Assembly: GCA_016722945.1 (NCBI GenBank)
Contig: JAEQMT010000010.1
Span: forward strand, 823,765 to 887,764
DNA length: 64,000 nucleotides
Reading direction: 5' to 3'
Origin: Desulfofustis sp. PB-SRB1
Lineage (GTDB): Bacteria; Desulfobacterota; Desulfobulbia; Desulfobulbales; Desulfocapsaceae
The notes under the pieces were generated by a model. The model was not told the DNA's origin and ran no database searches. It was given only the letters and a program-made list of their open reading frames with translations. The translations under genes and the position numbers were made by a program. Numbering within the stretch: the stretch's first letter is position 1; every line of letters begins with the position of its first letter. Positions 1 through 64,000 of the stretch are shown piece by piece.

Positions 1-1
1 G

Positions 2-622
2 TTCAAGGTTCTGAAAATCAAGCTCGGCAATGAGCCGGCCCTTGATATTGAGCGCCTTGACCAAATTTATCGCGCCGTAGGAGATACGGCCACCATGCGA
101 ATTGACGCCAATCAGGGATGGCAGTGTAAGGAGGCCGTCGCTGTGGGACGCGAGATAGAGCGGCGCGGGATCCCCGTGGAACTCATCGAACAACCGGTGG
201 CTGCCCACCGCATCCACGATCTTGGTTTTATCAGAGGGCAGCTGATGCTTCCCGTCTTTGCCGATGAATCCGCTTTTACCGGTGCCGACGTTCTGGAACT
301 CATAAGAATCGGAGCCGTGGACGGGATCAACATCAAGCTCATGAAATGCGGCGGGATCTATAACGCCAGAAAGATTGCCGCCATTGCCGAGGCCGCCGGG
401 ATCCCCTGCATGATCGGCTCCATGATGGAGTGCCATCTCAGTGTGACCGCGGCCGCCCACCTGACCGCGGCCACCAGGGCGATTTCGCTGTTTGATCTGG
501 ATGCGCCGCTGTTCTGCGCGTCCAATCCATGTGCCGGCGGTATCAGCTATCGAGGCTCTTGCATCGATCTGCCGGAGGAGCCGGGGTTGGGGATTACCGG
601 GATTATTGGAAGAGAGCCGTGA
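2..622 (+). CDS. Dipeptide epimerase, enolase superfamily (5' truncated by window edge)
   Basis: Racemises the second residue of dipeptides such as L-Ala-D-Glu released from peptidoglycan. The open frame runs in from the window edge (frame starting at base 2), so the N-terminal capping domain is missing. Visible superfamily signatures in order are the KIK catalytic lysine motif near the edge, the metal ligands in DANQGW, ELIEQP and ADES, and the second catalytic lysine in IKLMKCGG. The ATG at 95 is internal and is not the start. The next gene, 37 bp downstream on the same strand, is a dipeptidase, so the pair probably converts and then cleaves murein dipeptides. The family is confident; the exact dipeptide substrate is not visible. 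Confidence 0.88.
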   Translation, partial: FKVLKIKLGNEPALDIERLDQIYRAVGDTATMRIDANQGWQCKEAVAVGREIERRGIPVELIEQPVAAHRIHDLGFIRGQLMLPVFADESAFTGADVLELIRIGAVDGINIKLMKCGGIYNARKIAAIAEAAGIPCMIGSMMECHLSVTAAAHLTAATRAISLFDLDAPLFCASNPCAGGISYRGSCIDLPEEPGLGITGIIGREP

Positions 623-659
623 CCCTTCCACCATTGCTAAACCAACAGGGCAACAGAGC

Positions 660-1691
660 ATGAAAACCAATGTAACCGAGCGGGTGGCCACACTTCATCG
701 CAAGTCCTTTATTATCGATGCCCATTTCGACCTGCCCCTGGACGTTGCCATGCGTCGCGAGCGCGGCGAGAGGCGGGTGATTGAAACCAGCTATATTGAA
801 GACTTCCGGGCCGGCGGGGTAGACCTTGTGGTTGGAGCCATCTTTATCCACGACTATTTCCTGCCCGAGATGGGGCTGCGCAGAGCACTTGATCAGATCA
901 CCTACATACATGAAGAACTCGAGGAATCGCCGGGGCTGATGAGACTCTGCCGCACCATGGGCGAGGCTCAGGCGGCCCGCGAGGCGGGGGAGGTGGCCTT
1001 GATTTTATCACTTGAAGGCGCCGATCCGCTGCAAAATGATCTGGGACTTCTCCGAATCTTTTATGAACTGGGGGTCAGGGCCCTGGGATTGGTCTGGAGC
1101 CGCCGCAATTTTGCCGCCGATGGAGCCTTTTTCAAAGAGGTGAGAGAAGGCCGGAAAGGAGGTCTGACCCCGTACGGGGTAAAGCTGGTGGAACGGGCCG
1201 AGCAACTGGGCATGGTGATCGACCTGAGTCATATCAACGATGAGGGGTTTGCCGATGTTATGGAAATCGCCGGCAACCCGGTGGTGGCCTCTCACTCCAA
1301 TTGCAGGAGGCTGGCCGATACCAAGCGTAACCTCACCGATCGGCAGATAGAAATGCTGGCGGAAAACGGCGGGGTGATGGGGATGAACTCGGTTAACATG
1401 TTTGTTGCCCCGGACAAAGAGAATGCTGCCGTTGCCGACCTGCTGGATCATGTGGATCACGTGGTCGGCATCTGTGGAATCGACCACGTGGGCATCGGCT
1501 TTGATATCTGCAACGGGTTCTCCGATTTTCTTCAGCTTGATAAGGCGCTGCCGGCCTTTGACATTGTCAGTAGCCATCGCCATCTGCCGGCATTTACCAG
1601 TGGGCTGATGGAACGCGGCTATTCCCATGAGGCAATCACGGCAATTTTGGGAGGTAACTTTCACCGGGTCTACCAGCAAGTGATGGGCTAA
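660..1691 (+). CDS. Membrane dipeptidase (peptidase family M19)
   Basis: Zinc-dependent dipeptidase of the renal dipeptidase family, 343 aa, cleaving dipeptides including those with a D-residue. The metal-binding HxD lies in DAHFDLPLD near the N-terminus. The later ligands are in LSLEGADP (Glu), DLSHIND and ASHSN (His), and the C-terminal GGNFHRV block is typical. The frame is open further upstream, but the ATG at 660 gives the expected N-terminus and clears the epimerase gene; the ribosome site is weak. With the upstream epimerase it forms a plausible muropeptide recycling operon: the epimerase makes L,L- or D,L-dipeptides interchangeable and the dipeptidase releases the amino acids. Confidence 0.88.
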   Translation: MKTNVTERVATLHRKSFIIDAHFDLPLDVAMRRERGERRVIETSYIEDFRAGGVDLVVGAIFIHDYFLPEMGLRRALDQITYIHEELEESPGLMRLCRTMGEAQAAREAGEVALILSLEGADPLQNDLGLLRIFYELGVRALGLVWSRRNFAADGAFFKEVREGRKGGLTPYGVKLVERAEQLGMVIDLSHINDEGFADVMEIAGNPVVASHSNCRRLADTKRNLTDRQIEMLAENGGVMGMNSVNMFVAPDKENAAVADLLDHVDHVVGICGIDHVGIGFDICNGFSDFLQLDKALPAFDIVSSHRHLPAFTSGLMERGYSHEAITAILGGNFHRVYQQVMG

Positions 1692-1775
1692 CGCTCGCTT
1701 GCCTGCGTCATTGCCGCCCTCGATTACATCATTCAAGGGCAGGCTTGAACGGCAATCCAGTACATTCAATTCATT
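1692..1775 (-). repeat. Partial copy of the 162-bp interspersed repeat family
   Basis: Read on the minus strand this stretch matches the core of the repeats at 40312-40473 and 56614-56775: a 'tactggatt' start, a 'gcctgcccttgaatg' middle, an 'atcgagggcg' arm and a 'gcaatgacgcaggcaag' end. The outer arms beginning TGATGG are absent, so it is a worn remnant. It fills most of the gap between the dipeptidase and the SDR gene. Confidence 0.6.
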
Positions 1776-1853
1776 ATGGGAGCCTGAGAGACCCCGTCAT
1801 GAATAACCCAGATGCTTTTACGAGAGCGCAGATAATCAGTGAGGGGAGTACCA

Positions 1854-2624
1854 ATGAGTTCACTCAATAGTCAGTTTCTCACAATTGGTGAGCATCACGC
1901 GCCATATGATGCGATCGATCCCGCCACCACCTTGAAAGGAAGTTGCGCCGGTAAGGTGGTTTTTATTACCGGGGCATCGCGCGGCATCGGCAGGGCTGTG
2001 GCACTTGCTTTCGCCCAGGCCGGGGCGAAGGCAATGTATCTCACCGCCAGATCCGAGCAAGCTCTCGCCCAGGTAAAGGCGGCTGTAGCCGCGGCATATC
2101 CTGATACGCAATGTGGCGCCATGGTATCTGATGTAACCAAAGCTGATGATGTGCAGGCTGCCGTGGATGATTGCGTCAGCAGGTTTGGCGCCATCGATGT
2201 TGTCGATGCCAATGCCGGATACCTCGGCCCGTGGCTGAAGATCGCCGAGTCAGATCCGGTGAGCTGGTGGAAGACCTGGGAGGTCAATGTCAAAGGGGTC
2301 TATCTGGTCGCCCGTTACTGCCTTCCTCATTTGATTAATTCCGCCCGCGCTCATGCCGGCAAGGGCGCCACCGGCGGCCACCTGATCCTCATGTCTTCGG
2401 TGGGGGCGCAGCTCTTGCTGCCGGGCGCCTCGGACTACCAGACATCAAAGCATGCCATTAACCGGTTGTGCGAGTTTATCCATGCCGATCATGGCGAAGA
2501 AGGTGTGAAATGTTTTGCGCTGCATCCCGGCGGGGTGGACACCCAGTTGGCCAGAAATATGCCCGAGCATATCCACCAGTATCTGACTGATGCTCCCGAA
2601 CTGGCGGCGGGTTTTATCGTCTGA
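1854..2624 (+). CDS. SDR family oxidoreductase, C-terminus cut by an in-frame TGA
   Basis: NAD(P)-dependent short-chain dehydrogenase. The Rossmann glycine motif is ITGASRGIG near residue 40, the catalytic Ser is in LMSSVGAQ, and the YxxxK pair is in SDYQTSKHA. The start is the ATG at 1854, with GAGGGGAG seven bases upstream; a GTG at 1839 is also open but lies ahead of that site. Translation stops at TGA 2622-2624, but the same frame continues for 44 codons to a TAA at 2757 with residues that match the usual C-terminus of this SDR group (see the next entry). The truncated protein of 256 aa keeps all catalytic residues. The substrate cannot be read from the sequence. Confidence 0.85.
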   Translation: MSSLNSQFLTIGEHHAPYDAIDPATTLKGSCAGKVVFITGASRGIGRAVALAFAQAGAKAMYLTARSEQALAQVKAAVAAAYPDTQCGAMVSDVTKADDVQAAVDDCVSRFGAIDVVDANAGYLGPWLKIAESDPVSWWKTWEVNVKGVYLVARYCLPHLINSARAHAGKGATGGHLILMSSVGAQLLLPGASDYQTSKHAINRLCEFIHADHGEEGVKCFALHPGGVDTQLARNMPEHIHQYLTDAPELAAGFIV

Positions 2625-2759
2625 CTGTGCAGCGGTCGGGCGGACTGGGCGAGCGGACGCTACCTGAGCAGCACCTGGGATATAGATGAACTGCTGGCAA
2701 TGAAGGAGAAAATCATCAATGATGATCTGCTGGTAAACCGCCTGCGGACGAAGAGGTAA
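2622..2759 (+). pseudogene. Read-through C-terminal part of the SDR gene
   Basis: After the TGA the frame of the SDR gene continues with LCSGRADWASGRYLSSTWD and IDELLAMKEKIINDDLLVNR, then TAA. This resembles the substrate-loop and C-terminal tail of related SDRs, where the stop position is normally Trp (pattern V-W-L). A single TGG to TGA change explains it best. I see no convincing SECIS hairpin just after the TGA, and Trp is not a residue that Sec replaces. Read-through or an assembly error remain possible. Confidence 0.7.
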
Positions 2760-2765
2760 GAGGCC

Positions 2766-3443
2766 ATGATGATCACCACCGACACTTTGCATTTTCTTCG
2801 GGAGCTTTCTGAACATAACAACAAGAAATGGTTTGATGAACAGCGTCACCGCTACCAGCAGGCAAGCGGCGAGGTGCTGGCGGTGGTGGGCGAGTTGCTT
2901 GACTGGCTGAGCGCCATCGATCCGGGGATCGAAAGCTCGCACCTGGAGCCGGCCCGCTGTGTGATGCGGATCAACCGCGATATCCGCTTTTCCAAAGATA
3001 AAACGCCCTACAAAACGAATTTTTTCGCCTTCATGAACAAAGGCGGCAAGAAGAGTCCCTCCGCCGGCTACTATATCAATATCCAGCCGGCTGCATCATT
3101 TTACGGCGGCGGGATCTATATGCCTGAGACGGCGGTGTTGACGAAAATCAGGCAGCGTCTCGATCAGCGCTTTGATGAATTTAGGAAAATAATTGAACAA
3201 CAGGATTTTCGCACGATGTTCCCCGATAGCGTGCAGCCTTCCGGAGAACTGAAAAACCCGCCGCGCGGATTTGCCAAGGACAGCGAGGCGCTTGCCTATC
3301 TCAAATACAAAGGCTACTTCACCCAACGCTTTGCAACCGATGAGGAACTTACCGCGCCTCATTATGTCGACATAATCGTCTCATCGTACGCCGCCGTGCA
3401 GCCACTGGTTGATTTTATCAACCGTGCTATCGACGAGAGCTAG
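2766..3443 (+). CDS. DUF2461 domain-containing protein (TIGR02453 family)
   Basis: A 225-aa protein recognisable as the DUF2461/TIGR02453 family by the N-terminal LHFLRELSEHNNKKWFDE, the MRINRDIRFSKDKTPYKTNF block and GYYINIQP. The family is widespread and its function is unknown; no catalytic residues can be assigned. The start is one of two adjacent ATGs (2766 or 2769) behind a GAGGTAAGAGG stretch. It follows the broken SDR gene by six bases and probably shares its transcript. The length is normal for the family. Confidence 0.85.
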   Translation: MMITTDTLHFLRELSEHNNKKWFDEQRHRYQQASGEVLAVVGELLDWLSAIDPGIESSHLEPARCVMRINRDIRFSKDKTPYKTNFFAFMNKGGKKSPSAGYYINIQPAASFYGGGIYMPETAVLTKIRQRLDQRFDEFRKIIEQQDFRTMFPDSVQPSGELKNPPRGFAKDSEALAYLKYKGYFTQRFATDEELTAPHYVDIIVSSYAAVQPLVDFINRAIDES

Positions 3444-3579
3444 CCTGTATATTTCGTAAAAAGAAGGCAAGACCTCTAAAATTCTCTATAATTCAGGTGG
3501 TTAAAACATGAGAAAAGGTAGGTTTCGCCATGACAAATTGTCCCACGCCTCGAATCGATTTCACAACCTGTAAACATCT

Positions 3580-3720
3580 GGGAACCTTGAAAAATGAGAA
3601 TTTTCGCTCAAGATCAAGGCGCGCGGAAAATTTACCGCAGGCATATGGCTGATATTCCGAGGATAATATTTGTTTGAGCAACGATGAGATTGGGCGAAAA
3701 GGCCATGTTGTAAGGTTCCC
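3580..3720 (+). repeat. 141-bp interspersed repeat, family 1, full copy
   Basis: A 141-bp unit bounded by short inverted ends, GGGAACCTT on the left and AAGGTTCCC on the right, with no coding potential. It matches 26724-26864 along its whole length and 4696-4830 more weakly; partial copies lie at 9122-9168 and 45309-45343. It resembles a MITE. The rest of the gap 3444-3826 holds no gene that I can support. The copy points the same way as the downstream lipoprotein hydrolase. Confidence 0.8.
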
Positions 3721-3826
3721 TTATGTAGCCATCAGGAATGATCAGAGATGATTGGTCTGTTTACATGATTGTATCGTGCCTCGTTGAGCGATGGATTTAC
3801 CCGGACGAAACACGGAGCCTGTTATC

Positions 3827-4684
3827 ATGACGGCAAAAAATCCCGTGTCCACTGTGTGCGTGGCTTTGCTCAGTACGTTTGTCGCCGCGTGTTCACCTCT
3901 GGATGCCGTCAACATGGTCTCGCCAAAGAGCGCATCGATAATCCGGAGCTCAATGAGCTATGGCATCGATACCAGACAAGAACTGGATATCTATATGACG
4001 GATGAGGTCACCGAAGGTTCTCCCGTTGTCGTGTTTTTTTATGGTGGAAGCTGGACAAGCGGGGCAAAGGAAAAGTATCGGTTTGTCGGCGAAGCTATCA
4101 GCGGCAGGGGGTATGTGACGGTGATTCCAGACTACCGCCTGTACCCTCAGGTGAAATTTCCCGCCTTTGTTGAAGATGGCGCCCGGGTTCTTGCCTGGGC
4201 TTCAGAGCACATCACCCAGGCGGAAAACGGGGTGGTGGTGATGGGCCATTCAGCAGGCGCTCACACCGCCGCGCTGCTCGCTCTGGATCATCGCTATGTT
4301 GAGCAGACCGGGTTGCCCACCTCATTTATTCGCGGCATGGTCGGACTGGCAGGTCCGTATGGGTTCAACCCGCTGCAATTCAAAAACACCAGACCGATTT
4401 TTGAAGGAGTCGAACCTCTCGATCGGGCTCGCCCGGTTACCTTCGGATGCTCGTCTCGATCGCCGATGCTGCTTTTTCACGGTGCCGGCGACACGCTGGT
4501 CTATCCTGAGAATTCTCGGGAGTTGCGGCAACGGGTTGAAGCGTGCGGCGGCACCGTGCAGTACTACGAGCTGGAAAAAACAGGACATTTTACCATAGTT
4601 CTGGGCCTTTCCGACTCATTCTTGCGCAAGCAATCATTATTTATACCGCTGGATGCATTTTTGGAACAACTCTCTCAGCAGTAA
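3827..4684 (+). CDS. Lipoprotein alpha/beta hydrolase (BD-FAE-like esterase)
   Basis: Secreted serine hydrolase, 285 aa from the ATG at 3827. That start gives a lipoprotein signal with lipobox VAAC at Cys 22 and has a GGAG about ten bases upstream; an ATG at 3791 would add twelve unlikely residues. The hydrolase core shows the oxyanion FYGGSW, the nucleophile elbow GHSAGA, an acid Asp in GAGDTLV and the catalytic His in TGHFT. This matches the feruloyl-esterase-like BD-FAE group acting on small esters. The substrate is unknown. It lies between two copies of the family 1 repeat. Confidence 0.78.
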   Translation: MTAKNPVSTVCVALLSTFVAACSPLDAVNMVSPKSASIIRSSMSYGIDTRQELDIYMTDEVTEGSPVVVFFYGGSWTSGAKEKYRFVGEAISGRGYVTVIPDYRLYPQVKFPAFVEDGARVLAWASEHITQAENGVVVMGHSAGAHTAALLALDHRYVEQTGLPTSFIRGMVGLAGPYGFNPLQFKNTRPIFEGVEPLDRARPVTFGCSSRSPMLLFHGAGDTLVYPENSRELRQRVEACGGTVQYYELEKTGHFTIVLGLSDSFLRKQSLFIPLDAFLEQLSQQ

Positions 4685-4695
4685 ATCAAGCTATC

Positions 4696-4830
4696 GGGAG
4701 TCCCGAAAAAGAGAATTTTCGTTCAAGATCAAGGTGGGAGAGAAACTTTGCCGCGGTCCGGGTTGCTATTTCCAGGATAAAATCTCCCGAACATACGGAG
4801 ATTGGCCGAAATTGACTGTTTCAAGGTTCT
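4696..4830 (+). repeat. Diverged copy of the family 1 repeat
   Basis: Shares GAGAATTTTCGTTCAAGATC, the middle CAGGATAAA section and the terminal TTCAAGGTTCT with the 141-bp repeat at 3580-3720, in the same orientation. It is more worn and slightly shorter. It lies upstream of the sigma factor gene. The remainder of the gap 4685-5037 shows nothing else I can name. Confidence 0.65.
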
Positions 4831-5037
4831 CGGTTGCTCTGTATTTATCGAAAAATGATGTCGATCTGGAGTCTTTTGTCGCTGTATCTGGGTTGGCTTG
4901 GCTTGCAATGCCTGAACCTACGAAATTCTAACGAGTTTGATGTATATCAGCTTTTTGACAGAGAGGTTCGAGGCAACCAGTTCTGATTGAAAATACAGGC
5001 AGGTATGATCTAAAAACTACCGCGGAGGGCTGGAAAC

Positions 5038-5646
5038 GTGACAGAGTTTGATTTTGAGCAGATCTACACCGAATATCGCCACAAAATAATTCGCTACTTA
5101 AGGCGTTTCGTGGGAGATGAGGGCGCCGAAGACGTGACTCAGGCCGTGCTCATCAAGCTCAATCAGTCCATGGCGGATTTCGAGGGACGATCTTCAATGG
5201 ACACCTGGGATTACAAAATTGCCATGAACACGGCCCTGGATTACCTTCGCGGTAAGACAGCGGCCGAAAAGAAGCGTGTCACTTTAGCTGATACCCCCTC
5301 TGCAGCAGGATATCAACGGCTTATCGAGGATGACCGCGCTTCGCCCGAGGAGGTACTTGAACTTGGCCGGCAAAATGCCTGAATAAGAACCTTTGTGGAC
5401 AGGCTTCCCGGTAGTTACCGGGAGATCATCACCTTTCGAGATTTGCTCGGATTGAACACTCAGGAGATTGGGGAGAGGTTGGAACTCAGCCCTGATGCGG
5501 TTCGTGTAAGGTTACATCGTGCCCGCAAGCGGCTCAAGGAAATGATCGACGCCAATTGCGAGGTCTCTAATGGCCAAGGCAACTTTTTGTCCTGCGATTG
5601 GAACCCGGATGGCCCTCTTTATGAAAATTTTCGAACAAAAAATTGA
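5038..5646 (+). CDS. ECF-type sigma-70 factor with an in-frame TGA, probable selenocysteine at residue 115
   Basis: RNA polymerase sigma factor of the extracytoplasmic-function size class, 202 residues if TGA 5380-5382 is read as Sec. The GTG start at 5038 has GCGGAGGG eight bases upstream. Region 2 is at residues 10-70 (RYLRRFVGDEGAEDVTQ, DTWDYKIAMNTALDYLRG). Region 4 is at residues 120-168 with the helix-turn-helix LNTQEIGERLELSPDAVRVR. The same frame is intact on both sides of the TGA. In related delta-proteobacterial sigma factors, as I recall them, this position is a conserved Cys in an M-N-x-C-I-R motif just before region 4, and the C-terminus carries two more conserved Cys, here C174 and C186. 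So UGA replaces a Cys, the usual pattern for selenoproteins. The AhpD-like gene 65 bp downstream is its probable partner. The alternative is a nonsense mutation splitting the gene; no frame decay is seen. Confidence 0.72.
5405..5424 (+). promoter_or_regulatory. Candidate bacterial SECIS hairpin for the sigma factor
   Basis: Stem TTCCCGGT / ACCGGGAG (eight pairs, one G-U) closing a four-base AGTT loop. The loop starts 30 bases after the TGA and carries a G among its first two bases. From memory of bacterial SECIS models, the apical loop lies about 16-37 bases after the UGA with a G at the loop start, so this fits. The same bases also encode conserved sigma residues (RLPGSYRE), so coding constraint could contribute to the pairing. 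Confidence 0.5.
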
Positions 5647-5711
5647 TATGGATGTAACGGTTTCCGCTTTGGTTTCGTCACATAGGTAAACAACCAATTA
5701 AGGAGACCAAA

Positions 5712-5981
5712 ATGGAACTGGATCACAAGGCAAAATTCATGATCATACTTGGTGCGGCCCGCGCCGTAAAATGCGGCCCGTGCTTGGAGCAGGCATTGGT
5801 GTGGGCGGTAGAAAACGGTTTGACCAGTGAAGAAATAGGCCAGGCACTAGCGGTCGGTAAAATGGTGCGGGACGGATCCAACCAGATGCTTACTTCACAG
5901 GCCGAAGAGCAACTTAGCGAAACCTTGCAGACCCTGGGGGTACATTTGCCTGAAGTGGAAGAACTTTCTTGCGAGCCGTAA
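5712..5981 (+). CDS. Carboxymuconolactone decarboxylase/AhpD-like CxxC protein
   Basis: An 89-aa all-helical CMD-family protein. The signature is AARAVKCGPCLEQAL with C21 and C24 as a CxxC pair, followed by the family pattern SEEIGQALAVGKMVRDG. AhpD-type members use the CxxC as a peroxidase or disulfide-exchange site. It starts at the ATG at 5712 behind AGGAG with seven-base spacing. It follows the putative selenocysteine sigma factor on the same strand, and trxB lies across a 373-bp gap on the other strand. I infer that it is a redox partner or regulator of that sigma factor. A classical decarboxylase role is unlikely, given its short length and Cys pair. Confidence 0.82.
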   Translation: MELDHKAKFMIILGAARAVKCGPCLEQALVWAVENGLTSEEIGQALAVGKMVRDGSNQMLTSQAEEQLSETLQTLGVHLPEVEELSCEP

Positions 5982-6354
5982 TCGGCAAAGTTCCCTCGTT
6001 TTGAGGGGTTTGCGCCGGCGGTCTGGATACCTTGAGGAACGTTTGGCCCTTCCTCCCCATTGAAAAATTGATGGCTTCGTACAAACTACGCTCTGATTCG
6101 TCGTGGTATCGCGATGACTTCTCGATGTACTACATAGGCCTGCGAGTCAAAATGACTACCAATCCTACGTGCCGTGCTTTTACTTAGCTGTCTCAGCCTG
6201 CATGTCAGACGGTTCACGAGTGTATCAAGAATTACTCTGGACACAGCAATTAAGCAGTAACGTAATTAGAAGCAGAGAAATGAGGCTGGAAATTGGTCTA
6301 GAGTATCAATTGCGGCGTTGTAACGATGGTACCGAACCCGATGTGTTCAGGAGC
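5982..6354. other. Intergenic region between CMD gene and trxB
   Basis: A 373-bp convergent gap. A weak hairpin CCCTC-GTTTT-GAGGG at about 5994-6008 could end the CMD transcript. Open frames here are short and lack codon bias or a ribosome site, so I call no gene. Confidence 0.4.
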
Positions 6355-7317
6355 CTATTGCCCCTCTTTATCGCTAATTCCGGCTGCCTTGCAGGTTTCA
6401 ATGTAGTGGGCCGCGGCCAGTGCCGAGGTACATCCGTCGGCGGCGGCTAAAACGATCTGGTTGGCGTATTTCTGTCGCAGGTCGCCTGCTGCGAAGACGC
6501 CCGGAATGGAGGTTTCGCACTTCTCGTCGGTGATCACATAACCGGTGGTATTGCACTTGATGCCGGCCGGGACGATTTGGCTGTTCGGCGAAAAACCCAC
6601 GAATATAAAGACCCCTTCTACGCCAATGTCATGGGTGTCTTCGGTCTGGGTATTCTTGAGTGATAATCCGGTGACTCCACTTGCATCGCTGTTGATGGCG
6701 GTGGCCACGGTGTTGAATTTGATCTCGATATTTTTCTCGTTGAACACCCGCTGTTGCAGGATGCGGCTACCGCGGAATTCGTCGCGTCGATGAATCAGGG
6801 TTACCTTGCTGGTAATTTTGGCGAGATAGAGGGCATCTTCAAGAGCGGTGTCACCGCCGCCGATAACCGCAACTTCCTTATTGCGGAAGAAAAACCCGTC
6901 GCAGGTAGCGCAATAGGAGACGCCCTTGCCGAAATTTTCTTCTTCGCCGGCAATGTTCAGTTTTTTCGAGGTACCGCCGGCGGCCAGGATCAGGGCGTGA
7001 GCATGCAGCCGGCTGCCGTCGTCAAGCACAACGGTGTGGTGGGAAACGCCGGGTTCAGTGCCGGTCACTTCCCGCTGGACGGTTTCGATATCGTAGGCCT
7101 GGGCGTGCTCGAGAAATTTCTCACACAACTCAAAACCGCCAATCTCCTTGAAGCCGGGATAATTTTCCACCTCTTTAGTGGTGGATACTTGGCCGCCGTA
7201 GGCGCCTTTTTCGATCAGGACCGTGTCCAGGGCGGCCCGCATGGCGTAGATACCGGCGGACAAGCCGGCCGGTCCGCCGCCGACGATGATCACATCGTGA
7301 ATTTTTTCATCGTCCAT
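6355..7317 (-). CDS. trxB: Thioredoxin-disulfide reductase
   Basis: NADPH-dependent flavoenzyme, 320 aa, reducing thioredoxin. The FAD-binding GGGPAGL lies at the N-terminus, the redox-active CATCDG near residue 135, the NADPH-binding VIGGGDTALEDAL follows, and the C-terminal FAD motif is GVFAAGDLR. The ATG at 7317 is chosen because GAGGAGG sits six to seven bases upstream; an in-frame start five codons earlier precedes that site. It stands alone on the minus strand next to the sigma/CMD pair, which supports a local thiol-redox theme. A long open frame on the opposite strand (about 6754-7383) is a shadow of this gene. Confidence 0.95.
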   Translation of the reverse strand: MDDEKIHDVIIVGGGPAGLSAGIYAMRAALDTVLIEKGAYGGQVSTTKEVENYPGFKEIGGFELCEKFLEHAQAYDIETVQREVTGTEPGVSHHTVVLDDGSRLHAHALILAAGGTSKKLNIAGEEENFGKGVSYCATCDGFFFRNKEVAVIGGGDTALEDALYLAKITSKVTLIHRRDEFRGSRILQQRVFNEKNIEIKFNTVATAINSDASGVTGLSLKNTQTEDTHDIGVEGVFIFVGFSPNSQIVPAGIKCNTTGYVITDEKCETSIPGVFAAGDLRQKYANQIVLAAADGCTSALAAAHYIETCKAAGISDKEGQ

Positions 7318-7567
7318 GATATGCCTCCTCAAATGATAGTGAAAAGACTATCGGGCATGATCCGGCCCTTGTCAATATATTAGCAAACAATTAAATACAG
7401 TTCGCATGTAGATTGGGCAACACGCTGTTCGAGTGAGGAGTAATGGTGGTAATTTCATGTTATGAAAAGAGCTTTTGTTTTCCGATGAAATCTTTGCCAT
7501 GATGAATCATTTGATTGAAGTATCCTGCGTCCCGCGTTTACCATCCCTACGATCTTCAACATTTGGT

Positions 7568-8785
7568 ATGAAAAATTTTCTGATATGCACCATCGCCATC
7601 GTCGTTGCGGCTGTTGGGCTGGCTGCACGGTTGGCGGATGCTCGGCCACCGTTGCGGATCACTACCTGGAATCTTGAGCATATGATGAGTGAGCAGGCAT
7701 ACGAACGGTGGCGTGATTTCTGCGGCAGTCCTCAGATCAACTGGGACGAGAAAAAGGCGCGGCGGGCGGGCAAGCCTGCCGATATCACCTTTTGCAACGT
7801 CCATAATGGGCTTAACTGGCCATCCCAGCGTTACCAAGAGGCGCTGCCACTGCAGACACCAGAACACTATGCGATCAAAGTAGCCGCGCTCAAAAAGCGA
7901 GCACAAAAACTTGATTCAGATATCTTTGCGCTCCAGGAGGTAAGTGATCGTGACGCCATGGCCAGGGTCTTTGCCGAGACTGACTATAAACTCTTTTTTG
8001 CCGGGCCGACCGATGGTTCCATGGGGGTGGGCTTTGCCGTACGAAACAAGCTGGCCGCGGCGGCGCGAACCCGCGCCGTCGATGATCTGGCGATATGTGG
8101 GCCTGAGGATCGACGGGTGAAAGATGATCCCGGTTCATGCCGGCAAGGATCATATCGCAGTCGTCCCGGTTTGGAACTAAAGATTGTCTATAACAACAGA
8201 CCGCTCTTTCTGCTTAACGTGCATCTCAAATCGTCATGCCGGAAGTCACCACTTGATGCACCGGAGAAGTCGGCGCCGGCCCGGGTGCATGAGGCGTGTG
8301 CAACTCTTCGTGATCAGGTGGTGGTATTGGAGCGGTGGCTCGATGAACGGGTGGGCAAGGATGAGGATTTTGTAATAGTGGGCGATTTCAACCGCGATCT
8401 GGCATTAGAGCTGCGCAGTCGCATGCCGGCGCGGCTCGATGGCGGCGATCCGGCCACCCCCATTTATCCTGATACCCCCATCGGCTCAATGTTCAAGGAG
8501 TTGTCCGACAATGAGCCGCCGGGCGCCTGGCTGGTGTTCGAGTGGCCGGACATCGCTGGGCCGAAGAAACGAACCTGCAGGCGACCGGATGGATCAACTT
8601 ATACGGTGCGTTCCTGTCATCGTGGAATCGATCACTTCCTGATCACAAAGGATCTATTATCTCGCCTTGCGGATGGTCCGAAACGGCTGGAGGCATGGGG
8701 CGCTGACTATGGCGATGAAGGGTACTGCGCCGCACACGCCCGGCCGTCGGATCACTGCCCGCTCACTATAGAACTTGCCTTGTGA
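7568..8785 (+). CDS. Secreted endonuclease/exonuclease/phosphatase family protein
   Basis: A DNase I-like fold protein, 405 aa. The ATG at 7568 gives a signal peptide (KNFLICTIAIVVAAVGLAA). The fold is shown by TTWNLEHM (metal-site Asn), ALQEVSD (catalytic Glu), NVHLKSSC, VGDFNRDL (Asp/Asn pair) and the terminal SDHCPL (catalytic Asp-His). Members cleave phosphodiesters or phosphomonoesters, so a secreted nuclease or phosphodiesterase is likely but the substrate is not determined. There is no strong ribosome site; ATGs at 7499/7502 are alternatives. Confidence 0.8.
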   Translation: MKNFLICTIAIVVAAVGLAARLADARPPLRITTWNLEHMMSEQAYERWRDFCGSPQINWDEKKARRAGKPADITFCNVHNGLNWPSQRYQEALPLQTPEHYAIKVAALKKRAQKLDSDIFALQEVSDRDAMARVFAETDYKLFFAGPTDGSMGVGFAVRNKLAAAARTRAVDDLAICGPEDRRVKDDPGSCRQGSYRSRPGLELKIVYNNRPLFLLNVHLKSSCRKSPLDAPEKSAPARVHEACATLRDQVVVLERWLDERVGKDEDFVIVGDFNRDLALELRSRMPARLDGGDPATPIYPDTPIGSMFKELSDNEPPGAWLVFEWPDIAGPKKRTCRRPDGSTYTVRSCHRGIDHFLITKDLLSRLADGPKRLEAWGADYGDEGYCAAHARPSDHCPLTIELAL

Positions 8786-8808
8786 GCGGTGCGGGGTATC
8801 CGCCCGGA

Positions 8809-9105
8809 TCACATCCGCTTTTGAACACTGTCGATCTTGTCGGTCATGCTCTGCTCTTTGTCGATGCGGGTGCCTGCCTTGATCGTGCTGGTCAGCCGTA
8901 CCACCCCCATTTCGTGCAGGGTTTCGTGGCACTGCTTAACAGCGGCAAATACCGTGTCCCATTCTCCCTCCACGTTGGTGCCGTAGGCGTGCAGATTGGT
9001 TTTCAGCCCGGCTTTTTCAAAAATCTCGTGGCAGGCGGCAATGTATTGTGAAAACGAAAGACCGACCCCGAACGGGGAGACGGAGATATCCATCACTACG
9101 TGCAT
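8809..9105 (-). CDS. MTH1187 family (YqgV-like) thiamine-binding protein
   Basis: A 98-aa small protein of the MTH1187/YqgV (formerly DUF77) family, shown by MDISVSPFGVGLSFSQYIA, NLHAYGTNVEGEWDTVF and the C-terminal RLTSTIKAGTRID. Family structures bind thiamine or a similar ligand as oligomers; the cellular role is unclear. The start at 9105 has AAGGAG six bases upstream. A remnant of the family 1 repeat lies just upstream in the same orientation. Confidence 0.85.
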   Translation of the reverse strand: MHVVMDISVSPFGVGLSFSQYIAACHEIFEKAGLKTNLHAYGTNVEGEWDTVFAAVKQCHETLHEMGVVRLTSTIKAGTRIDKEQSMTDKIDSVQKRM

Positions 9106-9121
9106 TGTGTTCTCCTTATGT

Positions 9122-9168
9122 GGGGAATCTTGAAAAACGGCCACTTTGCCCAACCTCATTGTTGCGCA
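9122..9168 (-). repeat. 3' fragment of the family 1 repeat
   Basis: On the minus strand it reads GCGCAACAATGAGGTTGGGC ... GTTTTTCAAGATTCCCC, matching the last third of the 141-bp repeat. It lies 17 bases upstream of the MTH1187 start and points the same way. Confidence 0.65.
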
Positions 9169-9177
9169 TTAATGTTC

Positions 9178-9876
9178 TTAATAGGTGGTGTTGCCGTTTA
9201 ATTGGGTATCAGGCTGTACCAATGAATCGGGTGCTCCGGTGTAATTCCAGTGCCACGATTCCCACGGCATTCTCAGTCTGTTATATTGCGAATATGTCTC
9301 GGTAAAACCGAATCGAGCCGCGTTTTCGAGCAGCCACTGGTATTGCATGGTGTCGGCAAAGCGCCAGTTGCTGGGATAAAAATCAACCGCGGTGCCGAGG
9401 GCATGCTGGGAATAGCCGGGCGGCGCCACGTACCGGATAATATCATCAAAGGTTCGGCCTTCGGCCAGCATCCGGACAAAAATACGTTTCTGGTAGCGCT
9501 CGCTGCGATACCCGGAACGCACCTGCAGGTTGATACCCTCATCTTCGGCGGCGTTACACATTGCTACCAGTGGTTCGATTATTTCTTTAATCACGTAGAT
9601 TTCCGACTGCTCATGGGTGTTGGCCGGTGGTATTCTGGCGAATGATTCGAAGGCGAGAACCGGCGCCTCAATCCGGTTGCCAATCCACGGCTCTGGAATC
9701 GGGTACCTGGTATCTCCGATGGTAACAAACTCTTCTTCTTCTGTTTCTGGTAGTTGTACCGGTGAGTGTTCCTTGCCCTGGGCCGTTTCCTGCTCGGCGG
9801 CATATAGTGCTTCTTGGGCAGGCCAGCCGGCAAAAAACAACGCAGTCAGGATGATGAGGGGTATTCTATGTGACAT
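9178..9876 (-). CDS. M15 family D-alanyl-D-alanine carboxypeptidase (VanY-like)
   Basis: Zinc peptidase trimming peptidoglycan stem peptides, 232 aa. The start at 9876 gives a signal peptide (IPLIILTALFFAGWPAQ), so it acts in the periplasm. Family motifs are VRSGYRS, the zinc-binding SQHALGTAVD (SxHxxGxAxD) and the C-terminal ESWHWNYTG with the third ligand. Gly/Glu-rich linker sequence separates the signal from the peptidase domain. The frame is open for another 47 codons upstream, but no good start lies there. It fits with the cell-wall genes that follow. Confidence 0.88.
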   Translation of the reverse strand: MSHRIPLIILTALFFAGWPAQEALYAAEQETAQGKEHSPVQLPETEEEEFVTIGDTRYPIPEPWIGNRIEAPVLAFESFARIPPANTHEQSEIYVIKEIIEPLVAMCNAAEDEGINLQVRSGYRSERYQKRIFVRMLAEGRTFDDIIRYVAPPGYSQHALGTAVDFYPSNWRFADTMQYQWLLENAARFGFTETYSQYNRLRMPWESWHWNYTGAPDSLVQPDTQLNGNTTY

Positions 9877-10046
9877 AGGCGACAAAAAATAGTATGGGAT
9901 AAAGTGCCGGGTTAATGTTTCACCATAGCAAAGAAGTGGCGACCAATCAACCGGCCGGCAGGCCAGATAACAGTTTGTTGTCGGTATGAAGTATGCCACT
10001 AAGAGAAAACGGCACAATCCCCATTTATTAGATGTTGATTATTTTC

Positions 10047-10185
10047 TGACGGCATCGTAAAAACCTCTGTGGTCGTCATAGAGGTGTTGATCTTGTTGAA
10101 AAAAAATTAATTGAAATTTCCGGATTCCCGTTTTGGCGGGAATGACGGTGGCAAGCAATTAAAAAAGGTATTTGTGACGCCATCA
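10047..10185. repeat. Interspersed repeat, family 2 (MITE-like), copy A
   Basis: A 139-bp unit with inverted ends: TGACGGCATCGTAAAAACC on the left and GGTATTTGTGACGCCATCA on the right. Inside is the palindromic CGGATTCCCGTTTTGGCGGG followed by AATGACG. It matches copies at 40312-40473 and 56614-56775 but with a shorter central arm. It lies in the 416-bp gap between vanY-like and the next gene; nothing else is evident in that gap. Confidence 0.75.
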
Positions 10186-10292
10186 TTTTTTGACGGAAAA
10201 AATAGCGTAATCCTGCTGCATCTGGTAACACCGTTCAGCCAAAAAAAGGCAACGGTTGCTGACTGCCTGAATTATACTCTTTCATCAGTTAT

Positions 10293-11873
10293 ATGAATCG
10301 TTTTGTTACAGTCGTATCCGCACTAATTATCTGTTTTTCCTCGATCCCGGCATTTTGCACCGATAGGTTTGATATCGGTTATATCTGGCACGATGACATT
10401 GAGGCCGTGCTTGATTATCAGCAGCAGGTTGAGGAACTGTTTGATTCGAAAACCGCCAAGAAACTGCATATCGTCGGCCGGGAAAGCGGCGGCTATGGGC
10501 TGATTTACGATCTCAACGGTGATTCCCTGTCATCGGCCAAGACCATGGTCAAGCACAGTGAAATTCTGCGCGGCGCCGGTCTGGAGGAGTGTTTTGCGGT
10601 GGAGGATACCGGCTATTACCGGCTGTTCAATGTCGGCTATGCCCTGGGCCCGAACCTCGAGAGCATGAAGGAGTTATATCGTAAAGTCTATGTAAATCTC
10701 GGCAGTGAGGTGGGCAAGGATCTCTACATCGAACAGACGGACGCGGAGAATTACACCCTGATCTATCGGCGCCGGGGAGAACGCAGCGCAACCTACCAGG
10801 TGGCCAAGCGCCATGCCAGACTGCTGAAGAAAAAGAAGATCGGCACCACCATTTTAGCCGAGGTCAATAACCCGGTGGTATATGGTGAGTCGAGCTATCT
10901 GAATCTTCTTGCCGATTCAACCGCGGCTGTTTCACCGAAGCAACCGGTTCAGCCGGCGCCGCGGGCAGTGTCGGCACCGCCCCCCCAGCAGGATGTAGGC
11001 ACGGAAGAAATCGAGGTGGTGACGATTTCCCCGGTAAAGCGCAAAATCCTGCCGGCAGCGGGTTCAACCGCAATCGTGGTCGACGACGGGATCGAACATC
11101 CTATCGAGAGTGATATCGAAACCTTTATCAAAAAGCTGCGCCGCCAGGGAAAATTATCTTCAGATGAAATGACCGGCTGGGTAGCATACGATCTCACCGC
11201 TGAACGGCCCATAGTTGATATCAACGCCGAGCATGTCTTCCAGGCTGCCAGTATGATTAAGCCATTTGTGGCCCTGGCGTTTTTTCATAAGGTAAAAGAG
11301 GGCTCATTGATATATGGCCCGAAAAGCCGCCACAAAATGGAGCGGATGATTCAGCGCAGTGACAACGCGGCGACCAACTGGGTGATGAAGATGGCCGGAG
11401 GGCCGGCGAACTGCCAGCGGATATTGAAACATTACTATGGAGATATTTTCAAAAAAACGATTATCACCGAGTATATTCCAGCCGGCGGCAAGACCTATAA
11501 AAACAGTGCCGCACCTGCCGATTATATTCGTTTTTTGCATGCCCTGTGGGACGGCGGGGTACCGTATCATCAAGAGATCCGGCGGCTTATGTCGCTGCCG
11601 GGGCGAGATCGGCTCTACGACGGCACACCCATTCCCCAGGGGACCCTGGTCTATAACAAAACCGGTTCCACCGCCCATCTCTGCGGCGATATGGGAATTC
11701 TGGTACCTCGCGATCGAAACGGCAAACGCTATCCCTACATCGTGGTTGGCGTTATCCAGCGTGACTCCCGACCAAAAAACTACGGTAACTGGATGCTTAC
11801 CCGCGGCAACGTCATCAGGCAGGTGTCAACCCTGGTATATGAGGAGATGAAGCGCCAGTATCGATTGCTCTAA
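10293..11873 (+). CDS. Class A beta-lactamase-like serine hydrolase with N-terminal SPOR-like region
   Basis: A 526-aa exported protein (signal peptide MNRFVTVVSALIICFSSIPA). The C-terminal half carries penicillin-recognising motifs: SxxK in ASMIKPF (about residue 318), SDN in RSDNAATN and KTG in NKTGSTAHL. The N-terminal part (about 25-200) has two repeats of roughly SPOR-like pattern (KLHIVGRESGGYGLIYD; DLYIEQTDAENYTLIYRR), and a Pro-rich linker joins the halves. Known relatives include real beta-lactamases and wall-modifying hydrolases; the Glu166 deacylation loop is not obvious to me. The company of VanY, MltD and PBP1A makes a wall role as likely as antibiotic resistance. Confidence 0.78.
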   Translation: MNRFVTVVSALIICFSSIPAFCTDRFDIGYIWHDDIEAVLDYQQQVEELFDSKTAKKLHIVGRESGGYGLIYDLNGDSLSSAKTMVKHSEILRGAGLEECFAVEDTGYYRLFNVGYALGPNLESMKELYRKVYVNLGSEVGKDLYIEQTDAENYTLIYRRRGERSATYQVAKRHARLLKKKKIGTTILAEVNNPVVYGESSYLNLLADSTAAVSPKQPVQPAPRAVSAPPPQQDVGTEEIEVVTISPVKRKILPAAGSTAIVVDDGIEHPIESDIETFIKKLRRQGKLSSDEMTGWVAYDLTAERPIVDINAEHVFQAASMIKPFVALAFFHKVKEGSLIYGPKSRHKMERMIQRSDNAATNWVMKMAGGPANCQRILKHYYGDIFKKTIITEYIPAGGKTYKNSAAPADYIRFLHALWDGGVPYHQEIRRLMSLPGRDRLYDGTPIPQGTLVYNKTGSTAHLCGDMGILVPRDRNGKRYPYIVVGVIQRDSRPKNYGNWMLTRGNVIRQVSTLVYEEMKRQYRLL

Positions 11874-11876
11874 CCA

Positions 11877-13385
11877 TTACTCTTCTTCATCTGCCAGGGC
11901 CTCATAAAGCCGGAGCCTCTCAAGCAGGTTGGTGAGTTGCTCGGTGGTCTGGTAGCGCCCTTTGGCAAAGACCCCGTAGTCGCCGCCACCCGCCATGGCG
12001 GAGGCGAAGCGGGTGGAGTTTGCGTAAAACAGCCAGACCGAAGTCCACATCCGTTCTGCCTCTTCATCGAAGATGTTGCCGCCCTGATAGAGCCCCTGTT
12101 CAAAGTCGCCGGCCCATATGTCGGAGAGGATTTTGGTGGCCTCCACGGTGATGGCGTTGGTTCGATGGATGGTATTGTCTAACCGGATAAAATGATTGTT
12201 CACCCACCTGGTGGAGTGGCAGGAATTGCATACCGCCTTCATGGTCGCGGTGCGTTCTTCCTGTTGCTCGGGACTGAGGACGAACTCGGCAACCGGCTCT
12301 CCGTTCATCTCCACGGGGAGCGGCAACCCCTCTGAGTTGACCACATTATCAAGATTTGCGTCGATAGGGTGGGGATGCGCGTAGGGAACGCCGAACAACC
12401 GCCAGGAAAGCCGGTCGTTGTATTGATGACTGCGTTCGGCGATTATCTCGCCATCGCCGTCCACCACCAGGGCGGCGTGGCAGGCGGCGCAGGTGGGGGC
12501 GGTAAAATCCTGCCCCACGGTCCAGGGCACCGCGTCAAAATCAAACTCTTCTTTCTTGGTGCTGAAGATATTGCCGTGTTTGCTGACCACATATACCTTG
12601 TAAGCCGGAACATCCGGGCCTTTGTGGCATTCCGAGCAGGTGTAGGGCTTGCGGGCCATTTCGATGGAGAAGCTGTGTCTGGTATGACAGGCCGAACAGG
12701 CGCCCATGGAACCGTCCGGGTTGATTCGTCCCACTCCCTGGTTGGGCCAGCCTTCCAGTACCGGGAACTCAAGCTCACCGAAATCGGTATCGCGAACCTC
12801 AACCCCGGTTACTTCAACTTTGGTGCCATGGCAGTACAGACATGACTCATACTCAGTGAGCATATCCATCTCACCGATCGTCAGGGCCCCGTCTTCGTAG
12901 GTGTAGTGATTGTTTACCACGGTGGTGAAATCCTGATACAGGGTATTGTTTACCAGGTTGCCGTAGGCGTGCGCCATGATATTGCGGGTGTATTGATCGG
13001 CCTCGACGGGGTGGCAGGTGGCGCAGTCATCAGGAGAGACGATGACATTGATCTGGTAGCCGTTGTGCTCAAATGAATCGTCATGCTGATCGGTACGCAG
13101 CGAATGACACTCATAACAGCCCACCGCCACATCCGCCAGCTCTGCCGACACTGATTCAGCAGAAATACGGCGCTCAAGCTCGGCTCGTTCCATACCCTGG
13201 GCCGGAGTAACCCGGCTGTGCCTGCTTTTCAGCCAGGAAGCAACCAGGCCGGGATGAGTGTATTCGTGGCATCCCAGACAATCTTCGGTTTCGGCGCTGA
13301 GTTCCAGTTCCTGGGCGCCGCCGATACCGTGCACAAGGCCGATAAAAAAGAGCGAAACCGCCGTTGCCGCCGCCAAGCGCTTCAT
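11877..13385 (-). CDS. Octaheme c-type cytochrome of the hydroxylamine oxidoreductase-like family
   Basis: A 502-aa periplasmic cytochrome with a signal peptide and eight CXXCH heme sites: CLGCH, CYECH, CATCH, CLYCH, CSACH, CSECH, CAACH and CNSCH. The stretch GACSACHTRHSFS ... CSECHKGPD ... SKHGNIF is the signature of HAO and related octaheme enzymes. The start at 13385 has GGAGAT five bases upstream. HAO-family members oxidise hydroxylamine or, without the Tyr-heme crosslink, reduce nitrite or hydroxylamine; I cannot place the crosslinking Tyr with certainty, so the reaction and direction are open. It is a lone gene with no adjacent quinol partner. Confidence 0.85.
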   Translation of the reverse strand: MKRLAAATAVSLFFIGLVHGIGGAQELELSAETEDCLGCHEYTHPGLVASWLKSRHSRVTPAQGMERAELERRISAESVSAELADVAVGCYECHSLRTDQHDDSFEHNGYQINVIVSPDDCATCHPVEADQYTRNIMAHAYGNLVNNTLYQDFTTVVNNHYTYEDGALTIGEMDMLTEYESCLYCHGTKVEVTGVEVRDTDFGELEFPVLEGWPNQGVGRINPDGSMGACSACHTRHSFSIEMARKPYTCSECHKGPDVPAYKVYVVSKHGNIFSTKKEEFDFDAVPWTVGQDFTAPTCAACHAALVVDGDGEIIAERSHQYNDRLSWRLFGVPYAHPHPIDANLDNVVNSEGLPLPVEMNGEPVAEFVLSPEQQEERTATMKAVCNSCHSTRWVNNHFIRLDNTIHRTNAITVEATKILSDIWAGDFEQGLYQGGNIFDEEAERMWTSVWLFYANSTRFASAMAGGGDYGVFAKGRYQTTEQLTNLLERLRLYEALADEEE

Positions 13386-13617
13386 AAAAATCTCCATTAT
13401 TTCGGTTATTGAAGACATGCTGCAACTAAATCAGCAAACGTGTTATTACCCAAAACTCTACCGTGCTGAGCGAAAAATAAAAGAAAAAAAGAGCTGGACG
13501 CGCGATTTCTTCACGGCAATCGCGGCTATATTTCAGCCGAATGCAGAGCGGTCGTGCCACTCCGGCTGAAACCGCATGGCTTGCTCAAAAAATACGGTGA
13601 GGTTACAGAAACTTCGC

Positions 13618-13926
13618 CTACGGCAACTGCAACGAGATACTATTGGGGTTGTCGGGATTGGGGCGATAGAACAGCATGGTCTTGCCGATCAATTGCACCA
13701 GAGAACTGCCGGTCTGCGCGGTAATTGATTGCGCCGTCTCTTTTTTGTCGAGCAGGCACCCTTTACCCATCTTCACTTTGATCAGCTCGTGGGCCTGCAG
13801 ACCATCTTCAATTGAACCGATAAGTGTGGTGGAAACCCCTTCTTTACCGATCAAGACAAGTGGTGAGAGGGTATGACCGAGGCCGCGAAGATGCTTTTTG
13901 TGGTTATTGGTGAGAGGTGTTATCAC
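13618..13926 (-). CDS. yhbY: YhbY family ribosome-associated RNA-binding protein
   Basis: A 102-aa CRM-domain protein. Motifs are the N-terminal LRGLGHTLSPLVLIGKEG and the later ELIKVKMGKG, followed by a region ending in a short tail. Family members bind pre-50S ribosomal subunits. It sits between the HAO-like cytochrome and the TraB-like gene on the same strand. The length is normal. Confidence 0.9.
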   Translation of the reverse strand: MITPLTNNHKKHLRGLGHTLSPLVLIGKEGVSTTLIGSIEDGLQAHELIKVKMGKGCLLDKKETAQSITAQTGSSLVQLIGKTMLFYRPNPDNPNSISLQLP

Positions 13927-13948
13927 GATATCAATACTACAGTTTGGC

Positions 13949-15145
13949 TCAGCTCAGCAGTGTTTTGACGATTTCGTAACCGCCCACATAGGTGCCGATG
14001 ATCGAGCCTACCGTGGTCAGGATGAATACCAGAAAGACCCGGAGCAGCCGGTTGCGCCACCAGCCGGAAAAAGTAGACATATCGGCGCCTGCCTGTTCAA
14101 ACTCACGGACCACCGGCGGCTGGGTCATAACCTGGATAAAGGCGGTAACGTAGCCCGCCCCGATAACCGGTGTCAGGCTGGTGATGGGCGCCGCCGCAAA
14201 TGCCCCGGCGGTGGTGAAGGGATGAGCCAGGGCTAGAGCGCAGCCGATGGCGGCGGGAATGCCGTTGGCCATAATCCAGAATACCAGGTTCTGACCCGCC
14301 ACCTCAGCGCCATGCTGGATTCCCACCAGGACCAGCAGGGAAATTATCAGCGCCGGCACCAGCCAGCCGGCAATCTTCCAGCCGGGCGATACCGGTGGTA
14401 TGGCAGTGATTTCGGCCAAAGTGGCGCGGTTGTCTTCAGCAAGTCGAGCTTTGATACCCTCCACGTGACCGGCGCCCACTACGGCAACAAGCCGAGTTCC
14501 CCTTGATGTTTTTATTTTTTCGGCGAGATAGATATCACGCTCGTCGATGAGAATGCGTTTTACCTCAGGCAGGGCATCACCCATCTCGGCCATCATCTCG
14601 GCAAGCACATCTTTTTTCTTCAGCTGCTCGAGCTCGGCTTCGTCAAGTTTTTTGGAGTCGAACAGGCCGGCGGCAAGGGCGGCGATAAGATAAAATTTTC
14701 TGAAGAATGATGTTGTTTTCCAGGCTCGGCGCAAGGTGATGCGAATATCGCGGTCGCATAAGACAATCGGGATCCCCAATGATCTGGCGGCGGTAACGGC
14801 GGACAGCAATTCGGCGCCGGGGAGGATGCCGAGGTTGTCGCCCAGCTTTTTCTGATAGGCGGCCATCGCCATGGAGACCAGCAGGGTGGAGAGCTGCTTG
14901 CGGCGAATTACCGCCTTGAGATCGAGATTCTGCCACCTTTTTTTCTCGGTAAGCGCCTGCAACCGCTGTTCATCGAGTTCTATGCACACCGCATCCGGTT
15001 GTTCCGCGTGAATCACCTGATTCACCAGATCAACGGATTGTTGTGAAACGTGGGCGGTGCCGATCAGCAGAATCGTTTTTCCGCCATGCTCAAGCAGGTG
15101 GACATCAGGGCCGTATAAGCCGCGTGGATACTCTATATCGCTCAT
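13949..15145 (-). CDS. TraB/PrgY family membrane protein
   Basis: A 398-aa protein with an N-terminal TraB/PrgY/GumN domain (LIGTAHVSQQSVDLVNQVI, CIELDEQR, VAVVGAGHVEGI) and three to four hydrophobic helices in the C-terminal 140 residues (VPALIISLLVLVGI and later). TraB-family proteins are thought to be metal-dependent peptidases or pheromone-binding regulators; the H in GTAH and the E in CIELDE are the likely active-site residues. It is found in many delta-proteobacteria without a known role. It starts at the ATG at 15145. Confidence 0.82.
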   Translation of the reverse strand: MSDIEYPRGLYGPDVHLLEHGGKTILLIGTAHVSQQSVDLVNQVIHAEQPDAVCIELDEQRLQALTEKKRWQNLDLKAVIRRKQLSTLLVSMAMAAYQKKLGDNLGILPGAELLSAVTAARSLGIPIVLCDRDIRITLRRAWKTTSFFRKFYLIAALAAGLFDSKKLDEAELEQLKKKDVLAEMMAEMGDALPEVKRILIDERDIYLAEKIKTSRGTRLVAVVGAGHVEGIKARLAEDNRATLAEITAIPPVSPGWKIAGWLVPALIISLLVLVGIQHGAEVAGQNLVFWIMANGIPAAIGCALALAHPFTTAGAFAAAPITSLTPVIGAGYVTAFIQVMTQPPVVREFEQAGADMSTFSGWWRNRLLRVFLVFILTTVGSIIGTYVGGYEIVKTLLS

Positions 15146-15215
15146 AACGGAACGCTGATCAGGCGGCGGGTAGGGTGGATAGAAAAAAGGAGTCTGGAGT
15201 CAATTGACCAAAAAT

Positions 15216-16715
15216 CTACACATCACGTAGCAATAACCGCTTACCGGGATAAATGCGGTTTGAGGTCAAGTTGTTCCACCGTTTGATAGCCGCCGGTGAG
15301 GTATTGAATTGCCTAGAAATGGTCCACAGGTTGTCGCCGTTTTTTACCAGATACCATTGTTCGGGGGCCTGTTCTCTCTGGCGCTTCGGTGCGGTTTTCT
15401 TCTGGTCGGCAAGAACGATGGCGGTGCCTTGGTGTTGAGCGACAGGTGAAAGTGCGGTTGTTGCCAGCGGAAGATCGAAATCGTTCTTGATGATGGTGAG
15501 TTCCTGGCCAATGCTGAGTTTATGGGCACTTGGCAACCCATTCCAGGTCACGATCAGATCGGTGGAAACCTTGTGGCGTGCGGCAATGTGGGATAGTGTC
15601 TCGCCCTTTTTGACAACGTGGATCTGGTAAATGGGGGCGGCGATCTGATGGAGGTGCGGAAGATTCGCCTCGGCAACACTGGCGGTGCCAACCGGAACTT
15701 TTAGCTGGTAGTCAGGCGCCTGCGGCGGTGTCATATTTTTCAACAGTTCCGGGTTAAGGGCGGCAAGCTCATCTAAAGAGCTTTCGCTGAGCAGAGCCGC
15801 CGCCTTCAGGCTGAGCCCCGGCCCGGCCGCAAAGGTCTCATAGGCCAGCGGCGCCTCGTAGGTAACGTCGGTAAAGCCGTATTGTTGCGGCTGCTTGGCG
15901 ATCATGATAGCGGCAATCAGCTTGGGCACATACCGCTTGGTTTCAAGTTTAATGTAGCGTTTCTGAGCGATTTTCCAGAAATCATCTGAATTGGCCCGAT
16001 GCATAGCTTTGCGCATGGTGCCCGGACCGCCGTTATAGGCCGCTACCGCTATATACCAGTCGCCGAACTCATCATAGAGATCACGCAAATAGGCCGCCGC
16101 GGCCCGGGTTGATTTTTCCGCGTCGCGTCGTTCATCCAGATAGCGGGTGACTTGCATGCCATATTGCTTGCCGGTGGGGGCCATAAACTGCCAGAGACCC
16201 ACCGCACGCGATGGTGAGCATGCCTTTTGGTTGAAGCCGCTTTCAATCATGGCCAGATAGACCAGATCACCTGGCAGACCATACTCGGTAAAAATTTCCT
16301 GCATCATCGGCAGGTAACGCCCGGACCGGGCCAGCCATCGTTTGAAATAGCGCTGCTGTTTATCAGAAAATAGATCGAGATACATCTGCACCTGGCGGTT
16401 TACCATGATCGGAAAATCATAGGTTACGACCGCTACGGGTTCGCCGGTTGATACCGCATCATCGGCGCCTGCCGTCTCGACCGCGGCTTCCCAATCTCCC
16501 GTCTGTTCAAGAGCGGCGAGTTCCTGGTTAAGGCAGACCTCGGTTTCCAGCAACTCCGGTGGCTGATCACCATCGGAATCGGCCATCATTGGGGCGGGAT
16601 CGGAGACCATCTCGCCATGGCCGGTAAGGCCGGTGTGTTTGCTACACCCTCCACCTGCCAATAAAGATAAGAGCAGTATAATGGAGACCGGATAATTCCT
16701 GAAAAAGGTAATCAT
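15216..16715 (-). CDS. mltD: Membrane-bound lytic murein transglycosylase D with two LysM domains
   Basis: A 499-aa lipoprotein that cuts peptidoglycan glycan strands. The lipobox LAGGGC lies near residue 24. The transglycosylase domain has the catalytic Glu in AMIESGF and the GLWQFMAPTGKQYG block. Two C-terminal LysM repeats bind the wall: IHVVKKGETLSHIAARHKVS and WYLVKNGDNLWTISRQFN. The ATG at 16715 is preferred to a TTG three codons earlier. It is divergently transcribed from the PBP1A gene, which lies 176 bp away, so one enzyme opens the wall and the other builds it. Confidence 0.92.
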   Translation of the reverse strand: MITFFRNYPVSIILLLSLLAGGGCSKHTGLTGHGEMVSDPAPMMADSDGDQPPELLETEVCLNQELAALEQTGDWEAAVETAGADDAVSTGEPVAVVTYDFPIMVNRQVQMYLDLFSDKQQRYFKRWLARSGRYLPMMQEIFTEYGLPGDLVYLAMIESGFNQKACSPSRAVGLWQFMAPTGKQYGMQVTRYLDERRDAEKSTRAAAAYLRDLYDEFGDWYIAVAAYNGGPGTMRKAMHRANSDDFWKIAQKRYIKLETKRYVPKLIAAIMIAKQPQQYGFTDVTYEAPLAYETFAAGPGLSLKAAALLSESSLDELAALNPELLKNMTPPQAPDYQLKVPVGTASVAEANLPHLHQIAAPIYQIHVVKKGETLSHIAARHKVSTDLIVTWNGLPSAHKLSIGQELTIIKNDFDLPLATTALSPVAQHQGTAIVLADQKKTAPKRQREQAPEQWYLVKNGDNLWTISRQFNTSPAAIKRWNNLTSNRIYPGKRLLLRDV

Positions 16716-16891
16716 AAGCTGCAAGTAGTATGTATGGCTTACCCGCCTGCAGTGGTGCCAAGATTATGCGGGTTCTTCTTTCTTTTTGTGGGTACCAATT
16801 TGGTAAAACTTTGCTATACTAGCAGTTTATGTATGGTAAAGGCAAGTACATTATCAGGGTAACCTGCATTTTTTCCACTCATTAGAGGTAG

Positions 16892-19800
16892 TTGCAACAG
16901 GTGGGAAGAACAATTTTACGATTACTCAAGAAGCTCTGCATCGCCCTGCTTATCGTCGGTTTTGTAAGTGCTCTGGCGGGTGGCGGCGTCTTGTACTATT
17001 TTGTCGCGGTTGAGCCGGGGCCGGCCGTTGCCGAGGAGAACATCAAAAAAATTCTCGGTCGTGAAAGCCCGGTGCTCTACAACGATGGAGTCACCCGGCT
17101 GGGGGTCTTCTTTGCCGATGCCCACCGGCAGTATGTAGAGTTCGATGAAATCCCGCGGCAATTCATCGATGCATTGGTGGCGGCCGAGGATAACCGCTAT
17201 TTCAGCCACTATGGATTCGATGTGGTGGGCATCGCCCGGGCTATGGTTCGCAACGTGGAGGCGGGTCGCATCGTTCAGGGCGGCTCATCGCTTACCCAGC
17301 AGACCGCAAAAAATCTGTTCAAGCGCAAAAACAGATCTATCCAGGAAAAACTAAAGGAGTTGCTCTACGCCCTGCGCCTTGAGTACCACTATTCCAAAGA
17401 GCAGATCCTCGAGTTCTATGCCAATCAATTCTACGTAAGCGGTAACGGGCACGGGCTGGGGGTTGCGGCCCGCTATTACTTCGACAAAAAACCCGAAGAA
17501 CTGGATCTGCTGGAAGCGGCCTATATCGCCGGCAGCGTCAAACGACCCAACGCCTACAACCCGTTCATCAAGCAGACGGAAGCGGATGTCGCCGCCGCCA
17601 AGCAACGCGGTCTGCAGCGGGTTTATTACGTTCTCGGCCAGATGCGTGAACTGGAAATGATCGACGAATCCCAGTTCAGACAGGCCATTGCCCGTGATGT
17701 TCCTTTTAATCAGGGTTCTTTCGGCTACTCTCTTGATTATGTCATGGAGTTGGCCACCGAGGCGGTGAGCTCAGAGGATCTCATCGAGGCCCTTGCCGCC
17801 CAGGGTATCGACAATATCTCCACCTCGGGCATCCGTATCATCACCACGGTCAACAAAGGAATCCAGGAAAAAACCCTTGCGGCGCTGCGCACGCATCTCT
17901 CGTATCTCGATGTTCGACTGCGCGGCTATGACCGGCAGACGGTCCAGGAGGAATTGGCGAGACGGGAATATAGCGGCGATAGTGAATTGAAGCCGGGCGC
18001 GTTTCTTTTCGGCAGGGTCACCTCAGTAGATGATACCGATGATTCCCGCCTGGTCACGGTTGAGCTGGGCAAAGACATGGGTACCGGGGTGATCGATAAT
18101 GCCGGGATCGCGGCCATGGTCGATGGCTGGGTCAAGTTTGATAACAATCGCTGGAGTGAGCCCAAAGCTGAGGATACCGCCCGGTTTCTTACCCAGTTAC
18201 AACCGGACGACCAGGTATGGGTAAGTGTTCGCCAGGTATCTGAAGAAGAGGAGCCGCTGCTTGATCTGCAACGTTTCGGTGAGGTGCTGGGGGGCGCCAT
18301 CGTCCTGCGTAACGGTAAGATTGTGGCGGTGGCCGGCGGCAACGAGAACAGGTTCTTCAATCGCGCCGTCTATGGCAGGCGCACCATGGGTTCTTCCTAC
18401 AAGCCGTTTGTCTATGCCGCCGCCATGCAGCTGGGCTGGTACCCCACCGACCAGTTGCCCAATAAGCGTGATGTTTTTGTCTATCAGAATATGCCCTACT
18501 ATCCTCGTCCCGACCATGGGATAGAGCACAACCCGGTCTCCATGAGCTGGGCCGGGGTAAAATCGGAAAACCTCGCCTCGGTGTGGCTCACCGCCCATCT
18601 TTGCGACCATCTCAGCCGTACGCAACTACTGGCGGTGGCTGATCGTTTTGGGCTGGCGCGACGTGAGGCGAAAGGGGAGTTGGAGCCCTACAGGCTGTTT
18701 CAATCACGTTTGCGAGACCGCTACGGCATCGTGATGGATCGAGACGCCGTAAAAGAAGCGGCGTTTCGCAAGATGCAGCAGCATATCTATACGGATTTAC
18801 TGTTTGAGGGACTGGAACAGGAGTATGAGACCATCAGACAACTCCACTACGGGACGCGATTTGAAGAATTTGATCGCCGGCTCGATGAAGAATTGGCGAC
18901 CTTGCGCGGGCAGGGCTCTTATCCTGAATATGAGGAGCGCGAGCTGCTGCTGCGTAAAAGGTTGCTGAAAAACAATTTTCTGCGCCTTGAGCGGCTGCGT
19001 GATCAGCTCACTGTTTTTCTCAATTCACAGGATCCGTCAGGCGGTGCATTTTCCGGCTCGAGACGACCAACCCTTATCTTTGATCCCGGTCAGCAGGCCT
19101 ATCTGTTTATGGCCACGGCCGAGGCGCCGACCGGCGGACGCATGGTTAACCGTGATCGTTTGCTCCAGTTTCTTCAGACGCTTGATACATCAGCAAGAAA
19201 AACCTTTTTTGAGGAGATCAGGCTTGATAATCGCATCTCCGTTGCCGCCTTTGATTTTACCCGCATGCAATTGGAGGCCGATTACCGGGGATTGCTCAAA
19301 CTGCCGCCTTACAGTATAGAGGTGCTGGAATATGTTGACGATTACCGGATTCTGGTGGGCTTACATTATCTCATCGGACTGGGTCGTGAGATGGGTATAG
19401 AGAGTGATCTCCAACCGGTGCTCTCTTTTCCGCTGGGGGCAAATGTTGTCAGCCTGTTGGAAACGACAAGGGTTTACGAGGCTCTGGCAACAGGTGAAAC
19501 GGCCCTGTTTTATGAGCAATCAGGTGATATAAACAATACCCTGGCAATTATTGATCGAATCGAATCAGAAGATGGTACGGTCATCTACCGGCCCGAGCCG
19601 ACGCGCAAACGAACGCTTACTTCCACCACCAGCCTCGAGGTGGGGCATATTCTGGAAAATACCGTGAAATTCGGCACCGGCAGACAGGCCGACCGGCAGG
19701 TTAGGTTGAGCACCGGAGGGGCTGACGCAATCGCCGATGATATTGGTCTTTCGGTTCCGCTGCTGGGAAAAACCGGGACCGCAAACCGCTACACCAACGC

Positions 19801-20311
19801 TTCATTTTTTGGCTATCTGCCGGCAGTTCATCCCGATGGTAACGGCCTGGTTCTGGCCGACGGTTTTGCCGTGGGGGTCTACACCGGTTATGATGATAAC
19901 AAACCGATGCGTCGCCGCACCACTAGAGTCACCGGGTCATTGGGCGCTCTGCCGGCATGGATCGGGATCGTCAACGCAATCATTGCCGAAGAAAACTATG
20001 TGGCAACCCTGGATCCAGTCGATCTCACCTTTTACGGCCTGGCCATTGACCGGGCCGATCCGGATCTGGTCAATCTTGCCATCGTACCGGAAAACGGCGG
20101 TATCCTGGCTCAGCCGCCGCGGCTCATCGACCCGCTGAATCGGTATCAACCGTCAATCATGACGATAGCCCAAAACCCTGCCGACGACCAGAATACACGA
20201 CTTTTTTCACCATATTGGGAGCATGAGGTTGACCGCTCCGCCGCTCTTGTTCTGGGCGATGAGGAACAGAATCGGCCCCTTGAGGAGCAATCATTGAGCA
20301 TGAATGAGTGA
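16892..20311 (+). CDS. Bifunctional penicillin-binding protein (PBP1A type), unusually long
   Basis: Polymerises and cross-links peptidoglycan. 1,139 aa, with an N-terminal membrane anchor (LCIALLIVGFVSALAGGGV). The GT51 transglycosylase domain has EDNRYFSHYGFD near residue 99 and GGSSLTQQTAKNL. The transpeptidase domain has SxxK in GSSYKPF near residue 500, SxN in VKSENLAS near 557 and KTGT near 958. The SxN to KTG interval is about 400 residues, roughly twice that of ordinary PBP1A; the extra part is helical and charged. The start is TTG 16892 (AGAGG four to five bases upstream) or GTG 16901. Confidence 0.9.
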   Translation: MQQVGRTILRLLKKLCIALLIVGFVSALAGGGVLYYFVAVEPGPAVAEENIKKILGRESPVLYNDGVTRLGVFFADAHRQYVEFDEIPRQFIDALVAAEDNRYFSHYGFDVVGIARAMVRNVEAGRIVQGGSSLTQQTAKNLFKRKNRSIQEKLKELLYALRLEYHYSKEQILEFYANQFYVSGNGHGLGVAARYYFDKKPEELDLLEAAYIAGSVKRPNAYNPFIKQTEADVAAAKQRGLQRVYYVLGQMRELEMIDESQFRQAIARDVPFNQGSFGYSLDYVMELATEAVSSEDLIEALAAQGIDNISTSGIRIITTVNKGIQEKTLAALRTHLSYLDVRLRGYDRQTVQEELARREYSGDSELKPGAFLFGRVTSVDDTDDSRLVTVELGKDMGTGVIDNAGIAAMVDGWVKFDNNRWSEPKAEDTARFLTQLQPDDQVWVSVRQVSEEEEPLLDLQRFGEVLGGAIVLRNGKIVAVAGGNENRFFNRAVYGRRTMGSSYKPFVYAAAMQLGWYPTDQLPNKRDVFVYQNMPYYPRPDHGIEHNPVSMSWAGVKSENLASVWLTAHLCDHLSRTQLLAVADRFGLARREAKGELEPYRLFQSRLRDRYGIVMDRDAVKEAAFRKMQQHIYTDLLFEGLEQEYETIRQLHYGTRFEEFDRRLDEELATLRGQGSYPEYEERELLLRKRLLKNNFLRLERLRDQLTVFLNSQDPSGGAFSGSRRPTLIFDPGQQAYLFMATAEAPTGGRMVNRDRLLQFLQTLDTSARKTFFEEIRLDNRISVAAFDFTRMQLEADYRGLLKLPPYSIEVLEYVDDYRILVGLHYLIGLGREMGIESDLQPVLSFPLGANVVSLLETTRVYEALATGETALFYEQSGDINNTLAIIDRIESEDGTVIYRPEPTRKRTLTSTTSLEVGHILENTVKFGTGRQADRQVRLSTGGADAIADDIGLSVPLLGKTGTANRYTNASFFGYLPAVHPDGNGLVLADGFAVGVYTGYDDNKPMRRRTTRVTGSLGALPAWIGIVNAIIAEENYVATLDPVDLTFYGLAIDRADPDLVNLAIVPENGGILAQPPRLIDPLNRYQPSIMTIAQNPADDQNTRLFSPYWEHEVDRSAALVLGDEEQNRPLEEQSLSMNE

Positions 20312-20417
20312 AATGACCTGTTCGGTGGGCTTTTGCATTTTGCTTTTTTTGCTTCATCTTATTAGTATCACGGCGGTACCCTTTCCCGGTCATATCCATT
20401 ATCAATGAGGTAACTCA

Positions 20418-22304
20418 ATGTTGTTCGGCCGCACTTTTTTGCTCTGTGGTATTTTCTGTCTCGCGCTTTCCGGCTGCACCTACCAAAGCAAGACTCCCGT
20501 AACCCAACCGCCCCGGCAACAGCCGACCCAGCCGGTGCAACCGGTTATCACCGAGCGCGATGTGGGGCAGATCAGCCAAGATGATGTTCCCGGTACCAGT
20601 GCCCCCGCACCATCGCCGTCATCGGGCCAACAAGCTCGGCCATCAGTTACATCGCCCCCGGTCACCATCAGTGCTGCTCAGGCCAGGAGCCGGGTTGCGG
20701 CCTATGATCGGAAACTGGCGCGGTGGCGGGTGCTCGATGAGCAGTCAATGGTGCAGGCCCTTGATCCGCGGGAAAGTGAGTTGATGATCAACTGTTTTCG
20801 CGATCTGCAGAACATCTCTGCCGGGTATGGAACTATCGCGGCGCGACCATCCTCGGTTATCAATGATTCCGCATCCGACAGTCAGGTTATCGTTGATCTG
20901 CTGGCCCGTGACATTGCTTTTGTTGACGGTGAGTGTGGGGCACTGCTTGCCGGCACAACGGTCTCTCTTCCCGGACAACCACAAGAGGTTGAGCAAACCG
21001 TTGATGTCGAACTGATCGAGGCGTCGATCTTAGCGCTGGCCGAGGCCTCTGAGTATGACCGGATTGTCGGCGAATATGAACAACTGGCCTCGTATCAGCA
21101 GGAGGCATTAGGCGTTGAGGTCGTTACCGCATACGCCCGGGCCCTTGTCCACCAGGAGCGTTTCGGCGAAGCAGCCAGCCAGTATGAAATGGTTATCGAG
21201 GCGCTCACCCAAGCCGATGCGGTTCCTTTCAGGGGAATTGCTCTTAAAAAGATGATTGCCGATTTGTATGCGGCTGACGGCGACTATTTTAGTGCTTTAC
21301 CATACTATCGGCAGATCATGCTTGATTACGAGGCCTTGGGTGAAGTAGCACAGTGGGCTCAGACAAATACCACCGTTTTGGCACAGCCCGCCAGCCAGGC
21401 GTCGGAGGAATATGGTACACTTTTGCAGGCCTATGTGGCCTATCAGCCGGCCCGCGACGGGTATCAGACGGCGTGGAAAGCCGAGGGGTTCCAACAGGCC
21501 TATCCCTTGTCGCCGGCCGCTCCAAATGCTGCCGCCATTGCCCGGGAGGTGAGCGAACGCGCCGATCTCTGGTTTGCCCAATTGCTCAGTGAGGCCGACG
21601 AGCTTGCCGAAGCCGGCAGCTATCAGGAGGGGCTGGAACTGCTGACGATGGTGCCGGACGGCAAGATCACGGCGGAAAAACTGCAACTGCTCTTGCAAAA
21701 AATTGATGACATCACCCTGGCCGAATCAATCCAGCGCGAGAGCCTGAAAGTAATGCAGAAGGAGGAATCACGCCGCTTGTGGGACGAGGCGGAGCTTCTT
21801 GCCCAAAACGGTGAATATCAGGCCGCCATTGCCACTTACTCGCAGCTGCGCAACACTGAGTATGGCATTCAGGCCGAGCTCAAGATATCAGAGCTTTCCC
21901 TGGCCGCGGCCACCGCCGAACGGCGACGTGCCGCTGAACTTTTTGTGAGCTATACCAAGACCACCGATCCGATGGTGCAAAAAGATCTGCTCGTCCAATC
22001 ACGCCGGGTTCTCAAGGATATTCTTATCGATTATCCCGATGCCGAAATTGGTGATAAGGTACGCGGCAATATCAGCAGGGTGGAGGCTGAAATGAACAAG
22101 GTCGACCCCACCCTGTTGCCGGCCCTGGAACGGGCCGAGCGGGCCCAGGCGGAACGGACCGAAAGGGCTGAACAATTGGGCGGCGAGCAGATAATGGCAC
22201 CGGAGGATATCTTTGACACCCCGCTGCCGGCAACCCAGCAATCCCAAGCTCCCCAACCCGATCAGACCGCGCCGAAACCGCTGCCGGTGCTGATCAATCA
22301 GTAG
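20418..22304 (+). CDS. Large TPR-like outer membrane lipoprotein, function unknown
   Basis: A 628-aa lipoprotein: signal sequence ending in the lipobox LSGC, then a Pro/Gln/Ser-rich linker to about residue 85, then a mainly helical body with TPR-like patterns (ARALVHQERFGEAASQYEMV; AELLAQNGEYQAAIATYSQL) and an acidic, Pro-rich tail. It starts at the ATG at 20418, behind ATGAGGTAAC. It follows the PBP1A gene, 106 bp downstream, and precedes arsC by eight bases. A scaffolding role in wall synthesis similar to LpoA-type activators is a reasonable guess from context and architecture only. Confidence 0.72.
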   Translation: MLFGRTFLLCGIFCLALSGCTYQSKTPVTQPPRQQPTQPVQPVITERDVGQISQDDVPGTSAPAPSPSSGQQARPSVTSPPVTISAAQARSRVAAYDRKLARWRVLDEQSMVQALDPRESELMINCFRDLQNISAGYGTIAARPSSVINDSASDSQVIVDLLARDIAFVDGECGALLAGTTVSLPGQPQEVEQTVDVELIEASILALAEASEYDRIVGEYEQLASYQQEALGVEVVTAYARALVHQERFGEAASQYEMVIEALTQADAVPFRGIALKKMIADLYAADGDYFSALPYYRQIMLDYEALGEVAQWAQTNTTVLAQPASQASEEYGTLLQAYVAYQPARDGYQTAWKAEGFQQAYPLSPAAPNAAAIAREVSERADLWFAQLLSEADELAEAGSYQEGLELLTMVPDGKITAEKLQLLLQKIDDITLAESIQRESLKVMQKEESRRLWDEAELLAQNGEYQAAIATYSQLRNTEYGIQAELKISELSLAAATAERRRAAELFVSYTKTTDPMVQKDLLVQSRRVLKDILIDYPDAEIGDKVRGNISRVEAEMNKVDPTLLPALERAERAQAERTERAEQLGGEQIMAPEDIFDTPLPATQQSQAPQPDQTAPKPLPVLINQ

Positions 22305-22312
22305 CCCGGTAC

Positions 22313-22780
22313 ATGTTGAAGATTCTTTTTCTTTGCACCGGTAATTCGTGCCGGTCGCAGATGGCCGAGGGGTGGGCGCGGGCGCTGCATGGCGATATCA
22401 TCGAGCCCTATTCGGCCGGGATCGAGACTCATGGCCTCAATCAGACGGCGGTTGCGGTTATGGCCGAGGCGGGCGTGGATATCTCGGGACATCGCTGCAA
22501 ACATGTAGACGAACTGAAACAGATCAACTTCGATGTGGTTATCACCGTTTGTGACCATGCTCATGAGTCATGCCCGCTCTTTTCCGCTCAGACCACAAGG
22601 GTGCACGCCGGTTTTGCCGATCCGCCCCGCCTGGCCCGTGAAATCGCCGAGGCGGGCGGCGACGAAGAGGCCCAGATAGGGTGCTATCGGCAGGTGCGCG
22701 ATGAGATCAAGGCCTATATTGAATTGTTGCCGGCCTTATTATCTGACCCCACGGAATCGCAAAACAAAAACCTTTCCTGA
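22313..22780 (+). CDS. arsC: Arsenate reductase, low-molecular-weight phosphatase fold
   Basis: A 155-aa thioredoxin-linked ArsC. The P-loop is LFLCTGNSCRSQMAEGW (CX5R), with catalytic Cys 8, Cys 13 and the Cys pair later in the chain at VCDHAHESCP. SAGIETHGLN and the FADPPRLA block complete the family pattern. It reduces arsenate to arsenite for export. It starts eight bases after the lipoprotein gene, so it may be read from that transcript. The next element is a second arsC-type gene, which is broken. A Sec version is not seen here; all catalytic positions are Cys. Confidence 0.9.
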   Translation: MLKILFLCTGNSCRSQMAEGWARALHGDIIEPYSAGIETHGLNQTAVAVMAEAGVDISGHRCKHVDELKQINFDVVITVCDHAHESCPLFSAQTTRVHAGFADPPRLAREIAEAGGDEEAQIGCYRQVRDEIKAYIELLPALLSDPTESQNKNLS

Positions 22781-22901
22781 TCAAGCTCATCGTTTTAAAA
22801 GAGGTACAAATAAGTTAGGCTTTGCGCTCTTATTTCCCCTGACCGGAACTTACCGACAGCGCACTGCAATGCACATGAGTGTTTGAGTTGGGCAGCATTG
22901 A

Positions 22902-22930
22902 TATATTTGGATATGTGGATATATTGGATT
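22902..22930 (+). promoter_or_regulatory. Tandem GGATAT repeats upstream of the arsC fragment, possible operator
   Basis: Sequence of the form TTTGGATATGT-GGATATAT-TGGATTTT gives three GGAT(AT) units about eight bases apart, 38 bases before the start at 22968. AT-rich repeats of this kind are typical of ArsR-regulated ars promoters, and an arsR gene once lay just downstream. The regulator match is inference only. Confidence 0.35.
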
Positions 22931-22967
22931 TTCGAATGCCCAAACTTTGACTACGAGGGGGATAATC

Positions 22968-23096
22968 ATGATCAACGTGCTTTTCGTTTGTGAACATAAT
23001 TCCGGCAGAAGCCAAATGGCTGAAGCGTATCTCAAGAAATTCGGCTACGGCATATTTCATGCCGAAAGTGCGGGTGTTGAACCCCAGATTATCTAA
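22968..23096 (+). pseudogene. 5' fragment of a second arsC gene, interrupted by the transposon
   Basis: Starts at the ATG at 22968 behind GAGGGGG, encoding [20 protein letters not shown] and then HAESAG, the first 36 residues of an ArsC/low-molecular-weight phosphatase. It then runs into transposon DNA at 23075 and stops at 23094. Rejoining the gene across the element (removing one GCGGG duplication) gives SAGLEPGNS and a stop that overlaps the arsR start, so the gene was already reduced to about 42 codons before the insertion. It keeps the CX5R P-loop but lacks the rest of the fold. Confidence 0.85.
23070..23074. repeat. 5-bp target site duplication, left
   Basis: GCGGG directly before the element end TGTTGA. 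The identical GCGGG lies at 26297-26301 after the other end, so the insertion is recent enough for the duplication to be intact. Five bases is normal for Tn552/Tn7-type transposases. Confidence 0.9.
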
Positions 23097-23271
23097 AATA
23101 AAACCAGCCTTTTTTGTCAGAATCTGTTAGCAGTGGGTGGTGACACTGCAGATTATTTTGATTTCTCGTAACGTTATTGTACACCCCTCGTGAGTGGTGG
23201 CTGCCGGGGCCGTGGACACGGCCCCGGCAGCCCTCCAGGCAGGAAACCTACTTCCTGAAAGGAGTTGCCTT

Positions 23272-23778
23272 GTGGTACTGTTTGTTGCCGCATCCGTCAA
23301 GGAAATTGCTCGTCTCGGCACCGCCTACCCCTGGAATAAACCATCGTGCTGTCCCCGGTGCGGTGGACGGTTGTGGTGGCATGGATTTGTTGTCGCCTGG
23401 TTTAGCTGCCTTTCTCATTGTGTCTATCTTCGACGTCTGTTCTGTTCGCAGTGCCGCGCCGTTCATCGGTTGAAACCACAGGGGTATTGGCCCCGGTATC
23501 GCAGTTCCAGTGCTGAGATTCACCAGGCAATTACCCACCGACAGAGCACAAAACGCTGGCGGCCCGATCTGCCGCGTTCGCGCCAACGCCAGTGGTGGCG
23601 TCGGCTAGGTCGGATGATTCGGCTGGTCTTCGGGATGTCCACTCAGCTTACCCACCGGGAAGGATTCACTCGACTCATTGCACGAAACATCATCCCGGTC
23701 ACCCAAGCAATACACCATGACAATCGACACATCCATGACCCACCCTACCGTATTGTAGCTCTGCCCGGCGGCCTCTGA
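23272..23778 (+). CDS. Transposon-encoded zinc-ribbon protein
   Basis: 168 aa from the GTG at 23272, which has AAAGGAG seven bases upstream. An N-terminal zinc ribbon is formed by C27-x2-C30 (CPRCGGRLWWHGF) and C58-x2-C61 (LFCSQC). The rest is very basic, with Arg/Trp-rich stretches (RSRQRQWWRRLGRMIR), as in DNA-binding proteins. Similar zinc-ribbon proteins (I think of the DUF6431 type) precede transposases in other mobile elements; its job in end or target recognition is inference. It ends 64 bases before the transposase. In copy 2 this gene has lost one base and is frameshifted. Confidence 0.7.
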   Translation: MVLFVAASVKEIARLGTAYPWNKPSCCPRCGGRLWWHGFVVAWFSCLSHCVYLRRLFCSQCRAVHRLKPQGYWPRYRSSSAEIHQAITHRQSTKRWRPDLPRSRQRQWWRRLGRMIRLVFGMSTQLTHREGFTRLIARNIIPVTQAIHHDNRHIHDPPYRIVALPGGL

Positions 23779-23842
23779 GCATGGTATCGGCAGACAGACT
23801 CGGATAACCCGACTCTGATACCCCATACCCAGGAGGACGCCC

Positions 23843-25162
23843 ATGGAAGACGAAGCCTTACGTACCGAAGTTGCCCTGTTTCGCTTCGGAGTCATCAGCG
23901 AGTTGGTTGCATCACGACTCGAACCCGGTGAGTTGACCGAACTCATCTATCAAAAAAGTGAGCAGCACTGGCATATCCCCGGCTCTCATCGCACCCGGGT
24001 GTCGGCAGCCACCGTCAGGCGCTGGCTGCGACTCTATGAGCGGGGCGGCCGCGAGCTCAGTGCCTTGATGCCGGCCAGGCGGTGCGACCGGGGATGCTCT
24101 CGCACGGTCGATGATGAGACTCGCGGCGCCCTGATCCGGTTGCGCAAAGAACAACCAGGTTGGCCGGTCTGGCGGCTGGTGCAAGCACTTGCTGAAAAAC
24201 AAGTAATCACACCCGGCACGACCCTGAGTCTCTCCACCGCCTATCGCATCCTCACCCAGGAAAAGCTTGACAGCGCCGCTCTGCACAAGCGAGCCCCGGT
24301 GGATCGACGGCGTTACGAGGCCGAATTCCCCAACGATATCTGGCAATCAGATATCATGCACGGCCCGCTGGTAAAAGGCACCGGCAAAAGGCGCAAAGCG
24401 TATCTGATCGCCATTCTTGACGATCATTCCCGGTTCATTACCCACGGCGAGTTCTTCTCTTCGGAAAAACTCGAATCCTGGCTCCAGGTCTTTCGCCAGG
24501 CCCTGCTTACCAGAGGACTGCCGCGTAAACTCTACGTGGACAACGGCGCCGCCTTTCGCTCACGCCATCTCGAACGAATCTGTGCCTCGCTCGGCATCGC
24601 CCTGATCCACAGCCGCCCCTATACCCCACAGGGGCGCGGCAAGATCGAGCGCTTCTTTCGCACCGTCAGATCCCGGTTTATCTCGCGCCTCGATGACCAA
24701 CCCGACACCCTTGCTCAGCTCAATGAGCGGTTCCAGCACTGGCTGGAAACGGACTATCTGCATCGGGTTCATTCGGTCACCGCGATGACCCCGTTCAACC
24801 GCTTTGCCGCTCATCTTGAAATGATTCGCGAAGCACCCGCTGATCTTACTGATCACTTCCGTAAAGAAGTGCGGCGCCGGGTCAGCAAAGACCGGGTCGT
24901 CACCATCGACGGACGACTCTTCGAAGCCCCGGTTCAATTGATCGGTGAACGGGTCACGCTCTTGTTCAACGATGATCGGCCGGAACGGGTCGAAATCTTC
25001 TGTAAGGGGCAGTCGTGTGGTCTGCTCAGGCCGGTTGATCTGGTGGTCAACACCCTGGTGAAACGAACCAAAAACGGCGGTGAAGAGATGCTCGCCGAAA
25101 CCTCGACATGCCGGCCGGGACGGCTGCCCTTTGATCCTAGCGCCGACGGAGGTGGATCATGA
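23843..25162 (+). CDS. DDE transposase with integrase core (TniA-like)
   Basis: 439 aa, starting at ATG 23843 behind AGGAGG. The N-terminal helix-turn-helix region includes RVSAATVRRWLRLYERGG. The catalytic triad of the retroviral-integrase fold is complete: D170 (QSDIMHG), D233 (YVDNGAAF) and E269 (GKIERFF), giving the D(35)E spacing. A C-terminal Mu-type beta-barrel region follows. Its stop overlaps the start of the ATPase by four bases (ATGA), so translation is coupled. It is one residue different from the copy 2 protein (His/Asn in HWxIPG). Confidence 0.95.
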   Translation: MEDEALRTEVALFRFGVISELVASRLEPGELTELIYQKSEQHWHIPGSHRTRVSAATVRRWLRLYERGGRELSALMPARRCDRGCSRTVDDETRGALIRLRKEQPGWPVWRLVQALAEKQVITPGTTLSLSTAYRILTQEKLDSAALHKRAPVDRRRYEAEFPNDIWQSDIMHGPLVKGTGKRRKAYLIAILDDHSRFITHGEFFSSEKLESWLQVFRQALLTRGLPRKLYVDNGAAFRSRHLERICASLGIALIHSRPYTPQGRGKIERFFRTVRSRFISRLDDQPDTLAQLNERFQHWLETDYLHRVHSVTAMTPFNRFAAHLEMIREAPADLTDHFRKEVRRRVSKDRVVTIDGRLFEAPVQLIGERVTLLFNDDRPERVEIFCKGQSCGLLRPVDLVVNTLVKRTKNGGEEMLAETSTCRPGRLPFDPSADGGGS

Positions 25163-25962
25163 GCTATCGAACTTTCTTCGGCCTCAGTGCGGAGCCCTTC
25201 AGGGCTGATCTCGCCCTTGAGCAGGTGCTCACCACCCCGGAATTGCTCGGCGTCCAGCAACGCCTCGACTATGTCTTGCGTCTGGGCGCCATCATGCTTG
25301 TCACCGGCGAAGTCGGCGCCGGCAAATCAACCGCCGTGCGCTACAGCTGTGGAACGCTTCATCACTCTCGGTACAAGACCCTGTGGGTCACCGCTTCAGC
25401 CGGCTCTATTCTCGAACTCTACCGCCAGCTCCTGGCCGAGCTTGACATCGCTACCGCATCGTCCTCACGGGCCGTATTGACCCGGCTGATCAGAGCACAG
25501 ATCGACAGCCTGGTCGCCGGTAAAAAGCAGCAACCCCTGCTGATTATCGATGAGGCCTCACTGCTGCGCCTCGATGTCTTTGCCGAGCTCCATACCATCA
25601 CCCAGTTCGAAGCCGACTCCAAACCGTGGCTGCCCATGGTGCTGGCCGGCCAGAATAACCTGGCGGAAAACCTGCTCTACCGTACCGCCATACCGCTGGC
25701 TTCTCGCATTGTTGCCAGAAGTCATCTGCCGGCGGTCACCCGCCAGGCGATGGGTGAGTATCTGGACCATCATCTCACCATTGTCGGAATAAAAAACTCA
25801 CCCTTTACCGAACAGGCGGTAACCGCCATTCATCAGGGCTCCGGCGGGCTCTTTCGCAAAGCCAACCATCTTGCCCGCGGCGCCATGATCGCCGCTGCCG
25901 CCGAAAAAACACAAGAGGTAACAGCGGAGCATGTTCGGTGTGCCGACTCGGAGCTGCTGTAA
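25159..25962 (+). CDS. AAA ATPase, transposition protein (TniB/ExeA-like)
   Basis: 267 aa. Walker A GEVGAGKST is at residues 50-58 and Walker B is LLIIDEAS. The sensor region includes VLAGQNNLAENL and the C-terminus LFRKANHLARGAMIAA. ATPases of this type partner DDE transposases in Tn7/Tn552/Mu-like elements and choose the target. It overlaps the transposase by four bases. It is identical in both copies. Confidence 0.92.
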   Translation: MSYRTFFGLSAEPFRADLALEQVLTTPELLGVQQRLDYVLRLGAIMLVTGEVGAGKSTAVRYSCGTLHHSRYKTLWVTASAGSILELYRQLLAELDIATASSSRAVLTRLIRAQIDSLVAGKKQQPLLIIDEASLLRLDVFAELHTITQFEADSKPWLPMVLAGQNNLAENLLYRTAIPLASRIVARSHLPAVTRQAMGEYLDHHLTIVGIKNSPFTEQAVTAIHQGSGGLFRKANHLARGAMIAAAAEKTQEVTAEHVRCADSELL

Positions 25963-25990
25963 TTCAACCATCAAACACAAGGAGCACATC

Positions 25991-26152
25991 ATGAAACCTG
26001 AACAGACCATCCAGTTTCTTGCCGAATTGCTTGAACTGGCTGAAGAACTAAACCGTATCGTCAAACAGTATTGCCGACTCGTAACCACTGATCAATCTGG
26101 ACACGGACACTACGCAGAGAAGAAGGACTCAGAATATGATGCATTGTTCTGA
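25991..26152 (+). CDS. 53-aa transposon-encoded protein of unknown function
   Basis: ATG 25991 has AAGGAG eight bases upstream. The protein begins EQTIQFLAELLELAEELN, an amphipathic helix, and ends in a charged tail. It is kept in full, without change, in copy 2 (56047-56208), which suggests it is a real gene and not a chance frame. No relative is recognised. Confidence 0.6.
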   Translation: MKPEQTIQFLAELLELAEELNRIVKQYCRLVTTDQSGHGHYAEKKDSEYDALF

Positions 26153-26184
26153 GTAAATCTGTACTCTAGTCGTGCCGAGATGCT

Positions 26185-26221
26185 CCCCCCGGGCGGCGCT
26201 ACGCGACGCACGCCCGGGGGG
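26185..26221. terminator. Strong GC hairpin inside the transposon right end
   Basis: Eleven paired bases, CCCCCCGGGCG against CGCCCGGGGGG, around a 15-base loop. It lies 75 bases before the element end and 32 bases after the last gene. There is no T run, so it is either a structural end element or a factor-assisted terminator that insulates the element. Copy 2 carries the same stem. Confidence 0.55.
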
Positions 26222-26296
26222 GACGCCTGCAAAATATTCTGATATCACTGGTAAGATATTCAGACAAATGCTGTGCATTTAATGTGAGAATCAACA

Positions 26297-26301
26297 GCGG
26301 G
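26297..26301. repeat. 5-bp target site duplication, right
   Basis: GCGGG directly after the TCAACA end, matching 23070-23074. Confidence 0.9.
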
Positions 26302-26319
26302 GTTGGAACCAGGAAACTC

Positions 26320-26685
26320 ATGATACAACACCACACGCAAGTATTTAAAGCGCTGTCCGACGCAACTCGCTTACGGATAGTCTTGCTTTTGTTGAAACAT
26401 GGTGAACTTTGTGTATGCGATATCATGACATCACTGGTGATTCCGCAATCAACGGTTTCCCGCCACCTGTCCATACTGCGCAATGCCGGTTTCGTGGAAG
26501 GTGAACGAAGAGGGGCGTGGATGTACTATCAGGTCATTACTGAGGATACGATTCAAACAAGACTGCTCCATACCGTGCGAGAATATGGTTCCTCATGGCC
26601 CGAAGTTCGGACGGACTCTCGTCGGTTAGGAGAATATCTCAAAACAAAGGAGACGTCATCCTGCGAGCAACCATGGCAATCATGA
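26320..26685 (+). CDS. arsR: ArsR family arsenite-responsive repressor
   Basis: A 121-aa winged-helix repressor. The metal-sensing motif is ELCVCD (Cys pair in helix 3), followed by the DNA-recognition helix SLVIPQSTVSRHLSILRNAG. The start at ATG 26320 overlaps the stop of the arsC fragment as it was before the insertion (ATGA). The transposon now separates it from its probable promoter at 22900, so expression must come from the element or read-through. It lies ahead of acr3. Confidence 0.92.
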   Translation: MIQHHTQVFKALSDATRLRIVLLLLKHGELCVCDIMTSLVIPQSTVSRHLSILRNAGFVEGERRGAWMYYQVITEDTIQTRLLHTVREYGSSWPEVRTDSRRLGEYLKTKETSSCEQPWQS

Positions 26686-26723
26686 GTGCATCTACCAGTA
26701 AACTCAAAACGCATCAAGAATAT

Positions 26724-26864
26724 GGTAGCCTTGAAAAATGAGAATTTTTGTTCAAGATCAAGGCGCGAGGAAAATTTTACCGCAGGCATATGATTGATAT
26801 TCCGAGGATAAACTTTTTGGAGTAACGATGAGGTTGGGCGAAAAGGCCATTTTGCAAGGTTCCC
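26724..26864 (+). repeat. 141-bp interspersed repeat, family 1, full copy
   Basis: Matches 3580-3720 throughout: left end GGTAGCCTTGAAAAATGAG, middle CCGCAGGCATATG, right end TTTTGCAAGGTTCCC. It lies in the gap between arsR and acr3 and its right end is two bases from the acr3 start codon. AAGG of that right end sits seven bases upstream of the ATG, where a Shine-Dalgarno would be. Confidence 0.85.
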
Positions 26865-26866
26865 AT

Positions 26867-28048
26867 ATGTCTTCTGCTGAGCAAACCCAGTCACGCACCA
26901 TGACCAGCCTCTTTGAACGCTACCTTACCCTCTGGGTTGGATTGTGCATTATCGGCGGCATCCTGCTTGGCAGGGTCGCTCCAGATCTGGCGACCCAGTT
27001 AGACTCCATGGCCATCACCGTGAACGGGGCGCCGGTGGTTTCGCTTCCTATTGCGGTCTGTCTGTTTTTCATGATGTACCCGATTATGGTGAAGATCGAT
27101 TTTGCCAGGGTGGTCAAAGCCGGACGGAACACAAAACCGGTGCTGCTTACCCTTATCATCAATTGGGCGATAAAGCCGTTTACCATGTATGGTGTTGCAC
27201 TGCTCTTTCTCGGGATTTTGTTCAGGGGATTTATCGGTGCTGAAGCAGCGGATCTCGTGAAAATGCCTTTTGGCCTTGATTTACCCGTTGGCGCTGTGCA
27301 TGGAGCGGGAACCGTGGTCTTGCACGAAGGTGTGAAAATGCTTGAGGTGCCGTTGTGGCGCAGCTACTTCGCGGGGTGCATTCTTTTGGGCATCGCACCG
27401 TGTACCGCCATGGTTCTGGTATGGGGTTATCTGGCCCGCGGAAATGACGTTCTGACCTTGGTGATGGTTGCCCTCAACTCTTTGACTATGCTGGTGCTTT
27501 ACGGGGTGCTGGGTGGTTTTTTATTGGGTGTGGGCCGGTTGCCCATTCCGTGGCAGGCATTGCTGCTTTCAGTGGCAATCTACGTGGCATTGCCGCTGGT
27601 GGCCGGTTTCTTTTCACGGGCGTGGCTCATCAAGGCCAAGGGCGAACAGTGGTTTCAGGAGTCGTTTCTGGGAATTCTCACCTCGGTGACCATCACCGCC
27701 CTGCTGGTTACCCTGGTATTGCTGTTCAGTTTCAAGGGTGAAGTTATTCTGGCCAACCCGCTCACCATTGTCTGGATATCAGTGCCCCTCTTTATCCAGA
27801 CGGTGCTGATCTTTACTCTGGGCTATGGGGCGGCGCGGCTTTTACGTTTGCGCTACGAAGATGCGGCGCCAGCGGCGATGATCGGCGCATCCAATCACTT
27901 CGAAGTTGCCATTGCCACCGCCGTTATGCTGTTCGGTCTCTCTTCCGGCGCCGCTCTGGCCACCGTGGTGGGGGTACTGATCGAGGTACCGGTTATGCTC
28001 ATGCTGGTTCGCATTTGTCTGCGGACAAGGCAGTGGTTTGATGAGTAA
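26867..28048 (+). CDS. acr3: Arsenite efflux transporter, ACR3 family
   Basis: 393 aa, ten predicted membrane helices, exporting arsenite. The family signature is [20 protein letters not shown] with the essential Cys, and [14 protein letters not shown] near the C-terminus. The ATG at 26867 is chosen; a longer reading from 26828 would begin inside the family 1 repeat and is not credible. It belongs with arsC and arsR. Its last eight bases overlap the next gene. Confidence 0.93.
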
Positions 28049-28898
28049 TATTGTTACAAAAGAGCGCTATACCCTGGTGGATACCGAGCGTGTCTTGGCC
28101 GATTCCCGGTTCCGGTTTTTCTATAAACTGATGCGTTACCCTCTGGAGAGCATGCTGGGAGTACGGCGGCTCAATCAGGCATATGCAAACGTGACCGACC
28201 TGAACCTCTCCGAGGTGGATTTTATCTATGCCTGTGCCCGTGAGCTCGGCGTTAGCTTTACCCTGCCCCATGATGAGGAATTAGAGCCATACCGGGATAT
28301 TCAGGGACCGCTGGTGGTCGTCTCCAACCATCCGTTTGGCGGTATTGAGTCCTTTCTTATGGTGCCGCTGTTCAAGGCTATTCGGGATGATTTCGCCATT
28401 GTCGCCAACTTCATGCTGTCGCGTATCCGCGAACTCACCAAGGTGCTTTTTTCCATCGATCCCTACGACAATTCCCGGGCAACAAAGAAAAACGTGGGCC
28501 AGATGAAAAAGCTTATGGGGTATCTGCGCCGGGGCGGCATGGTGCAGATTTTTCCAGCCGGTGAGGTCTCATCATATAAGCTCAGGCAGCGCCGTATCCT
28601 CGATCCGGATTGGAACCCCAATATCTTCAGGATGATACTGGCCACCAAGGCAACCGTGGTGCCTTTGTACTTTCATGGGAGAAATTCCATCCTGTTCCAG
28701 CTAATCGGGTTTTTCAATCCGATCATCCGAAGTGCATTTCTGCCTCGCGAGTTCGTCTACCCACACGAAAAAGAGATTCGCTTCAAGCTGGGCAGAATCA
28801 TCGGCCCGAATGAGATCGGTAACTACCACGATCCTGAAAAACTTGCCGCCTATCTGCGGCACGAAACGTACGCGCTGGGAAAACATTTTCTCAAATAG
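28041..28898 (+). CDS. Lysophospholipid acyltransferase family protein
   Basis: A 285-aa acyltransferase of the PlsC/hemolysin-like group. The active-site motif is [12 protein letters not shown] (H-x4-E in place of H-x4-D), then FPAGEVSSY matching the FPEG-type motif. It probably acylates a glycerolipid or lipid A-like acceptor. It starts at ATG 28041, overlapping acr3 by eight bases, so it is translationally coupled to the arsenic operon; a lipid-remodelling link to arsenic is not established. The final stretch is Arg/Lys-rich. Confidence 0.78.
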
Positions 28899-29051
28899 CA
28901 CTTATTTCTCCTCATCGATTTTGCTGAATAAGGTATTTTCTGATATGTTCTGCCTTCGCCATTTTGAACCCGGTGCAGAATCAGGCCAGGCATCGCCGGG
29001 CCGGCTCCGGGGTTATATGGAACTGATCAAACACCATTAAAAGAGGAAAGG

Positions 29052-29669
29052 ATGAAACCAAGTCAGATTATTTTCAGTACCTACAGTCCGCTGATGGCGG
29101 TGGATACAGAACTGGTGGGAAGCGATGGTAAAACGGTTGCCACCCCCCGAGTCTGCTCGTTGTGCCGATGCGGTGAATCTTCCATGAAACCGATGTGTGA
29201 CGGCACCCATGCCCAAATCGGCTTTGTCGGTGAGCGTGAAGATGCTAACAAGCCGGAGCTGGAGTACTATCGGGGTAAGGATATCACCATTGTCTATGAT
29301 CGCTATCTGTGCATGGGCATCGGTTATTGTGGAGAGCTGGAACCGGTGTTCGGCACCCATGATCAACCAAAATATGAGCCAGATGCGGCGCCGGTGGAGG
29401 AGATTATCGCCACCATTAAAAAATGTCCGTCCGGGGCGCTCAGCTACATTGTGGGTGATGAGCACTACAAGAACTACTACTCCCAGACAAAAATAGTGGT
29501 GGAAAAAGATGGACCGCTGCTCTGCCAGGGGAAAATCACCTTGATCGATGATCAGGATTCGGATTCCTTCTTGCCCGATGGTGATCACTACACCCTGTGC
29601 CGGTGCGGCGGATCAAAGAAGAAGCCGGTGTGCGACGGCTCGCACGAAGAAATAGACTTCAAGGGGTGA
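29052..29669 (+). CDS. CDGSH iron-sulfur protein with a central ferredoxin-like domain
   Basis: A 205-aa protein with three parts: an N-terminal CDGSH-type motif (CRCGESSMKPMCDGTH), a middle divergent 4Fe-4S domain (YLCMGIGYCGELE ... CPSGALSY) and a C-terminal CDGSH (CRCGGSKKKPVCDGSH). The three-Cys-one-His sites hold 2Fe-2S clusters. Members are cytosolic electron carriers or cluster-repair proteins. ATG 29052 follows AAAGAGGAAAGG. It converges on the desulfoferrodoxin gene, with a shared hairpin terminator between them. Confidence 0.88.
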   Translation: MKPSQIIFSTYSPLMAVDTELVGSDGKTVATPRVCSLCRCGESSMKPMCDGTHAQIGFVGEREDANKPELEYYRGKDITIVYDRYLCMGIGYCGELEPVFGTHDQPKYEPDAAPVEEIIATIKKCPSGALSYIVGDEHYKNYYSQTKIVVEKDGPLLCQGKITLIDDQDSDSFLPDGDHYTLCRCGGSKKKPVCDGSHEEIDFKG

Positions 29670-29772
29670 TGGCGACTCACCCTGGATTTGGCTGCGAACT
29701 GCGGGGAACGATGTTTAAGCGAAGTGGGGCGGATGATCCGGTGAAGGGGTGTTGCCATGTAGCTCTGTGGGA

Positions 29773-29809
29773 AGCATCAGGCGGGCATGGCTTTAGCCCG
29801 CCTGATGCT
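29773..29809. terminator. Bidirectional hairpin terminator
   Basis: AGCATCAGGCGGGC pairs perfectly with GCCCGCCTGATGCT over 14 bases around a nine-base loop. It lies between two convergent genes (CDGSH protein and desulfoferrodoxin), the expected place for a shared terminator. No clear T run follows on either side. Confidence 0.7.
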
Positions 29810-29831
29810 GATGTACTAAGTTTGTACCGGA

Positions 29832-30206
29832 TTATGCCTTCCAGAGGCCATGCAGGTTGCAGTACTCGCGTACTTCAACCTCGGCTGCCTGCACCGGAAA
29901 AAATGCCTTGGGCTCCTGGCCCGGGCTGAGAAATTCCTTGTAAGAAATGCCGCCGGCGTTGAGCTCGATCCACTCGATCCAGTGTTTTTCTTCCATAGGG
30001 TGGGCTACGGAGCCGACTGAAACCTCATAGCCGCCCTCAACCTTGGTAACCACCGGGACATGCTTCTCGGTGGCGGCATCGACGGTGTTTTCCGCCTTCA
30101 GCACCATGTCCTGACCGCAGCAGACCAGGGCGCCGGGGCCGCCTGCCAGTACTTCGACGATGTTTCCACAGATGTTACATTTGTACACTTCAAGTTTCTG
30201 AGCCAT
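29832..30206 (-). CDS. dfx: Desulfoferrodoxin (superoxide reductase)
   Basis: A 124-aa two-centre superoxide reductase that reduces superoxide to peroxide without making oxygen. Center I is a desulforedoxin-like site at the N-terminus (CNICGN ... VCCGQD). Center II ligands are in [15 protein letters not shown] and the C-terminal CNLHG. The start at ATG 30206 has AAGGAG upstream. It usually works with rubredoxin, which is present at 38566, and points to an anaerobe or microaerophile that meets oxygen. Confidence 0.95.
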
Positions 30207-30645
30207 GATTTTTCTCCTTTTCATTGCTGGATGAGCCGGGCTTTAGATATGCCGGCAAGATAAGATCGAATGAGCACCACAATTTCGGGCAGGGGTGCCG
30301 GGGAAACGCTGCTACATGTCAATCGTCAATCCAGTCATTAAACCACAGACAGGCCATTGTGGGCAAGCTCAAAAAAGCGGTGCGGAATTCCAATTGTCGC
30401 TGTTGTACGACTGCGCGGGGTTAGGCAGGGCAATGCATGGTTAAGAAGGTCGTTAAATTTTGCATTTTACCCGCATTCCATGCTCTGCCGGGCTTGAGTT
30501 GGGGGAATGAATTTATTATGATACAGTCTGTTTTTCCCTTAAAAAGTTGGATGATGTGGTTACTATAGTAAAGTGTAGGAAATTTAACAAAAACGATATT
30601 TTTATTCCCCAAAAACTAGCAAAAACGAAAATGGAGGTTGTTGTG
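30207..30645. other. Divergent intergenic region between dfx and the oxidase operon
   Basis: A 439-bp gap that must contain promoters for dfx (minus) and the DOMON/oxidase operon (plus). A perfect 12-bp palindrome TTACTATAGTAA lies at 30560-30571, 74 bases before the DOMON start, and may be an operator. A Shine-Dalgarno GGAGG is at 30633-30637. No gene is supported in the gap. Confidence 0.45.
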
Positions 30646-31176
30646 ATGAAAAAAATTGTCATGTTTCTTGTCGGTGCTGCCCTTGTCATCTTTGGTGTTA
30701 CCAGCATGGCGCAGGATTACGAGCACGAGGTCACCTCGGGTGACATGAGTTTTGCCTGGAAGATCGACGGGGATACGCTGCACGGTAAGATGTCGGCACC
30801 CACCAAGGGCTGGGTGGCGGTTGGTTTTAATCCCAGCAAGGCTATGAAGGATGCCAACTTTATCCTCGGATACGTCAAAGGTGATAAAGTCACTGTTGTC
30901 GATCATCACGGCATCCGCAACAACGCTCACGCCAGCGATGAGAAAGAAGGCGGTACCGAGGACGTTACCGTGGTGGGCGGCAGTGAAGAAGGTGGTACCA
31001 CTACCATTGAATTTACCTTCCCGCTCAAATCCGGCGATGCCCTCGACGGAGAACTGGTTCCCGATGGTGATACCATGCTGCTGATGGCATACGGCTCCGA
31101 TCGCGACAGTTTTCGCGTACGCCATACATACAACGCAGAGATGACGGTAAATCTGGCCACCGGAGCCACCAAGTAA
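30646..31176 (+). CDS. Secreted DOMON domain protein
   Basis: 176 aa with a signal peptide (IVMFLVGAALVIFGVTSMAQ) and one DOMON domain (SFAWKIDGDTLHGKMSAPTK, GWVAVGFNPSKAMKDANFIL, TIEFTFPLKSGD). DOMON domains bind heme or sugars, and often feed electrons to c- or b-type carriers. It is the first gene of the oxidase cluster and is followed ten bases later by the SCO gene. A heme-b electron carrier for the oxidase is plausible but unproved. The start ATG 30646 has GGAGG eight bases upstream. Confidence 0.82.
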   Translation: MKKIVMFLVGAALVIFGVTSMAQDYEHEVTSGDMSFAWKIDGDTLHGKMSAPTKGWVAVGFNPSKAMKDANFILGYVKGDKVTVVDHHGIRNNAHASDEKEGGTEDVTVVGGSEEGGTTTIEFTFPLKSGDALDGELVPDGDTMLLMAYGSDRDSFRVRHTYNAEMTVNLATGATK

Positions 31177-31186
31177 GTACTGAGCA

Positions 31187-31990
31187 ATGTTCCTCTCAAA
31201 GGCGCTGACCGTGGCGATGTTGACGGTGATGATGCTGTTTTCACACCCGGTGGGCGCCGAAAATCAGCCGGTTGAAACGGAAACGGCCGGGAAAGTAGAA
31301 CTTGTCGAGCGGACGGGGGTGAAGCTTCCCCTTGATGCCGAATTTGTCGATGAAAACGGCAACACGGTTACCCTTGGTGAGCTGATCGACCGGCCCACAA
31401 TCCTTATCCCTAATTATTTCACTTGCCCTAACAGTTGCAGTATAAACCTAGCCAATCTGGCCGGGGCTTTGAACCGGATGAAGTTGGAACCGGGAGCTGA
31501 TTACCGGGTCATTGCCTTGAGTTTCAATCATCGGGAAACCCCCCCCCAGGCCAATTCGGCCAAACAGAATTATCTTGCCCTGCTCTACAACGGGTTTCCT
31601 CCTGAGCAGTGGCTATTTCTCACCGGTGCTCAGGATCAGATTGACCGGGTACTCGATACCATCGGCTATACCTACAAACCGTTGCCGGATGGCACCTTTA
31701 TGCACCCCACCGCTCTGGTGAGTGTCGGTGCGGACGGCACCGTCATCAAGTACGTGTATGGTAAATTTATTCCAGGTGATGTAGAACTGGCATTGGTGGA
31801 GGCGAAAAGCGGTGATCCCGTCGTATCTATCAAGCGGTTTCTTGAGTATTGTTTCAACTACGATCCAAATGCAAATAAAGGGCCGTTTCAGTTAGTTAAA
31901 TTCGGCATGCTTGGTCTGTTTGGGGTGGCGGCGGTCTGGTTTTCCATTCGCTACCTCTTCAAGAGGGAATCTCCCTCTTCTCTTTCGTAA
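31187..31990 (+). CDS. SCO1/SenC family copper chaperone
   Basis: A 267-aa membrane-linked thioredoxin-fold protein that helps build the CuA site of cytochrome oxidase. The copper-binding CxxxC is FTCPNSCSIN and the distal His is in FMHPTALVSV. A signal sequence starts the chain and a transmembrane helix lies at the C-terminus (GMLGLFGVAAVWFSIRYLF), which is unlike the usual N-terminal anchor. It sits between the DOMON gene and ctaD, in the same operon. Confidence 0.92.
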   Translation: MFLSKALTVAMLTVMMLFSHPVGAENQPVETETAGKVELVERTGVKLPLDAEFVDENGNTVTLGELIDRPTILIPNYFTCPNSCSINLANLAGALNRMKLEPGADYRVIALSFNHRETPPQANSAKQNYLALLYNGFPPEQWLFLTGAQDQIDRVLDTIGYTYKPLPDGTFMHPTALVSVGADGTVIKYVYGKFIPGDVELALVEAKSGDPVVSIKRFLEYCFNYDPNANKGPFQLVKFGMLGLFGVAAVWFSIRYLFKRESPSSLS

Positions 31991-32011
31991 TTCTAGTTTC
32001 GGATGTGCATT

Positions 32012-33652
32012 ATGACCACGACGACGTACAAATCATTTTATGAGACCTCATCGCCTCCAGGGCAAACCGGGATCAGGGCATGGCTGCTTACTCATGATCA
32101 CAAGCGCCTCGCGCTCATGTATCTCTGGGCCGTTTTTTTCTGGTTTATCGTTGCCCTGTTTATCGGTCTTGCCATTCGCACCGAGCTGATGACGATCGGC
32201 GAAACAATCATGAGTGCCCAGGTGTATAATTCTTCTTTTACCCTGCACGGGGTGATCATGATTTTTCTGTTCGTGATTCCCGCCGTACCCGCTATTTTCG
32301 GCAACTTTATTCTGCCAATCCAGATCGGTGCCGATGATGTGTTTTTTCCGAGGCTAAATTTGTTTTCCTGGTATTTGTATATGTTCGGCGGGTTTTTCGC
32401 GGTATTTTCGCTGTTCTGGGGAGGCGGATTTCCCGATACCGGCTGGACCTTTTATGTACCGTTTTCGGTGACCACGGACAGTAATGTATCGCTCACCGTT
32501 ACCGCCGCGTTTATCCTGGGCATGTCGTCCATGCTCACCGGTCTAAATTTTGTCACCACGGTGCATCGTATGCGGGTCAAGGGGATGGGCTGGATGCAGA
32601 TCCCACTTTTTACCTGGGCAATTTACGCCAGTGGCTGGGTACAGATTCTGGCAACGCCGGTGGTTTCCATCACCTTTGTGCTGGTCATTATCGAACGCCT
32701 GCTCGACATCGGCCTGTTTGATCCCAATCGAGGCGGTGACCCGCTGTTGTATCAGCACCTGTTCTGGATGTACTCTCATCCGGCGGTCTATATCATGATT
32801 CTGCCTTCCATGGGGGTCATTTCTGAAATCATTCCGGTCTTTTCACGCAAGGCAATATTTGGCTACAAGGGCATTGTCGTCTCTTCCATGGCAATCGCCA
32901 TCGCCGGCTCACTGGTATGGGCGCACCATATGTACACCAGCGGTATGAGCGATGTGTCGGTTTTTGTCTTCTCGCTGCTTACCTTTCTGGTTGCTATTCC
33001 AACGGCGGTGAAGGTCTTTTCCTGGGTGTCGACCATGTACAAGGGCTCGATTGAGATGACACCGCCGTTTTATCTCTCGTTAATATTCATCTATCTGTTC
33101 ACCGTTGGCGGTCTGACCGGACTGGTGCTCGGCGCCGCCGGCACCGACATTCACGTTCATGACACCCATTTTGTGGTGGCTCATTTTCATTTTGTCATGT
33201 TTGGCGGTACCGGCTTTGCCTTCATTGCCGCACTTTACTACTGGTGGCCGAAAATGTTTGGGTTGATGTACAACTTCAAGCGGGCCTATATCGGCGCTAC
33301 CCTTGCCGCGGTGGGTTTTGTTTTTCACTATGTACCCATGCTGATTCTGGGGCTTATGGGGATGCCGCGCCGCTATTTTGATTATTTACCGCAGTTTGAG
33401 CTGGGCAACTTTCTCTCCGGCTTTCCCGGATTTATCATGGTGTTCGGGATCATGCTGCTCATTGTCAACCTGTGGCTCAGTTTCCGCGAGCGGGTTGCGG
33501 CGCCGGCCGATCCATGGGGCGGCACCACCCTAGAATGGAAGGTTCCCTCGCCACCGCCGGTGCACAATTTTATTGAGCAACCCCAGGTCATGGAGTATCC
33601 ATACGACTTTTCCGAAGTTGTGGGCAAAGCAACCGCACACACCGCAAAATAG
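32012..33652 (+). CDS. ctaD: Cytochrome c oxidase subunit I, A2-type
   Basis: About 546 aa, twelve membrane helices, carrying the heme a and heme a3-CuB sites. The low-spin heme His lies in FTLHGVIMIF. The CuB site is in YSHPAVYIM, where YS upstream of the His and Ala in place of Glu mark the A2-type proton channel. The later HH pair is in WAHHMYTSGM and the heme ligands in HDTHFVVAHFHFVMFG. The start is ATG 32012 or, less likely, 32003; neither has a strong ribosome site. It acts with subunits II, III and IV downstream to reduce oxygen. Confidence 0.95.
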   Translation: MTTTTYKSFYETSSPPGQTGIRAWLLTHDHKRLALMYLWAVFFWFIVALFIGLAIRTELMTIGETIMSAQVYNSSFTLHGVIMIFLFVIPAVPAIFGNFILPIQIGADDVFFPRLNLFSWYLYMFGGFFAVFSLFWGGGFPDTGWTFYVPFSVTTDSNVSLTVTAAFILGMSSMLTGLNFVTTVHRMRVKGMGWMQIPLFTWAIYASGWVQILATPVVSITFVLVIIERLLDIGLFDPNRGGDPLLYQHLFWMYSHPAVYIMILPSMGVISEIIPVFSRKAIFGYKGIVVSSMAIAIAGSLVWAHHMYTSGMSDVSVFVFSLLTFLVAIPTAVKVFSWVSTMYKGSIEMTPPFYLSLIFIYLFTVGGLTGLVLGAAGTDIHVHDTHFVVAHFHFVMFGGTGFAFIAALYYWWPKMFGLMYNFKRAYIGATLAAVGFVFHYVPMLILGLMGMPRRYFDYLPQFELGNFLSGFPGFIMVFGIMLLIVNLWLSFRERVAAPADPWGGTTLEWKVPSPPPVHNFIEQPQVMEYPYDFSEVVGKATAHTAK

Positions 33653-33664
33653 TAAGGACACCGC

Positions 33665-34261
33665 ATGGAAAAAGCGATCGACAGAACCGGTATTAAAATC
33701 GGGATGTGGATATTTCTCTACTCGGAGATAATCCTTTTTGCCGGTTTATTTGTCCTGTATGCCGTCTATTTCCACTTTTACCCCGATGATTTCGTGGCTG
33801 GCGGTCTGGAACTCAACCGAATTTTCGGTACCGCCAATACCCTGGTTCTGTTGATCTCAAGCTTCACGGTGGCGGCTTCCATCACCGCTGTCAGTAACGG
33901 GAAGAAGAATCATGCGATCGGTCTGCTGCTGTTTTCCCTTTTGTGTGGTTTGACCTTTTTAATAAATAAGTACTTCGAATGGGGGGCCAAGTTTCATCAC
34001 GGCCTCTATCCCAATTCCGATTACCTGCTTGACAGCGAACCCGGCCTGCAGATCTTTTTTGGCCTGTACTACACGATAACCGGCCTGCATGGCATACATG
34101 TCATCATCGGCATGGTGCTGCTGGCAATTTCGCTGGTGATGGTCATAAACAACAGGGTTACAGCCGAGCGCATTTCGATGCTCGATAACAGCGGTTTATA
34201 CTGGCACCTGGTGGATCTGATCTGGATTTTTGTGTTTCCGCTGTTTTATCTGGTTTTGTAG
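33665..34261 (+). CDS. ctaE: Cytochrome c oxidase subunit III
   Basis: A 198-aa membrane protein with about five helices, matching the short form of CtaE seen in bacterial oxidases. Family residues are in LYSEIILFAGLFVLYAVY and GLHGIHVIIGM, with a terminal YWHLVDLIWIFVFPLFYLV. It starts twelve bases after ctaD, so it is co-transcribed. It supports assembly and proton-uptake stability of subunit I. Confidence 0.92.
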   Translation: MEKAIDRTGIKIGMWIFLYSEIILFAGLFVLYAVYFHFYPDDFVAGGLELNRIFGTANTLVLLISSFTVAASITAVSNGKKNHAIGLLLFSLLCGLTFLINKYFEWGAKFHHGLYPNSDYLLDSEPGLQIFFGLYYTITGLHGIHVIIGMVLLAISLVMVINNRVTAERISMLDNSGLYWHLVDLIWIFVFPLFYLVL

Positions 34262-34270
34262 ATGCTCACG

Positions 34271-34292
34271 CGGCCCGCTCGGAAGCGGGCCG
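34271..34292 (+). terminator. Hairpin between ctaE and ctaF
   Basis: CGGCCCGCT and AGCGGGCCG pair over nine bases around a CGGA tetraloop just after the ctaE stop. Within an operon this may act as an attenuator or mRNA-stability element; no T run follows. Confidence 0.5.
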
Positions 34293-34348
34293 GGGGTGAG
34301 GAATACCAACCAACCTGACTTTAACTTCTCTGAAAGCTGGAGAACTTT

Positions 34349-34645
34349 ATGACGAACAACGACCACTCTGACGAGCATCACGTGCTGAGCTATCGTTTTC
34401 TGGCGACAGTGCTGGCCGGGCTCATCGCGTTAACCGGGCTGACTGTAGGGGTTTCTTACATCGATTGGGGATTTCTCAACGTTCCCATTGCTCTGGCTGT
34501 CGCCTCCACCAAAGCGACCCTGGTGCTGCTTTTTTTCATGCATATTCGCTACGAGGGTTTCACCATCAAGGTATCGTTCATCACCACCGTTTTTGTGGTG
34601 GCGATTATGATCAGCTTCACATTCTGGGATGTGGCATTCCGTTAA
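34349..34645 (+). CDS. ctaF: Cytochrome c oxidase subunit IV family protein
   Basis: A 98-aa membrane protein with three helices (LATVLAGLIALTGLTVGVSY, LAVASTKATLVLLFFMHIRY, FITTVFVVAIMISFTFWDVA). This is the prokaryotic COX4 family, a small subunit of the oxidase. The N-terminus is acidic and soluble. It follows subunit III after a hairpin and precedes subunit II by 22 bases. Confidence 0.88.
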   Translation: MTNNDHSDEHHVLSYRFLATVLAGLIALTGLTVGVSYIDWGFLNVPIALAVASTKATLVLLFFMHIRYEGFTIKVSFITTVFVVAIMISFTFWDVAFR

Positions 34646-34667
34646 GCACTGATATTAAGAGATTCTC

Positions 34668-35264
34668 ATGGATCCGGTAAGAGGCGTAGATCTGGCATTT
34701 TGGTATATCATCGGGGTATCGTTTCTTTTTCTGGTCGGTATCGGGGTGGTGATGGTCTATTTTGTAATCAAATACCGGCGTTCTAAAAATCCGATACCCA
34801 CCGATATTCGCGATAATCTCAATCTTGAAGTGGTGTGGACGGCGATTCCCACGGTCATCGCCCTGACTATGTTCTGGGTGGGATGGGAAGCCTATCTCGG
34901 GCTTCGTGCTCTTCCCGAAGACGCGCTTGAGATTGAGGTCGGTGGTCAGCAGTATTCCTGGATTTTTTTATATCCCAACGACAAGGAGACCGAAGGGGAG
35001 TTGGTGGTGCCCTATGGTTCGGCGGTAAAACTCAACATTACCTCATGGGATGTGCTCCACAGCTTTTACATTCCATCATATCGGATTAAGGTGGATTCGG
35101 TTCCCGGCATGACCACCTATGCCTGGTTCAATGCCGATCGGCTCGGTGAATTTGATATCCTCTGCACCGAATACTGCGGCATCGATCACGCCTATATGCT
35201 TGCCAAGCTCAAGATCGTTCCCGAAGAAGAATACCTCGCCTGGCTGGAAGAAGATTCGTACTGA
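34668..35264 (+). CDS. ctaC: Cytochrome c oxidase subunit II
   Basis: 198 aa, with two N-terminal membrane helices and a periplasmic cupredoxin domain that takes electrons from cytochrome c. The CuA motif is complete: CTEYCGIDHAYM, plus the distal DVLHSFYIPS His. There is no fused cytochrome c domain, so a separate electron donor is needed. It sits after subunit IV, not before subunit I as in many operons. Confidence 0.94.
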   Translation: MDPVRGVDLAFWYIIGVSFLFLVGIGVVMVYFVIKYRRSKNPIPTDIRDNLNLEVVWTAIPTVIALTMFWVGWEAYLGLRALPEDALEIEVGGQQYSWIFLYPNDKETEGELVVPYGSAVKLNITSWDVLHSFYIPSYRIKVDSVPGMTTYAWFNADRLGEFDILCTEYCGIDHAYMLAKLKIVPEEEYLAWLEEDSY

Positions 35265-35417
35265 CAGGTTGCTCCCTGTGCATCCGTATCTTAGCGGGGG
35301 TGTTGTGCGCAGGAAAAAGCCATCCATGTAGTAGACGCTTCAAGAGAAGGCCTGCCTCACCCCTAACGCTTTTAAAGCGCAGTTGATTCCTGCATTTCAG
35401 CATTCATTATCCAGCCA

Positions 35418-36281
35418 ATGCTTATCAATCACCTGCGTCTGGCAAAAATTCCGCTCTGCCTGCTGGTCGCGGGTTCCGGGTTGTTTGGCTTTATTCTTGC
35501 GGCCGGTTGTGCTGATTGGCGTGTGGTTCCGGTATGTGGAGGGATCTTTATGCTGGCGGCCGGTGCCGTCAGCCTCAATGGGTTGCAGGAAATATATGTC
35601 GATACATTGTTGCGCCGCACCAGCGGCAGACCGCTTGCCAGCGGGGTGATGAGTCGGGCGGCTGGACTACGGCAAGCCCAAATCCTGCTCGCCGGTGGTA
35701 TCATTATATTGTTAGTTTCGTTTTCCACCCCTGGCCCGGCGGTGGCTGGATGTGTGGCGGTGATTCTGTACAACGCGGTGTATACGCCGCTTAAATATCG
35801 CACCATCTGGGCGATAATACCAGGTGCTTTGTGCGGTGCAATCCCGCCTTATATCGGCTGGCTGGCGGCCGGCGGAGAGCCCGTATCAGCATTGATCGGC
35901 GCGGCGGCGATGCTTCTGGCGCTCTGGCAGATCCCGCATTTTCTGCTCATTATGCTCAAGCACAAAGCCGACTATCGCAGCTCCGTTCTGCCGTCTTTTA
36001 TCGATTGTGCACCGGATTCATCGCTTCGTCTGTTGATTGTGGTCTGGACGGGTGCCTGTGTCGTCGTTGTTCATGTCATCTTGATGCAGTTGGTCGGCAG
36101 CGCAACACCCTTATGGTGGCTGACAAGTGTAACGAGCCTGATCTTTCTCGTCGGATTCTCGGTGAGGCTGTATAAGGGCAACCCATCCTATGATCTTTTA
36201 TTTATCGTCTTCAACTCTTTTATGGCGACCATGCTGCTGCTCCTGTCACTGGCTGCACTTATGGCGCCGCCTGGCATCTGA
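35418..36281 (+). CDS. ctaB: Protoheme IX farnesyltransferase (heme O synthase), UbiA family
   Basis: A 287-aa membrane prenyltransferase that farnesylates heme b to heme o, a step toward heme a for the oxidase. The prenyl-binding region reads NGLQEIYVDTLLRRTSGRPL, close to the family NxxxDxxxD motif, and IGWLAAGG and LWQIPHFLLIM mark the second site. Eight to nine helices are predicted. Its position at the end of the oxidase operon supports the assignment; other UbiA-type roles are less likely. No heme a synthase (CtaA) is in the window. Confidence 0.82.
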   Translation: MLINHLRLAKIPLCLLVAGSGLFGFILAAGCADWRVVPVCGGIFMLAAGAVSLNGLQEIYVDTLLRRTSGRPLASGVMSRAAGLRQAQILLAGGIIILLVSFSTPGPAVAGCVAVILYNAVYTPLKYRTIWAIIPGALCGAIPPYIGWLAAGGEPVSALIGAAAMLLALWQIPHFLLIMLKHKADYRSSVLPSFIDCAPDSSLRLLIVVWTGACVVVVHVILMQLVGSATPLWWLTSVTSLIFLVGFSVRLYKGNPSYDLLFIVFNSFMATMLLLLSLAALMAPPGI

Positions 36282-36439
36282 GCGCTAATTTTCCAGTATG
36301 GCCTTGCACCGGGATGAATAGTTGTTACCAATCTAACCAAATCCTCATTTTTTCAGGAATCGTAACAGCACGCAAGGGGGTAGGATGTATAGCAGATGCA
36401 AAAGTTCCCACCATTACGGCAATGCAATAGGGTGATATC

Positions 36440-36658
36440 ATGGGGGCGCAACCGAAGCTGAAGAAGAAATGTTGCGGAAAGCTAAAGAAGAAAGGAAGCT
36501 GCTGTAGTCGGTGTCCGTTGGCTGTAAGCTTGGGCCTGCACTCGTCAGGCAAGAAGAAATGCGCCGCCTGCCCGGTGGACAAGAAAAGCAAAAAGGGCGC
36601 GAAGAAAAGCAAATCAAACGGTAAAACCAAGAGCGCGGCAAAAATGAAGAAGAAATAG
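36440..36658 (+). CDS. Small Lys/Cys-rich protein of unknown function
   Basis: 72 aa, about a third lysine, with eight cysteines as CC, CC, CxxC-like (CCSRC) and CAAC. The N-terminal half reads LKKKCCGKLKKKGSCCSRCP, the middle has a short hydrophobic run AVSLGLHSS, and the tail is KKSKKGAKKSKSN-rich. It starts at the ATG at 36440 with only a weak GGTG upstream. It lies 36 bases before the probable selenoprotein, so both may share a transcript. Metal or nucleic acid binding is possible; I do not recognise a family. Confidence 0.55.
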   Translation: MGAQPKLKKKCCGKLKKKGSCCSRCPLAVSLGLHSSGKKKCAACPVDKKSKKGAKKSKSNGKTKSAAKMKKK

Positions 36659-36693
36659 TAGTTCTCTCTATAAACTACCGTGAGAAATCAGTA

Positions 36694-37038
36694 ATGCATA
36701 TTTCCTGGGCGTATCTGAGAAGTGGCTGAGTATCGTGCAAAAAGGCCCGGGCGGCGTTTGCGCACAATGATGCGGTAATTGAAGAGGAAGTAAATGCCTC
36801 AACCCAGACCGTCGGTCCTGAGCAGGTGTGGGATCTACTTTCCTCGGCACAACGTGTTTTTGTGGCCAGTGGTTCCAAAAACGTCTTTGTCTATCACCCG
36901 GATGAGACCAACCGCGAAGAGTTGACTGCTAAGGCTACCGGGCGAACAGGCAACTTGCGAGCACCGGCGGTGCGCCACGGCGCCGATCTCTACGTGGGGT
37001 TTAACGAGCCGTTGTTGGCCGGGCTTCTGAAGAGTTAG
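36694..37038 (+). CDS. Spx/ArsC-like thioredoxin-fold protein with in-frame TGA, probable selenocysteine at residue 12
   Basis: 114 residues if TGA 36727-36729 is read as Sec. The start ATG 36694 gives HISWAYLRSG-U-VSCKKARAAF. Spx and related ArsC-like proteins have SCTSCRKAR here, so U12 stands for the first Cys of the CxxC and C15 for the second (UxxC). Downstream the fold is normal: GPEQVWDLLSSAQRVFV, then GRTGNLRAPAVRHG and LYVGFNE, as in Spx-type C-termini. The frame is open on both sides of the TGA, and an alternative start after it would lose the active site. A hairpin follows at 36737-36761. It is a plausible redox enzyme in glutathione- or thioredoxin-linked reduction; the substrate is unknown. 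The 3' end overlaps the convergent flavodoxin-like gene by 38 bases. Confidence 0.8.
36737..36761 (+). promoter_or_regulatory. Candidate bacterial SECIS hairpin
   Basis: GCAAA pairs with TTTGC, then an internal loop, then GCC with GGC around a CGGGC loop. The loop begins 19 bases after the TGA and has a G in its second position. This fits the position and loop pattern I recall for bacterial SECIS elements, in which the hairpin is just downstream of the UGA inside the reading frame. Confidence 0.5.
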
Positions 37039-37738
37039 AACTTCTCTCGTGAGGGGCATCTCCGCGGCAGCTGATGGCTGGTGCACCTGCCTGTTTTGCC
37101 TGGATCACCATGTTCCCAACCCTGATGCCTTCTTCTCGGGCATCCAGCAGCTGACTCCTGGTGTGTCCGTAGCGAGGGTACCGCTTCTTCAACAGGTGCA
37201 TCCCCTCGGGGCGGTATCCTGAATATCTCAAAAAGACGCCAATGGTGCTCCAAGGCTCTTTAACCGGGTGGGTAAACCAGATGGTGGGCAACACATTAGC
37301 CCTGAGTAGGTGCAATCTTTTTCGTAGAAAGTGGTTGTGAATCTTCCAGTGCCCCCGGCAGGAGATGAGGGGCAGCACCGTTTGTCGATTAAAAATTCGT
37401 TTACCGTCACGATCCAGCATGTATAAAATCGGGCCGCTTGGGTTGTATGACCAGGTCGGCCCGGCCAGCACGATACAGTCATACCGGGCGAAGCTGTGGG
37501 ACGGCAGGTTCTCGATAGGGACACGACGGCGCAGGAAGGTGATAACCATTCGCCGAAGGGTGTGGCCGATTGAGCCAAAGGGGTAGGGCACATCGGCAAG
37601 GGGCTTGAGTTGCACCGATGTAGCGGTTGCCCCGGTTTCACGCACTCCCTGTGCAAAAAGGCTGACCAGCCCGCGGCTCTGGCCGCTGAGGCTGAAAAAA
37701 ATGATGAGTATTCGAGCTGGTGTGGATGGGTGACTCAC
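37001..37738 (-). CDS. Flavodoxin-like fold protein
   Basis: 245 aa, with the flavodoxin FMN phosphate-binding loop near the N-terminus (IIFFSLSGQSRGL) and the later CIVLAGPTWSYNP region that contacts the isoalloxazine. This suggests a FMN-dependent electron carrier or oxidoreductase. The C-terminal 70 residues are basic and have no recognised match. It starts at 37738 and its last codons overlap the selenoprotein gene on the other strand. Confidence 0.65.
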   Translation of the reverse strand: MSHPSTPARILIIFFSLSGQSRGLVSLFAQGVRETGATATSVQLKPLADVPYPFGSIGHTLRRMVITFLRRRVPIENLPSHSFARYDCIVLAGPTWSYNPSGPILYMLDRDGKRIFNRQTVLPLISCRGHWKIHNHFLRKRLHLLRANVLPTIWFTHPVKEPWSTIGVFLRYSGYRPEGMHLLKKRYPRYGHTRSQLLDAREEGIRVGNMVIQAKQAGAPAISCRGDAPHERSSNSSEARPTTAR

Positions 37739-37828
37739 CCGCTCCCCCGCACAAAAGTATCTATTTCTTCATCGATTGAAAGAAATGCTTACCATGAACC
37801 GCGGTGGGAGGCAAGAAGATGATGGGGC

Positions 37829-37854
37829 GGGCGCCAGGTCAATCCCGGTCGCCC
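37829..37854 (-). terminator. Hairpin after the peroxiredoxin gene
   Basis: On the minus strand GGGCG-CCGGG pairs with CCTGG-CGCCC around ATTGA (ten pairs, one bulge, one G-U), 14 bases past the peroxiredoxin stop. There is no strong T run. Confidence 0.5.
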
Positions 37855-37867
37855 ACCTGCATTGCGC

Positions 37868-38458
37868 TTAGCCGTGTTTGGCGAGATATTCGGAAACCCC
37901 TTCTCTGGTGGGCTTCATGGCATCCTCACCCTGCTGCCAGTTGGCCGGACACACTTCACCATGCTGCTCGGTGAACTGTAAAGCGTGGAGCATGCGTAAC
38001 GCCTCGTTCACGTTTCGGCCCAGTGGTAGATCGTTGATTACCTGATGGCGGACAATACCTTCCTTGTCCAGCAGAAACAGACCGCGCAGGGCAATCCCCG
38101 AATCAAGCAGCACCTGATAGCGGCGTGAGATGGATTTATCCAGGTCGGAGACCAGTGGGAAACCGATATTGCCGATGCCGCCCTCGTTTATAGGCGTGTT
38201 TTTCCATGCAAAGTGGGAAAAATGAGAATCGATGGATATGCCCACAAGCTGGCAGTTATTATCCTCAAATTGCTTTAATTCCCGATTGAACGCGAGGATC
38301 TCCGAGGGACAGACAAAGGTGAAATCCAACGGATAGAAAAACAGCAAGACATATTGGCCGCGATAATCAGCGAGATTGAAATCCTCCTTGAAACTATTGT
38401 CGGGCATTACCGCGGTGGCGGTAAAATCCGGGGCCGGTTCAGTGACAATTGGGCTCAT
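37868..38458 (-). CDS. 2-Cys peroxiredoxin (AhpC/Prx1 type)
   Basis: A 196-aa thiol peroxidase. The peroxidatic Cys is in DFTFVCPSEI and the resolving Cys in GEVCPANW. PDFTATAVM and PLGRNVNEALR complete the family. It removes hydrogen peroxide, the product of superoxide reductase. It lies downstream of the rubredoxin gene on the same strand, 107 bp away with a terminator between. Start ATG at 38458 with AAGGAG upstream. No Sec is used here. Confidence 0.95.
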   Translation of the reverse strand: MSPIVTEPAPDFTATAVMPDNSFKEDFNLADYRGQYVLLFFYPLDFTFVCPSEILAFNRELKQFEDNNCQLVGISIDSHFSHFAWKNTPINEGGIGNIGFPLVSDLDKSISRRYQVLLDSGIALRGLFLLDKEGIVRHQVINDLPLGRNVNEALRMLHALQFTEQHGEVCPANWQQGEDAMKPTREGVSEYLAKHG

Positions 38459-38521
38459 GGTATGAACTCCTTTATGTTAGTTGTGCATGTATTTGTATGT
38501 GTCCCCTAACTCAGGGGCAAT

Positions 38522-38550
38522 AAAAAAACCGCCGGTACAATTACCGGCGG
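38522..38550 (-). terminator. Rho-independent terminator of the rubredoxin gene
   Basis: On the minus strand CCGCCGGTA pairs perfectly with TACCGGCGG around a four-base loop and is followed by seven T. It lies just after the rubredoxin stop at 38566. Confidence 0.88.
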
Positions 38551-38565
38551 CGGGTGGCGGCTTAA

Positions 38566-38727
38566 TCAGCCGTCATACTTCCAGAATGCTTCCTGCTCAG
38601 CGCCGCAGACCGGGCAGACCCAGCTCTCCGGCAGATCTTCCCAGGCGGTTCCAGGATCGACACCGTTTGCGTAATCACCTTCTTCGGGATCATAAATATA
38701 GCCGCACGGGCATTCCCATTTCTGCAT
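38566..38727 (-). CDS. Rubredoxin
   Basis: 53 aa, below the usual gene-finding cut. A small iron electron carrier. It reads [35 protein letters not shown]. The second site is the normal CxxCG, but the first is C-P-C-G, one residue shorter than the standard CxxCG. The aromatic core residues (W, Y, F/W) and the DLP loop are present. Start ATG 38727 behind AGGAG. It probably donates electrons to desulfoferrodoxin or the peroxiredoxin system; the odd spacing may change the iron site. Confidence 0.88.
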
Positions 38728-38887
38728 AACAAGCTCCTGTCGATGTTAAATGATAATACAGCAATTGCTGGATATTTGTAGCAACTGAATATACTGAAAA
38801 GCGGTAATATGTCAAGAACAACCTGGTCTTTACGTTCAGGCCGAGATTCGATCCTCACGGCTCCCCAATAGAGGCTCAGAGACCGGA

Positions 38888-40273
38888 TTATCTCCTGGCG
38901 AGAATCTCCTTGGCGGGGATGAGGGCGGTGGCGGTGGCGGAGACGATGTTGCCGGCGACGCCGGGGCCGTCGCCGGCCATAAAGAGTCCTGAAATCGAAG
39001 TTTCCAGATTCTTATCGGTGTCTACCTGGGTGGCGAAGAACTTGATCTCCGGGGCATAGAGCAGGGTTTCATCGTTAGCGACACCGGGCACCACCTGGTG
39101 CAGTTGCTGTAAACCCTCCATAATGTTGGTGAGGATGCGGTCGGGCAGCGCCATGGCCAGATCACCGCAGGTTACGTTGGTTAAAGTTGGTTCTATATAG
39201 CTGTTGCGCACCCGGTTCCAGGTGGAGCGCCGGCCCCGCCGCAAATCGCCGTAGCGTTGCAGGATGGGGCGGCCGCCGCCGATGAGTGTGGCCAATTTGC
39301 CGATGGATTCGCCGTAGGCCTGATTGTCTTCCACCGGGTCATTGAGCACTACTTTGGAGAGAAAGGCAAAGTTGGTGTTGCTGCTTTTGCGGTCCATATA
39401 GGCGTGGCCATTGACGCAGACGAAATTCTGATAGTTTTCCAGGGCCACGAAGCCGCCGAAATTGGTGCAGAAGGTGCGGGTCTGGTCGTCGTAGCGGGCG
39501 GTGCGGATAAAAAAAGTGGGGTCGTAGATAACCTCACACAGATCCTGCATAATCTCGTTATGGACTTCTACCCGGACGCCTACCTCGATGCCGCGCTGGT
39601 CAACCTGAATGCCGTTTTTACGGGCAACCTGACCAATCCACTCAGCACCAACACGGCCCGGAGCCATAATGATGTAGGGGGCACTGTATGTTGTCTGATC
39701 GGTGATGAGGCCGGTGACGGCGCCGTTTTCCACCACGATGTCAAGGGCCTGTTCCAGATGATGAAACTCCACGCCGCGGTCGGCTACATAGTCGGCCATG
39801 GCGTTGATGTGGGTGGGAAGATGCTCGGAGCCGAGATGTTTCTGTTTGATAATCAGCAGGTCGATGCCGCACCGCCGTGCTTCCTTGCGAATGCGGCGGG
39901 CCTGTTCGCGGTCGGTGGGAAATACCTGGCCGTCCATACCGAACCGATTGAATATGGCCTCGGTTTCATCGATCAGCGCTTTGGCATCCGGTTCGGAAAG
40001 AAACTGGGTGAGGTCGGTTTTACCGAGTTTATGAATAAAGTTGAGCTTGCCGTCGGAAAATAACCCGGCCCCGCCGATCCCGCATAAGATGTTGCAGGGA
40101 TTGCAGTGGATACAGCCGTTGTCCTTGATCGGGCAGGATCGCTTAAGGGGCGATTTACCGCGATCTATCACCAGAATTTTAAGGTTGCTGTGCTCGGCCA
40201 GGTAATAGGCGCCAAACAGCCCGGCGGGCCCACCGCCTACAATTATTACGTCAAAATTTGTCGCGTTGGTCAT
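38888..40273 (-). CDS. FAD-dependent oxidoreductase (COG2509-like)
   Basis: A 461-aa flavoprotein with an N-terminal Rossmann motif (VIIVGGGPAGLFGAYYLAE), the conserved CIHCNPCNILCGIGGAGLFSD block and a C-terminal FMAGDGPGVAGNI FAD contact. This is the family of uncharacterised FAD dehydrogenases sometimes labelled electron-transfer-flavoprotein-like; the substrate is unknown. It starts at the ATG at 40273. It lies downstream of the MITE-like repeat and converges on nothing of note. Long opposite-strand frames here are shadows. Confidence 0.8.
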   Translation of the reverse strand: MTNATNFDVIIVGGGPAGLFGAYYLAEHSNLKILVIDRGKSPLKRSCPIKDNGCIHCNPCNILCGIGGAGLFSDGKLNFIHKLGKTDLTQFLSEPDAKALIDETEAIFNRFGMDGQVFPTDREQARRIRKEARRCGIDLLIIKQKHLGSEHLPTHINAMADYVADRGVEFHHLEQALDIVVENGAVTGLITDQTTYSAPYIIMAPGRVGAEWIGQVARKNGIQVDQRGIEVGVRVEVHNEIMQDLCEVIYDPTFFIRTARYDDQTRTFCTNFGGFVALENYQNFVCVNGHAYMDRKSSNTNFAFLSKVVLNDPVEDNQAYGESIGKLATLIGGGRPILQRYGDLRRGRRSTWNRVRNSYIEPTLTNVTCGDLAMALPDRILTNIMEGLQQLHQVVPGVANDETLLYAPEIKFFATQVDTDKNLETSISGLFMAGDGPGVAGNIVSATATALIPAKEILARR

Positions 40274-40311
40274 CGGTAATTATAGCAGATATGATACAAG
40301 GCTTTATATGG

Positions 40312-40473
40312 TGATGATTTCGCAAAAACCCATATGCCCGTCATACCGGAATTGACCCGACATCCATAATTAATTGAAATCACTGGATTCCCGCAGCAGC
40401 CTGCCCTTGAGTGTTGTTATCGAGGGCGGGAATGACGTTAGCAAGCAAATTCAAGGTTTTTATGAGTCCATCA
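40312..40473. repeat. Interspersed repeat, family 2 (MITE-like), copy B
   Basis: 162 bp with inverted ends TGATGATTTCGCAAAAACC and GGTTTTTATGAGTCCATCA. The core CTGGATTCCCGCAGCAGCC ... GAGGGCGGGAATGACG forms a second, inner inverted repeat. Same length as copy C at 56614-56775. It fills most of the gap between the FAD oxidoreductase start and the recA end (40274-40540); nothing else is seen there. Confidence 0.8.
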
Positions 40474-40540
40474 TATGGCAATACTATCAGAACTGGTCGA
40501 TGGTAAGGCAACCGAATCTGATAGGCCGCAAAGGTGAAAT

Positions 40541-41584
40541 TTATTGCGGTGCGTCCTGCTCGCCTATCGTGTCCGGGGTAACGGTGGCCTTTAGACCGTA
40601 ACCGAGTCGCACCTTCTGTTCGATCTCACTGAGCATGTCTGGATGATCGGCAAGGAACTGTTTGGCGTTTTCCCGGCCCTGGCCGATACGTTCGTCCTTG
40701 TAGGAATACCAGGCGCCGCTTTTGTCGACAATATCCTGCTCCACGGCTAAATCCAGCACATCACCGGAGGCGGAAATCCCCTCGCCGAATATGATGTCGA
40801 ATTCACACGTCTTGAAGGGTGGTGCTACCTTATTCTTAACGACTTTAACCTTGGTACGGTTGCCGATGGCATCCTGGCCGTCCTTGATCTGGCCGATTTT
40901 ACGAATGTCGAGTCGCACCGACGAGTAGAACTTGAGGGCGTTGCCGCCGGTGGTGGTTTCCGGGTTGCCGAACATTACCCCGATCTTCATCCTGATCTGG
41001 TTGATGAACACCAAAGTCGTCTTGCTGCGGCTCAGTACCCCGGTAAATTTGCGCATGGCGTGCGACATCAAACGTGCCTGCAGGCCGACATGGGCGTCGC
41101 CGACATTGCCGTCAATCTCAGCCCGAGGCACCAGCGCCGCCACCGAGTCGATGACAATGATATCGACGCCTCCGGAGCGAATCAGGATCTCGGCAATTTC
41201 CAGGGCCTGTTCACCAAAATCGGGCTGGGAGACGAGCAGATCGTCAATATTGACCCCCAGTCGCTCGGCATAGCTGGTGTCCAGGGCGTGCTCGGCATCG
41301 ATAAAGGCGGCGGTGCCTCCCACTTTTTGCGCTTCGGCGATGGCATGCAGGGCGAGAGTGGTTTTACCGCTCGCCTCCGGCCCGTAAATCTCGGTCACCC
41401 GGCCGCGCGGTAAGCCGCCCACTCCCAGAGCAATGTCCAGACTCAGAGAACCGGTAGGAATAACCGGTATAGGTTCCAGTTCCTGAGAACCGAGCCGCAT
41501 GATCGAGCCTTTGCCGAACTGGCGCTGGATCTGGCTGAGGGCGTTTTCCACACTGCTCAATTTATTTTTATCAACCGTTGCCAT
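40541..41584 (-). CDS. recA: Recombinase RecA
   Basis: A 347-aa DNA strand-exchange protein and LexA coprotease. The Walker A is GPEASGKTT, the family block includes [20 protein letters not shown] and the L1/L2 loop region [15 protein letters not shown]. The length is normal. It starts at 41584 behind GGGAG. No clear LexA box (CTGT-N8-ACAG type) is visible in the 93-bp gap upstream, so it may be read from the cinA promoter. It is the last gene of the mnmA-mtaB-cinA-recA block. Confidence 0.98.
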
Positions 41585-41677
41585 GGGCGGATCTCCCTGA
41601 TAGATGAAGTGCTGGAAATGGAAGTGAAAGGTTTCGTTTTTACTATCGGGCCAGCATAGCGGCCTGAGAGATAAACA

Positions 41678-42946
41678 TCAAGTATGAACGATGTACTCTT
41701 CGCCACTCAGCCGTTTGGCGAGATAGAGCCGCAGAATGTTGAGGCCATGCTGCACGGCAAGGGTTTGGATGTGGTGGCGCTCACCCTGAAAATGGTGCAG
41801 AGTGGTGTATTCACGCTCATGGTCGGCCAGGCAGAGATAGACGGTACCCACCGGTTTTTCCGGTGAGCCTCCGTCCGGGCCGGCAATACCGGTGAGGGCA
41901 AGGGCGAGATCGGCGCCGGTTGCAAGGCGAACACCGCGTGCCATGGCCTGAGCGACTTCGGCGCTGACGGCGCCATGGCGAACAAGCAACTCCTCGCTTA
42001 CGCCGAGAAAATCTCGTTTCAGCTCATTTGCGTAGCTGACCACTCCGCCGAGAAAGTAGGTCGAGCAGCCAGGCACCGAGGTCATCCGTTGGCAAAGCAG
42101 GCCGCCGCTGCACGACTCCGCCGCGGTAAATCGCAGGCCGGCGCGGACAAGCATGGCGCCGGTCACCATCTCCAACTCATCCTGTTCGGTGCCGTAAATT
42201 GCCTCTTGCAGCAGTGTTTCGACGGCGGTGCAACTCTCCGTAAAAACTTGTCTGGTGTCGGTCCCGGGCTCTCCTCGTATCAAAATCGAGAGGTGGACAT
42301 CGGGAAATACCGGATAATAGCCGATCTTCACCTGAGCCGGCAGGTTGAGGCCGGTAATCAGCCGGTTAACCTCGGATTCGGGGATGCCGAAGATTTTATA
42401 AATTCGCTGCCGGGTCTTCAATCTCGAGCCCGCCTGCCAGGCAGCAAGGGTGGGTAAAACCGCCTGGCTCATGAGTTGTCTCATCTCACCTGGCACACCC
42501 GGGAGAAAAAAGATTGGGGTGTCGGCGTGGATAAGCTGGTAGCCGGCGGTACGGGCGGATGGGTCAAATGGTCGTGCGCCTCGAGGGAGCCAGGCTATTT
42601 TTTCAAGTGGAGAGTGTGGCGGCGCCTGTCTCTGTTCCAACCGTTCTCTGATTTTGCCAAGAAGCTCCGGGTCAGCTCTGGTGGGCAGACCCAAGGCTTG
42701 AGCAACGGCTTCATTGGTGAGATCGTCATCGGTGGAACCCAGCCCACCCGTAACGATGATGAAATCAGCCCGGCCAATGGCCCGTAGCAGGGCCTCGCCG
42801 ATAAGCTCAACGGTGTCGCCAATGGTGGACATGGCACCGATGGTGTACCCGGCATCAAAGAGTTTGCGGGCGGCAAATCCACTGGTGGTGTTAAGAATGC
42901 GACCGGAAGTAAGCTCGTCGCCGATGGCAATGATCTCTCCTCGCAT
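41678..42946 (-). CDS. cinA: CinA family nicotinamide-nucleotide amidase
   Basis: A 422-aa two-domain protein: an N-terminal molybdopterin-binding-like (MoCF) domain (AIGDELTSGRILNTTSGF, IIVTGGLGSTDDDLT) and a C-terminal NMN deamidase domain (ESCSGGLLCQRMTSVPG, ALTGIAGPDGGSPEKPVGTV). It recycles NMN and is often next to recA, as it is here. It starts three bases before the mtaB stop, so they are probably coupled. It starts at ATG 42946. Confidence 0.93.
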   Translation of the reverse strand: MRGEIIAIGDELTSGRILNTTSGFAARKLFDAGYTIGAMSTIGDTVELIGEALLRAIGRADFIIVTGGLGSTDDDLTNEAVAQALGLPTRADPELLGKIRERLEQRQAPPHSPLEKIAWLPRGARPFDPSARTAGYQLIHADTPIFFLPGVPGEMRQLMSQAVLPTLAAWQAGSRLKTRQRIYKIFGIPESEVNRLITGLNLPAQVKIGYYPVFPDVHLSILIRGEPGTDTRQVFTESCTAVETLLQEAIYGTEQDELEMVTGAMLVRAGLRFTAAESCSGGLLCQRMTSVPGCSTYFLGGVVSYANELKRDFLGVSEELLVRHGAVSAEVAQAMARGVRLATGADLALALTGIAGPDGGSPEKPVGTVYLCLADHEREYTTLHHFQGERHHIQTLAVQHGLNILRLYLAKRLSGEEYIVHT

Positions 42947-42949
42947 GAC

Positions 42950-44257
42950 CTACCTCGCAAGAGCAGCACGCATGCGCTCGGCACCGGTATATTCCAGTTT
43001 CACCGGAACAACACGGTTCATCAGGCTATCGTCGCCTGTCAGTTCGACGGCGATGTAGTTGTCGGTATAGCCGTGCAGCATGGAGCCTTGACGATGTTTT
43101 TCAATAAGTACGTGGCGGACACTGTTATGATGACGCCGGTAAAAGAGGTGGCGCTTGTGCGCGCTGAGTTCGCGCAGCACTTGCGCTCGCTTTGTCTTGA
43201 TGGAGGAAGGAACCTGTTCGGCAAATCCTGCTGCCGGGGTGCGTGGCCTCTGCGAGTAGGGGAAAACATGCAGATAGGAGCAGTCGATCTGTTGGAGAAG
43301 GGTACGGGTAGTATCAAAATGGGCATCGGATTCGCCCGGAAAACCCACCAGCACATCAATACCGATGGCCGCATGGGGCAGTTCCCGACGAACATCGGCA
43401 ACCATTTGGCCAAACCATTGCGCGGTATAGTCTCTATTCATCCGGGCCAGTATATCGTTGTCGCCGCTTTGCAGGGGAATGTGCAGATGCGGCATGAAAT
43501 TAGCAGATTGTTGCATACTCTTCAACAACCCCGTACTGAGCTGCCGCGGCTCTATGGATGACAGGCGAAAGCGGATATCGGGAAAGAGGGCGCACAGCTC
43601 TCCCATGAGCGCTGCAATATCGGTTTTTTCAGTACAATCGGCGCCATAAGCGCCAAGATTGATGCCGGTTACAACGATCTCACGATACCCGGCCGCCGCA
43701 TAGCTTCGGGCCTGGGTGACGATCTCGGTGGGTGGCACACTGACGCTGGGCCCACGCAGATGGGGGACAACACAATAGCTGCAATAGTTGTCGCAGCCAT
43801 CCTGGATGCGAAGAAGCGCTCTGGTGCGATGTGTATGGTGGTGTATCCGCGGTGCGGTAAGCGAAGCCTGATCATTGTCGCCGGGGATGGACTTGCTGCC
43901 GTTTTGTATTGTATTGAGCAGTACATTTGCAAGTCCGGCTTTTTCATAGTTATCAAAGAGAAGTAACCGTCCACTTTCATATTCCGGCCATGATCGCAGC
44001 TGATCCATGGTAAGTTGCACGCAGCATCCGGTGACGGCAACCAGCGCCTGGGTATGCTGGCGCACCATATGGCCGATAAAACGGCGGGCGGCTCCCTCGG
44101 CCTTGGCGGTAACCGCGCAGGTGTTGATGATAATGCAGTCGGCCTCGGCGGGATCGGAGGTCTGGATGCATCCGTGCGTGATCAATTCGCTGCCGATGGC
44201 GTCCAGTTCGAACTGGTTGACTTTGCACCCGAAGCAATGCAGATATATGGTTGCCAT
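42950..44257 (-). CDS. mtaB: tRNA threonylcarbamoyladenosine methylthiotransferase MtaB
   Basis: A 435-aa radical-SAM enzyme that adds a methylthio group to t6A37 of tRNA. Its domain order is the N-terminal UPF0004 domain (YLHCFGCKVNQFE, IINTCAVTAKAEG), then the radical-SAM core with CDNYCSYC (CxxxCxxC) and a C-terminal TRAM region. The start is ATG 44257; a start eight codons earlier is possible. It lies seven bases after mnmA and shares its tRNA-modification theme. Confidence 0.92.
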   Translation of the reverse strand: MATIYLHCFGCKVNQFELDAIGSELITHGCIQTSDPAEADCIIINTCAVTAKAEGAARRFIGHMVRQHTQALVAVTGCCVQLTMDQLRSWPEYESGRLLLFDNYEKAGLANVLLNTIQNGSKSIPGDNDQASLTAPRIHHHTHRTRALLRIQDGCDNYCSYCVVPHLRGPSVSVPPTEIVTQARSYAAAGYREIVVTGINLGAYGADCTEKTDIAALMGELCALFPDIRFRLSSIEPRQLSTGLLKSMQQSANFMPHLHIPLQSGDNDILARMNRDYTAQWFGQMVADVRRELPHAAIGIDVLVGFPGESDAHFDTTRTLLQQIDCSYLHVFPYSQRPRTPAAGFAEQVPSSIKTKRAQVLRELSAHKRHLFYRRHHNSVRHVLIEKHRQGSMLHGYTDNYIAVELTGDDSLMNRVVPVKLEYTGAERMRAALAR

Positions 44258-44264
44258 GGTTATG

Positions 44265-45308
44265 CTACCACGCAGACTCAATCTCGGCCGAGCCGATTAC
44301 CCGTTCCCCCTTGTATAGTACACAAAATTGACCGGGGCAGACGGCTCGTTGGGGCGTGGTGAAATAAAGGGTCATCATCTGTTCATCAACCACGTCGATG
44401 CGCGCCTCGGCGCCGCCATGGGTGGAGCGGAGTTTTGCGGTGTGTACGGTTCCCGGTTTCGGCACCCTATCCACCAGCCAATAGGGTGAACGGCACTGGA
44501 CGGTTTGCGTATACAACTCATCTTCTTTACCGACGATCAACCGGTTATGGAGGCTATCTATGCGGATTACATACCAGGGGCTGTGATCGGGAAGGTTGAG
44601 GCCGCGCCGCTGCCCTATCGTGTATTGGTACAACCCCTGGTGGCGGCCGATTTCCACGCCTGTCGTGGTCGAAATAGGGCCCGGCTGCATGGCCCCTTCC
44701 GTTCGTGCACTGATGAAGTCGGCAACGGTGCTGTCCGCCAAAAAGCAGACATCCTGGCTCTGCTTGCCGAAGCAATCCGTCAAACCATGTTCAGCGGTGA
44801 TACGGTACGCTTCAGCTTTTGTCAGGTTGCCCATGGGAAGACGCACTGAAGCAAGCAACGGCAGGGCGATGCGACTGAGAAAATATGATTGATCTTTGCT
44901 GGTATCGATTCCTTTGATAAGACCGTAGCCATCATCAAAGCGGTGTATGCGCGCGTAGTGACCGGTTGCCATCACTTCATAGCCGGCTGCCAGAATGGCT
45001 TCCCGCAGCAGCCCGAACTTGATATGCTGGTTGCACACTACGCATGGATTAGGAGTTTTTCCCGAGAGATATGTCGTGGTAAAATAATTAAGCACCCGCT
45101 CGCGGAAGGCTTCTCGAAGATCCAGATAGTGTATCTCGATTGCCAGGGCTTTACCAATCGCCTGGCAGCGACTAAACTGCTCGGCGCCATCGGATTGGCC
45201 GATATCCATAAAAAATCCGTCAACAGGGTGATGGCGCTTGAGCAGCACGGCGGCGGCGGTGGAATCAACCCCGCCGCTCATGGCGAGACCAATAGCGGAA
45301 CAGTTCAT
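44265..45308 (-). CDS. mnmA: tRNA 2-thiouridylase MnmA
   Basis: A 347-aa enzyme that puts sulfur on uridine 34 of tRNA. The ATP-binding P-loop is LAMSGGVDSTAAA. The catalytic Cys pair is in NPCVVCNQHIKF and QDVCFL. It is the first gene of the minus-strand block that runs through mtaB and cinA to recA. The start is at 45308, only 37 bp from the divergent U32 peptidase start; a family 1 repeat remnant fills this gap. Confidence 0.95.
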   Translation of the reverse strand: MNCSAIGLAMSGGVDSTAAAVLLKRHHPVDGFFMDIGQSDGAEQFSRCQAIGKALAIEIHYLDLREAFRERVLNYFTTTYLSGKTPNPCVVCNQHIKFGLLREAILAAGYEVMATGHYARIHRFDDGYGLIKGIDTSKDQSYFLSRIALPLLASVRLPMGNLTKAEAYRITAEHGLTDCFGKQSQDVCFLADSTVADFISARTEGAMQPGPISTTTGVEIGRHQGLYQYTIGQRRGLNLPDHSPWYVIRIDSLHNRLIVGKEDELYTQTVQCRSPYWLVDRVPKPGTVHTAKLRSTHGGAEARIDVVDEQMMTLYFTTPQRAVCPGQFCVLYKGERVIGSAEIESAW

Positions 45309-45343
45309 GGTGGTGGGCGAAAAAATATTATTTCAAGGTTCAC
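45309..45343 (+). repeat. 3' remnant of the family 1 repeat
   Basis: GGTGGGCGAAAAAATATTATTTCAAGGTTCAC matches the last third of the 141-bp repeat. It fills the gap between the divergent mnmA and U32 starts. Its AAGG lies seven bases before the U32 ATG, as it does at acr3. Confidence 0.55.
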
Positions 45344-45345
45344 TA

Positions 45346-46626
45346 ATGTCTGCACACCAAAAATCTACCACACGCGCCCCAACCATGCCAGAGCTCCTTG
45401 CCCCGGCGGGAAGTTTCGAAAAGCTGGTCACCGCTATTCATTATGGCGCCGATGCCGTTTATCTGGGCGGCGGTCTCAGCCTGCGGGCACGGGCGGGAAC
45501 CTTTACGGGCGACGATTTGATGCATGCGGTGCGTTACGCCCATGAACGTGGAGTGAGGGTCTATGTAACGGTAAACAGTTTTATCCATGAACCTGACATG
45601 GACAAACTCGATAATGAAATCGAAAACATTGTCAAAAGCCGTGCCGATGGGGTGATTGTCGCCGACCCAGGAGTGCTTGCGACGGTTAAACGGTTTGCCC
45701 CGGAACTCAGCATTCATCTCTCCACCCAGGCCAACGTCACCAACAGCGGCGCGGCCAATTTCTGGGTGGGGCAGGGGGTTGGGCGGATAAACCTGGCCAG
45801 AGAGTTGAGCCTTGCGGACATAAAAAGGATTCGGAAAAGGGTCTCCTCCGAGTTGGAAATCTTCGTTCATGGCGCCGTCTGTATATCCTATTCGGGACGA
45901 TGCCTGCTTTCCCACTACCTCACCGGCCGGGACGCGAACCGCGGTGACTGCGCCCAGCCGTGCCGCTATTCATACGCTTTGGTGGAGGAAAAACGGCCCG
46001 GTCAATATTTTCCGGTGGAACAGGATGAGCACGGCACCTATGTGTTCAACGCCAAGGATATGTGCCTGCTGGAAAAACTCCCCGAACTTGTCGCCGCCGG
46101 GGTAAATGCCTGTAAAATAGAAGGTCGGATGCGATCGATTTTTTACGTCGGAGCGGTCGTGCGGGTATATCGCGCCGCCCTTGATTACCTCGCCACGCTG
46201 CCGACCGAGGCGTGGGATGACCCCGGCCGTATCAAAATCCCACAGCACTATAGTGACGAGCTTGCAAAAACCGGAACACGCGCCGCCAGCACCCATTTTA
46301 TCGACGGTACCCCTGATGAAAGCGCCATGCTTAACGACTGCTCCCGCCATCCCCAGTCCTACGAGCCGGTGGCGGTGATCAAGGCACTATCACCACCCCA
46401 TGTACTTGTAGAGGTGCGCAACCCGCTTCACCCAGGCGAAATGCTCGAATACATGGGACGCGGTCTGGACACAAAAAGACTCCAGATCAAAACCATCCAC
46501 AATGAAAACGGTGAGCTGCTAGCCAAAGCCAATCCCGGCACGCATGCAAGACTCACCTTTACCCAGCCAATTACAGAGCTTGAAAGCAATGGTCTGTTTC
46601 GACGTGAGTTAGAAAGGCGGCGCTGA
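45346..46626 (+). CDS. Peptidase U32 family protein
   Basis: A 426-aa protein of the U32 family (collagenase-like; related to TrhP and RlhA, which hydroxylate RNA). Motifs are ELLAPAGSFEKLVTAIHYGA, RELSLADIKRI, the HGAVCISYSGRCLLSHYLTG block and CAQPCRY with the Cys set that can hold an Fe-S cluster. ATG 45346 is chosen because it gives the normal family N-terminus. Its neighbours are tRNA-modification genes, consistent with an RNA-hydroxylation role, but the protease name cannot be excluded. Confidence 0.88.
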   Translation: MSAHQKSTTRAPTMPELLAPAGSFEKLVTAIHYGADAVYLGGGLSLRARAGTFTGDDLMHAVRYAHERGVRVYVTVNSFIHEPDMDKLDNEIENIVKSRADGVIVADPGVLATVKRFAPELSIHLSTQANVTNSGAANFWVGQGVGRINLARELSLADIKRIRKRVSSELEIFVHGAVCISYSGRCLLSHYLTGRDANRGDCAQPCRYSYALVEEKRPGQYFPVEQDEHGTYVFNAKDMCLLEKLPELVAAGVNACKIEGRMRSIFYVGAVVRVYRAALDYLATLPTEAWDDPGRIKIPQHYSDELAKTGTRAASTHFIDGTPDESAMLNDCSRHPQSYEPVAVIKALSPPHVLVEVRNPLHPGEMLEYMGRGLDTKRLQIKTIHNENGELLAKANPGTHARLTFTQPITELESNGLFRRELERRR

Positions 46627-46629
46627 ATA

Positions 46630-46737
46630 CTATTTTCGTCGGAAATGGTCTTTAACGAACAAAGTGATGCGTTTGGTCTTTCCCTTGCAATTGACACAGT
46701 TGGATATATTGGCTAAAACATCGTGCTTCTTTTTCAT
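46630..46737 (-). CDS. Possible 35-aa CxxC mini-protein
   Basis: The minus-strand ATG at 46737 has AAGGAAG seven bases upstream and encodes KKKHDVLANISNCVNCKGK and a basic tail ending KDHFRRK. It has one CxxC pair. The gene is short, lies in a 194-bp gap, and its family is unknown, so I hold it as possible only. Confidence 0.35.
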   Translation of the reverse strand: MKKKHDVLANISNCVNCKGKTKRITLFVKDHFRRK

Positions 46738-46823
46738 AAGTGCTTCCTTACCCATAGATATTTTGTTTGTGCTTCGTCTAAGAGTGTGCACCTTTTCTAA
46801 ATAATCAAAGCGACGTTATCGTG

Positions 46824-49800
46824 ATGCCATCAGAAATCAGTAAAGTTGGTGAACGTATAGATTTTCCCGACACGAATAGAAAAACAGCTATTCTCGTGCT
46901 CGGTATGCACCGAAGCGGTACATCGGCAGTAACGCGGGTTGCCAGCTTGCTAGGTGCCGACTTGCCGCAAAAATTGATGCCATCGTCAAAAAATGAGAAT
47001 GATCTGGGGTTCTGGGAATCAACTGAATTATACATGTTGCACGAGGAACTTCTGGCTTCGGGGGGATCGTACTGGGATGACTGGCGAAGGTTTAACCCGG
47101 ATTGGTATGATTCCCCAGCCGCTGAAAACTTCACCAAACGATGTATCGATTACCTGCAAAAAGACTTCGGCTCATCCTATTTTTTTGTGCTCAAAGATCC
47201 TCGAATGTGCCGTCTGGTGCCGTTTTGGATAAATACACTACAATTATTTTCCGCTGATGTTCGCGTCTTGCTCCCCATTCGTAATCCCCGAGAGGTTGCC
47301 GCTTCATTGAAAAAGCGAAATGATTTCAATCCCGTGAAATCATATATGCTTTGGCTCCGCCATGTCATTGAAGCGGAATATTACACTCGAGAAGTTCCCC
47401 GATTTATATTTCAGTTTGATGAATTGTTAGCTGATTGGAGAGCGCTCATCAGCCGCGCATCCGTCGCGCTTGATCTCTCATGGCCAAAGCGATCCGCTCA
47501 ATCAGAAATTGACATCGACAATTTCCTTGACAGTCGACTTAAGCACCATAGCTGGAATCCCCAGTCCATCACACAAAGCCCCTCTCTTGCCGCCTGGATC
47601 AAAGATGCCTATACAGCCCTTCTAAAGCTGGTGGGAGAACCTGACAATGTAGAGATGTTGGATGTGCTTGATGCTACCCGCGAAGAATTTAATAGGGCGG
47701 AACTGGCCCTTGGCACTGTTGTTGCTGTAGAGGAGAGGAACGCACAGGAGTTAGTTAAGGCCAAAAAAGAATTTGAGCAAGTTATTGCAGAAAAGGACCA
47801 GGCGCTGGAGCAACTGGCAGCGGAGAAGGATCAGGCGCTGGAGAAACTGTTAGCGGAGAAAGACAAGGCGCTTGCGCAAGGGGTTGCCCAAAAAAACGAA
47901 GTTTTGCAACGCAATCAACAAACTAACGAACTCCTGCACAAAAGGTCTGATCAAAGAAACAAACTACTACACCGCCTGGATCACATCCAATCCAGCCATA
48001 TGTGGTCTTTTGTCAGACCAATGTTGAGGATCGAATCGAAGTGGCCTCGCTTTACCGCACGCTGCATTGATATATCCAGGTCACTCAGAGGGGTTTTGAG
48101 TTTACACCCAATTCGCCGAAAACGTTTACGGCGGGATTATAATCTCGTGATCAACTCAGGTCTCTTTGACTGGCAGTGGTACATCGAGCAAAACCCGGAG
48201 GTTGTGGCTGAAGGGCATAATCCATTGTGGTATTGGCTGGAACTAGGCTGGAAACAGGGGCATTACCCGAACAAGTTCTTTGACCCTAGCTGGTATCGTG
48301 AGGAGTATTCACTGGCCGATCAACCCGATGCCAATCCTCTTCTGCATTATCTAGTTGAAGGTGCACGTCACGGTATTTCCACTCATCCCGATTTCGATAT
48401 GGATGCGTACCTTGAAGTGCACCCAGAAATTATGGAAAAAGGAATGAATCCGCTGGCCCATTTCCTCGCACATGGTGGAGATGACAAACAGAGAGAACAG
48501 GTCGCGGCAGGTTATAAAGGTCATTACAGCGAGCTGACAAAATCGGTTTTTAAGAGTCATCGCCCCGGTCCGTATTATGAAGATGAGAAAGTTCTTCAAG
48601 TCACCGATTTATCTGTAAAAGCAATCGCACTTTATTTGCCGCAGTTTCATCCCATTCCGGAAAACGATCAAAACTGGGGCAAAGGCTTTACCGAGTGGTC
48701 AAATACCACCCGGGCAATACCGAGATTTTCCGGTCATTACCAGCCTCGTTTACCGGGGGAATTAGGTTATTACGACTTGCGTAATCCATCAGTTCTGCGA
48801 AGACAGATAGAACTAGCTAAAAACCACGGTATATACGGGTTCTGTTATCACTATTATTGGTTTAATGGGAAAAGTGTTCTGCGAAAGCCGCTGGAAAACC
48901 ATTTTGAAAACCAAGAATATAATTTTCCATTCTGCATAAACTGGGCAAATGAACCGTGGACGACGCAGTGGGATGGTCACAGGAAAAGCCAAATTTTGAT
49001 CGATCAGCACCACACACCCGATGATGACCTTCTATTCATTCGCGCCCTTGATCCGTTCTTCAGGGATACTAGATATATTAGAATAGACGGCAAGCCTTTG
49101 TTGATAATTTATCGACCGAATCTGTTTCCAAACTGCAAGGAAACAATTGAGCGGTGGCAGAACTACTGTATTGACAATGGTATCGGAGAACTCTTTATGG
49201 GGATGGTACAGTCATTTGATCACAACGATCCGCGAACATTTGGGTTTGATGCGGCCATTGAATTTCCACCGCTTAACATAGTGCAAAAAAGGATCGAGAA
49301 TATTCACTATTTTCCTCATATTGATCCACCGGAAGTCTACAAATACGAAAACATGGTGGAAGAGAGTTTGAAGAAAGAAAAACCAGGGTATCAATGGTTC
49401 CGAGGAGTAACTTTGGCGTGGGACAATTCAGCCCGCAGATCTAAAGGGATCGTATACAATGAATGCACCCCTGCAAATTATGCGCACTGGTTGAACAGTC
49501 AATGCAATTACGCCGTCAAGCATTTGCCGGCAGGCAAAAGACTGGTATTCATCAACGCGTGGAATGAATGGGCTGAAGGGACGTATCTGGAGCCTGATGC
49601 CTATTTTGGTTATGCTTTTCTCAATAGAACAGGTGAGGTTCTTAGCCGATTCACCAAGAATGACTCCATTGAAGCGTCATTAGAATCATACATAAAGGCT
49701 AGGGATGATGATGCAACATGGGAACGGCTAGCCTATCATCTCAACAAGTTTGCACTTCCCACTTCCGCTGATGAAGCTAAACTCCCCGAACCTGCCCCGG

Positions 49801-51782
49801 AAGATGTTGCCGCATGGCTACAGCGGCTAAATGAAGCGTTACTTGCCTCCCCAAACATGGTGGACACAGAGGTTCCGGATGTTTCTATTCTCGTTCCTGT
49901 ATTTAACCAGTTTAGGTATACGGCAAGTTGCTTGGTGAGTATATTAGAGCAAAAAAGTAATTACAGTTTTGAGATCATTGTGGGAGATGATCGTTCAAGT
50001 GATTCGACACATCAATTATCAGCTATAGCCACATCGGGATTTTTCTATGTTCGGCATGTACAAAATCTAGGGTTTCTCAAAAACTGTAACACGCTTGCCA
50101 CAAAGGCGCGGGGACGCTATTTGGTACTGCTCAACAACGACACTGTTGTTTTGCCAGGGTGGCTCGATGAGTTGATTGGCACACTTGAAAGGGACTCAAA
50201 GATCGGGCTTGTCGGATCCAAGCTCGTCTATCCTGATGGCCGTCTTCAGGAGGCTGGGAGCATCATGTGGGAAGATGCGAGCGGTTTAAATTGGGGAAAT
50301 CGGAGAGATCCGATGGATCCGGAATTCAACTATCTCAGGGATGTTGATTATTGCTCCGGGGCTTCAATAGCGATACCCAAAGATATTTGGATGAAACTTG
50401 GCGGGTTTGATTCTGAGCGATACCAAAATGCCTATTATGAAGATACAGACCTAGCATTTCGCATTCGTGAAGAACTATGCATGCGGGTGGTCTATCAACC
50501 CTTGTCACATCTGCTGCATTTTGAGGGTGTGAGTTCAGGGCGCTCACTGGATGCGGGAATTAAACAATATCAGACCACCAATCGTCCTTTGTTCCTTGAG
50601 AGATGGTGTGATGTATTGAAAACGCACGGGAACTGTGAAAATATACCAAGAAATTATCTTGATAGAACAAGAGATAAACGGATCCTTCTTATTGATACAA
50701 TTGTCCCATTGCCTGACCAGGATTCGGGATCAATTGATACCTTTAACTATCTGCGCATCCTGCTTTCAATGGGGTACAGTGTGAGTTTTTTGCCGTACTG
50801 TACCACGGCGTCCAACAGCTATATCCATGGCCTGCAGCGAATGGGAGTTAGAGTTTTCCACGATCCGTTTTATGTTGATTTTCAATCAATCATTCAGGCT
50901 GAAGCACCTAAGGCTGATATTATATTTATCTATCGAGGAGTAGCCCATGATTACTTGCCGATGCTGCGGGCCATCGTTCCGGATAAACCAATCATTTTCA
51001 ATACGGTTGATCTTCATTTTGTACGCCTGGAAAGAGCAGCAGAGTTAAGCGGCAAGGTGCTCGATTTTGAAAAAGCTGCAATCACGAAAAGAAAAGAACT
51101 GTTAGCAATGAAACTTGCTGATATAACAATTGTTGTTAGCAAATTTGAGAAAAAATTACTGAGCCAAGTTGCACCCGATGTGAAGACCGCATGTATTCCG
51201 ATTGTCCGGGAAATAGCAGGTAGATCGATTCATTCTTTCGTTGAAAGATGTGATATTTTATTCATTGGAGGTTTTCTTCATCCGCCAAACGTTGATGCCG
51301 TACATTATTTTCTTGACGAGATATGGCCTCTTGTTCTTGAGCAGCGGGAGTCTTTGGGACGTGATTGCAGATTTCTTATTGCGGGGTCAAATATTCCAGA
51401 TGAAATAAAGATGAGACGAAGCGATACTGTAGCTGTGCTTGGGTTTGTCCCTGATCTCACAAATCTTTTTGGAAAGATACTTATTTCCGTTGCTCCGCTC
51501 CGCTTCGGGGCGGGGCTCAAAGGGAAAGTAATAGACAGTCTTTCCCACGGGGTTCCGGTTGTCGGCACATCGGTAAGTATGGAGGGTTCTGGTCTACTTG
51601 AAGATACGCATCTGCTCAGGGCTGATACGCCTGAAGAAATTGCGCGGTCGATCGTGAAGTTACACAATGATCAAGACTTATGGGAGCGTCTATCGGTAAA
51701 CGGGTTGAGCTTCTGCAGAGAACATTTTTCAATAGAGAAGGTTAAGACTCAATTACATACTCTTGTCAAGAGTACAGCCTAG
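46824..51782 (+). CDS. Giant fusion: sulfotransferase, WbsX-type glycosyltransferase, GT2 and GT4 glycosyltransferases
   Basis: A 1,652-aa cytoplasmic enzyme for surface polysaccharide. Domain order: a sulfotransferase-like domain (residues about 20-250; LVLGMHRSGTSAVTRV as the PAPS loop); a coiled coil near 290-385 with EKDQALEQLAAEKD-type repeats; a spacer with WYIEQNPEVVAEGHNPLWYW-type repeats near 450-560; a WbsX domain (about 600-935; IALYLPQFHPIPENDQNWG, NWANEPWTTQWDG); a GT2 domain (1,020-1,265; VSILVPVFNQFRYTASCLV, the YYEDTD motif); and a GT4 domain (1,285-1,650). It starts at ATG 46824 or GTG 46821. Similar mosaic proteins build rhamnose-containing O-chains. It is far longer than usual. 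Confidence 0.88.
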   Translation: MPSEISKVGERIDFPDTNRKTAILVLGMHRSGTSAVTRVASLLGADLPQKLMPSSKNENDLGFWESTELYMLHEELLASGGSYWDDWRRFNPDWYDSPAAENFTKRCIDYLQKDFGSSYFFVLKDPRMCRLVPFWINTLQLFSADVRVLLPIRNPREVAASLKKRNDFNPVKSYMLWLRHVIEAEYYTREVPRFIFQFDELLADWRALISRASVALDLSWPKRSAQSEIDIDNFLDSRLKHHSWNPQSITQSPSLAAWIKDAYTALLKLVGEPDNVEMLDVLDATREEFNRAELALGTVVAVEERNAQELVKAKKEFEQVIAEKDQALEQLAAEKDQALEKLLAEKDKALAQGVAQKNEVLQRNQQTNELLHKRSDQRNKLLHRLDHIQSSHMWSFVRPMLRIESKWPRFTARCIDISRSLRGVLSLHPIRRKRLRRDYNLVINSGLFDWQWYIEQNPEVVAEGHNPLWYWLELGWKQGHYPNKFFDPSWYREEYSLADQPDANPLLHYLVEGARHGISTHPDFDMDAYLEVHPEIMEKGMNPLAHFLAHGGDDKQREQVAAGYKGHYSELTKSVFKSHRPGPYYEDEKVLQVTDLSVKAIALYLPQFHPIPENDQNWGKGFTEWSNTTRAIPRFSGHYQPRLPGELGYYDLRNPSVLRRQIELAKNHGIYGFCYHYYWFNGKSVLRKPLENHFENQEYNFPFCINWANEPWTTQWDGHRKSQILIDQHHTPDDDLLFIRALDPFFRDTRYIRIDGKPLLIIYRPNLFPNCKETIERWQNYCIDNGIGELFMGMVQSFDHNDPRTFGFDAAIEFPPLNIVQKRIENIHYFPHIDPPEVYKYENMVEESLKKEKPGYQWFRGVTLAWDNSARRSKGIVYNECTPANYAHWLNSQCNYAVKHLPAGKRLVFINAWNEWAEGTYLEPDAYFGYAFLNRTGEVLSRFTKNDSIEASLESYIKARDDDATWERLAYHLNKFALPTSADEAKLPEPAPEDVAAWLQRLNEALLASPNMVDTEVPDVSILVPVFNQFRYTASCLVSILEQKSNYSFEIIVGDDRSSDSTHQLSAIATSGFFYVRHVQNLGFLKNCNTLATKARGRYLVLLNNDTVVLPGWLDELIGTLERDSKIGLVGSKLVYPDGRLQEAGSIMWEDASGLNWGNRRDPMDPEFNYLRDVDYCSGASIAIPKDIWMKLGGFDSERYQNAYYEDTDLAFRIREELCMRVVYQPLSHLLHFEGVSSGRSLDAGIKQYQTTNRPLFLERWCDVLKTHGNCENIPRNYLDRTRDKRILLIDTIVPLPDQDSGSIDTFNYLRILLSMGYSVSFLPYCTTASNSYIHGLQRMGVRVFHDPFYVDFQSIIQAEAPKADIIFIYRGVAHDYLPMLRAIVPDKPIIFNTVDLHFVRLERAAELSGKVLDFEKAAITKRKELLAMKLADITIVVSKFEKKLLSQVAPDVKTACIPIVREIAGRSIHSFVERCDILFIGGFLHPPNVDAVHYFLDEIWPLVLEQRESLGRDCRFLIAGSNIPDEIKMRRSDTVAVLGFVPDLTNLFGKILISVAPLRFGAGLKGKVIDSLSHGVPVVGTSVSMEGSGLLEDTHLLRADTPEEIARSIVKLHNDQDLWERLSVNGLSFCREHFSIEKVKTQLHTLVKSTA

Positions 51783-51819
51783 AGGAGACTTGAGTGGCTA
51801 TGAGCCTTTTCTTTGATAT

Positions 51820-51885
51820 GGTTCCTCGTGGTTTGGAGTGGATTTGGCTCATCATAACCAAATCCACTCCAAACCACGAGGAACC
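51820..51885. repeat. Perfect 28-bp inverted repeat with 10-base loop
   Basis: The left arm GGTTCCTCGTGGTTTGGAG (28 bases in all) pairs without mismatch with the right arm across a CTCATCATAA loop, 37 bases after the giant gene. It would form a very strong stem in RNA or a cruciform in DNA. The bases after it are not a T run. It could be a terminator, an end of a lost element, or an artefact of a palindromic duplication. The rest of 51783-52056 holds a short open fragment (51891-51999) without a good start. Confidence 0.6.
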
Positions 51886-52056
51886 TAATTCTTAGATTCA
51901 TAAAAAAAGATAGGATTGACTATATCTGCGTCGGCAACACTTCTTTCTATAGATACTCGTCTTTTCTTGTTAACGGAATTGATGGTGACAACATCTGAAG
52001 TTGTTAGGCTTTTGGCTGAAAATGGCTTAAATAACAATTTTTCAAGGTATTCTTAA

Positions 52057-52815
52057 ATGATTAAGAAAAATTTATTTAATATTGACTACTTAGTTTTTAG
52101 TTCTCACAAGACTGCAACTCAATCACTAGTTGCTACCTTCACTAACAATAATTTGCGTGCAACACATGGTCATGTTTTGCGACACCTTGATTTTAAAAAG
52201 GGAGATTTTGATGCATACGTGAAGGAATATAGTGTTAAGAACAACAATAGGTTAAATATTGTTACGGTTTTTAGGGAGCCTGTCGAGAGATGCATATCAT
52301 CATTTTTTCAGTCTTACGGTAGTGACTTTATCGATTTTGGTCATGTGAGTGGTATAGAAGAAACTGTCCTATACAATTACAACTTTAATCAGTTAAAAGA
52401 GCTTTTTTTAATGGAAATATCCGGAAAAAAACTTCGTGGTTATGATGAATCGGTGGATATCCTGTTTAATGAACTAGAAATTAATTGGCGGGAGGAAATT
52501 GTTAACAGTCAACAGTATTTCAAAATTATTGAAAAACCATGTTTTAAAATATATTTTATAAAATTCGATCGATTAATAAATGCATTTGATGAAACTGTTT
52601 CACAACTTATAAATAGAAATGAAATCTTATCTATTCAAGGAAATATTTCTAAAAAGAAATGGTATAACGATATATATTTAAATTTTAAAGAAAAAATAAG
52701 AATTTCTCCAGAAATAATTGATAATATATATGAAGATAAACGCAGCCTTATAAACTTTTTTTATCCCAATGAATTTGATAGGTTGAAAAATACAATAAAA
52801 GAGTTGTATCAATAA
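52057..52815 (+). CDS. Sulfotransferase-like protein, AT-rich
   Basis: 252 aa. The P-loop is FSSHKTATQSLVAT (PAPS 5'-phosphate) and the 3'-phosphate motif is VFREPVERCISSFFQSYG, so it should sulfate a sugar or lipid acceptor. It is strikingly AT-rich (runs of aaatat and ttttta) against the GC-rich genes around it, which indicates recent transfer. It belongs with the fusion glycosyltransferase upstream. The acceptor is unknown. Confidence 0.72.
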   Translation: MIKKNLFNIDYLVFSSHKTATQSLVATFTNNNLRATHGHVLRHLDFKKGDFDAYVKEYSVKNNNRLNIVTVFREPVERCISSFFQSYGSDFIDFGHVSGIEETVLYNYNFNQLKELFLMEISGKKLRGYDESVDILFNELEINWREEIVNSQQYFKIIEKPCFKIYFIKFDRLINAFDETVSQLINRNEILSIQGNISKKKWYNDIYLNFKEKIRISPEIIDNIYEDKRSLINFFYPNEFDRLKNTIKELYQ

Positions 52816-53067
52816 AAAGTTAATTTTTTAGTTAATGAAGGTTACCTTTAATAGTGCCATTTTTTGATAAATCGTTGCTGAATAGTACCTAAATTGAGCG
52901 ATTCTTCTATTTCACACCTCTGAGGTGACTCCTATAGTGGACCCCCCTTGACCACATATGAAAACCTTTCTATAAGTTTTCTCATGAGTAGCTCTCTTTT
53001 GTATCTGATTGATATTTGGTGATTTCGTAGCATAAGAAGAGGCTCATTTCACTATAAATATTGGGTT

Positions 53068-53122
53068 GCGGGCATCAGCCCGCGTTAGCTGTTAATCGAA
53101 GCCACCGCCTTTCAGGTGGTGG
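53068..53122. mobile_element. IS200/IS605-like right-end hairpin remnant
   Basis: Two adjacent hairpins: GCGGGC-ATCA-GCCCGC, and CCACCGCCT-TTC-AGGTGGTGG preceded by TTAATCGAAG, resemble the subterminal hairpins at the right end of IS200/IS605 elements. No tnpA or tnpB gene is present. It lies directly before transposon copy 2, which appears to have been inserted beside or into it. The rest of 52816-53131 is non-coding. Confidence 0.45.
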
Positions 53123-53328
53123 AGCATCCACTGTTGAATCCCAGATTATCTAAAATAAAACCAGCCTTTTTTGTCAGAATCTGTTAGCAGTGGGTGGTGA
53201 CACTGCAGATTATCTTGAATTCTCGTAACGTTATTGCACACCCCTCGTGAGTGGTGGCTGCCGGGGCCGTAGCCACGGTCCCGGCAGCCCTCCAGGCAGG
53301 AAGCCTACTTCCTGAAAGGAGTTGCCTT

Positions 53329-53840
53329 GTGGTACTGTTTGTTGCCGCATCCGTCAAGGAAATTGCTCGTCTCGGCACCGCCTACCCCTGGAACAAACCA
53401 TCGTGCTGCCCCGGTGCGGTGGACGGTTGTGGTGGCATGGATTTGTTGTCGCCTGGTTTAGCTGCCTTTCTCATTGTGTCTATCTTCGACGTCTGTTCTG
53501 TTCTCAGTGCCGCGCCGTTCATCGATTGAAACCACGGGGATATTGGCCCCGGTATCGCAGTTCCAGTGCTGAGATCCAGCAGGCAATTACCCACCGACAG
53601 AGCACAAAACGCTGGCGGCCCGATCTGCCGCGTTCGCGCCAACGCCAGTGGTGGCGTCGGCTAGGTCGGATGATTCGGCTGGTCTTCGGGATGTCCGCTC
53701 AGCTTACCCACCGGGAAGGATTCACCCGACTCATTGCACGAAACATCATCCCGGTCACCCAAGCAATACACCATGACAATCGACACATCCATGACCCACC
53801 CTACCGTATTGTAGCTCTACCCGGCGCCTGCTGCCGGTGA
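53329..53840 (+). pseudogene. Frameshifted zinc-ribbon gene of copy 2
   Basis: GTG start 53329 behind AAAGGAG, same start as copy 1. Copy 1 has TGCTGTCCCCGG where copy 2 has TGCTGCCCCGG: one T is missing at the first CxxC, so the frame shifts at C27 and stops early. The old frame continues in the other phase to 53840. The zinc site cannot form, so copy 2 lacks this function unless copy 1 supplies it. Confidence 0.85.
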
Positions 53841-53898
53841 TATGGGAACACAGACTCGGATAACCCGACTCTGATACCCCATACCCAGGAGGACGCCC

Positions 53899-55218
53899 AT
53901 GGAAGACGAAGCCTTACGTACCGAAGTTGCCCTGTTTCGCTTCGGAGTTATCAGCGAGTTGGTTGCATCACGACTCGAACCCGGTGAGTTGACCGAACTC
54001 ATCTATCAAAAAAGTGAGCAGCACTGGAATATCCCCGGCTCTCATCGCACCCGGGTGTCGGCGGCCACCGTCAGGCGCTGGCTGCGACTCTATGAGCGGG
54101 GCGGCCGCGAGCTCAGTGCCTTGATGCCGGCCAGGCGGTGCGACCGGGGATGCTCTCGCACGGTCGATGATGAGACTCGCGGCGCCCTGATCCGGTTGCG
54201 CAAAGAACAACCAGGTTGGCCGGTCTGGCGGCTGGTGCAAGCACTTGCTGAAAAACAAGTAATCACACCCGGCACGACCCTGAGTCTCTCCACCGCCTAT
54301 CGCATCCTCACCCAGGAAAAGCTTGACAGCGCCGCTCTGCACAAGCGAGCCCCGGTGGATCGACGGCGTTACGAGGCCGAATTCCCCAACGATATCTGGC
54401 AATCAGATATCATGCACGGCCCGCTGGTAAAAGGCACCGGCAAAAGGCGCAAAGCGTATCTGATCGCCATTCTTGACGATCATTCCCGGTTCATTACCCA
54501 CGGCGAGTTCTTCTCTTCGGAAAAACTCGAATCCTGGCTCCAGGTCTTTCGCCAGGCCCTGCTTACCAGAGGACTGCCGCGTAAACTCTACGTGGACAAC
54601 GGCGCCGCCTTTCGCTCACGCCATCTCGAACGAATCTGTGCCTCGCTCGGCATCGCCCTGATCCACAGCCGCCCCTATACCCCACAGGGGCGCGGCAAGA
54701 TCGAGCGCTTCTTTCGCACCGTCAGATCCCGGTTTATCTCGCGCCTCGATGACCAACCCGACACCCTTGCTCAGCTCAATGAGCGGTTCCAGCACTGGCT
54801 GGAAACGGACTATCTGCATCGGGTTCATTCGGTCACCGCGATGACCCCGTTCAACCGCTTTGCCGCTCATCTTGAAATGATTCGCGAAGCACCCGCTGAT
54901 CTTACTGATCACTTCCGTAAAGAAGTGCGGCGCCGGGTCAGCAAAGACCGGGTCGTCACCATCGACGGACGACTCTTCGAAGCCCCGGTTCAATTGATCG
55001 GTGAACGGGTCACGCTCTTGTTCAACGATGATCGGCCGGAACGGGTCGAAATCTTCTGTAAGGGGCAGTCGTGTGGTCTGCTCAGGCCGGTTGATCTGGT
55101 GGTCAACACCCTGGTGAAACGAACCAAAAACGGCGGTGAAGAGATGCTCGCCGAAACCTCGACATGCCGGCCGGGACGGCTGCCCTTTGATCCTAGCGCC
55201 GACGGAGGTGGATCATGA
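53899..55218 (+). CDS. DDE transposase, copy 2
   Basis: 439 aa, with the same triad D170, D233 and E269. One residue differs from copy 1 (Asn in HWNIPG in place of His). It starts behind AGGAGG. It overlaps the ATPase by four bases. It should be active if its ends are. Confidence 0.95.
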   Translation: MEDEALRTEVALFRFGVISELVASRLEPGELTELIYQKSEQHWNIPGSHRTRVSAATVRRWLRLYERGGRELSALMPARRCDRGCSRTVDDETRGALIRLRKEQPGWPVWRLVQALAEKQVITPGTTLSLSTAYRILTQEKLDSAALHKRAPVDRRRYEAEFPNDIWQSDIMHGPLVKGTGKRRKAYLIAILDDHSRFITHGEFFSSEKLESWLQVFRQALLTRGLPRKLYVDNGAAFRSRHLERICASLGIALIHSRPYTPQGRGKIERFFRTVRSRFISRLDDQPDTLAQLNERFQHWLETDYLHRVHSVTAMTPFNRFAAHLEMIREAPADLTDHFRKEVRRRVSKDRVVTIDGRLFEAPVQLIGERVTLLFNDDRPERVEIFCKGQSCGLLRPVDLVVNTLVKRTKNGGEEMLAETSTCRPGRLPFDPSADGGGS

Positions 55219-56018
55219 GCTATCGAACTTTCTTCGGCCTCAGTGCGGAGCCCTTCAGGGCTGATCTCGCCCTTGAGCAGGTGCTCACCACCCCGGAATT
55301 GCTCGGCGTCCAGCAACGCCTCGACTATGTCTTGCGTCTGGGCGCCATCATGCTTGTCACCGGCGAAGTCGGCGCCGGCAAATCAACCGCCGTGCGCTAC
55401 AGCTGTGGAACGCTTCATCACTCTCGGTACAAGACCCTGTGGGTCACCGCTTCAGCCGGCTCTATTCTCGAACTCTACCGCCAGCTCCTGGCCGAGCTTG
55501 ACATCGCTACCGCATCGTCCTCACGGGCCGTATTGACCCGGCTGATCAGAGCACAGATCGACAGCCTGGTCGCCGGTAAAAAGCAGCAACCCCTGCTGAT
55601 TATCGATGAGGCCTCACTGCTGCGCCTCGATGTCTTTGCCGAGCTCCATACCATCACCCAGTTCGAAGCCGACTCCAAACCGTGGCTGCCCATGGTGCTG
55701 GCCGGCCAGAATAACCTGGCGGAAAACCTGCTCTACCGTACCGCCATACCGCTGGCTTCTCGCATTGTTGCCAGAAGTCATCTGCCGGCGGTCACCCGCC
55801 AGGCGATGGGTGAGTATCTGGACCATCATCTCACCATTGTCGGAATAAAAAACTCACCCTTTACCGAACAGGCGGTAACCGCCATTCATCAGGGCTCCGG
55901 CGGGCTCTTTCGCAAAGCCAACCATCTTGCCCGCGGCGCCATGATCGCCGCTGCCGCCGAAAAAACACAAGAGGTAACAGCGGAGCATGTTCGGTGTGCC
56001 GACTCGGAGCTGCTGTAA
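55215..56018 (+). CDS. AAA ATPase, transposition protein, copy 2
   Basis: 267 aa, identical to the copy 1 protein, with Walker A GEVGAGKST and Walker B LLIIDEAS. Coupled to the transposase by a four-base overlap. Confidence 0.93.
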   Translation: MSYRTFFGLSAEPFRADLALEQVLTTPELLGVQQRLDYVLRLGAIMLVTGEVGAGKSTAVRYSCGTLHHSRYKTLWVTASAGSILELYRQLLAELDIATASSSRAVLTRLIRAQIDSLVAGKKQQPLLIIDEASLLRLDVFAELHTITQFEADSKPWLPMVLAGQNNLAENLLYRTAIPLASRIVARSHLPAVTRQAMGEYLDHHLTIVGIKNSPFTEQAVTAIHQGSGGLFRKANHLARGAMIAAAAEKTQEVTAEHVRCADSELL

Positions 56019-56046
56019 TTCAACCATCAAACACAAGGAGCACATC

Positions 56047-56208
56047 ATGAAACCTGAACAGACCATCCAGTTTCTTGCCGAATTGCTTGAACTGGCTGAA
56101 GAACTAAACCGTATCGTCAAACAGTATTGCCGACTCGTAACCACTGATCAATCTGGACACGGACACTACGCAGAGAAGAAGGACTCAGAATATGATGCAT
56201 TGTTCTGA
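56047..56208 (+). CDS. 53-aa transposon protein, copy 2
   Basis: Identical to the protein at 25991-26152, with the same AAGGAG site. Its unchanged retention in both copies supports its being a real gene. Confidence 0.6.
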   Translation: MKPEQTIQFLAELLELAEELNRIVKQYCRLVTTDQSGHGHYAEKKDSEYDALF

Positions 56209-56414
56209 GTAAATCTGTACTCTAGTCGTGCCGAGATGCTCCCCCCGGGCGGCGCTACGCGACGCACGCCCGGGGGGACGCCTGCAAAATATTCTGATAT
56301 CACTGGTAAGATATTCAGACAAATGCTGTGCATTTAATGTGAGAATCAACAATCTGATGGGGAAGAGGCCATTTGCAGCTGGCAGTTCAAAAGCCGATGA
56401 GGAGGGCATGGATT

Positions 56415-56600
56415 ATGAGCTATGATGAAGATCCTCTCGACCTGTTCGAAGATGATGATGACGGAGTTATCGAAACGATACTGCTTTTCGATGGTGAGGA
56501 AGAACCGTTATCCCAAAAAACCGGTTGTGTCGTTCTCATCTTAGCTGTCGGCACATCAGCGGGTTTCTGCTCCTGGACGCTTATCCACTGGATTGTATAG
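56415..56600 (+). CDS. 61-aa acidic protein with C-terminal membrane helix
   Basis: ATG 56415 with GAGGAGGG nine bases upstream. The N-terminal half is very acidic (SYDEDPLDLFEDDDDG, FDGEEE) and the C-terminal 24 residues form one hydrophobic helix (CVVLILAVGTSAGFCSWTLI) with two Cys. A tail-anchored small protein is likely. It sits just after transposon copy 2, whose end lies 63 bases upstream. The family is unknown to me. Confidence 0.5.
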   Translation: MSYDEDPLDLFEDDDDGVIETILLFDGEEEPLSQKTGCVVLILAVGTSAGFCSWTLIHWIV

Positions 56601-56613
56601 AACCGTTATGTTC

Positions 56614-56775
56614 TGATGGCGTCGTAAAAACCCCATTTACGGTCATTGTGGAGTTGAACCGAAATCCAGAATCATTTGAAATTACTGGATTCCCGCTGCA
56701 GCCTGCCCTTGAGTGTTGTTATCGAGGGCGGGAATGATGTTGGCAGGCAAATTCAAGGCTTTTACGAGTCCATCA
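56614..56775. repeat. Interspersed repeat, family 2 (MITE-like), copy C
   Basis: 162 bp, with inverted ends TGATGGCGTCGTAAAAACC and AAGGCTTTTACGAGTCCATCA, and the inner inverted repeat CTGGATTCCCGCTGCAGCC ... GAGGGCGGGAATGATG. It is the same length as copy B. The rest of the 310-bp gap 56601-56910 holds nothing else I can name. Confidence 0.8.
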
Positions 56776-56910
56776 TGTTCTTACGCGACTATCGACTACA
56801 CAGCAACCCGGTTGAAAAGCCGCTACAGACGGTTATGGCTTTTGCAGTGCTGGGGCTTTCGCAATTAACCCATCAATATTGTCTATCTTTCCGCTCTCCG
56901 TCGTTGTCGG

Positions 56911-57690
56911 TCAACACTGCTTCCAGTGCGGTTTTCGTTTTTCCAGAAAGGCGGCAACCCCCTCTTTTGCGTCGTGGGTGGAGCAGAGCCGGGCAAAGGC
57001 CTCGTTCATGTACTCAAATTGTTTGTGATAGCTCATGTCCTCCGCGGCGTAAAACGCCTTTTTGGCAATCTGCACGGCCACCGGACTTTTTCTGGCAAGA
57101 CTCACCGCCCATTCATAGGCCTCTTGTTCGAGGCTGTCGGCCGGCGCTGTCCGGTTGATCAGCCCCATCTCCATGGCCTGTGGGGCTTTGATGAGATCGC
57201 CGTAGAGCAGAAGCTCGAGCGCCTTTTTCCGGCCAATCGATCTGGCCACGGGAATCACCGGGCCGACACAGTTGAGGCCCACATTAATGGCGGTCAATCC
57301 CATTTTTGCATTTTCCGCGGCGATACTCAGGTCAGCGGCCACCGCCAGCCCCATGCCGTTGGCGGCGGCGACTCCCTGCACCTGGGCAATCACCGGTTTG
57401 GTCATTTTCGATATGGCAACCAGCGGCTGCTCCATCTTCTCGATCCATGCCTGGTATTCAAGGGCGGTCTTGCCTTCAAGCTCATTGATATCGATGCCGG
57501 CGCAAAAGGCTTTACCGGACCCTTTGAGAAGAATAACCCGTACCTCAGGATCATCATCAAACTCCCGCAGCGCATGATAGAGCTCAGTGGCCATCTGGGT
57601 GGTAAAGGTGTTGAGTTTTTCGGGCCGGTTGAGGGTGATGGCGCCGATCAGTTCCTTATCCTTTGCAATGATCACGCTCTCATAGCTCAT
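56911..57690 (-). CDS. Enoyl-CoA hydratase/isomerase family protein
   Basis: A 259-aa crotonase-fold protein. Oxyanion-hole stretches are GKAFCAGIDINEL and VQGVAAANGMGLAVAADLS, and the family core LTAINVGLNCVGPVIPVARS follows. A Glu/Asp pair typical of true hydratases is not evident at the second catalytic position, so the reaction (hydration, isomerisation or thioester chemistry) is uncertain. It lies 32 bases after the 12-heme cytochrome on the same strand. It starts at ATG 57690. Confidence 0.82.
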   Translation of the reverse strand: MSYESVIIAKDKELIGAITLNRPEKLNTFTTQMATELYHALREFDDDPEVRVILLKGSGKAFCAGIDINELEGKTALEYQAWIEKMEQPLVAISKMTKPVIAQVQGVAAANGMGLAVAADLSIAAENAKMGLTAINVGLNCVGPVIPVARSIGRKKALELLLYGDLIKAPQAMEMGLINRTAPADSLEQEAYEWAVSLARKSPVAVQIAKKAFYAAEDMSYHKQFEYMNEAFARLCSTHDAKEGVAAFLEKRKPHWKQC

Positions 57691-57722
57691 AGAGTACCTC
57701 CCTTATGTAAATTACAAATTTC

Positions 57723-59579
57723 CTAAAGTTTTTCTTCCCCCTGCCGCGGAACCGGGGTCGGCCAGCGGGCGGTGGTAAATTCGCTGGCGCCGCGAGGATC
57801 CGGGCAGACGCTCTCTTCGGTATAGGTTTTCCAGGCGGGATCGGTATAGGAGTCGTGGCAGCCCACGCAGAGCCCGACCCGCAAGATGCGGCGCAATTCA
57901 TCGCCGTTGAAGGGTCGCAGATTTTCCCGCGAGCCGTGCTGAAGCGGTGTGCCATCCAAGGTGACGAAGGTGTCCAGACCCGGGGTGTGGCCGGAGGCGG
58001 TGGGTTCGCCCCGATGTTGCGGGGTGAACTGGACGACACCGTTTTTAACCCGCAGGGTTCCCTCACCGAGGCCCACCGTCTTGGTGGAGGCGTGACAATC
58101 GACACATGTACGGCCCTTTTCCTGGGTGGTGTGGGGATTGATGGCGGCCATGGTAAAGCGGTTGAAACTATCCGTTACACTGCCCTCTTCATCCACGAAG
58201 GTGACCATATCCTGACAGCCCGGCGTCACCACCACCACCTCCTCGCCCCAGATGGCCAGCATGGGCTTGAGATAGCGGATGTATGAACGGCCCTCCTCCC
58301 AGCGCCCCGGGGTCTCTTCCAGGCTGAGCTTGTCGATATGGGTTTTTGAGGCGTCGCGGCGGGCGTGACAGCCGTAGCATTGCGGCACCCAGGTGGAGTG
58401 GCAGGCCTCGCAGGTGACCCGCTTGTGGCCGGCAAAGTCACAGACTCCTGAGGCGGGCGGATTGATGGGGAAATCGATGTTTGGATCGCGTTTGCTCAAC
58501 AGCTTCCAGCGTCCGTCTTCCTCGATAACGTTGGTCATGAGGTTGTTCTTCCGGGTGGTGCCGGGATTTGTGCTGTGGCACACCTCACACGATATCTCAA
58601 GTTGTTCCTCGTAGTGGGCGTAGCTGGTGCCGTCGCCCATCACCTCTTCGCGGGTGTGACAGTCGATGCAGGCGATATTCTTGCGGTGGTGGATATCATC
58701 GGCCAGTTCCAGATAAAATCGCTCGCCCGGCAATTGCTGCGATGATAGAGCGCCATCCTCATAGGGGGTGCCGTAGCCTTCCGACTCAAAGACGCCGATA
58801 TAGGCGAGACCGATCCGGCCGGAGCGGTTGTGGCACCGAATACAGTTCTGGTCGTCAAATTTCTGGTCGATAAGCGGATGAATTACCTGCTCCGTCTCGG
58901 TGGCCGTCGCCCACTCGTCGTCAAACAGGCCGGGCCGCTGGTGTCCGGCCGGCATCCGGTAGTGGCAGGCCGAACAGCCGCCGCCCTTTTCGTTGAAAAA
59001 GGCGGGGACGCCGGGCAGATCGTTTTTCTGTTTCCAGAGGTGACAGGTGCCGCACAATTTACGAAAATAGTCCAGGGCCTGGGAGTTCTCGCCGGAATCG
59101 ATAAGGTCTTTGACGGTCAGCTCGGTGTCCTGGGAATCGCTCTCCCCCCAGTAGTAAAGCAGGGTGCCGAGAATGCCGCGATTGGTGGCCATAAGCGAGT
59201 TGTGCACCTTTTTCACATCACCGGGATGACATTCATTCACCCCGCAGGTTTTGTGGACAATGCGCAGATCACCGGGGTTGAGGATCATGCCGGCGTGCGC
59301 CTTGTCCTTGGTGATGGCGAGCGGATCACCAAGGTGGCATGAGGCGCAGCCGAGCACGGCGGCGTCGTGGGCGGGATCGAGTTTTTCCTGATCATGGCAA
59401 AACTGACACATATCGATCCGGCCGGCGGTGGTGATCACCATCTGGGTGGGGCGCTCGATCGTCTGCTCCTGATAGACCGCGCCGGTGATCAGCATAATAA
59501 AGCCGACGAAAGCGACCCCGCTCAGGATCTGTTTTTTAGGGCGCCGGAGAACGCTGAAGCGGCTGAAAAAACTCTTCAT
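57723..59579 (-). CDS. Membrane-anchored 12-heme c-type cytochrome
   Basis: 618 aa with one N-terminal membrane helix (ILSGVAFVGFIMLITGAVY). Eleven CXXCH sites (CQFCH, CASCH, CGTCH, CSACH, CIRCH, CIDCH, CEVCH, CEACH, CYGCH, CVDCH, CVGCH) plus one CX4CH (CGVNECH), giving about twelve hemes. It is a likely periplasmic electron-transfer cytochrome; no matching named family is recognised. The stop overlaps the nadE start region (ATGA), so it is coupled to nadE upstream. The hydratase follows it. Confidence 0.85.
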   Translation of the reverse strand: MKSFFSRFSVLRRPKKQILSGVAFVGFIMLITGAVYQEQTIERPTQMVITTAGRIDMCQFCHDQEKLDPAHDAAVLGCASCHLGDPLAITKDKAHAGMILNPGDLRIVHKTCGVNECHPGDVKKVHNSLMATNRGILGTLLYYWGESDSQDTELTVKDLIDSGENSQALDYFRKLCGTCHLWKQKNDLPGVPAFFNEKGGGCSACHYRMPAGHQRPGLFDDEWATATETEQVIHPLIDQKFDDQNCIRCHNRSGRIGLAYIGVFESEGYGTPYEDGALSSQQLPGERFYLELADDIHHRKNIACIDCHTREEVMGDGTSYAHYEEQLEISCEVCHSTNPGTTRKNNLMTNVIEEDGRWKLLSKRDPNIDFPINPPASGVCDFAGHKRVTCEACHSTWVPQCYGCHARRDASKTHIDKLSLEETPGRWEEGRSYIRYLKPMLAIWGEEVVVVTPGCQDMVTFVDEEGSVTDSFNRFTMAAINPHTTQEKGRTCVDCHASTKTVGLGEGTLRVKNGVVQFTPQHRGEPTASGHTPGLDTFVTLDGTPLQHGSRENLRPFNGDELRRILRVGLCVGCHDSYTDPAWKTYTEESVCPDPRGASEFTTARWPTPVPRQGEEKL

Positions 59580-61222
59580 TTGAGATACTTCTGAACATTG
59601 GGCAGGCGCCGGCCGATGCCAAAGGCCTTGCTCGACACCTTCAACCCCATGGGAGCCTGTTTGCGTTTATACTCGTTGCGGTGAATTCGCCCGACGATAT
59701 CGGTGACGACCGCGGCATCGAATCCACGCTCGATCAATTCATCGCTGCCCACCCCCTCTTCGAGGTATAGTTCAAGAATCTGATCGAGCAGTTCGTAGGG
59801 CGGCAGATCATCGTCGTCGCGCTGGCCGGGGGCCAATTCGGCTGAGGGCGGCTTGTCGATGATGGAGGTGGGAATCAGTTCTCGCTGCTCGTTGATGAAG
59901 TAGGCCAGTTGGTAGACCAGCTGTTTGGGGACATCGGCCAACACCGCCAGGCCACCGCTCATATCGCCATACAGGGTGCAGTAGCCCACCGCCAGCTCAC
60001 TCTTGTTGCCGGTGGCCAGCAGCAGGTGACCGAACTTGTTGGACAGTGCCATCAGCAGGGTGCCGCGCACACGCGCCTGGATATTTTGCTCGGTAACATC
60101 TTCGCCGCAACCCGCAAACAGGGGGGCGAGCAATCCCTGAAACTGTTCCACCACCAGTTCAATGGGCAGCACCTCGAACCGACATCTAAACCGTTTTGCA
60201 AGTTCGCGGGCATCTTCGATGGAAGCGGCCGAGCTGAACCGCGACGGCATGGCAACCCCCATAACGTTTTCGCGGCCCAGTGCGCGGACGGCCAGGGCCA
60301 GGGTCACGGCCGAATCGATGCCACCAGAGAGCCCAACCAGCGCTGATGTAAAGCCGCTTTTACCGAGATAGTCGGAGATGCCCATAATCAGCGCGTCATG
60401 AGCCAACCGCACGGTGGAGGAGGTGTTGATGACGGCGGATGATGCGGAAAAATCGTCGGTTTCCACCACGACCATGTCTTCGGCAAATTGGCTGGCCGCT
60501 TGGATCTTGGTGCCGTCTGTATTGTAAACCGCACTGGCCCCGTCAAAGAGCAGTGAGTCCTGGCCGCCCACCTGGTTGACGAAAAAAAGCGGCCTCGCGT
60601 AGCGCCGGCAGACCTCGCCGAACAACCGGTCGCGTACCGCCCCTTTTTCCAGATCAAAGGGCGAGGCCGAAACGTTGACGAGAAAATCTGGGGGCTTGCC
60701 ACCTTCGCCGGTTGTTTCAAACAGCTCGGCAACCGGGTCTACCTGATATTCATCGACGGCGTCGTGCCAGATATCCTCGCACACGGTGATCCCGAAAACC
60801 GCGTCGCCGAGGCGCAGCGGCCCAGCGAAATCGCCCGGCTGAAAATAGCGGTTTTCGTCAAACACGTCGTAGGCGGGCAACAGCCGTTTTCTTGTCTTGT
60901 GAACAATGGTGCCGCCACGGGCAACCATGACGCTGTTATACAATGGTTTTCCCGGACGTGTATCATTGGACTCAAAACAACCGAACATCACATCAATATC
61001 GGGCAACTGCGTTACCAGAGCCGCCACGGCGTGATGATGGTCAGCCACGAAGGAGGAACGCTCCAGCAGATCAAGGGGCGGATAGCCCGAAACGCAGAGC
61101 TCAGGAAAAATGGCCAGATCGCACCCACCATCGGCGGCACGCCTGGCACCGGCGAGGATTTTGGCGCAATTGCCGGAAAAATCACCGATAATCGGGTTGA
61201 GCTGATGCAGAGATACTTTCAT
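59576..61222 (-). CDS. nadE: Glutamine-dependent NAD+ synthetase
   Basis: A 548-aa two-domain enzyme making NAD+ from deamido-NAD+. The N-terminal nitrilase-like glutaminase domain is shown by IFPELCVSGYPPLDLLERSS (Glu), the Lys in HKTRKRLLP and the Cys in ITVCEDIWHD. The C-terminal synthetase domain has the ATP loop GLSGGIDSAVTLALAV and GYCTLYGDMSGG. It starts at ATG 61222. Its stop overlaps the cytochrome start by four bases, an unusual pairing. Confidence 0.95.
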   Translation of the reverse strand: MKVSLHQLNPIIGDFSGNCAKILAGARRAADGGCDLAIFPELCVSGYPPLDLLERSSFVADHHHAVAALVTQLPDIDVMFGCFESNDTRPGKPLYNSVMVARGGTIVHKTRKRLLPAYDVFDENRYFQPGDFAGPLRLGDAVFGITVCEDIWHDAVDEYQVDPVAELFETTGEGGKPPDFLVNVSASPFDLEKGAVRDRLFGEVCRRYARPLFFVNQVGGQDSLLFDGASAVYNTDGTKIQAASQFAEDMVVVETDDFSASSAVINTSSTVRLAHDALIMGISDYLGKSGFTSALVGLSGGIDSAVTLALAVRALGRENVMGVAMPSRFSSAASIEDARELAKRFRCRFEVLPIELVVEQFQGLLAPLFAGCGEDVTEQNIQARVRGTLLMALSNKFGHLLLATGNKSELAVGYCTLYGDMSGGLAVLADVPKQLVYQLAYFINEQRELIPTSIIDKPPSAELAPGQRDDDDLPPYELLDQILELYLEEGVGSDELIERGFDAAVVTDIVGRIHRNEYKRKQAPMGLKVSSKAFGIGRRLPNVQKYLK

Positions 61223-61433
61223 GGGTACCGCTGGTGGGAAGGGGGGAGCACACTGCTATGGGTTCGGTAACACCTGTCCATCGGCATAGATTACCTGAAC
61301 AGACCGATTTTGCCACTGAGTTTGTTTAACTTACAATCGAAAGTGACCTCGCGTCATGACGCAAAAGAGGGAGCATGGCAGCACAATATAACCGACTGAG
61401 CTTTGATGCCGGGAAGCCCAAAGGACAAGCAAA

Positions 61434-61784
61434 CTACTCATCACCATTGAGTTCAGCCATTAACACCATACATGTCGTTTCCAAGCGGCCTAATTTATGC
61501 TGAACCACATCCCACACCACGGGGAGGCTCACTCCGAAATATTCATGCGCCAGTATATTTCTCAACGCCATGATCTTACGCCACTCAATATCATTTGCAC
61601 GTTCCTTGCAAGTTTCCGGCAGACGTCGTACTGCTTCTCCGATGATTTCGAGGTTTCGCACCACTGCATCCTGGGTCTTCCTGTCTTGAGTGAATGTGTG
61701 GTAGCTCATATCAGCGCAATATTCTCGGATCTGAGCAATTGAATCGAGGATATCATCAAGATAGAGGCGCTCATCCCTCGGCAT
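61434..61784 (-). CDS. hepT: HepT-like toxin (DUF86)
   Basis: A 116-aa HEPN-domain RNase. The active-site R-x4-H-x-Y is in RNILAHEYFGV, and the DDILDSIAQIREYC and RNLEIIGEAVRRL helices match the family. Start ATG 61784; the gene overlaps the antitoxin gene by 14 bases. A longer frame upstream is open but runs through the antitoxin gene and is not used. Confidence 0.88.
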   Translation of the reverse strand: MPRDERLYLDDILDSIAQIREYCADMSYHTFTQDRKTQDAVVRNLEIIGEAVRRLPETCKERANDIEWRKIMALRNILAHEYFGVSLPVVWDVVQHKLGRLETTCMVLMAELNGDE

Positions 61785-62061
61785 AGATGACCTCTTTGGC
61801 AATGATCGATCTGAGACGAGGCTTAACTGAATCCGCCATAACCAGATCAACCGGCCTCTGAAACAGTTCCTCCAATTCGAATTTAAGGTCCATATAATTG
61901 TCAAACGTCGGTTCCGCAAACTCCACCAGTACATCGACGTCACTTGCCCCATTGTGATCGCCTCTGGCATGGGAACCAAACACGCCGATCCGACTGACGG
62001 TATAGCGTCGACGCAGCTTATCAGCAACGGCTGTTAATTTGTCCATAACGTTTTGGTTCAT
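61771..62061 (-). CDS. mntA: MntA-type nucleotidyltransferase antitoxin
   Basis: A 96-aa minimal nucleotidyltransferase. The active site is GSHARGDHNGASDVDVLVEF (GS-x10-DxD). In known HepT/MntA pairs this enzyme AMPylates the toxin's Tyr and so silences it. It starts at ATG 62061 and is followed by hepT, overlapping by 14 bases. Confidence 0.88.
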   Translation of the reverse strand: MNQNVMDKLTAVADKLRRRYTVSRIGVFGSHARGDHNGASDVDVLVEFAEPTFDNYMDLKFELEELFQRPVDLVMADSVKPRLRSIIAKEVIYAEG

Positions 62062-62245
62062 CTCTATTGCTCTGACGCTTTGATGGTATGGTTAATTTCG
62101 CAGTTCCAACTCAAGACGCAATTCCAGACTCGATTCTTTAATTATACCTCATGGGGTTCAAAAATACCATGGTCGCGGTCGGTCTTGTTCTTCCCGGACT
62201 TTATAGAGCCGTGTATGCACATTACTCGGCGCACCCGAACCTGGC

Positions 62246-63244
62246 TCACCGCTGGTACTTTCGAACTGCACGGTTGTGTTCTTTCAGGGTTTTGGAAAAC
62301 TGGTGAGTGCCGTCGTTTTTGGAGACAAAATAGAAGGCATCGGTGGTGGCGGGATGCATCGCCGCATGCAGGGCGGCACGGCCGGGGCTGCAGATGGGCC
62401 CGGGCGGCAGGCCGGAGATACGGTAGGTGTTATAGGCGGTGTCACTGTCCAGATCGGACTTTGAGATGGCGCCGCCAACCCGGCCGAGGCCAAACAGGAT
62501 GGTGGGATCTGACTGCAGCCGCATACCGGTAGCCAGCCGGTTGTAAAACACCCCGGCGATCAGCGGCCGCTCCTGGGGCGCCCCGGTCTCTTTTTCAATT
62601 ATCGAGGCCAAAGTGAACAACTCATGACGGCTCAAATCGGTAGTCTCTTGCCCCACCTCGTCATATACCGCGAGAGCCTGATTCACCAGCATTGTCAGCA
62701 GGGCCTCGGGTTCGGGGACCGGCTTGGTGAAATAGTAGGTATCGGGGTAGAGGTACCCTTCCAGATCGGCGGCGTCGACCAGTCCAAGGCGCATGGCAAA
62801 GGCGGGGCTGCCGGCAAGCCGGACAAACTCGTCAAAATCGGTAATTCCTTTATCGGCAAAGACGGCACCGGTTTGCTCTATGGTGAGTCCTTCTGGAACA
62901 GTTACCGCATAGTGGATGGGCCGGGCCTTCTCGAGACCGCGGATCAGCGCCACCGGCGTCTGGTTGGTGGGCAACTCAAACTCCCCGGCAGGCAAACGGG
63001 TCGCCGCATCCATGAGATACGCCAGTGGGGCAAATCCACGGCTTGGCGTGAGCAGCCCCTGACCGACGAGAATTGACTCTATTTCGGCCAGTGAGGAACC
63101 ACGCGGGATCGTAACGATCCGGCTTGGTTCACTCTGGAGGGGCCCCGGCGAATAGGCATACAGAGCAAACCAGCCCATACCGGCGCCAAGTGCCGCCACC
63201 ACCGCCAGCGCCGCGGACAGCAGCCACCGTCGGCCCGCTTTCAC
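62246..63244 (-). CDS. mltG: Endolytic murein transglycosylase MltG
   Basis: A 332-aa transglycosylase that cuts nascent glycan strands near PBPs. It has an N-terminal membrane helix (LLSAALAVVAALGAGMGWF), a LysM-like region and a YceG domain with the catalytic Glu in SIIEKETGAPQERPLIAGVF. The GTG start at 63244 overlaps the lon stop (GTGA), so it is coupled to lon. It adds to the wall-synthesis set in this window. Confidence 0.92.
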   Translation of the reverse strand: MKAGRRWLLSAALAVVAALGAGMGWFALYAYSPGPLQSEPSRIVTIPRGSSLAEIESILVGQGLLTPSRGFAPLAYLMDAATRLPAGEFELPTNQTPVALIRGLEKARPIHYAVTVPEGLTIEQTGAVFADKGITDFDEFVRLAGSPAFAMRLGLVDAADLEGYLYPDTYYFTKPVPEPEALLTMLVNQALAVYDEVGQETTDLSRHELFTLASIIEKETGAPQERPLIAGVFYNRLATGMRLQSDPTILFGLGRVGGAISKSDLDSDTAYNTYRISGLPPGPICSPGRAALHAAMHPATTDAFYFVSKNDGTHQFSKTLKEHNRAVRKYQR

Positions 63245-64000
63245 GCCGGCGGCGCGGTCCGATTCTCCCGCTTAACCGGTGAGCGTCTGCGTGGTTTGCG
63301 AGTGGTTGAACCGAAGGCGATACTGATCACCTCATCCATGCTCTGAACCGGAAAAAATTGGAGCTGGTCACGCACGTTTTCCGGAATCTCCACCAATTCC
63401 TGCTTGTTTCTGGAAGGTATTATCACCCGCTTGACCCCGGCCCGTACCGCGGCCAGGGCTTTTTCCTTCAAGCCGCCGATGGGCAGCACCCGCCCGCGCA
63501 ACGTCACTTCGCCGGTCATGGCCAGATCACTGTTCACCACCTTTTGCGAGACAGCGGAATAGAGTGCGGTGGCAATTGTTATTCCGGCCGAGGGTCCATC
63601 CTTGGGGATGGCGCCGGCCGGAACATGGACGTGGATATCGGTTTTTTCAAAGTAATTTTTATCTATCTTGAGGGACTCAGTTCTGCTTCTGCAGTAGGTG
63701 AGCGCCGCCTGCGCCGACTCCTTCATCACCTCGCCAAGCTGGCCGGTCATGATCAGCTTGCCCTTGCCGGGCATCAGATTAACCTCGATATGCAGGATTT
63801 CTCCGCCAATTTCCGTCCAGGCCAGACCGGTAACCAAACCGGGCTGTTGCAGGGACTCAATTTCCGTCTCGGGAATCACCTTAGGGGGTCCAAGGTAGGT
63901 GTCCAGATTTTTTGTGGAGACGGTGTAAGGGCCTTTGCCGCCTTCGGCTATCTTGCGGGCGATCTTGCGGCAAATCTTGCCGATTTCCCGCTCCAGGTTG
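63241..64000 (-). CDS. lon: ATP-dependent protease Lon, C-terminal part (truncated by window edge)
   Basis: The C-terminal protease domain of Lon, running off the right edge of the window. The catalytic dyad is Ser in KDGPSAG and Lys in [10 protein letters not shown]. The upstream part, read past the internal ATG at 63879, includes the end of the AAA domain with [10 protein letters not shown]. The N-terminal and ATPase domains lie outside. Its last four bases overlap the mltG start. Confidence 0.95.

Follow-up and report, generated by a model that had tools for sequence, protein, structure and literature searches.

A SigZ-like ECF sigma factor with a probable selenocysteine at an invariant cysteine position in Desulfofustis sp. 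PB-SRB1

The window, the whole stretch of 64,000 nucleotides from Desulfofustis sp. PB-SRB1 that was analysed, carries at positions 5038–5646 of the forward strand a gene for a SigZ-like ECF sigma factor, which is 202 amino acids long if an in-frame TGA is read as selenocysteine (Sec). The gene starts with GTG at 5038, with a Shine-Dalgarno sequence (GGAGG) upstream, and the TGA at 5380–5382 (residue 115 of 202; the proposed Sec115, at an invariant Cys of helix 4.1) is the sole stop inside the frame. When the sigma was read through, Pfam recognised Sigma70_r2 over residues 9–74 and Sigma70_r4_2 over residues 115–166, and TIGR02937 matched at 103.7 bits, above its cutoff of 42.9. No sigma-70 regions other than 2 and 4 are present, the layout that defines an ECF factor. 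Codon usage favoured coding on either side of the TGA (+8.7 and +4.4 log units). The original prediction had called the frame clean on both sides of the TGA, and recognition of regions 2 and 4 across it agreed with this. The best structural matches of the protein were ECF sigma factors, and its AlphaFold model was good within the domains (pLDDT 83), with a pTM of 0.49 that leaves the placement between domains unusable. A search of Rfam over the window returned no RNA family, the only match over the UGA region being a chance one to a microRNA.

An apparent operon partner lies 65 nt downstream of the sigma gene (5712–5981, forward strand) and has its own Shine-Dalgarno sequence; it encodes an 89-amino-acid AhpD/carboxymuconolactone-decarboxylase (CMD)-like protein with a CGPC motif. 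The convergent neighbor (6355–7332, reverse strand) encodes a thioredoxin-reductase-like flavoprotein with a CATC motif. A CMD/AhpD-like CxxC gene was found within about 1.5 kb at 23 of 35 loci of the sigma family described below, compared with 3 of 49 loci for other ECFs (p = 5e-9), and it often stands directly upstream of the family sigma. No anti-sigma gene was noticed as a neighbor. Elsewhere in the window, an insertion element of 3.2 kb, with a DDE transposase and an AAA ATPase, is present in two 99%-identical copies (23075–26296 and 53132–56351), and similar sequence was seen at two places on another contig (L235).

Homologs were drawn from the class of the window (258 genomes), from phylum samples and from neighboring classes, with 1162 genomes searched altogether. 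An alignment of 24 divergent members held only nine invariant columns, and three of these are Cys: position 115, where the window has TGA, and positions 174 and 186 in the tail (5557–5559 and 5593–5595 in the window, forward strand). Both the conserved Cys expected at the TGA position in related sigma factors and the two expected in the tail were therefore confirmed. All 34 homologs grouped as the family had Cys at all three positions, although, as the group was set partly by score and partly by the Cys pattern itself, this is not a blind count. The aligned position thus did not vary within the family, and the prediction survived the homolog check. Relatives just outside the family that lack Cys115 have Trp (L104, L226, L227) or Leu (L228) in its place, and these also lack one or both of the tail Cys. 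Among 49 other ECFs, Cys115 and Cys174 were both present in nine, one or the other alone in one and six, and neither in 33 (p = 2e-5, ignoring phylogeny). From these patterns, Cys115, C174 and C186 look like one functional unit, of which the TGA would replace one member.

One genus (L099/L212, L218, L104, L226, L227) was seen to hold Cys-triad sigmas as well as related CMD-adjacent sigmas with Trp at 115 that are without one or both tail Cys. Cys-free relatives adjoining a CMD gene exist, and the triad is therefore not required in every member. No second homolog with TGA at position 115 was found among the 1162 genomes searched. TGAs in homologs from three genomes (G178, G371 and G525) were ruled out as second Sec cases, as they lie at frame ends and not at position 115, and a match in G068 proved to be a different ECF with Leu at the position. 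A scan of genome contigs gave one locus, which was spurious, and a scan of viral contigs gave only distant phage sigma factors.

A SECIS-like hairpin lies at 5394–5432 (forward strand), with an inner stem at 5405–5424, an outer stem and an apical loop AGUU at 5413–5416. The inner stem has 8 bp (UUCCCGGU-AGUU-ACCGGGAG), and its loop lies 30 nt after the UGA. A published SECIS model has a loop of 3–9 nt with G in the first two loop positions, a stem of 4–16 bp, a spacing of 16–37 nt and a minimum free energy of -7.5 or lower (PMC13188914), and the sigma hairpin fits it on all four counts (loop AGUU, 8 bp, 30 nt, -11.7 kcal/mol). By the same script, which is not a perfect detector since its contiguous-stem rule missed SelD and FdhA1, 4.3% of 18,264 window positions fitted the model, 2.3% with a G[G/U] loop rule, while 0.85% were as stable as the sigma hairpin; the Cys homologs fitted in 1 of 26 cases, or 0 of 26 with the G[G/U] rule. 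In 14 selenoprotein genes that served as a reference within the genome, the spacing from loop to UGA was 17–27 nt, making the sigma hairpin at 30 nt a spacing outlier in this genome, and the loops of these genes mostly contain GG where the sigma has AGUU. The folding energy of the hairpin by itself was unremarkable (z = -1.1). Of the predicted SECIS-like element at the right distance, the hairpin and its agreement with published values held up, whereas its distance falls outside the genome's own range.

The genome encodes selA, selB, tRNA-Sec (selC) and selD, so that the check for these four genes, like that of the homologs, did not overturn the prediction. The selD gene itself carries TGA at the established Sec site, and the same holds for two formate dehydrogenases (FdhA). 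A survey for TGA in coding frames, covering about 1.2 Mb of further stretches together with the window (roughly 1.3 Mb in total), turned up no fewer than 14 proteins from recognised selenoprotein families when read across TGA: two FdhA, SelD, HdrA, two VhuD, VhuA, two UGH Fe-S proteins, a Prx-like protein, a SelL-related protein, a LYCAU rhodanese, Ogt (PUHRV) and DUF166. A large set of selenoprotein genes, those for the Ogt methyltransferase and the DUF166 protein among them, was seen at L234:17821, L254:17358, L273:3054, L280:16252/15419/12313/9787, L240:17058, L241:6815/18712/12944, L267:18651, L246:11930 and L261:17312. The genome is selenoprotein-rich, a trait that certain other lineages of sulfate reducers are also reported to have (PMC12013277). 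A third formate-dehydrogenase-like fragment (L112, G000:C7:284-1457) has both TGA and TAA and is probably a defunct copy. An initial search for further split genes by codon bias yielded mostly antisense frames or gene ends and was set aside.

Judged from these sequence comparisons, the UGA at 5380 is likely to be decoded as Sec. With no variation at 115 in the family and with selA, selB, selC and selD present, the probable selenocysteine of the original prediction is well supported, yet unproven, the lone TGA and the atypical SECIS spacing weighing on the other side; some accepted selenoprotein families are singletons (PMC12013277). An SDR gene 2.7 kb upstream (1839–2756, forward strand) served as a non-Sec control. 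It has an in-frame TGA at 2622–2624, a position held by Trp and Arg in two relatives, and the part downstream of this TGA still resembles an SDR C-terminus. As this is a non-Cys position, ordinary TGA interruptions do occur in the window, and the sigma TGA needs evidence of its own; it has such evidence, except for a second TGA-bearing species.

The interrupted SDR, the single instance among so many genomes and a hairpin energy that alone is not exceptional would all suit an ordinary nonsense mutation or an assembly or sequencing error, in which the true or ancestral codon was TGC or TGT and the TGA marks a pseudogene or a mistake. However, the TGA falls on the sole pre-region-4 column that is always Cys, and only one of about 17 single-base routes to TGA in the sigma gene is at codon 115. 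The hairpin also agrees with the SECIS model at a background of 2–4%, the frame is otherwise undamaged and the two partner Cys are kept, and the genome is rich in selenoproteins, all of which make mutation or error unlikely. Alternatively, translation could truly end at the TGA, with a sigma-2 piece (5038–5382) cooperating with a sigma-4 piece, given that a GTG start at 5395, 13 nt past the TGA, opens an 83-amino-acid sigma-4 ORF; a two-subunit sigma factor, SigO-RsoA, exists in Bacillus. We rejected this split as very improbable, because every full-length homolog in the family alignment is one continuous chain with Cys at the position, and because the second ORF would keep only half of helix 4.1 and lacks a clear Shine-Dalgarno sequence.

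Under Sec decoding, the preferred reading, we propose that Sec at UGA 5380, inserted with help of the downstream hairpin, takes the place of the Cys that is invariant immediately ahead of region 4, and that a single on-board thiol/selenol site is probably made up of Sec115, C174 and C186. This site would be a selenenylsulfide, or a metal site, opened by oxidation or metals, and it may set the position of sigma-4 and hence promoter binding. By analogy with the known ECFs that carry Cys sensors, an S-Se bond or a bound metal could clamp sigma-4, and oxidation or an exchange of metal would then alter promoter binding. As for the CxxC protein of the AhpD/CMD type next door, it would serve the sigma as redox partner or be its main target. 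Since UGA requires Sec-tRNA, the full-length sigma should form only with selenium available, and selenium shortage would leave only a 114-residue sigma-2 fragment. We infer here that Sec is in fact inserted and that it forms a bond with Cys or a metal site, and the same goes for the signal and the regulon. We hold the full explanation, in which hairpin-directed Sec115, an on-board site setting promoter binding and a CMD-like partner act together, with moderate confidence.

Given Sec, the case for a Sec/Cys redox or metal switch is finely balanced, although such a switch of Sec115 with C174/C186 would fit best, and the co-occurrence of Cys115 with Cys174 together with the AhpD-like neighbor makes a redox-switch role plausible. 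The inserted Sec might instead be mainly a metal ligand, or structural, with no thiol-redox switch. CorE, CorE2 and OrbS are ECFs with cysteine-rich C-termini that sense Cu, Cd/Zn and Fe(II) via Cys (PMC8999054, PMC9023288), and CorE needs linker cysteines too, an analogous layout. The genetic partner here, however, is an AhpD/CMD-type CxxC protein and no metal exporter, and it is mainly in redox proteins that Sec stands in for Cys (PMC1794560, PMC13188914), so that a metal-ligand or structural role seems rather unlikely. A one-component selenium/redox switch, which would couple selenium supply (through UGA decoding) and redox state (through Sec115 with C174/C186) directly to promoter choice by RNA polymerase, with the AhpD-like protein as partner, is a tentative proposal, less likely than not.

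To our knowledge, nearly every selenoprotein described so far is an enzyme or a carrier of redox equivalents. No sigma factor is included among the 119 prokaryotic selenoprotein families of a 2026 inventory (PMC13188914), and we found no Sec-containing sigma factor in the open-access literature, in line with the original statement that none had been described; the window sigma is most likely the first known. If true, this would place selenium chemistry inside the transcription machinery itself, allow a direct test of why a regulator favors Sec over Cys, and suggest a simple means by which selenium turns a regulator on or off. Apart from this, the SigZ-like sigmas with a Cys triad and an AhpD-like partner seem to be a so far undescribed ECF group that senses redox state or metals, open to study in the Cys-containing relatives.

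By its sequence matches the sigma family is SigZ-like: for each of the 24 members in the alignment, SigZ (TIGR02959) ranked with the named families that matched best, the window sigma itself scoring far below the curated cutoff (89.5 vs 168.65 bits). Within the SigZ-type ECFs (TIGR02959/PRK09637), Priestia SigZ has Cys at the equivalents of 115 and 174, but it is without an equivalent of C186, has no CMD gene annotated beside it, and carries Cys at 115 where Sec is proposed for the window sigma. CorE/CorE2 (ECF44/ECF238) and OrbS are comparable in that they need no anti-sigma factor, their activity being set by Cys at or close to the linker between sigma-2 and sigma-4 and/or in the C-terminal tail. 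The window sigma differs from them in its Cys spacing, with a single residue in the linker and only two Cys in the tail, in having no Cys-rich cluster and in its putative Sec in place of Cys; where CorE-like (ECF44) factors have a linker CXC and a Cys-rich C-terminal domain, it has the single residue 115 and the two tail Cys. With SelB/SECIS selenoproteins (119 families, PMC13188914) it shares a UGA at the conserved Cys of its homologs, a downstream SECIS-like hairpin and a Sec-decoding genome, although the hairpin lies farther from the UGA than in the genome's other selenoprotein genes. The neighboring 89-amino-acid protein is a distant relative of the AhpD/CMD-like (seleno)proteins of the NF041047 GSU3128 family, falling below their cutoff (25.7 bits vs 110) and having CxxC instead of CxxU.

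Follow-up and report, generated by a model that had tools for sequence, protein, structure and literature searches.

Does the in-frame TGA codon at positions 36727–36729 of the window (the whole 64,000-nucleotide stretch of Desulfofustis sp. PB-SRB1 DNA that was analysed) end a reading frame, or does it encode selenocysteine, and what kind of protein would then carry it?

Reading frame and family identity

When TGA is translated as selenocysteine (U), positions 36694–37038 of the forward strand encode an ArsC-like protein of 114 residues that ends at a TAG stop codon and contains a single in-frame TGA, at codon 12. The translation reads MHISWAYLRSGUVSCKKA...GRTGNLRAPAV...LYVGFNEPLLAGLLKS up to the stop or, with a longer elision, MHISWAYLRSGUVSCKKA...RTGNLRAPAVRHGADLYVGFNEPLLAGLLKS. 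The recoded codon opens the active-site motif U12-V-S-C15, in which the putative resolving cysteine, Cys15, is encoded by the TGC codon at 36736–36738 (+) and is invariant across the homologues. Under the standard code (table 11) the sole open frame is a GTG-initiated ORF at 36826–37038 that lacks the active site, as the first-pass annotation had anticipated for a gene finder starting past the TGA. The Shine-Dalgarno sequence upstream of the ATG is weaker than in most relatives.

The read-through protein scores 103.4 bits (9.5e-30) against NCBIfam model NF041106 (ArsC_rel_Se_1, 'ArsC family (seleno)protein') and so exceeds the curated cut-off, which is set at 85 bits. The match runs across the TGA from residue 3 to residue 105, covers model positions 1–104 of 107, and includes the UxxC/CxxC motif of the family as U12-V-S-C15. 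All 46 homologues match the same model, and the window copy is one of the lower-scoring members, with 95.7 bits in the order-wide search, in which the best reached 133. No significant family was returned by a Pfam scan of the protein, and among the libraries scanned NCBIfam alone recognised it. The gene shares with NF041106 the full-length match, the UxxC motif, the length and the occurrence of both selenocysteine (Sec) and cysteine forms, and differs from it in no essential respect.

This family is already established and catalogued, and the window gene is hence no discovery. NF041106 is listed as 'Arsenate reductase-like protein' with the motif UxxC in a selenoproteome table (PMC13188914), and a protein with the same name and motif is placed under COG1393 elsewhere (PMC9312934). 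The 'Arsenate reductase 2' of the Global Ocean Sampling marine metagenome, reported in 2008 with a UxxC motif, 42 Sec forms and 238 Cys homologues (PMC2398784), appears to be the same family. On the combined sequence evidence, the window gene is almost certainly a genuine selenoprotein of this ArsC-related UxxC family. Existing selenoprotein family models thus cover the gene, while gene prediction with the standard code would drop its active site.

Predicted fold and comparison with Spx and ArsC

The AlphaFold model, built from 46 sequences, has a mean pLDDT of 95.6. Its structure matches are led by Spx, YffB and ArsC-related proteins, followed by NrdH and glutaredoxins; the scores are moderate, with TM at about 0.5 and a highest Z of 8.7. 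Spx is also the best PDB match by sequence profile. At the superfamily level, this bears out the earlier description of the protein as Spx/ArsC-like. In the model, residues 42–67 form a helix and two strands (alpha-beta-beta) that interrupt the core after strand 2, ahead of its next helix. The fold thus predicted has a core like that of glutaredoxins, and its insert occupies the position at which ArsC and Spx also have one, made up of helices in their case. The thioredoxin-fold core and the N-terminal UxxC/CxxC are common to NrdH and glutaredoxin-type redoxins, including the UXX-star selenoproteins, but these lack the segment of about 35 residues (residues 35–70) by which the family of the window gene separates strand 2 from the core helix that follows.

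Because Spx leads both the PDB sequence and the fold matches, we considered whether the protein could be a regulator of the Spx type, with RNA polymerase as its binding partner and the UxxC pair serving as a redox switch. Spx and YffB share with it the position of the (U/C)xxC motif, which falls on the CxxC of Spx, the C-terminal R-P and GFNE-like blocks and the fold class, and a redox switch would be compatible with the oxygen-defence neighbourhood described below. Identity to the window protein is, however, about 15–25%, and its scores against the Spx models fall far below their cut-offs (17.8 bits versus 123 for NF002459; 15.4 versus 152 for NF009885). Its insert is predicted as a helix plus beta-hairpin, as opposed to the helices of Spx. 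Catalysts, moreover, use selenocysteine more typically than switches do. A regulatory role of this kind is therefore improbable.

Slightly less probable still is a true arsenate reductase (ArsC) with selenocysteine as its catalytic nucleophile. The family name and fold class suggest such an enzyme, the fold matches include the ArsC structures of E. coli and Vibrio, and a profile search with TIGR00014 (arsC) found no match elsewhere in the genome. The window protein itself is not matched by TIGR00014 either, and the likeness to E. coli ArsC lies in the fold class. E. coli ArsC requires the arginine triad Arg60/94/107 (PMC3169414). In an alignment based on Spx, rather than a direct ArsC alignment, a serine that is variable in the family occupies the position of the arginine in the STRS segment of Spx, and the invariant alanine of the RAP block that of the second arginine of the Spx RRP. 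If these two Spx positions correspond to Arg60 and Arg94 of ArsC, as we infer, the triad is apparently not kept, which makes a general selenol/thiol redox role likelier than arsenate reduction. The window protein further has a resolving cysteine within its UxxC motif, as against the lone active-site cysteine of ArsC, and no ars genes adjoin the window gene. Arsenate reduction by this protein is thus unlikely.

Conservation of the TGA codon

The family was found in 122 of the 194 sampled genomes of the order Desulfobulbales, and 117 of these 122 carry one in-frame TGA inside the match. Occurrence of the TGA in this isolate only, which would have spoken against selenocysteine, is thereby contradicted. 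More TGA forms occur beyond the order, within the phylum. Among named relatives, genomes of Desulfofustis and Desulfobulbaceae are the closest. The five genomes without a TGA in the match are all species of one genus, and the three that were read have cysteine (TGT).

We extracted 45 homologous genes, of which 42 have TGA and three TGT, all at the position of U12. The extraction demanded an ATG and the pattern W...R.G[U/C]xxC, leaving out four loci that did not fit. Across 46 sequences, the invariant columns include W5, Y7, R9, G11, U/C12, S14, C15, R89, A90, P91 and G102, so that [U/C]xSC is invariant, although for the columns of the extraction pattern this is partly a result of selection by that pattern. 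Differences in DNA from the nearest relatives fall mostly on third codon positions after the TGA, and the 11 codons before it show the same tendency; at 45–56% identity dN/dS is saturated, and only such position-wise differences are informative.

That the TGA is a real stop, leaving either a pseudogene or translation from the GTG at 36826, is the reading that table 11 gives with its one open frame (36826–37038), but it is already contradicted by the conservation data and has next to no probability, as both sides of the TGA are conserved across many genera, the site holds TGA but never TAA or TAG among the matches listed, with cysteine as the alternative, and the genome encodes the Sec machinery.

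SECIS-like hairpin

A putative bacterial-type SECIS hairpin lies within the coding sequence at 36741–36759 (+), about 15–33 nt downstream of the TGA, with the stem AAA.GCC/GGC.TTT and the G-rich loop CGGGC. In the minimum free energy fold it is extended by an outer helix (36735–36738/36762–36765). A hairpin downstream of the TGA, as described in the first-pass annotation, is thus present; its support is comparative, the stability of the single sequence being unexceptional. Its energy is ordinary for its composition when compared with shuffled sequences (z between 0 and −0.45). Thermodynamic stability alone was accordingly discarded as a discriminator, and only comparison between sequences distinguishes the hairpin. 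An Rfam scan gave no SECIS match at the gene, only chance matches.

The Sec forms that were checked have a hairpin with a G in the loop about 20 nt past the TGA, while none of the three Cys forms read has an intact apical stem. By our own scoring scheme, the stem scored a mean of 14.1 in 32 Sec forms versus 9.5 in synonymous-codon shuffles, and 7.7 versus 6.9 in the three Cys forms. The stem occurs in two registers, with pairs at i+j=48 in the clade of the window sequence and at i+j=50 in the others, so that no one covariation structure fits all the sequences. Sec forms mostly keep the stem in either register, usually with GG or at least one G in the loop, and in the Cys forms the window-type stem is broken at its two apical pairs. 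Pairing holds in 82% of cells for the seven nearest sequences, versus 30–63% when the stem is slid, although covariation itself is weak.

Selenocysteine machinery and cysteine forms

Absence of the Sec machinery would have argued against recoding, but profile searches of the genome, run one family at a time, identified selA (611 bits), selB (372 bits, with 646 codons open) and selD (362 bits, with its own in-frame TGA) in the same genome, together with a tRNA-Sec with the anticodon TCA. Family match, Sec machinery, TGA conservation and SECIS-like hairpin are thus concordant with the earlier claim of a selenoprotein, and we infer from them that Desulfofustis sp. PB-SRB1 inserts selenocysteine at codon 12. 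The selD gene with the in-frame TGA (G000:C1:254885-255808) probably encodes a further selenoprotein, of a known kind.

Four of the five genomes with Cys forms keep selA, and the fifth is an incomplete and more contaminated assembly. In the genomes that keep selA, cysteine therefore occupies position 12 without loss of the Sec pathway, and we rejected the Cys forms as a sign of such loss. The three Cys forms that were read (loci L012, L028 and L036) come from one genus, whose members mostly have selA, and probably represent a replacement of selenocysteine by cysteine with loss of apical hairpin pairs.

Genomic neighbourhood and proposed role

Upstream of the gene lie cytochrome oxidase genes (32003–35264, +), named from their sequence, and a UbiA-family gene that resembles, and probably is, a haem O synthase gene. 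Genes for an FMN_red-like flavoprotein, AhpC and rubredoxin follow downstream on the opposite strand, and a desulfoferrodoxin gene is located at 29832–30224. In relatives with sufficient flanking sequence a flavoprotein, rubredoxin, AhpC or ferritin recurs, the ferritin adjoining the gene. The argument from neighbourhood does not extend over the whole order: any of the neighbours of the window gene were seen only at loci L001–L005 and L020, although most other loci span only about 1.5 kb on each side.

We propose that SelB and tRNA-Sec would read the UGA at codon 12 as selenocysteine, with the hairpin inside the coding region as their guide. Sec12, located at the N-terminal end of helix 1, would act as the attacking selenol and Cys15 as the resolving thiol, and the resulting Sec12-Cys15 selenenylsulfide would be reduced again by a cellular thiol donor. 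Its most likely function would then be that of a fast disulfide- or peroxide-linked reductant in oxygen defence. A role as a redox enzyme working through such a cycle is likely. The neighbouring cytochrome oxidase, rubredoxin, AhpC and flavoprotein, and the ferritin of relatives, support a link to oxygen or peroxide defence, without proving it, and we consider the chances of this link to be about even. That the family acts more specifically as an Spx-like, oxygen-sensing selenol switch or as a selenol reductant dedicated to the adjacent peroxiredoxin/rubredoxin/oxidase defence cluster is doubtful; to our knowledge, neither function is known for any ArsC-fold selenoprotein.

Further features of the neighbourhood were observed. 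The cytochrome oxidase genes are of the cytochrome c oxidase type and adjoin oxygen-defence genes in this Desulfofustis relative. The rubredoxin gene (38566–38727, −; 53 residues) is easily missed, as a longer and probably spurious ORF overlaps it in another frame. Just upstream of the selenoprotein gene, an ORF at 36440–36658 (+) encodes a Lys/Cys-rich protein of 72 residues (KKKCCGKLKKKGSCCSRCPL...), for which Pfam gave no match. Loci L001, L003 and L004 have similar ORFs, with the motif CCGKxxKKxKHCxSCPL, upstream of the gene.
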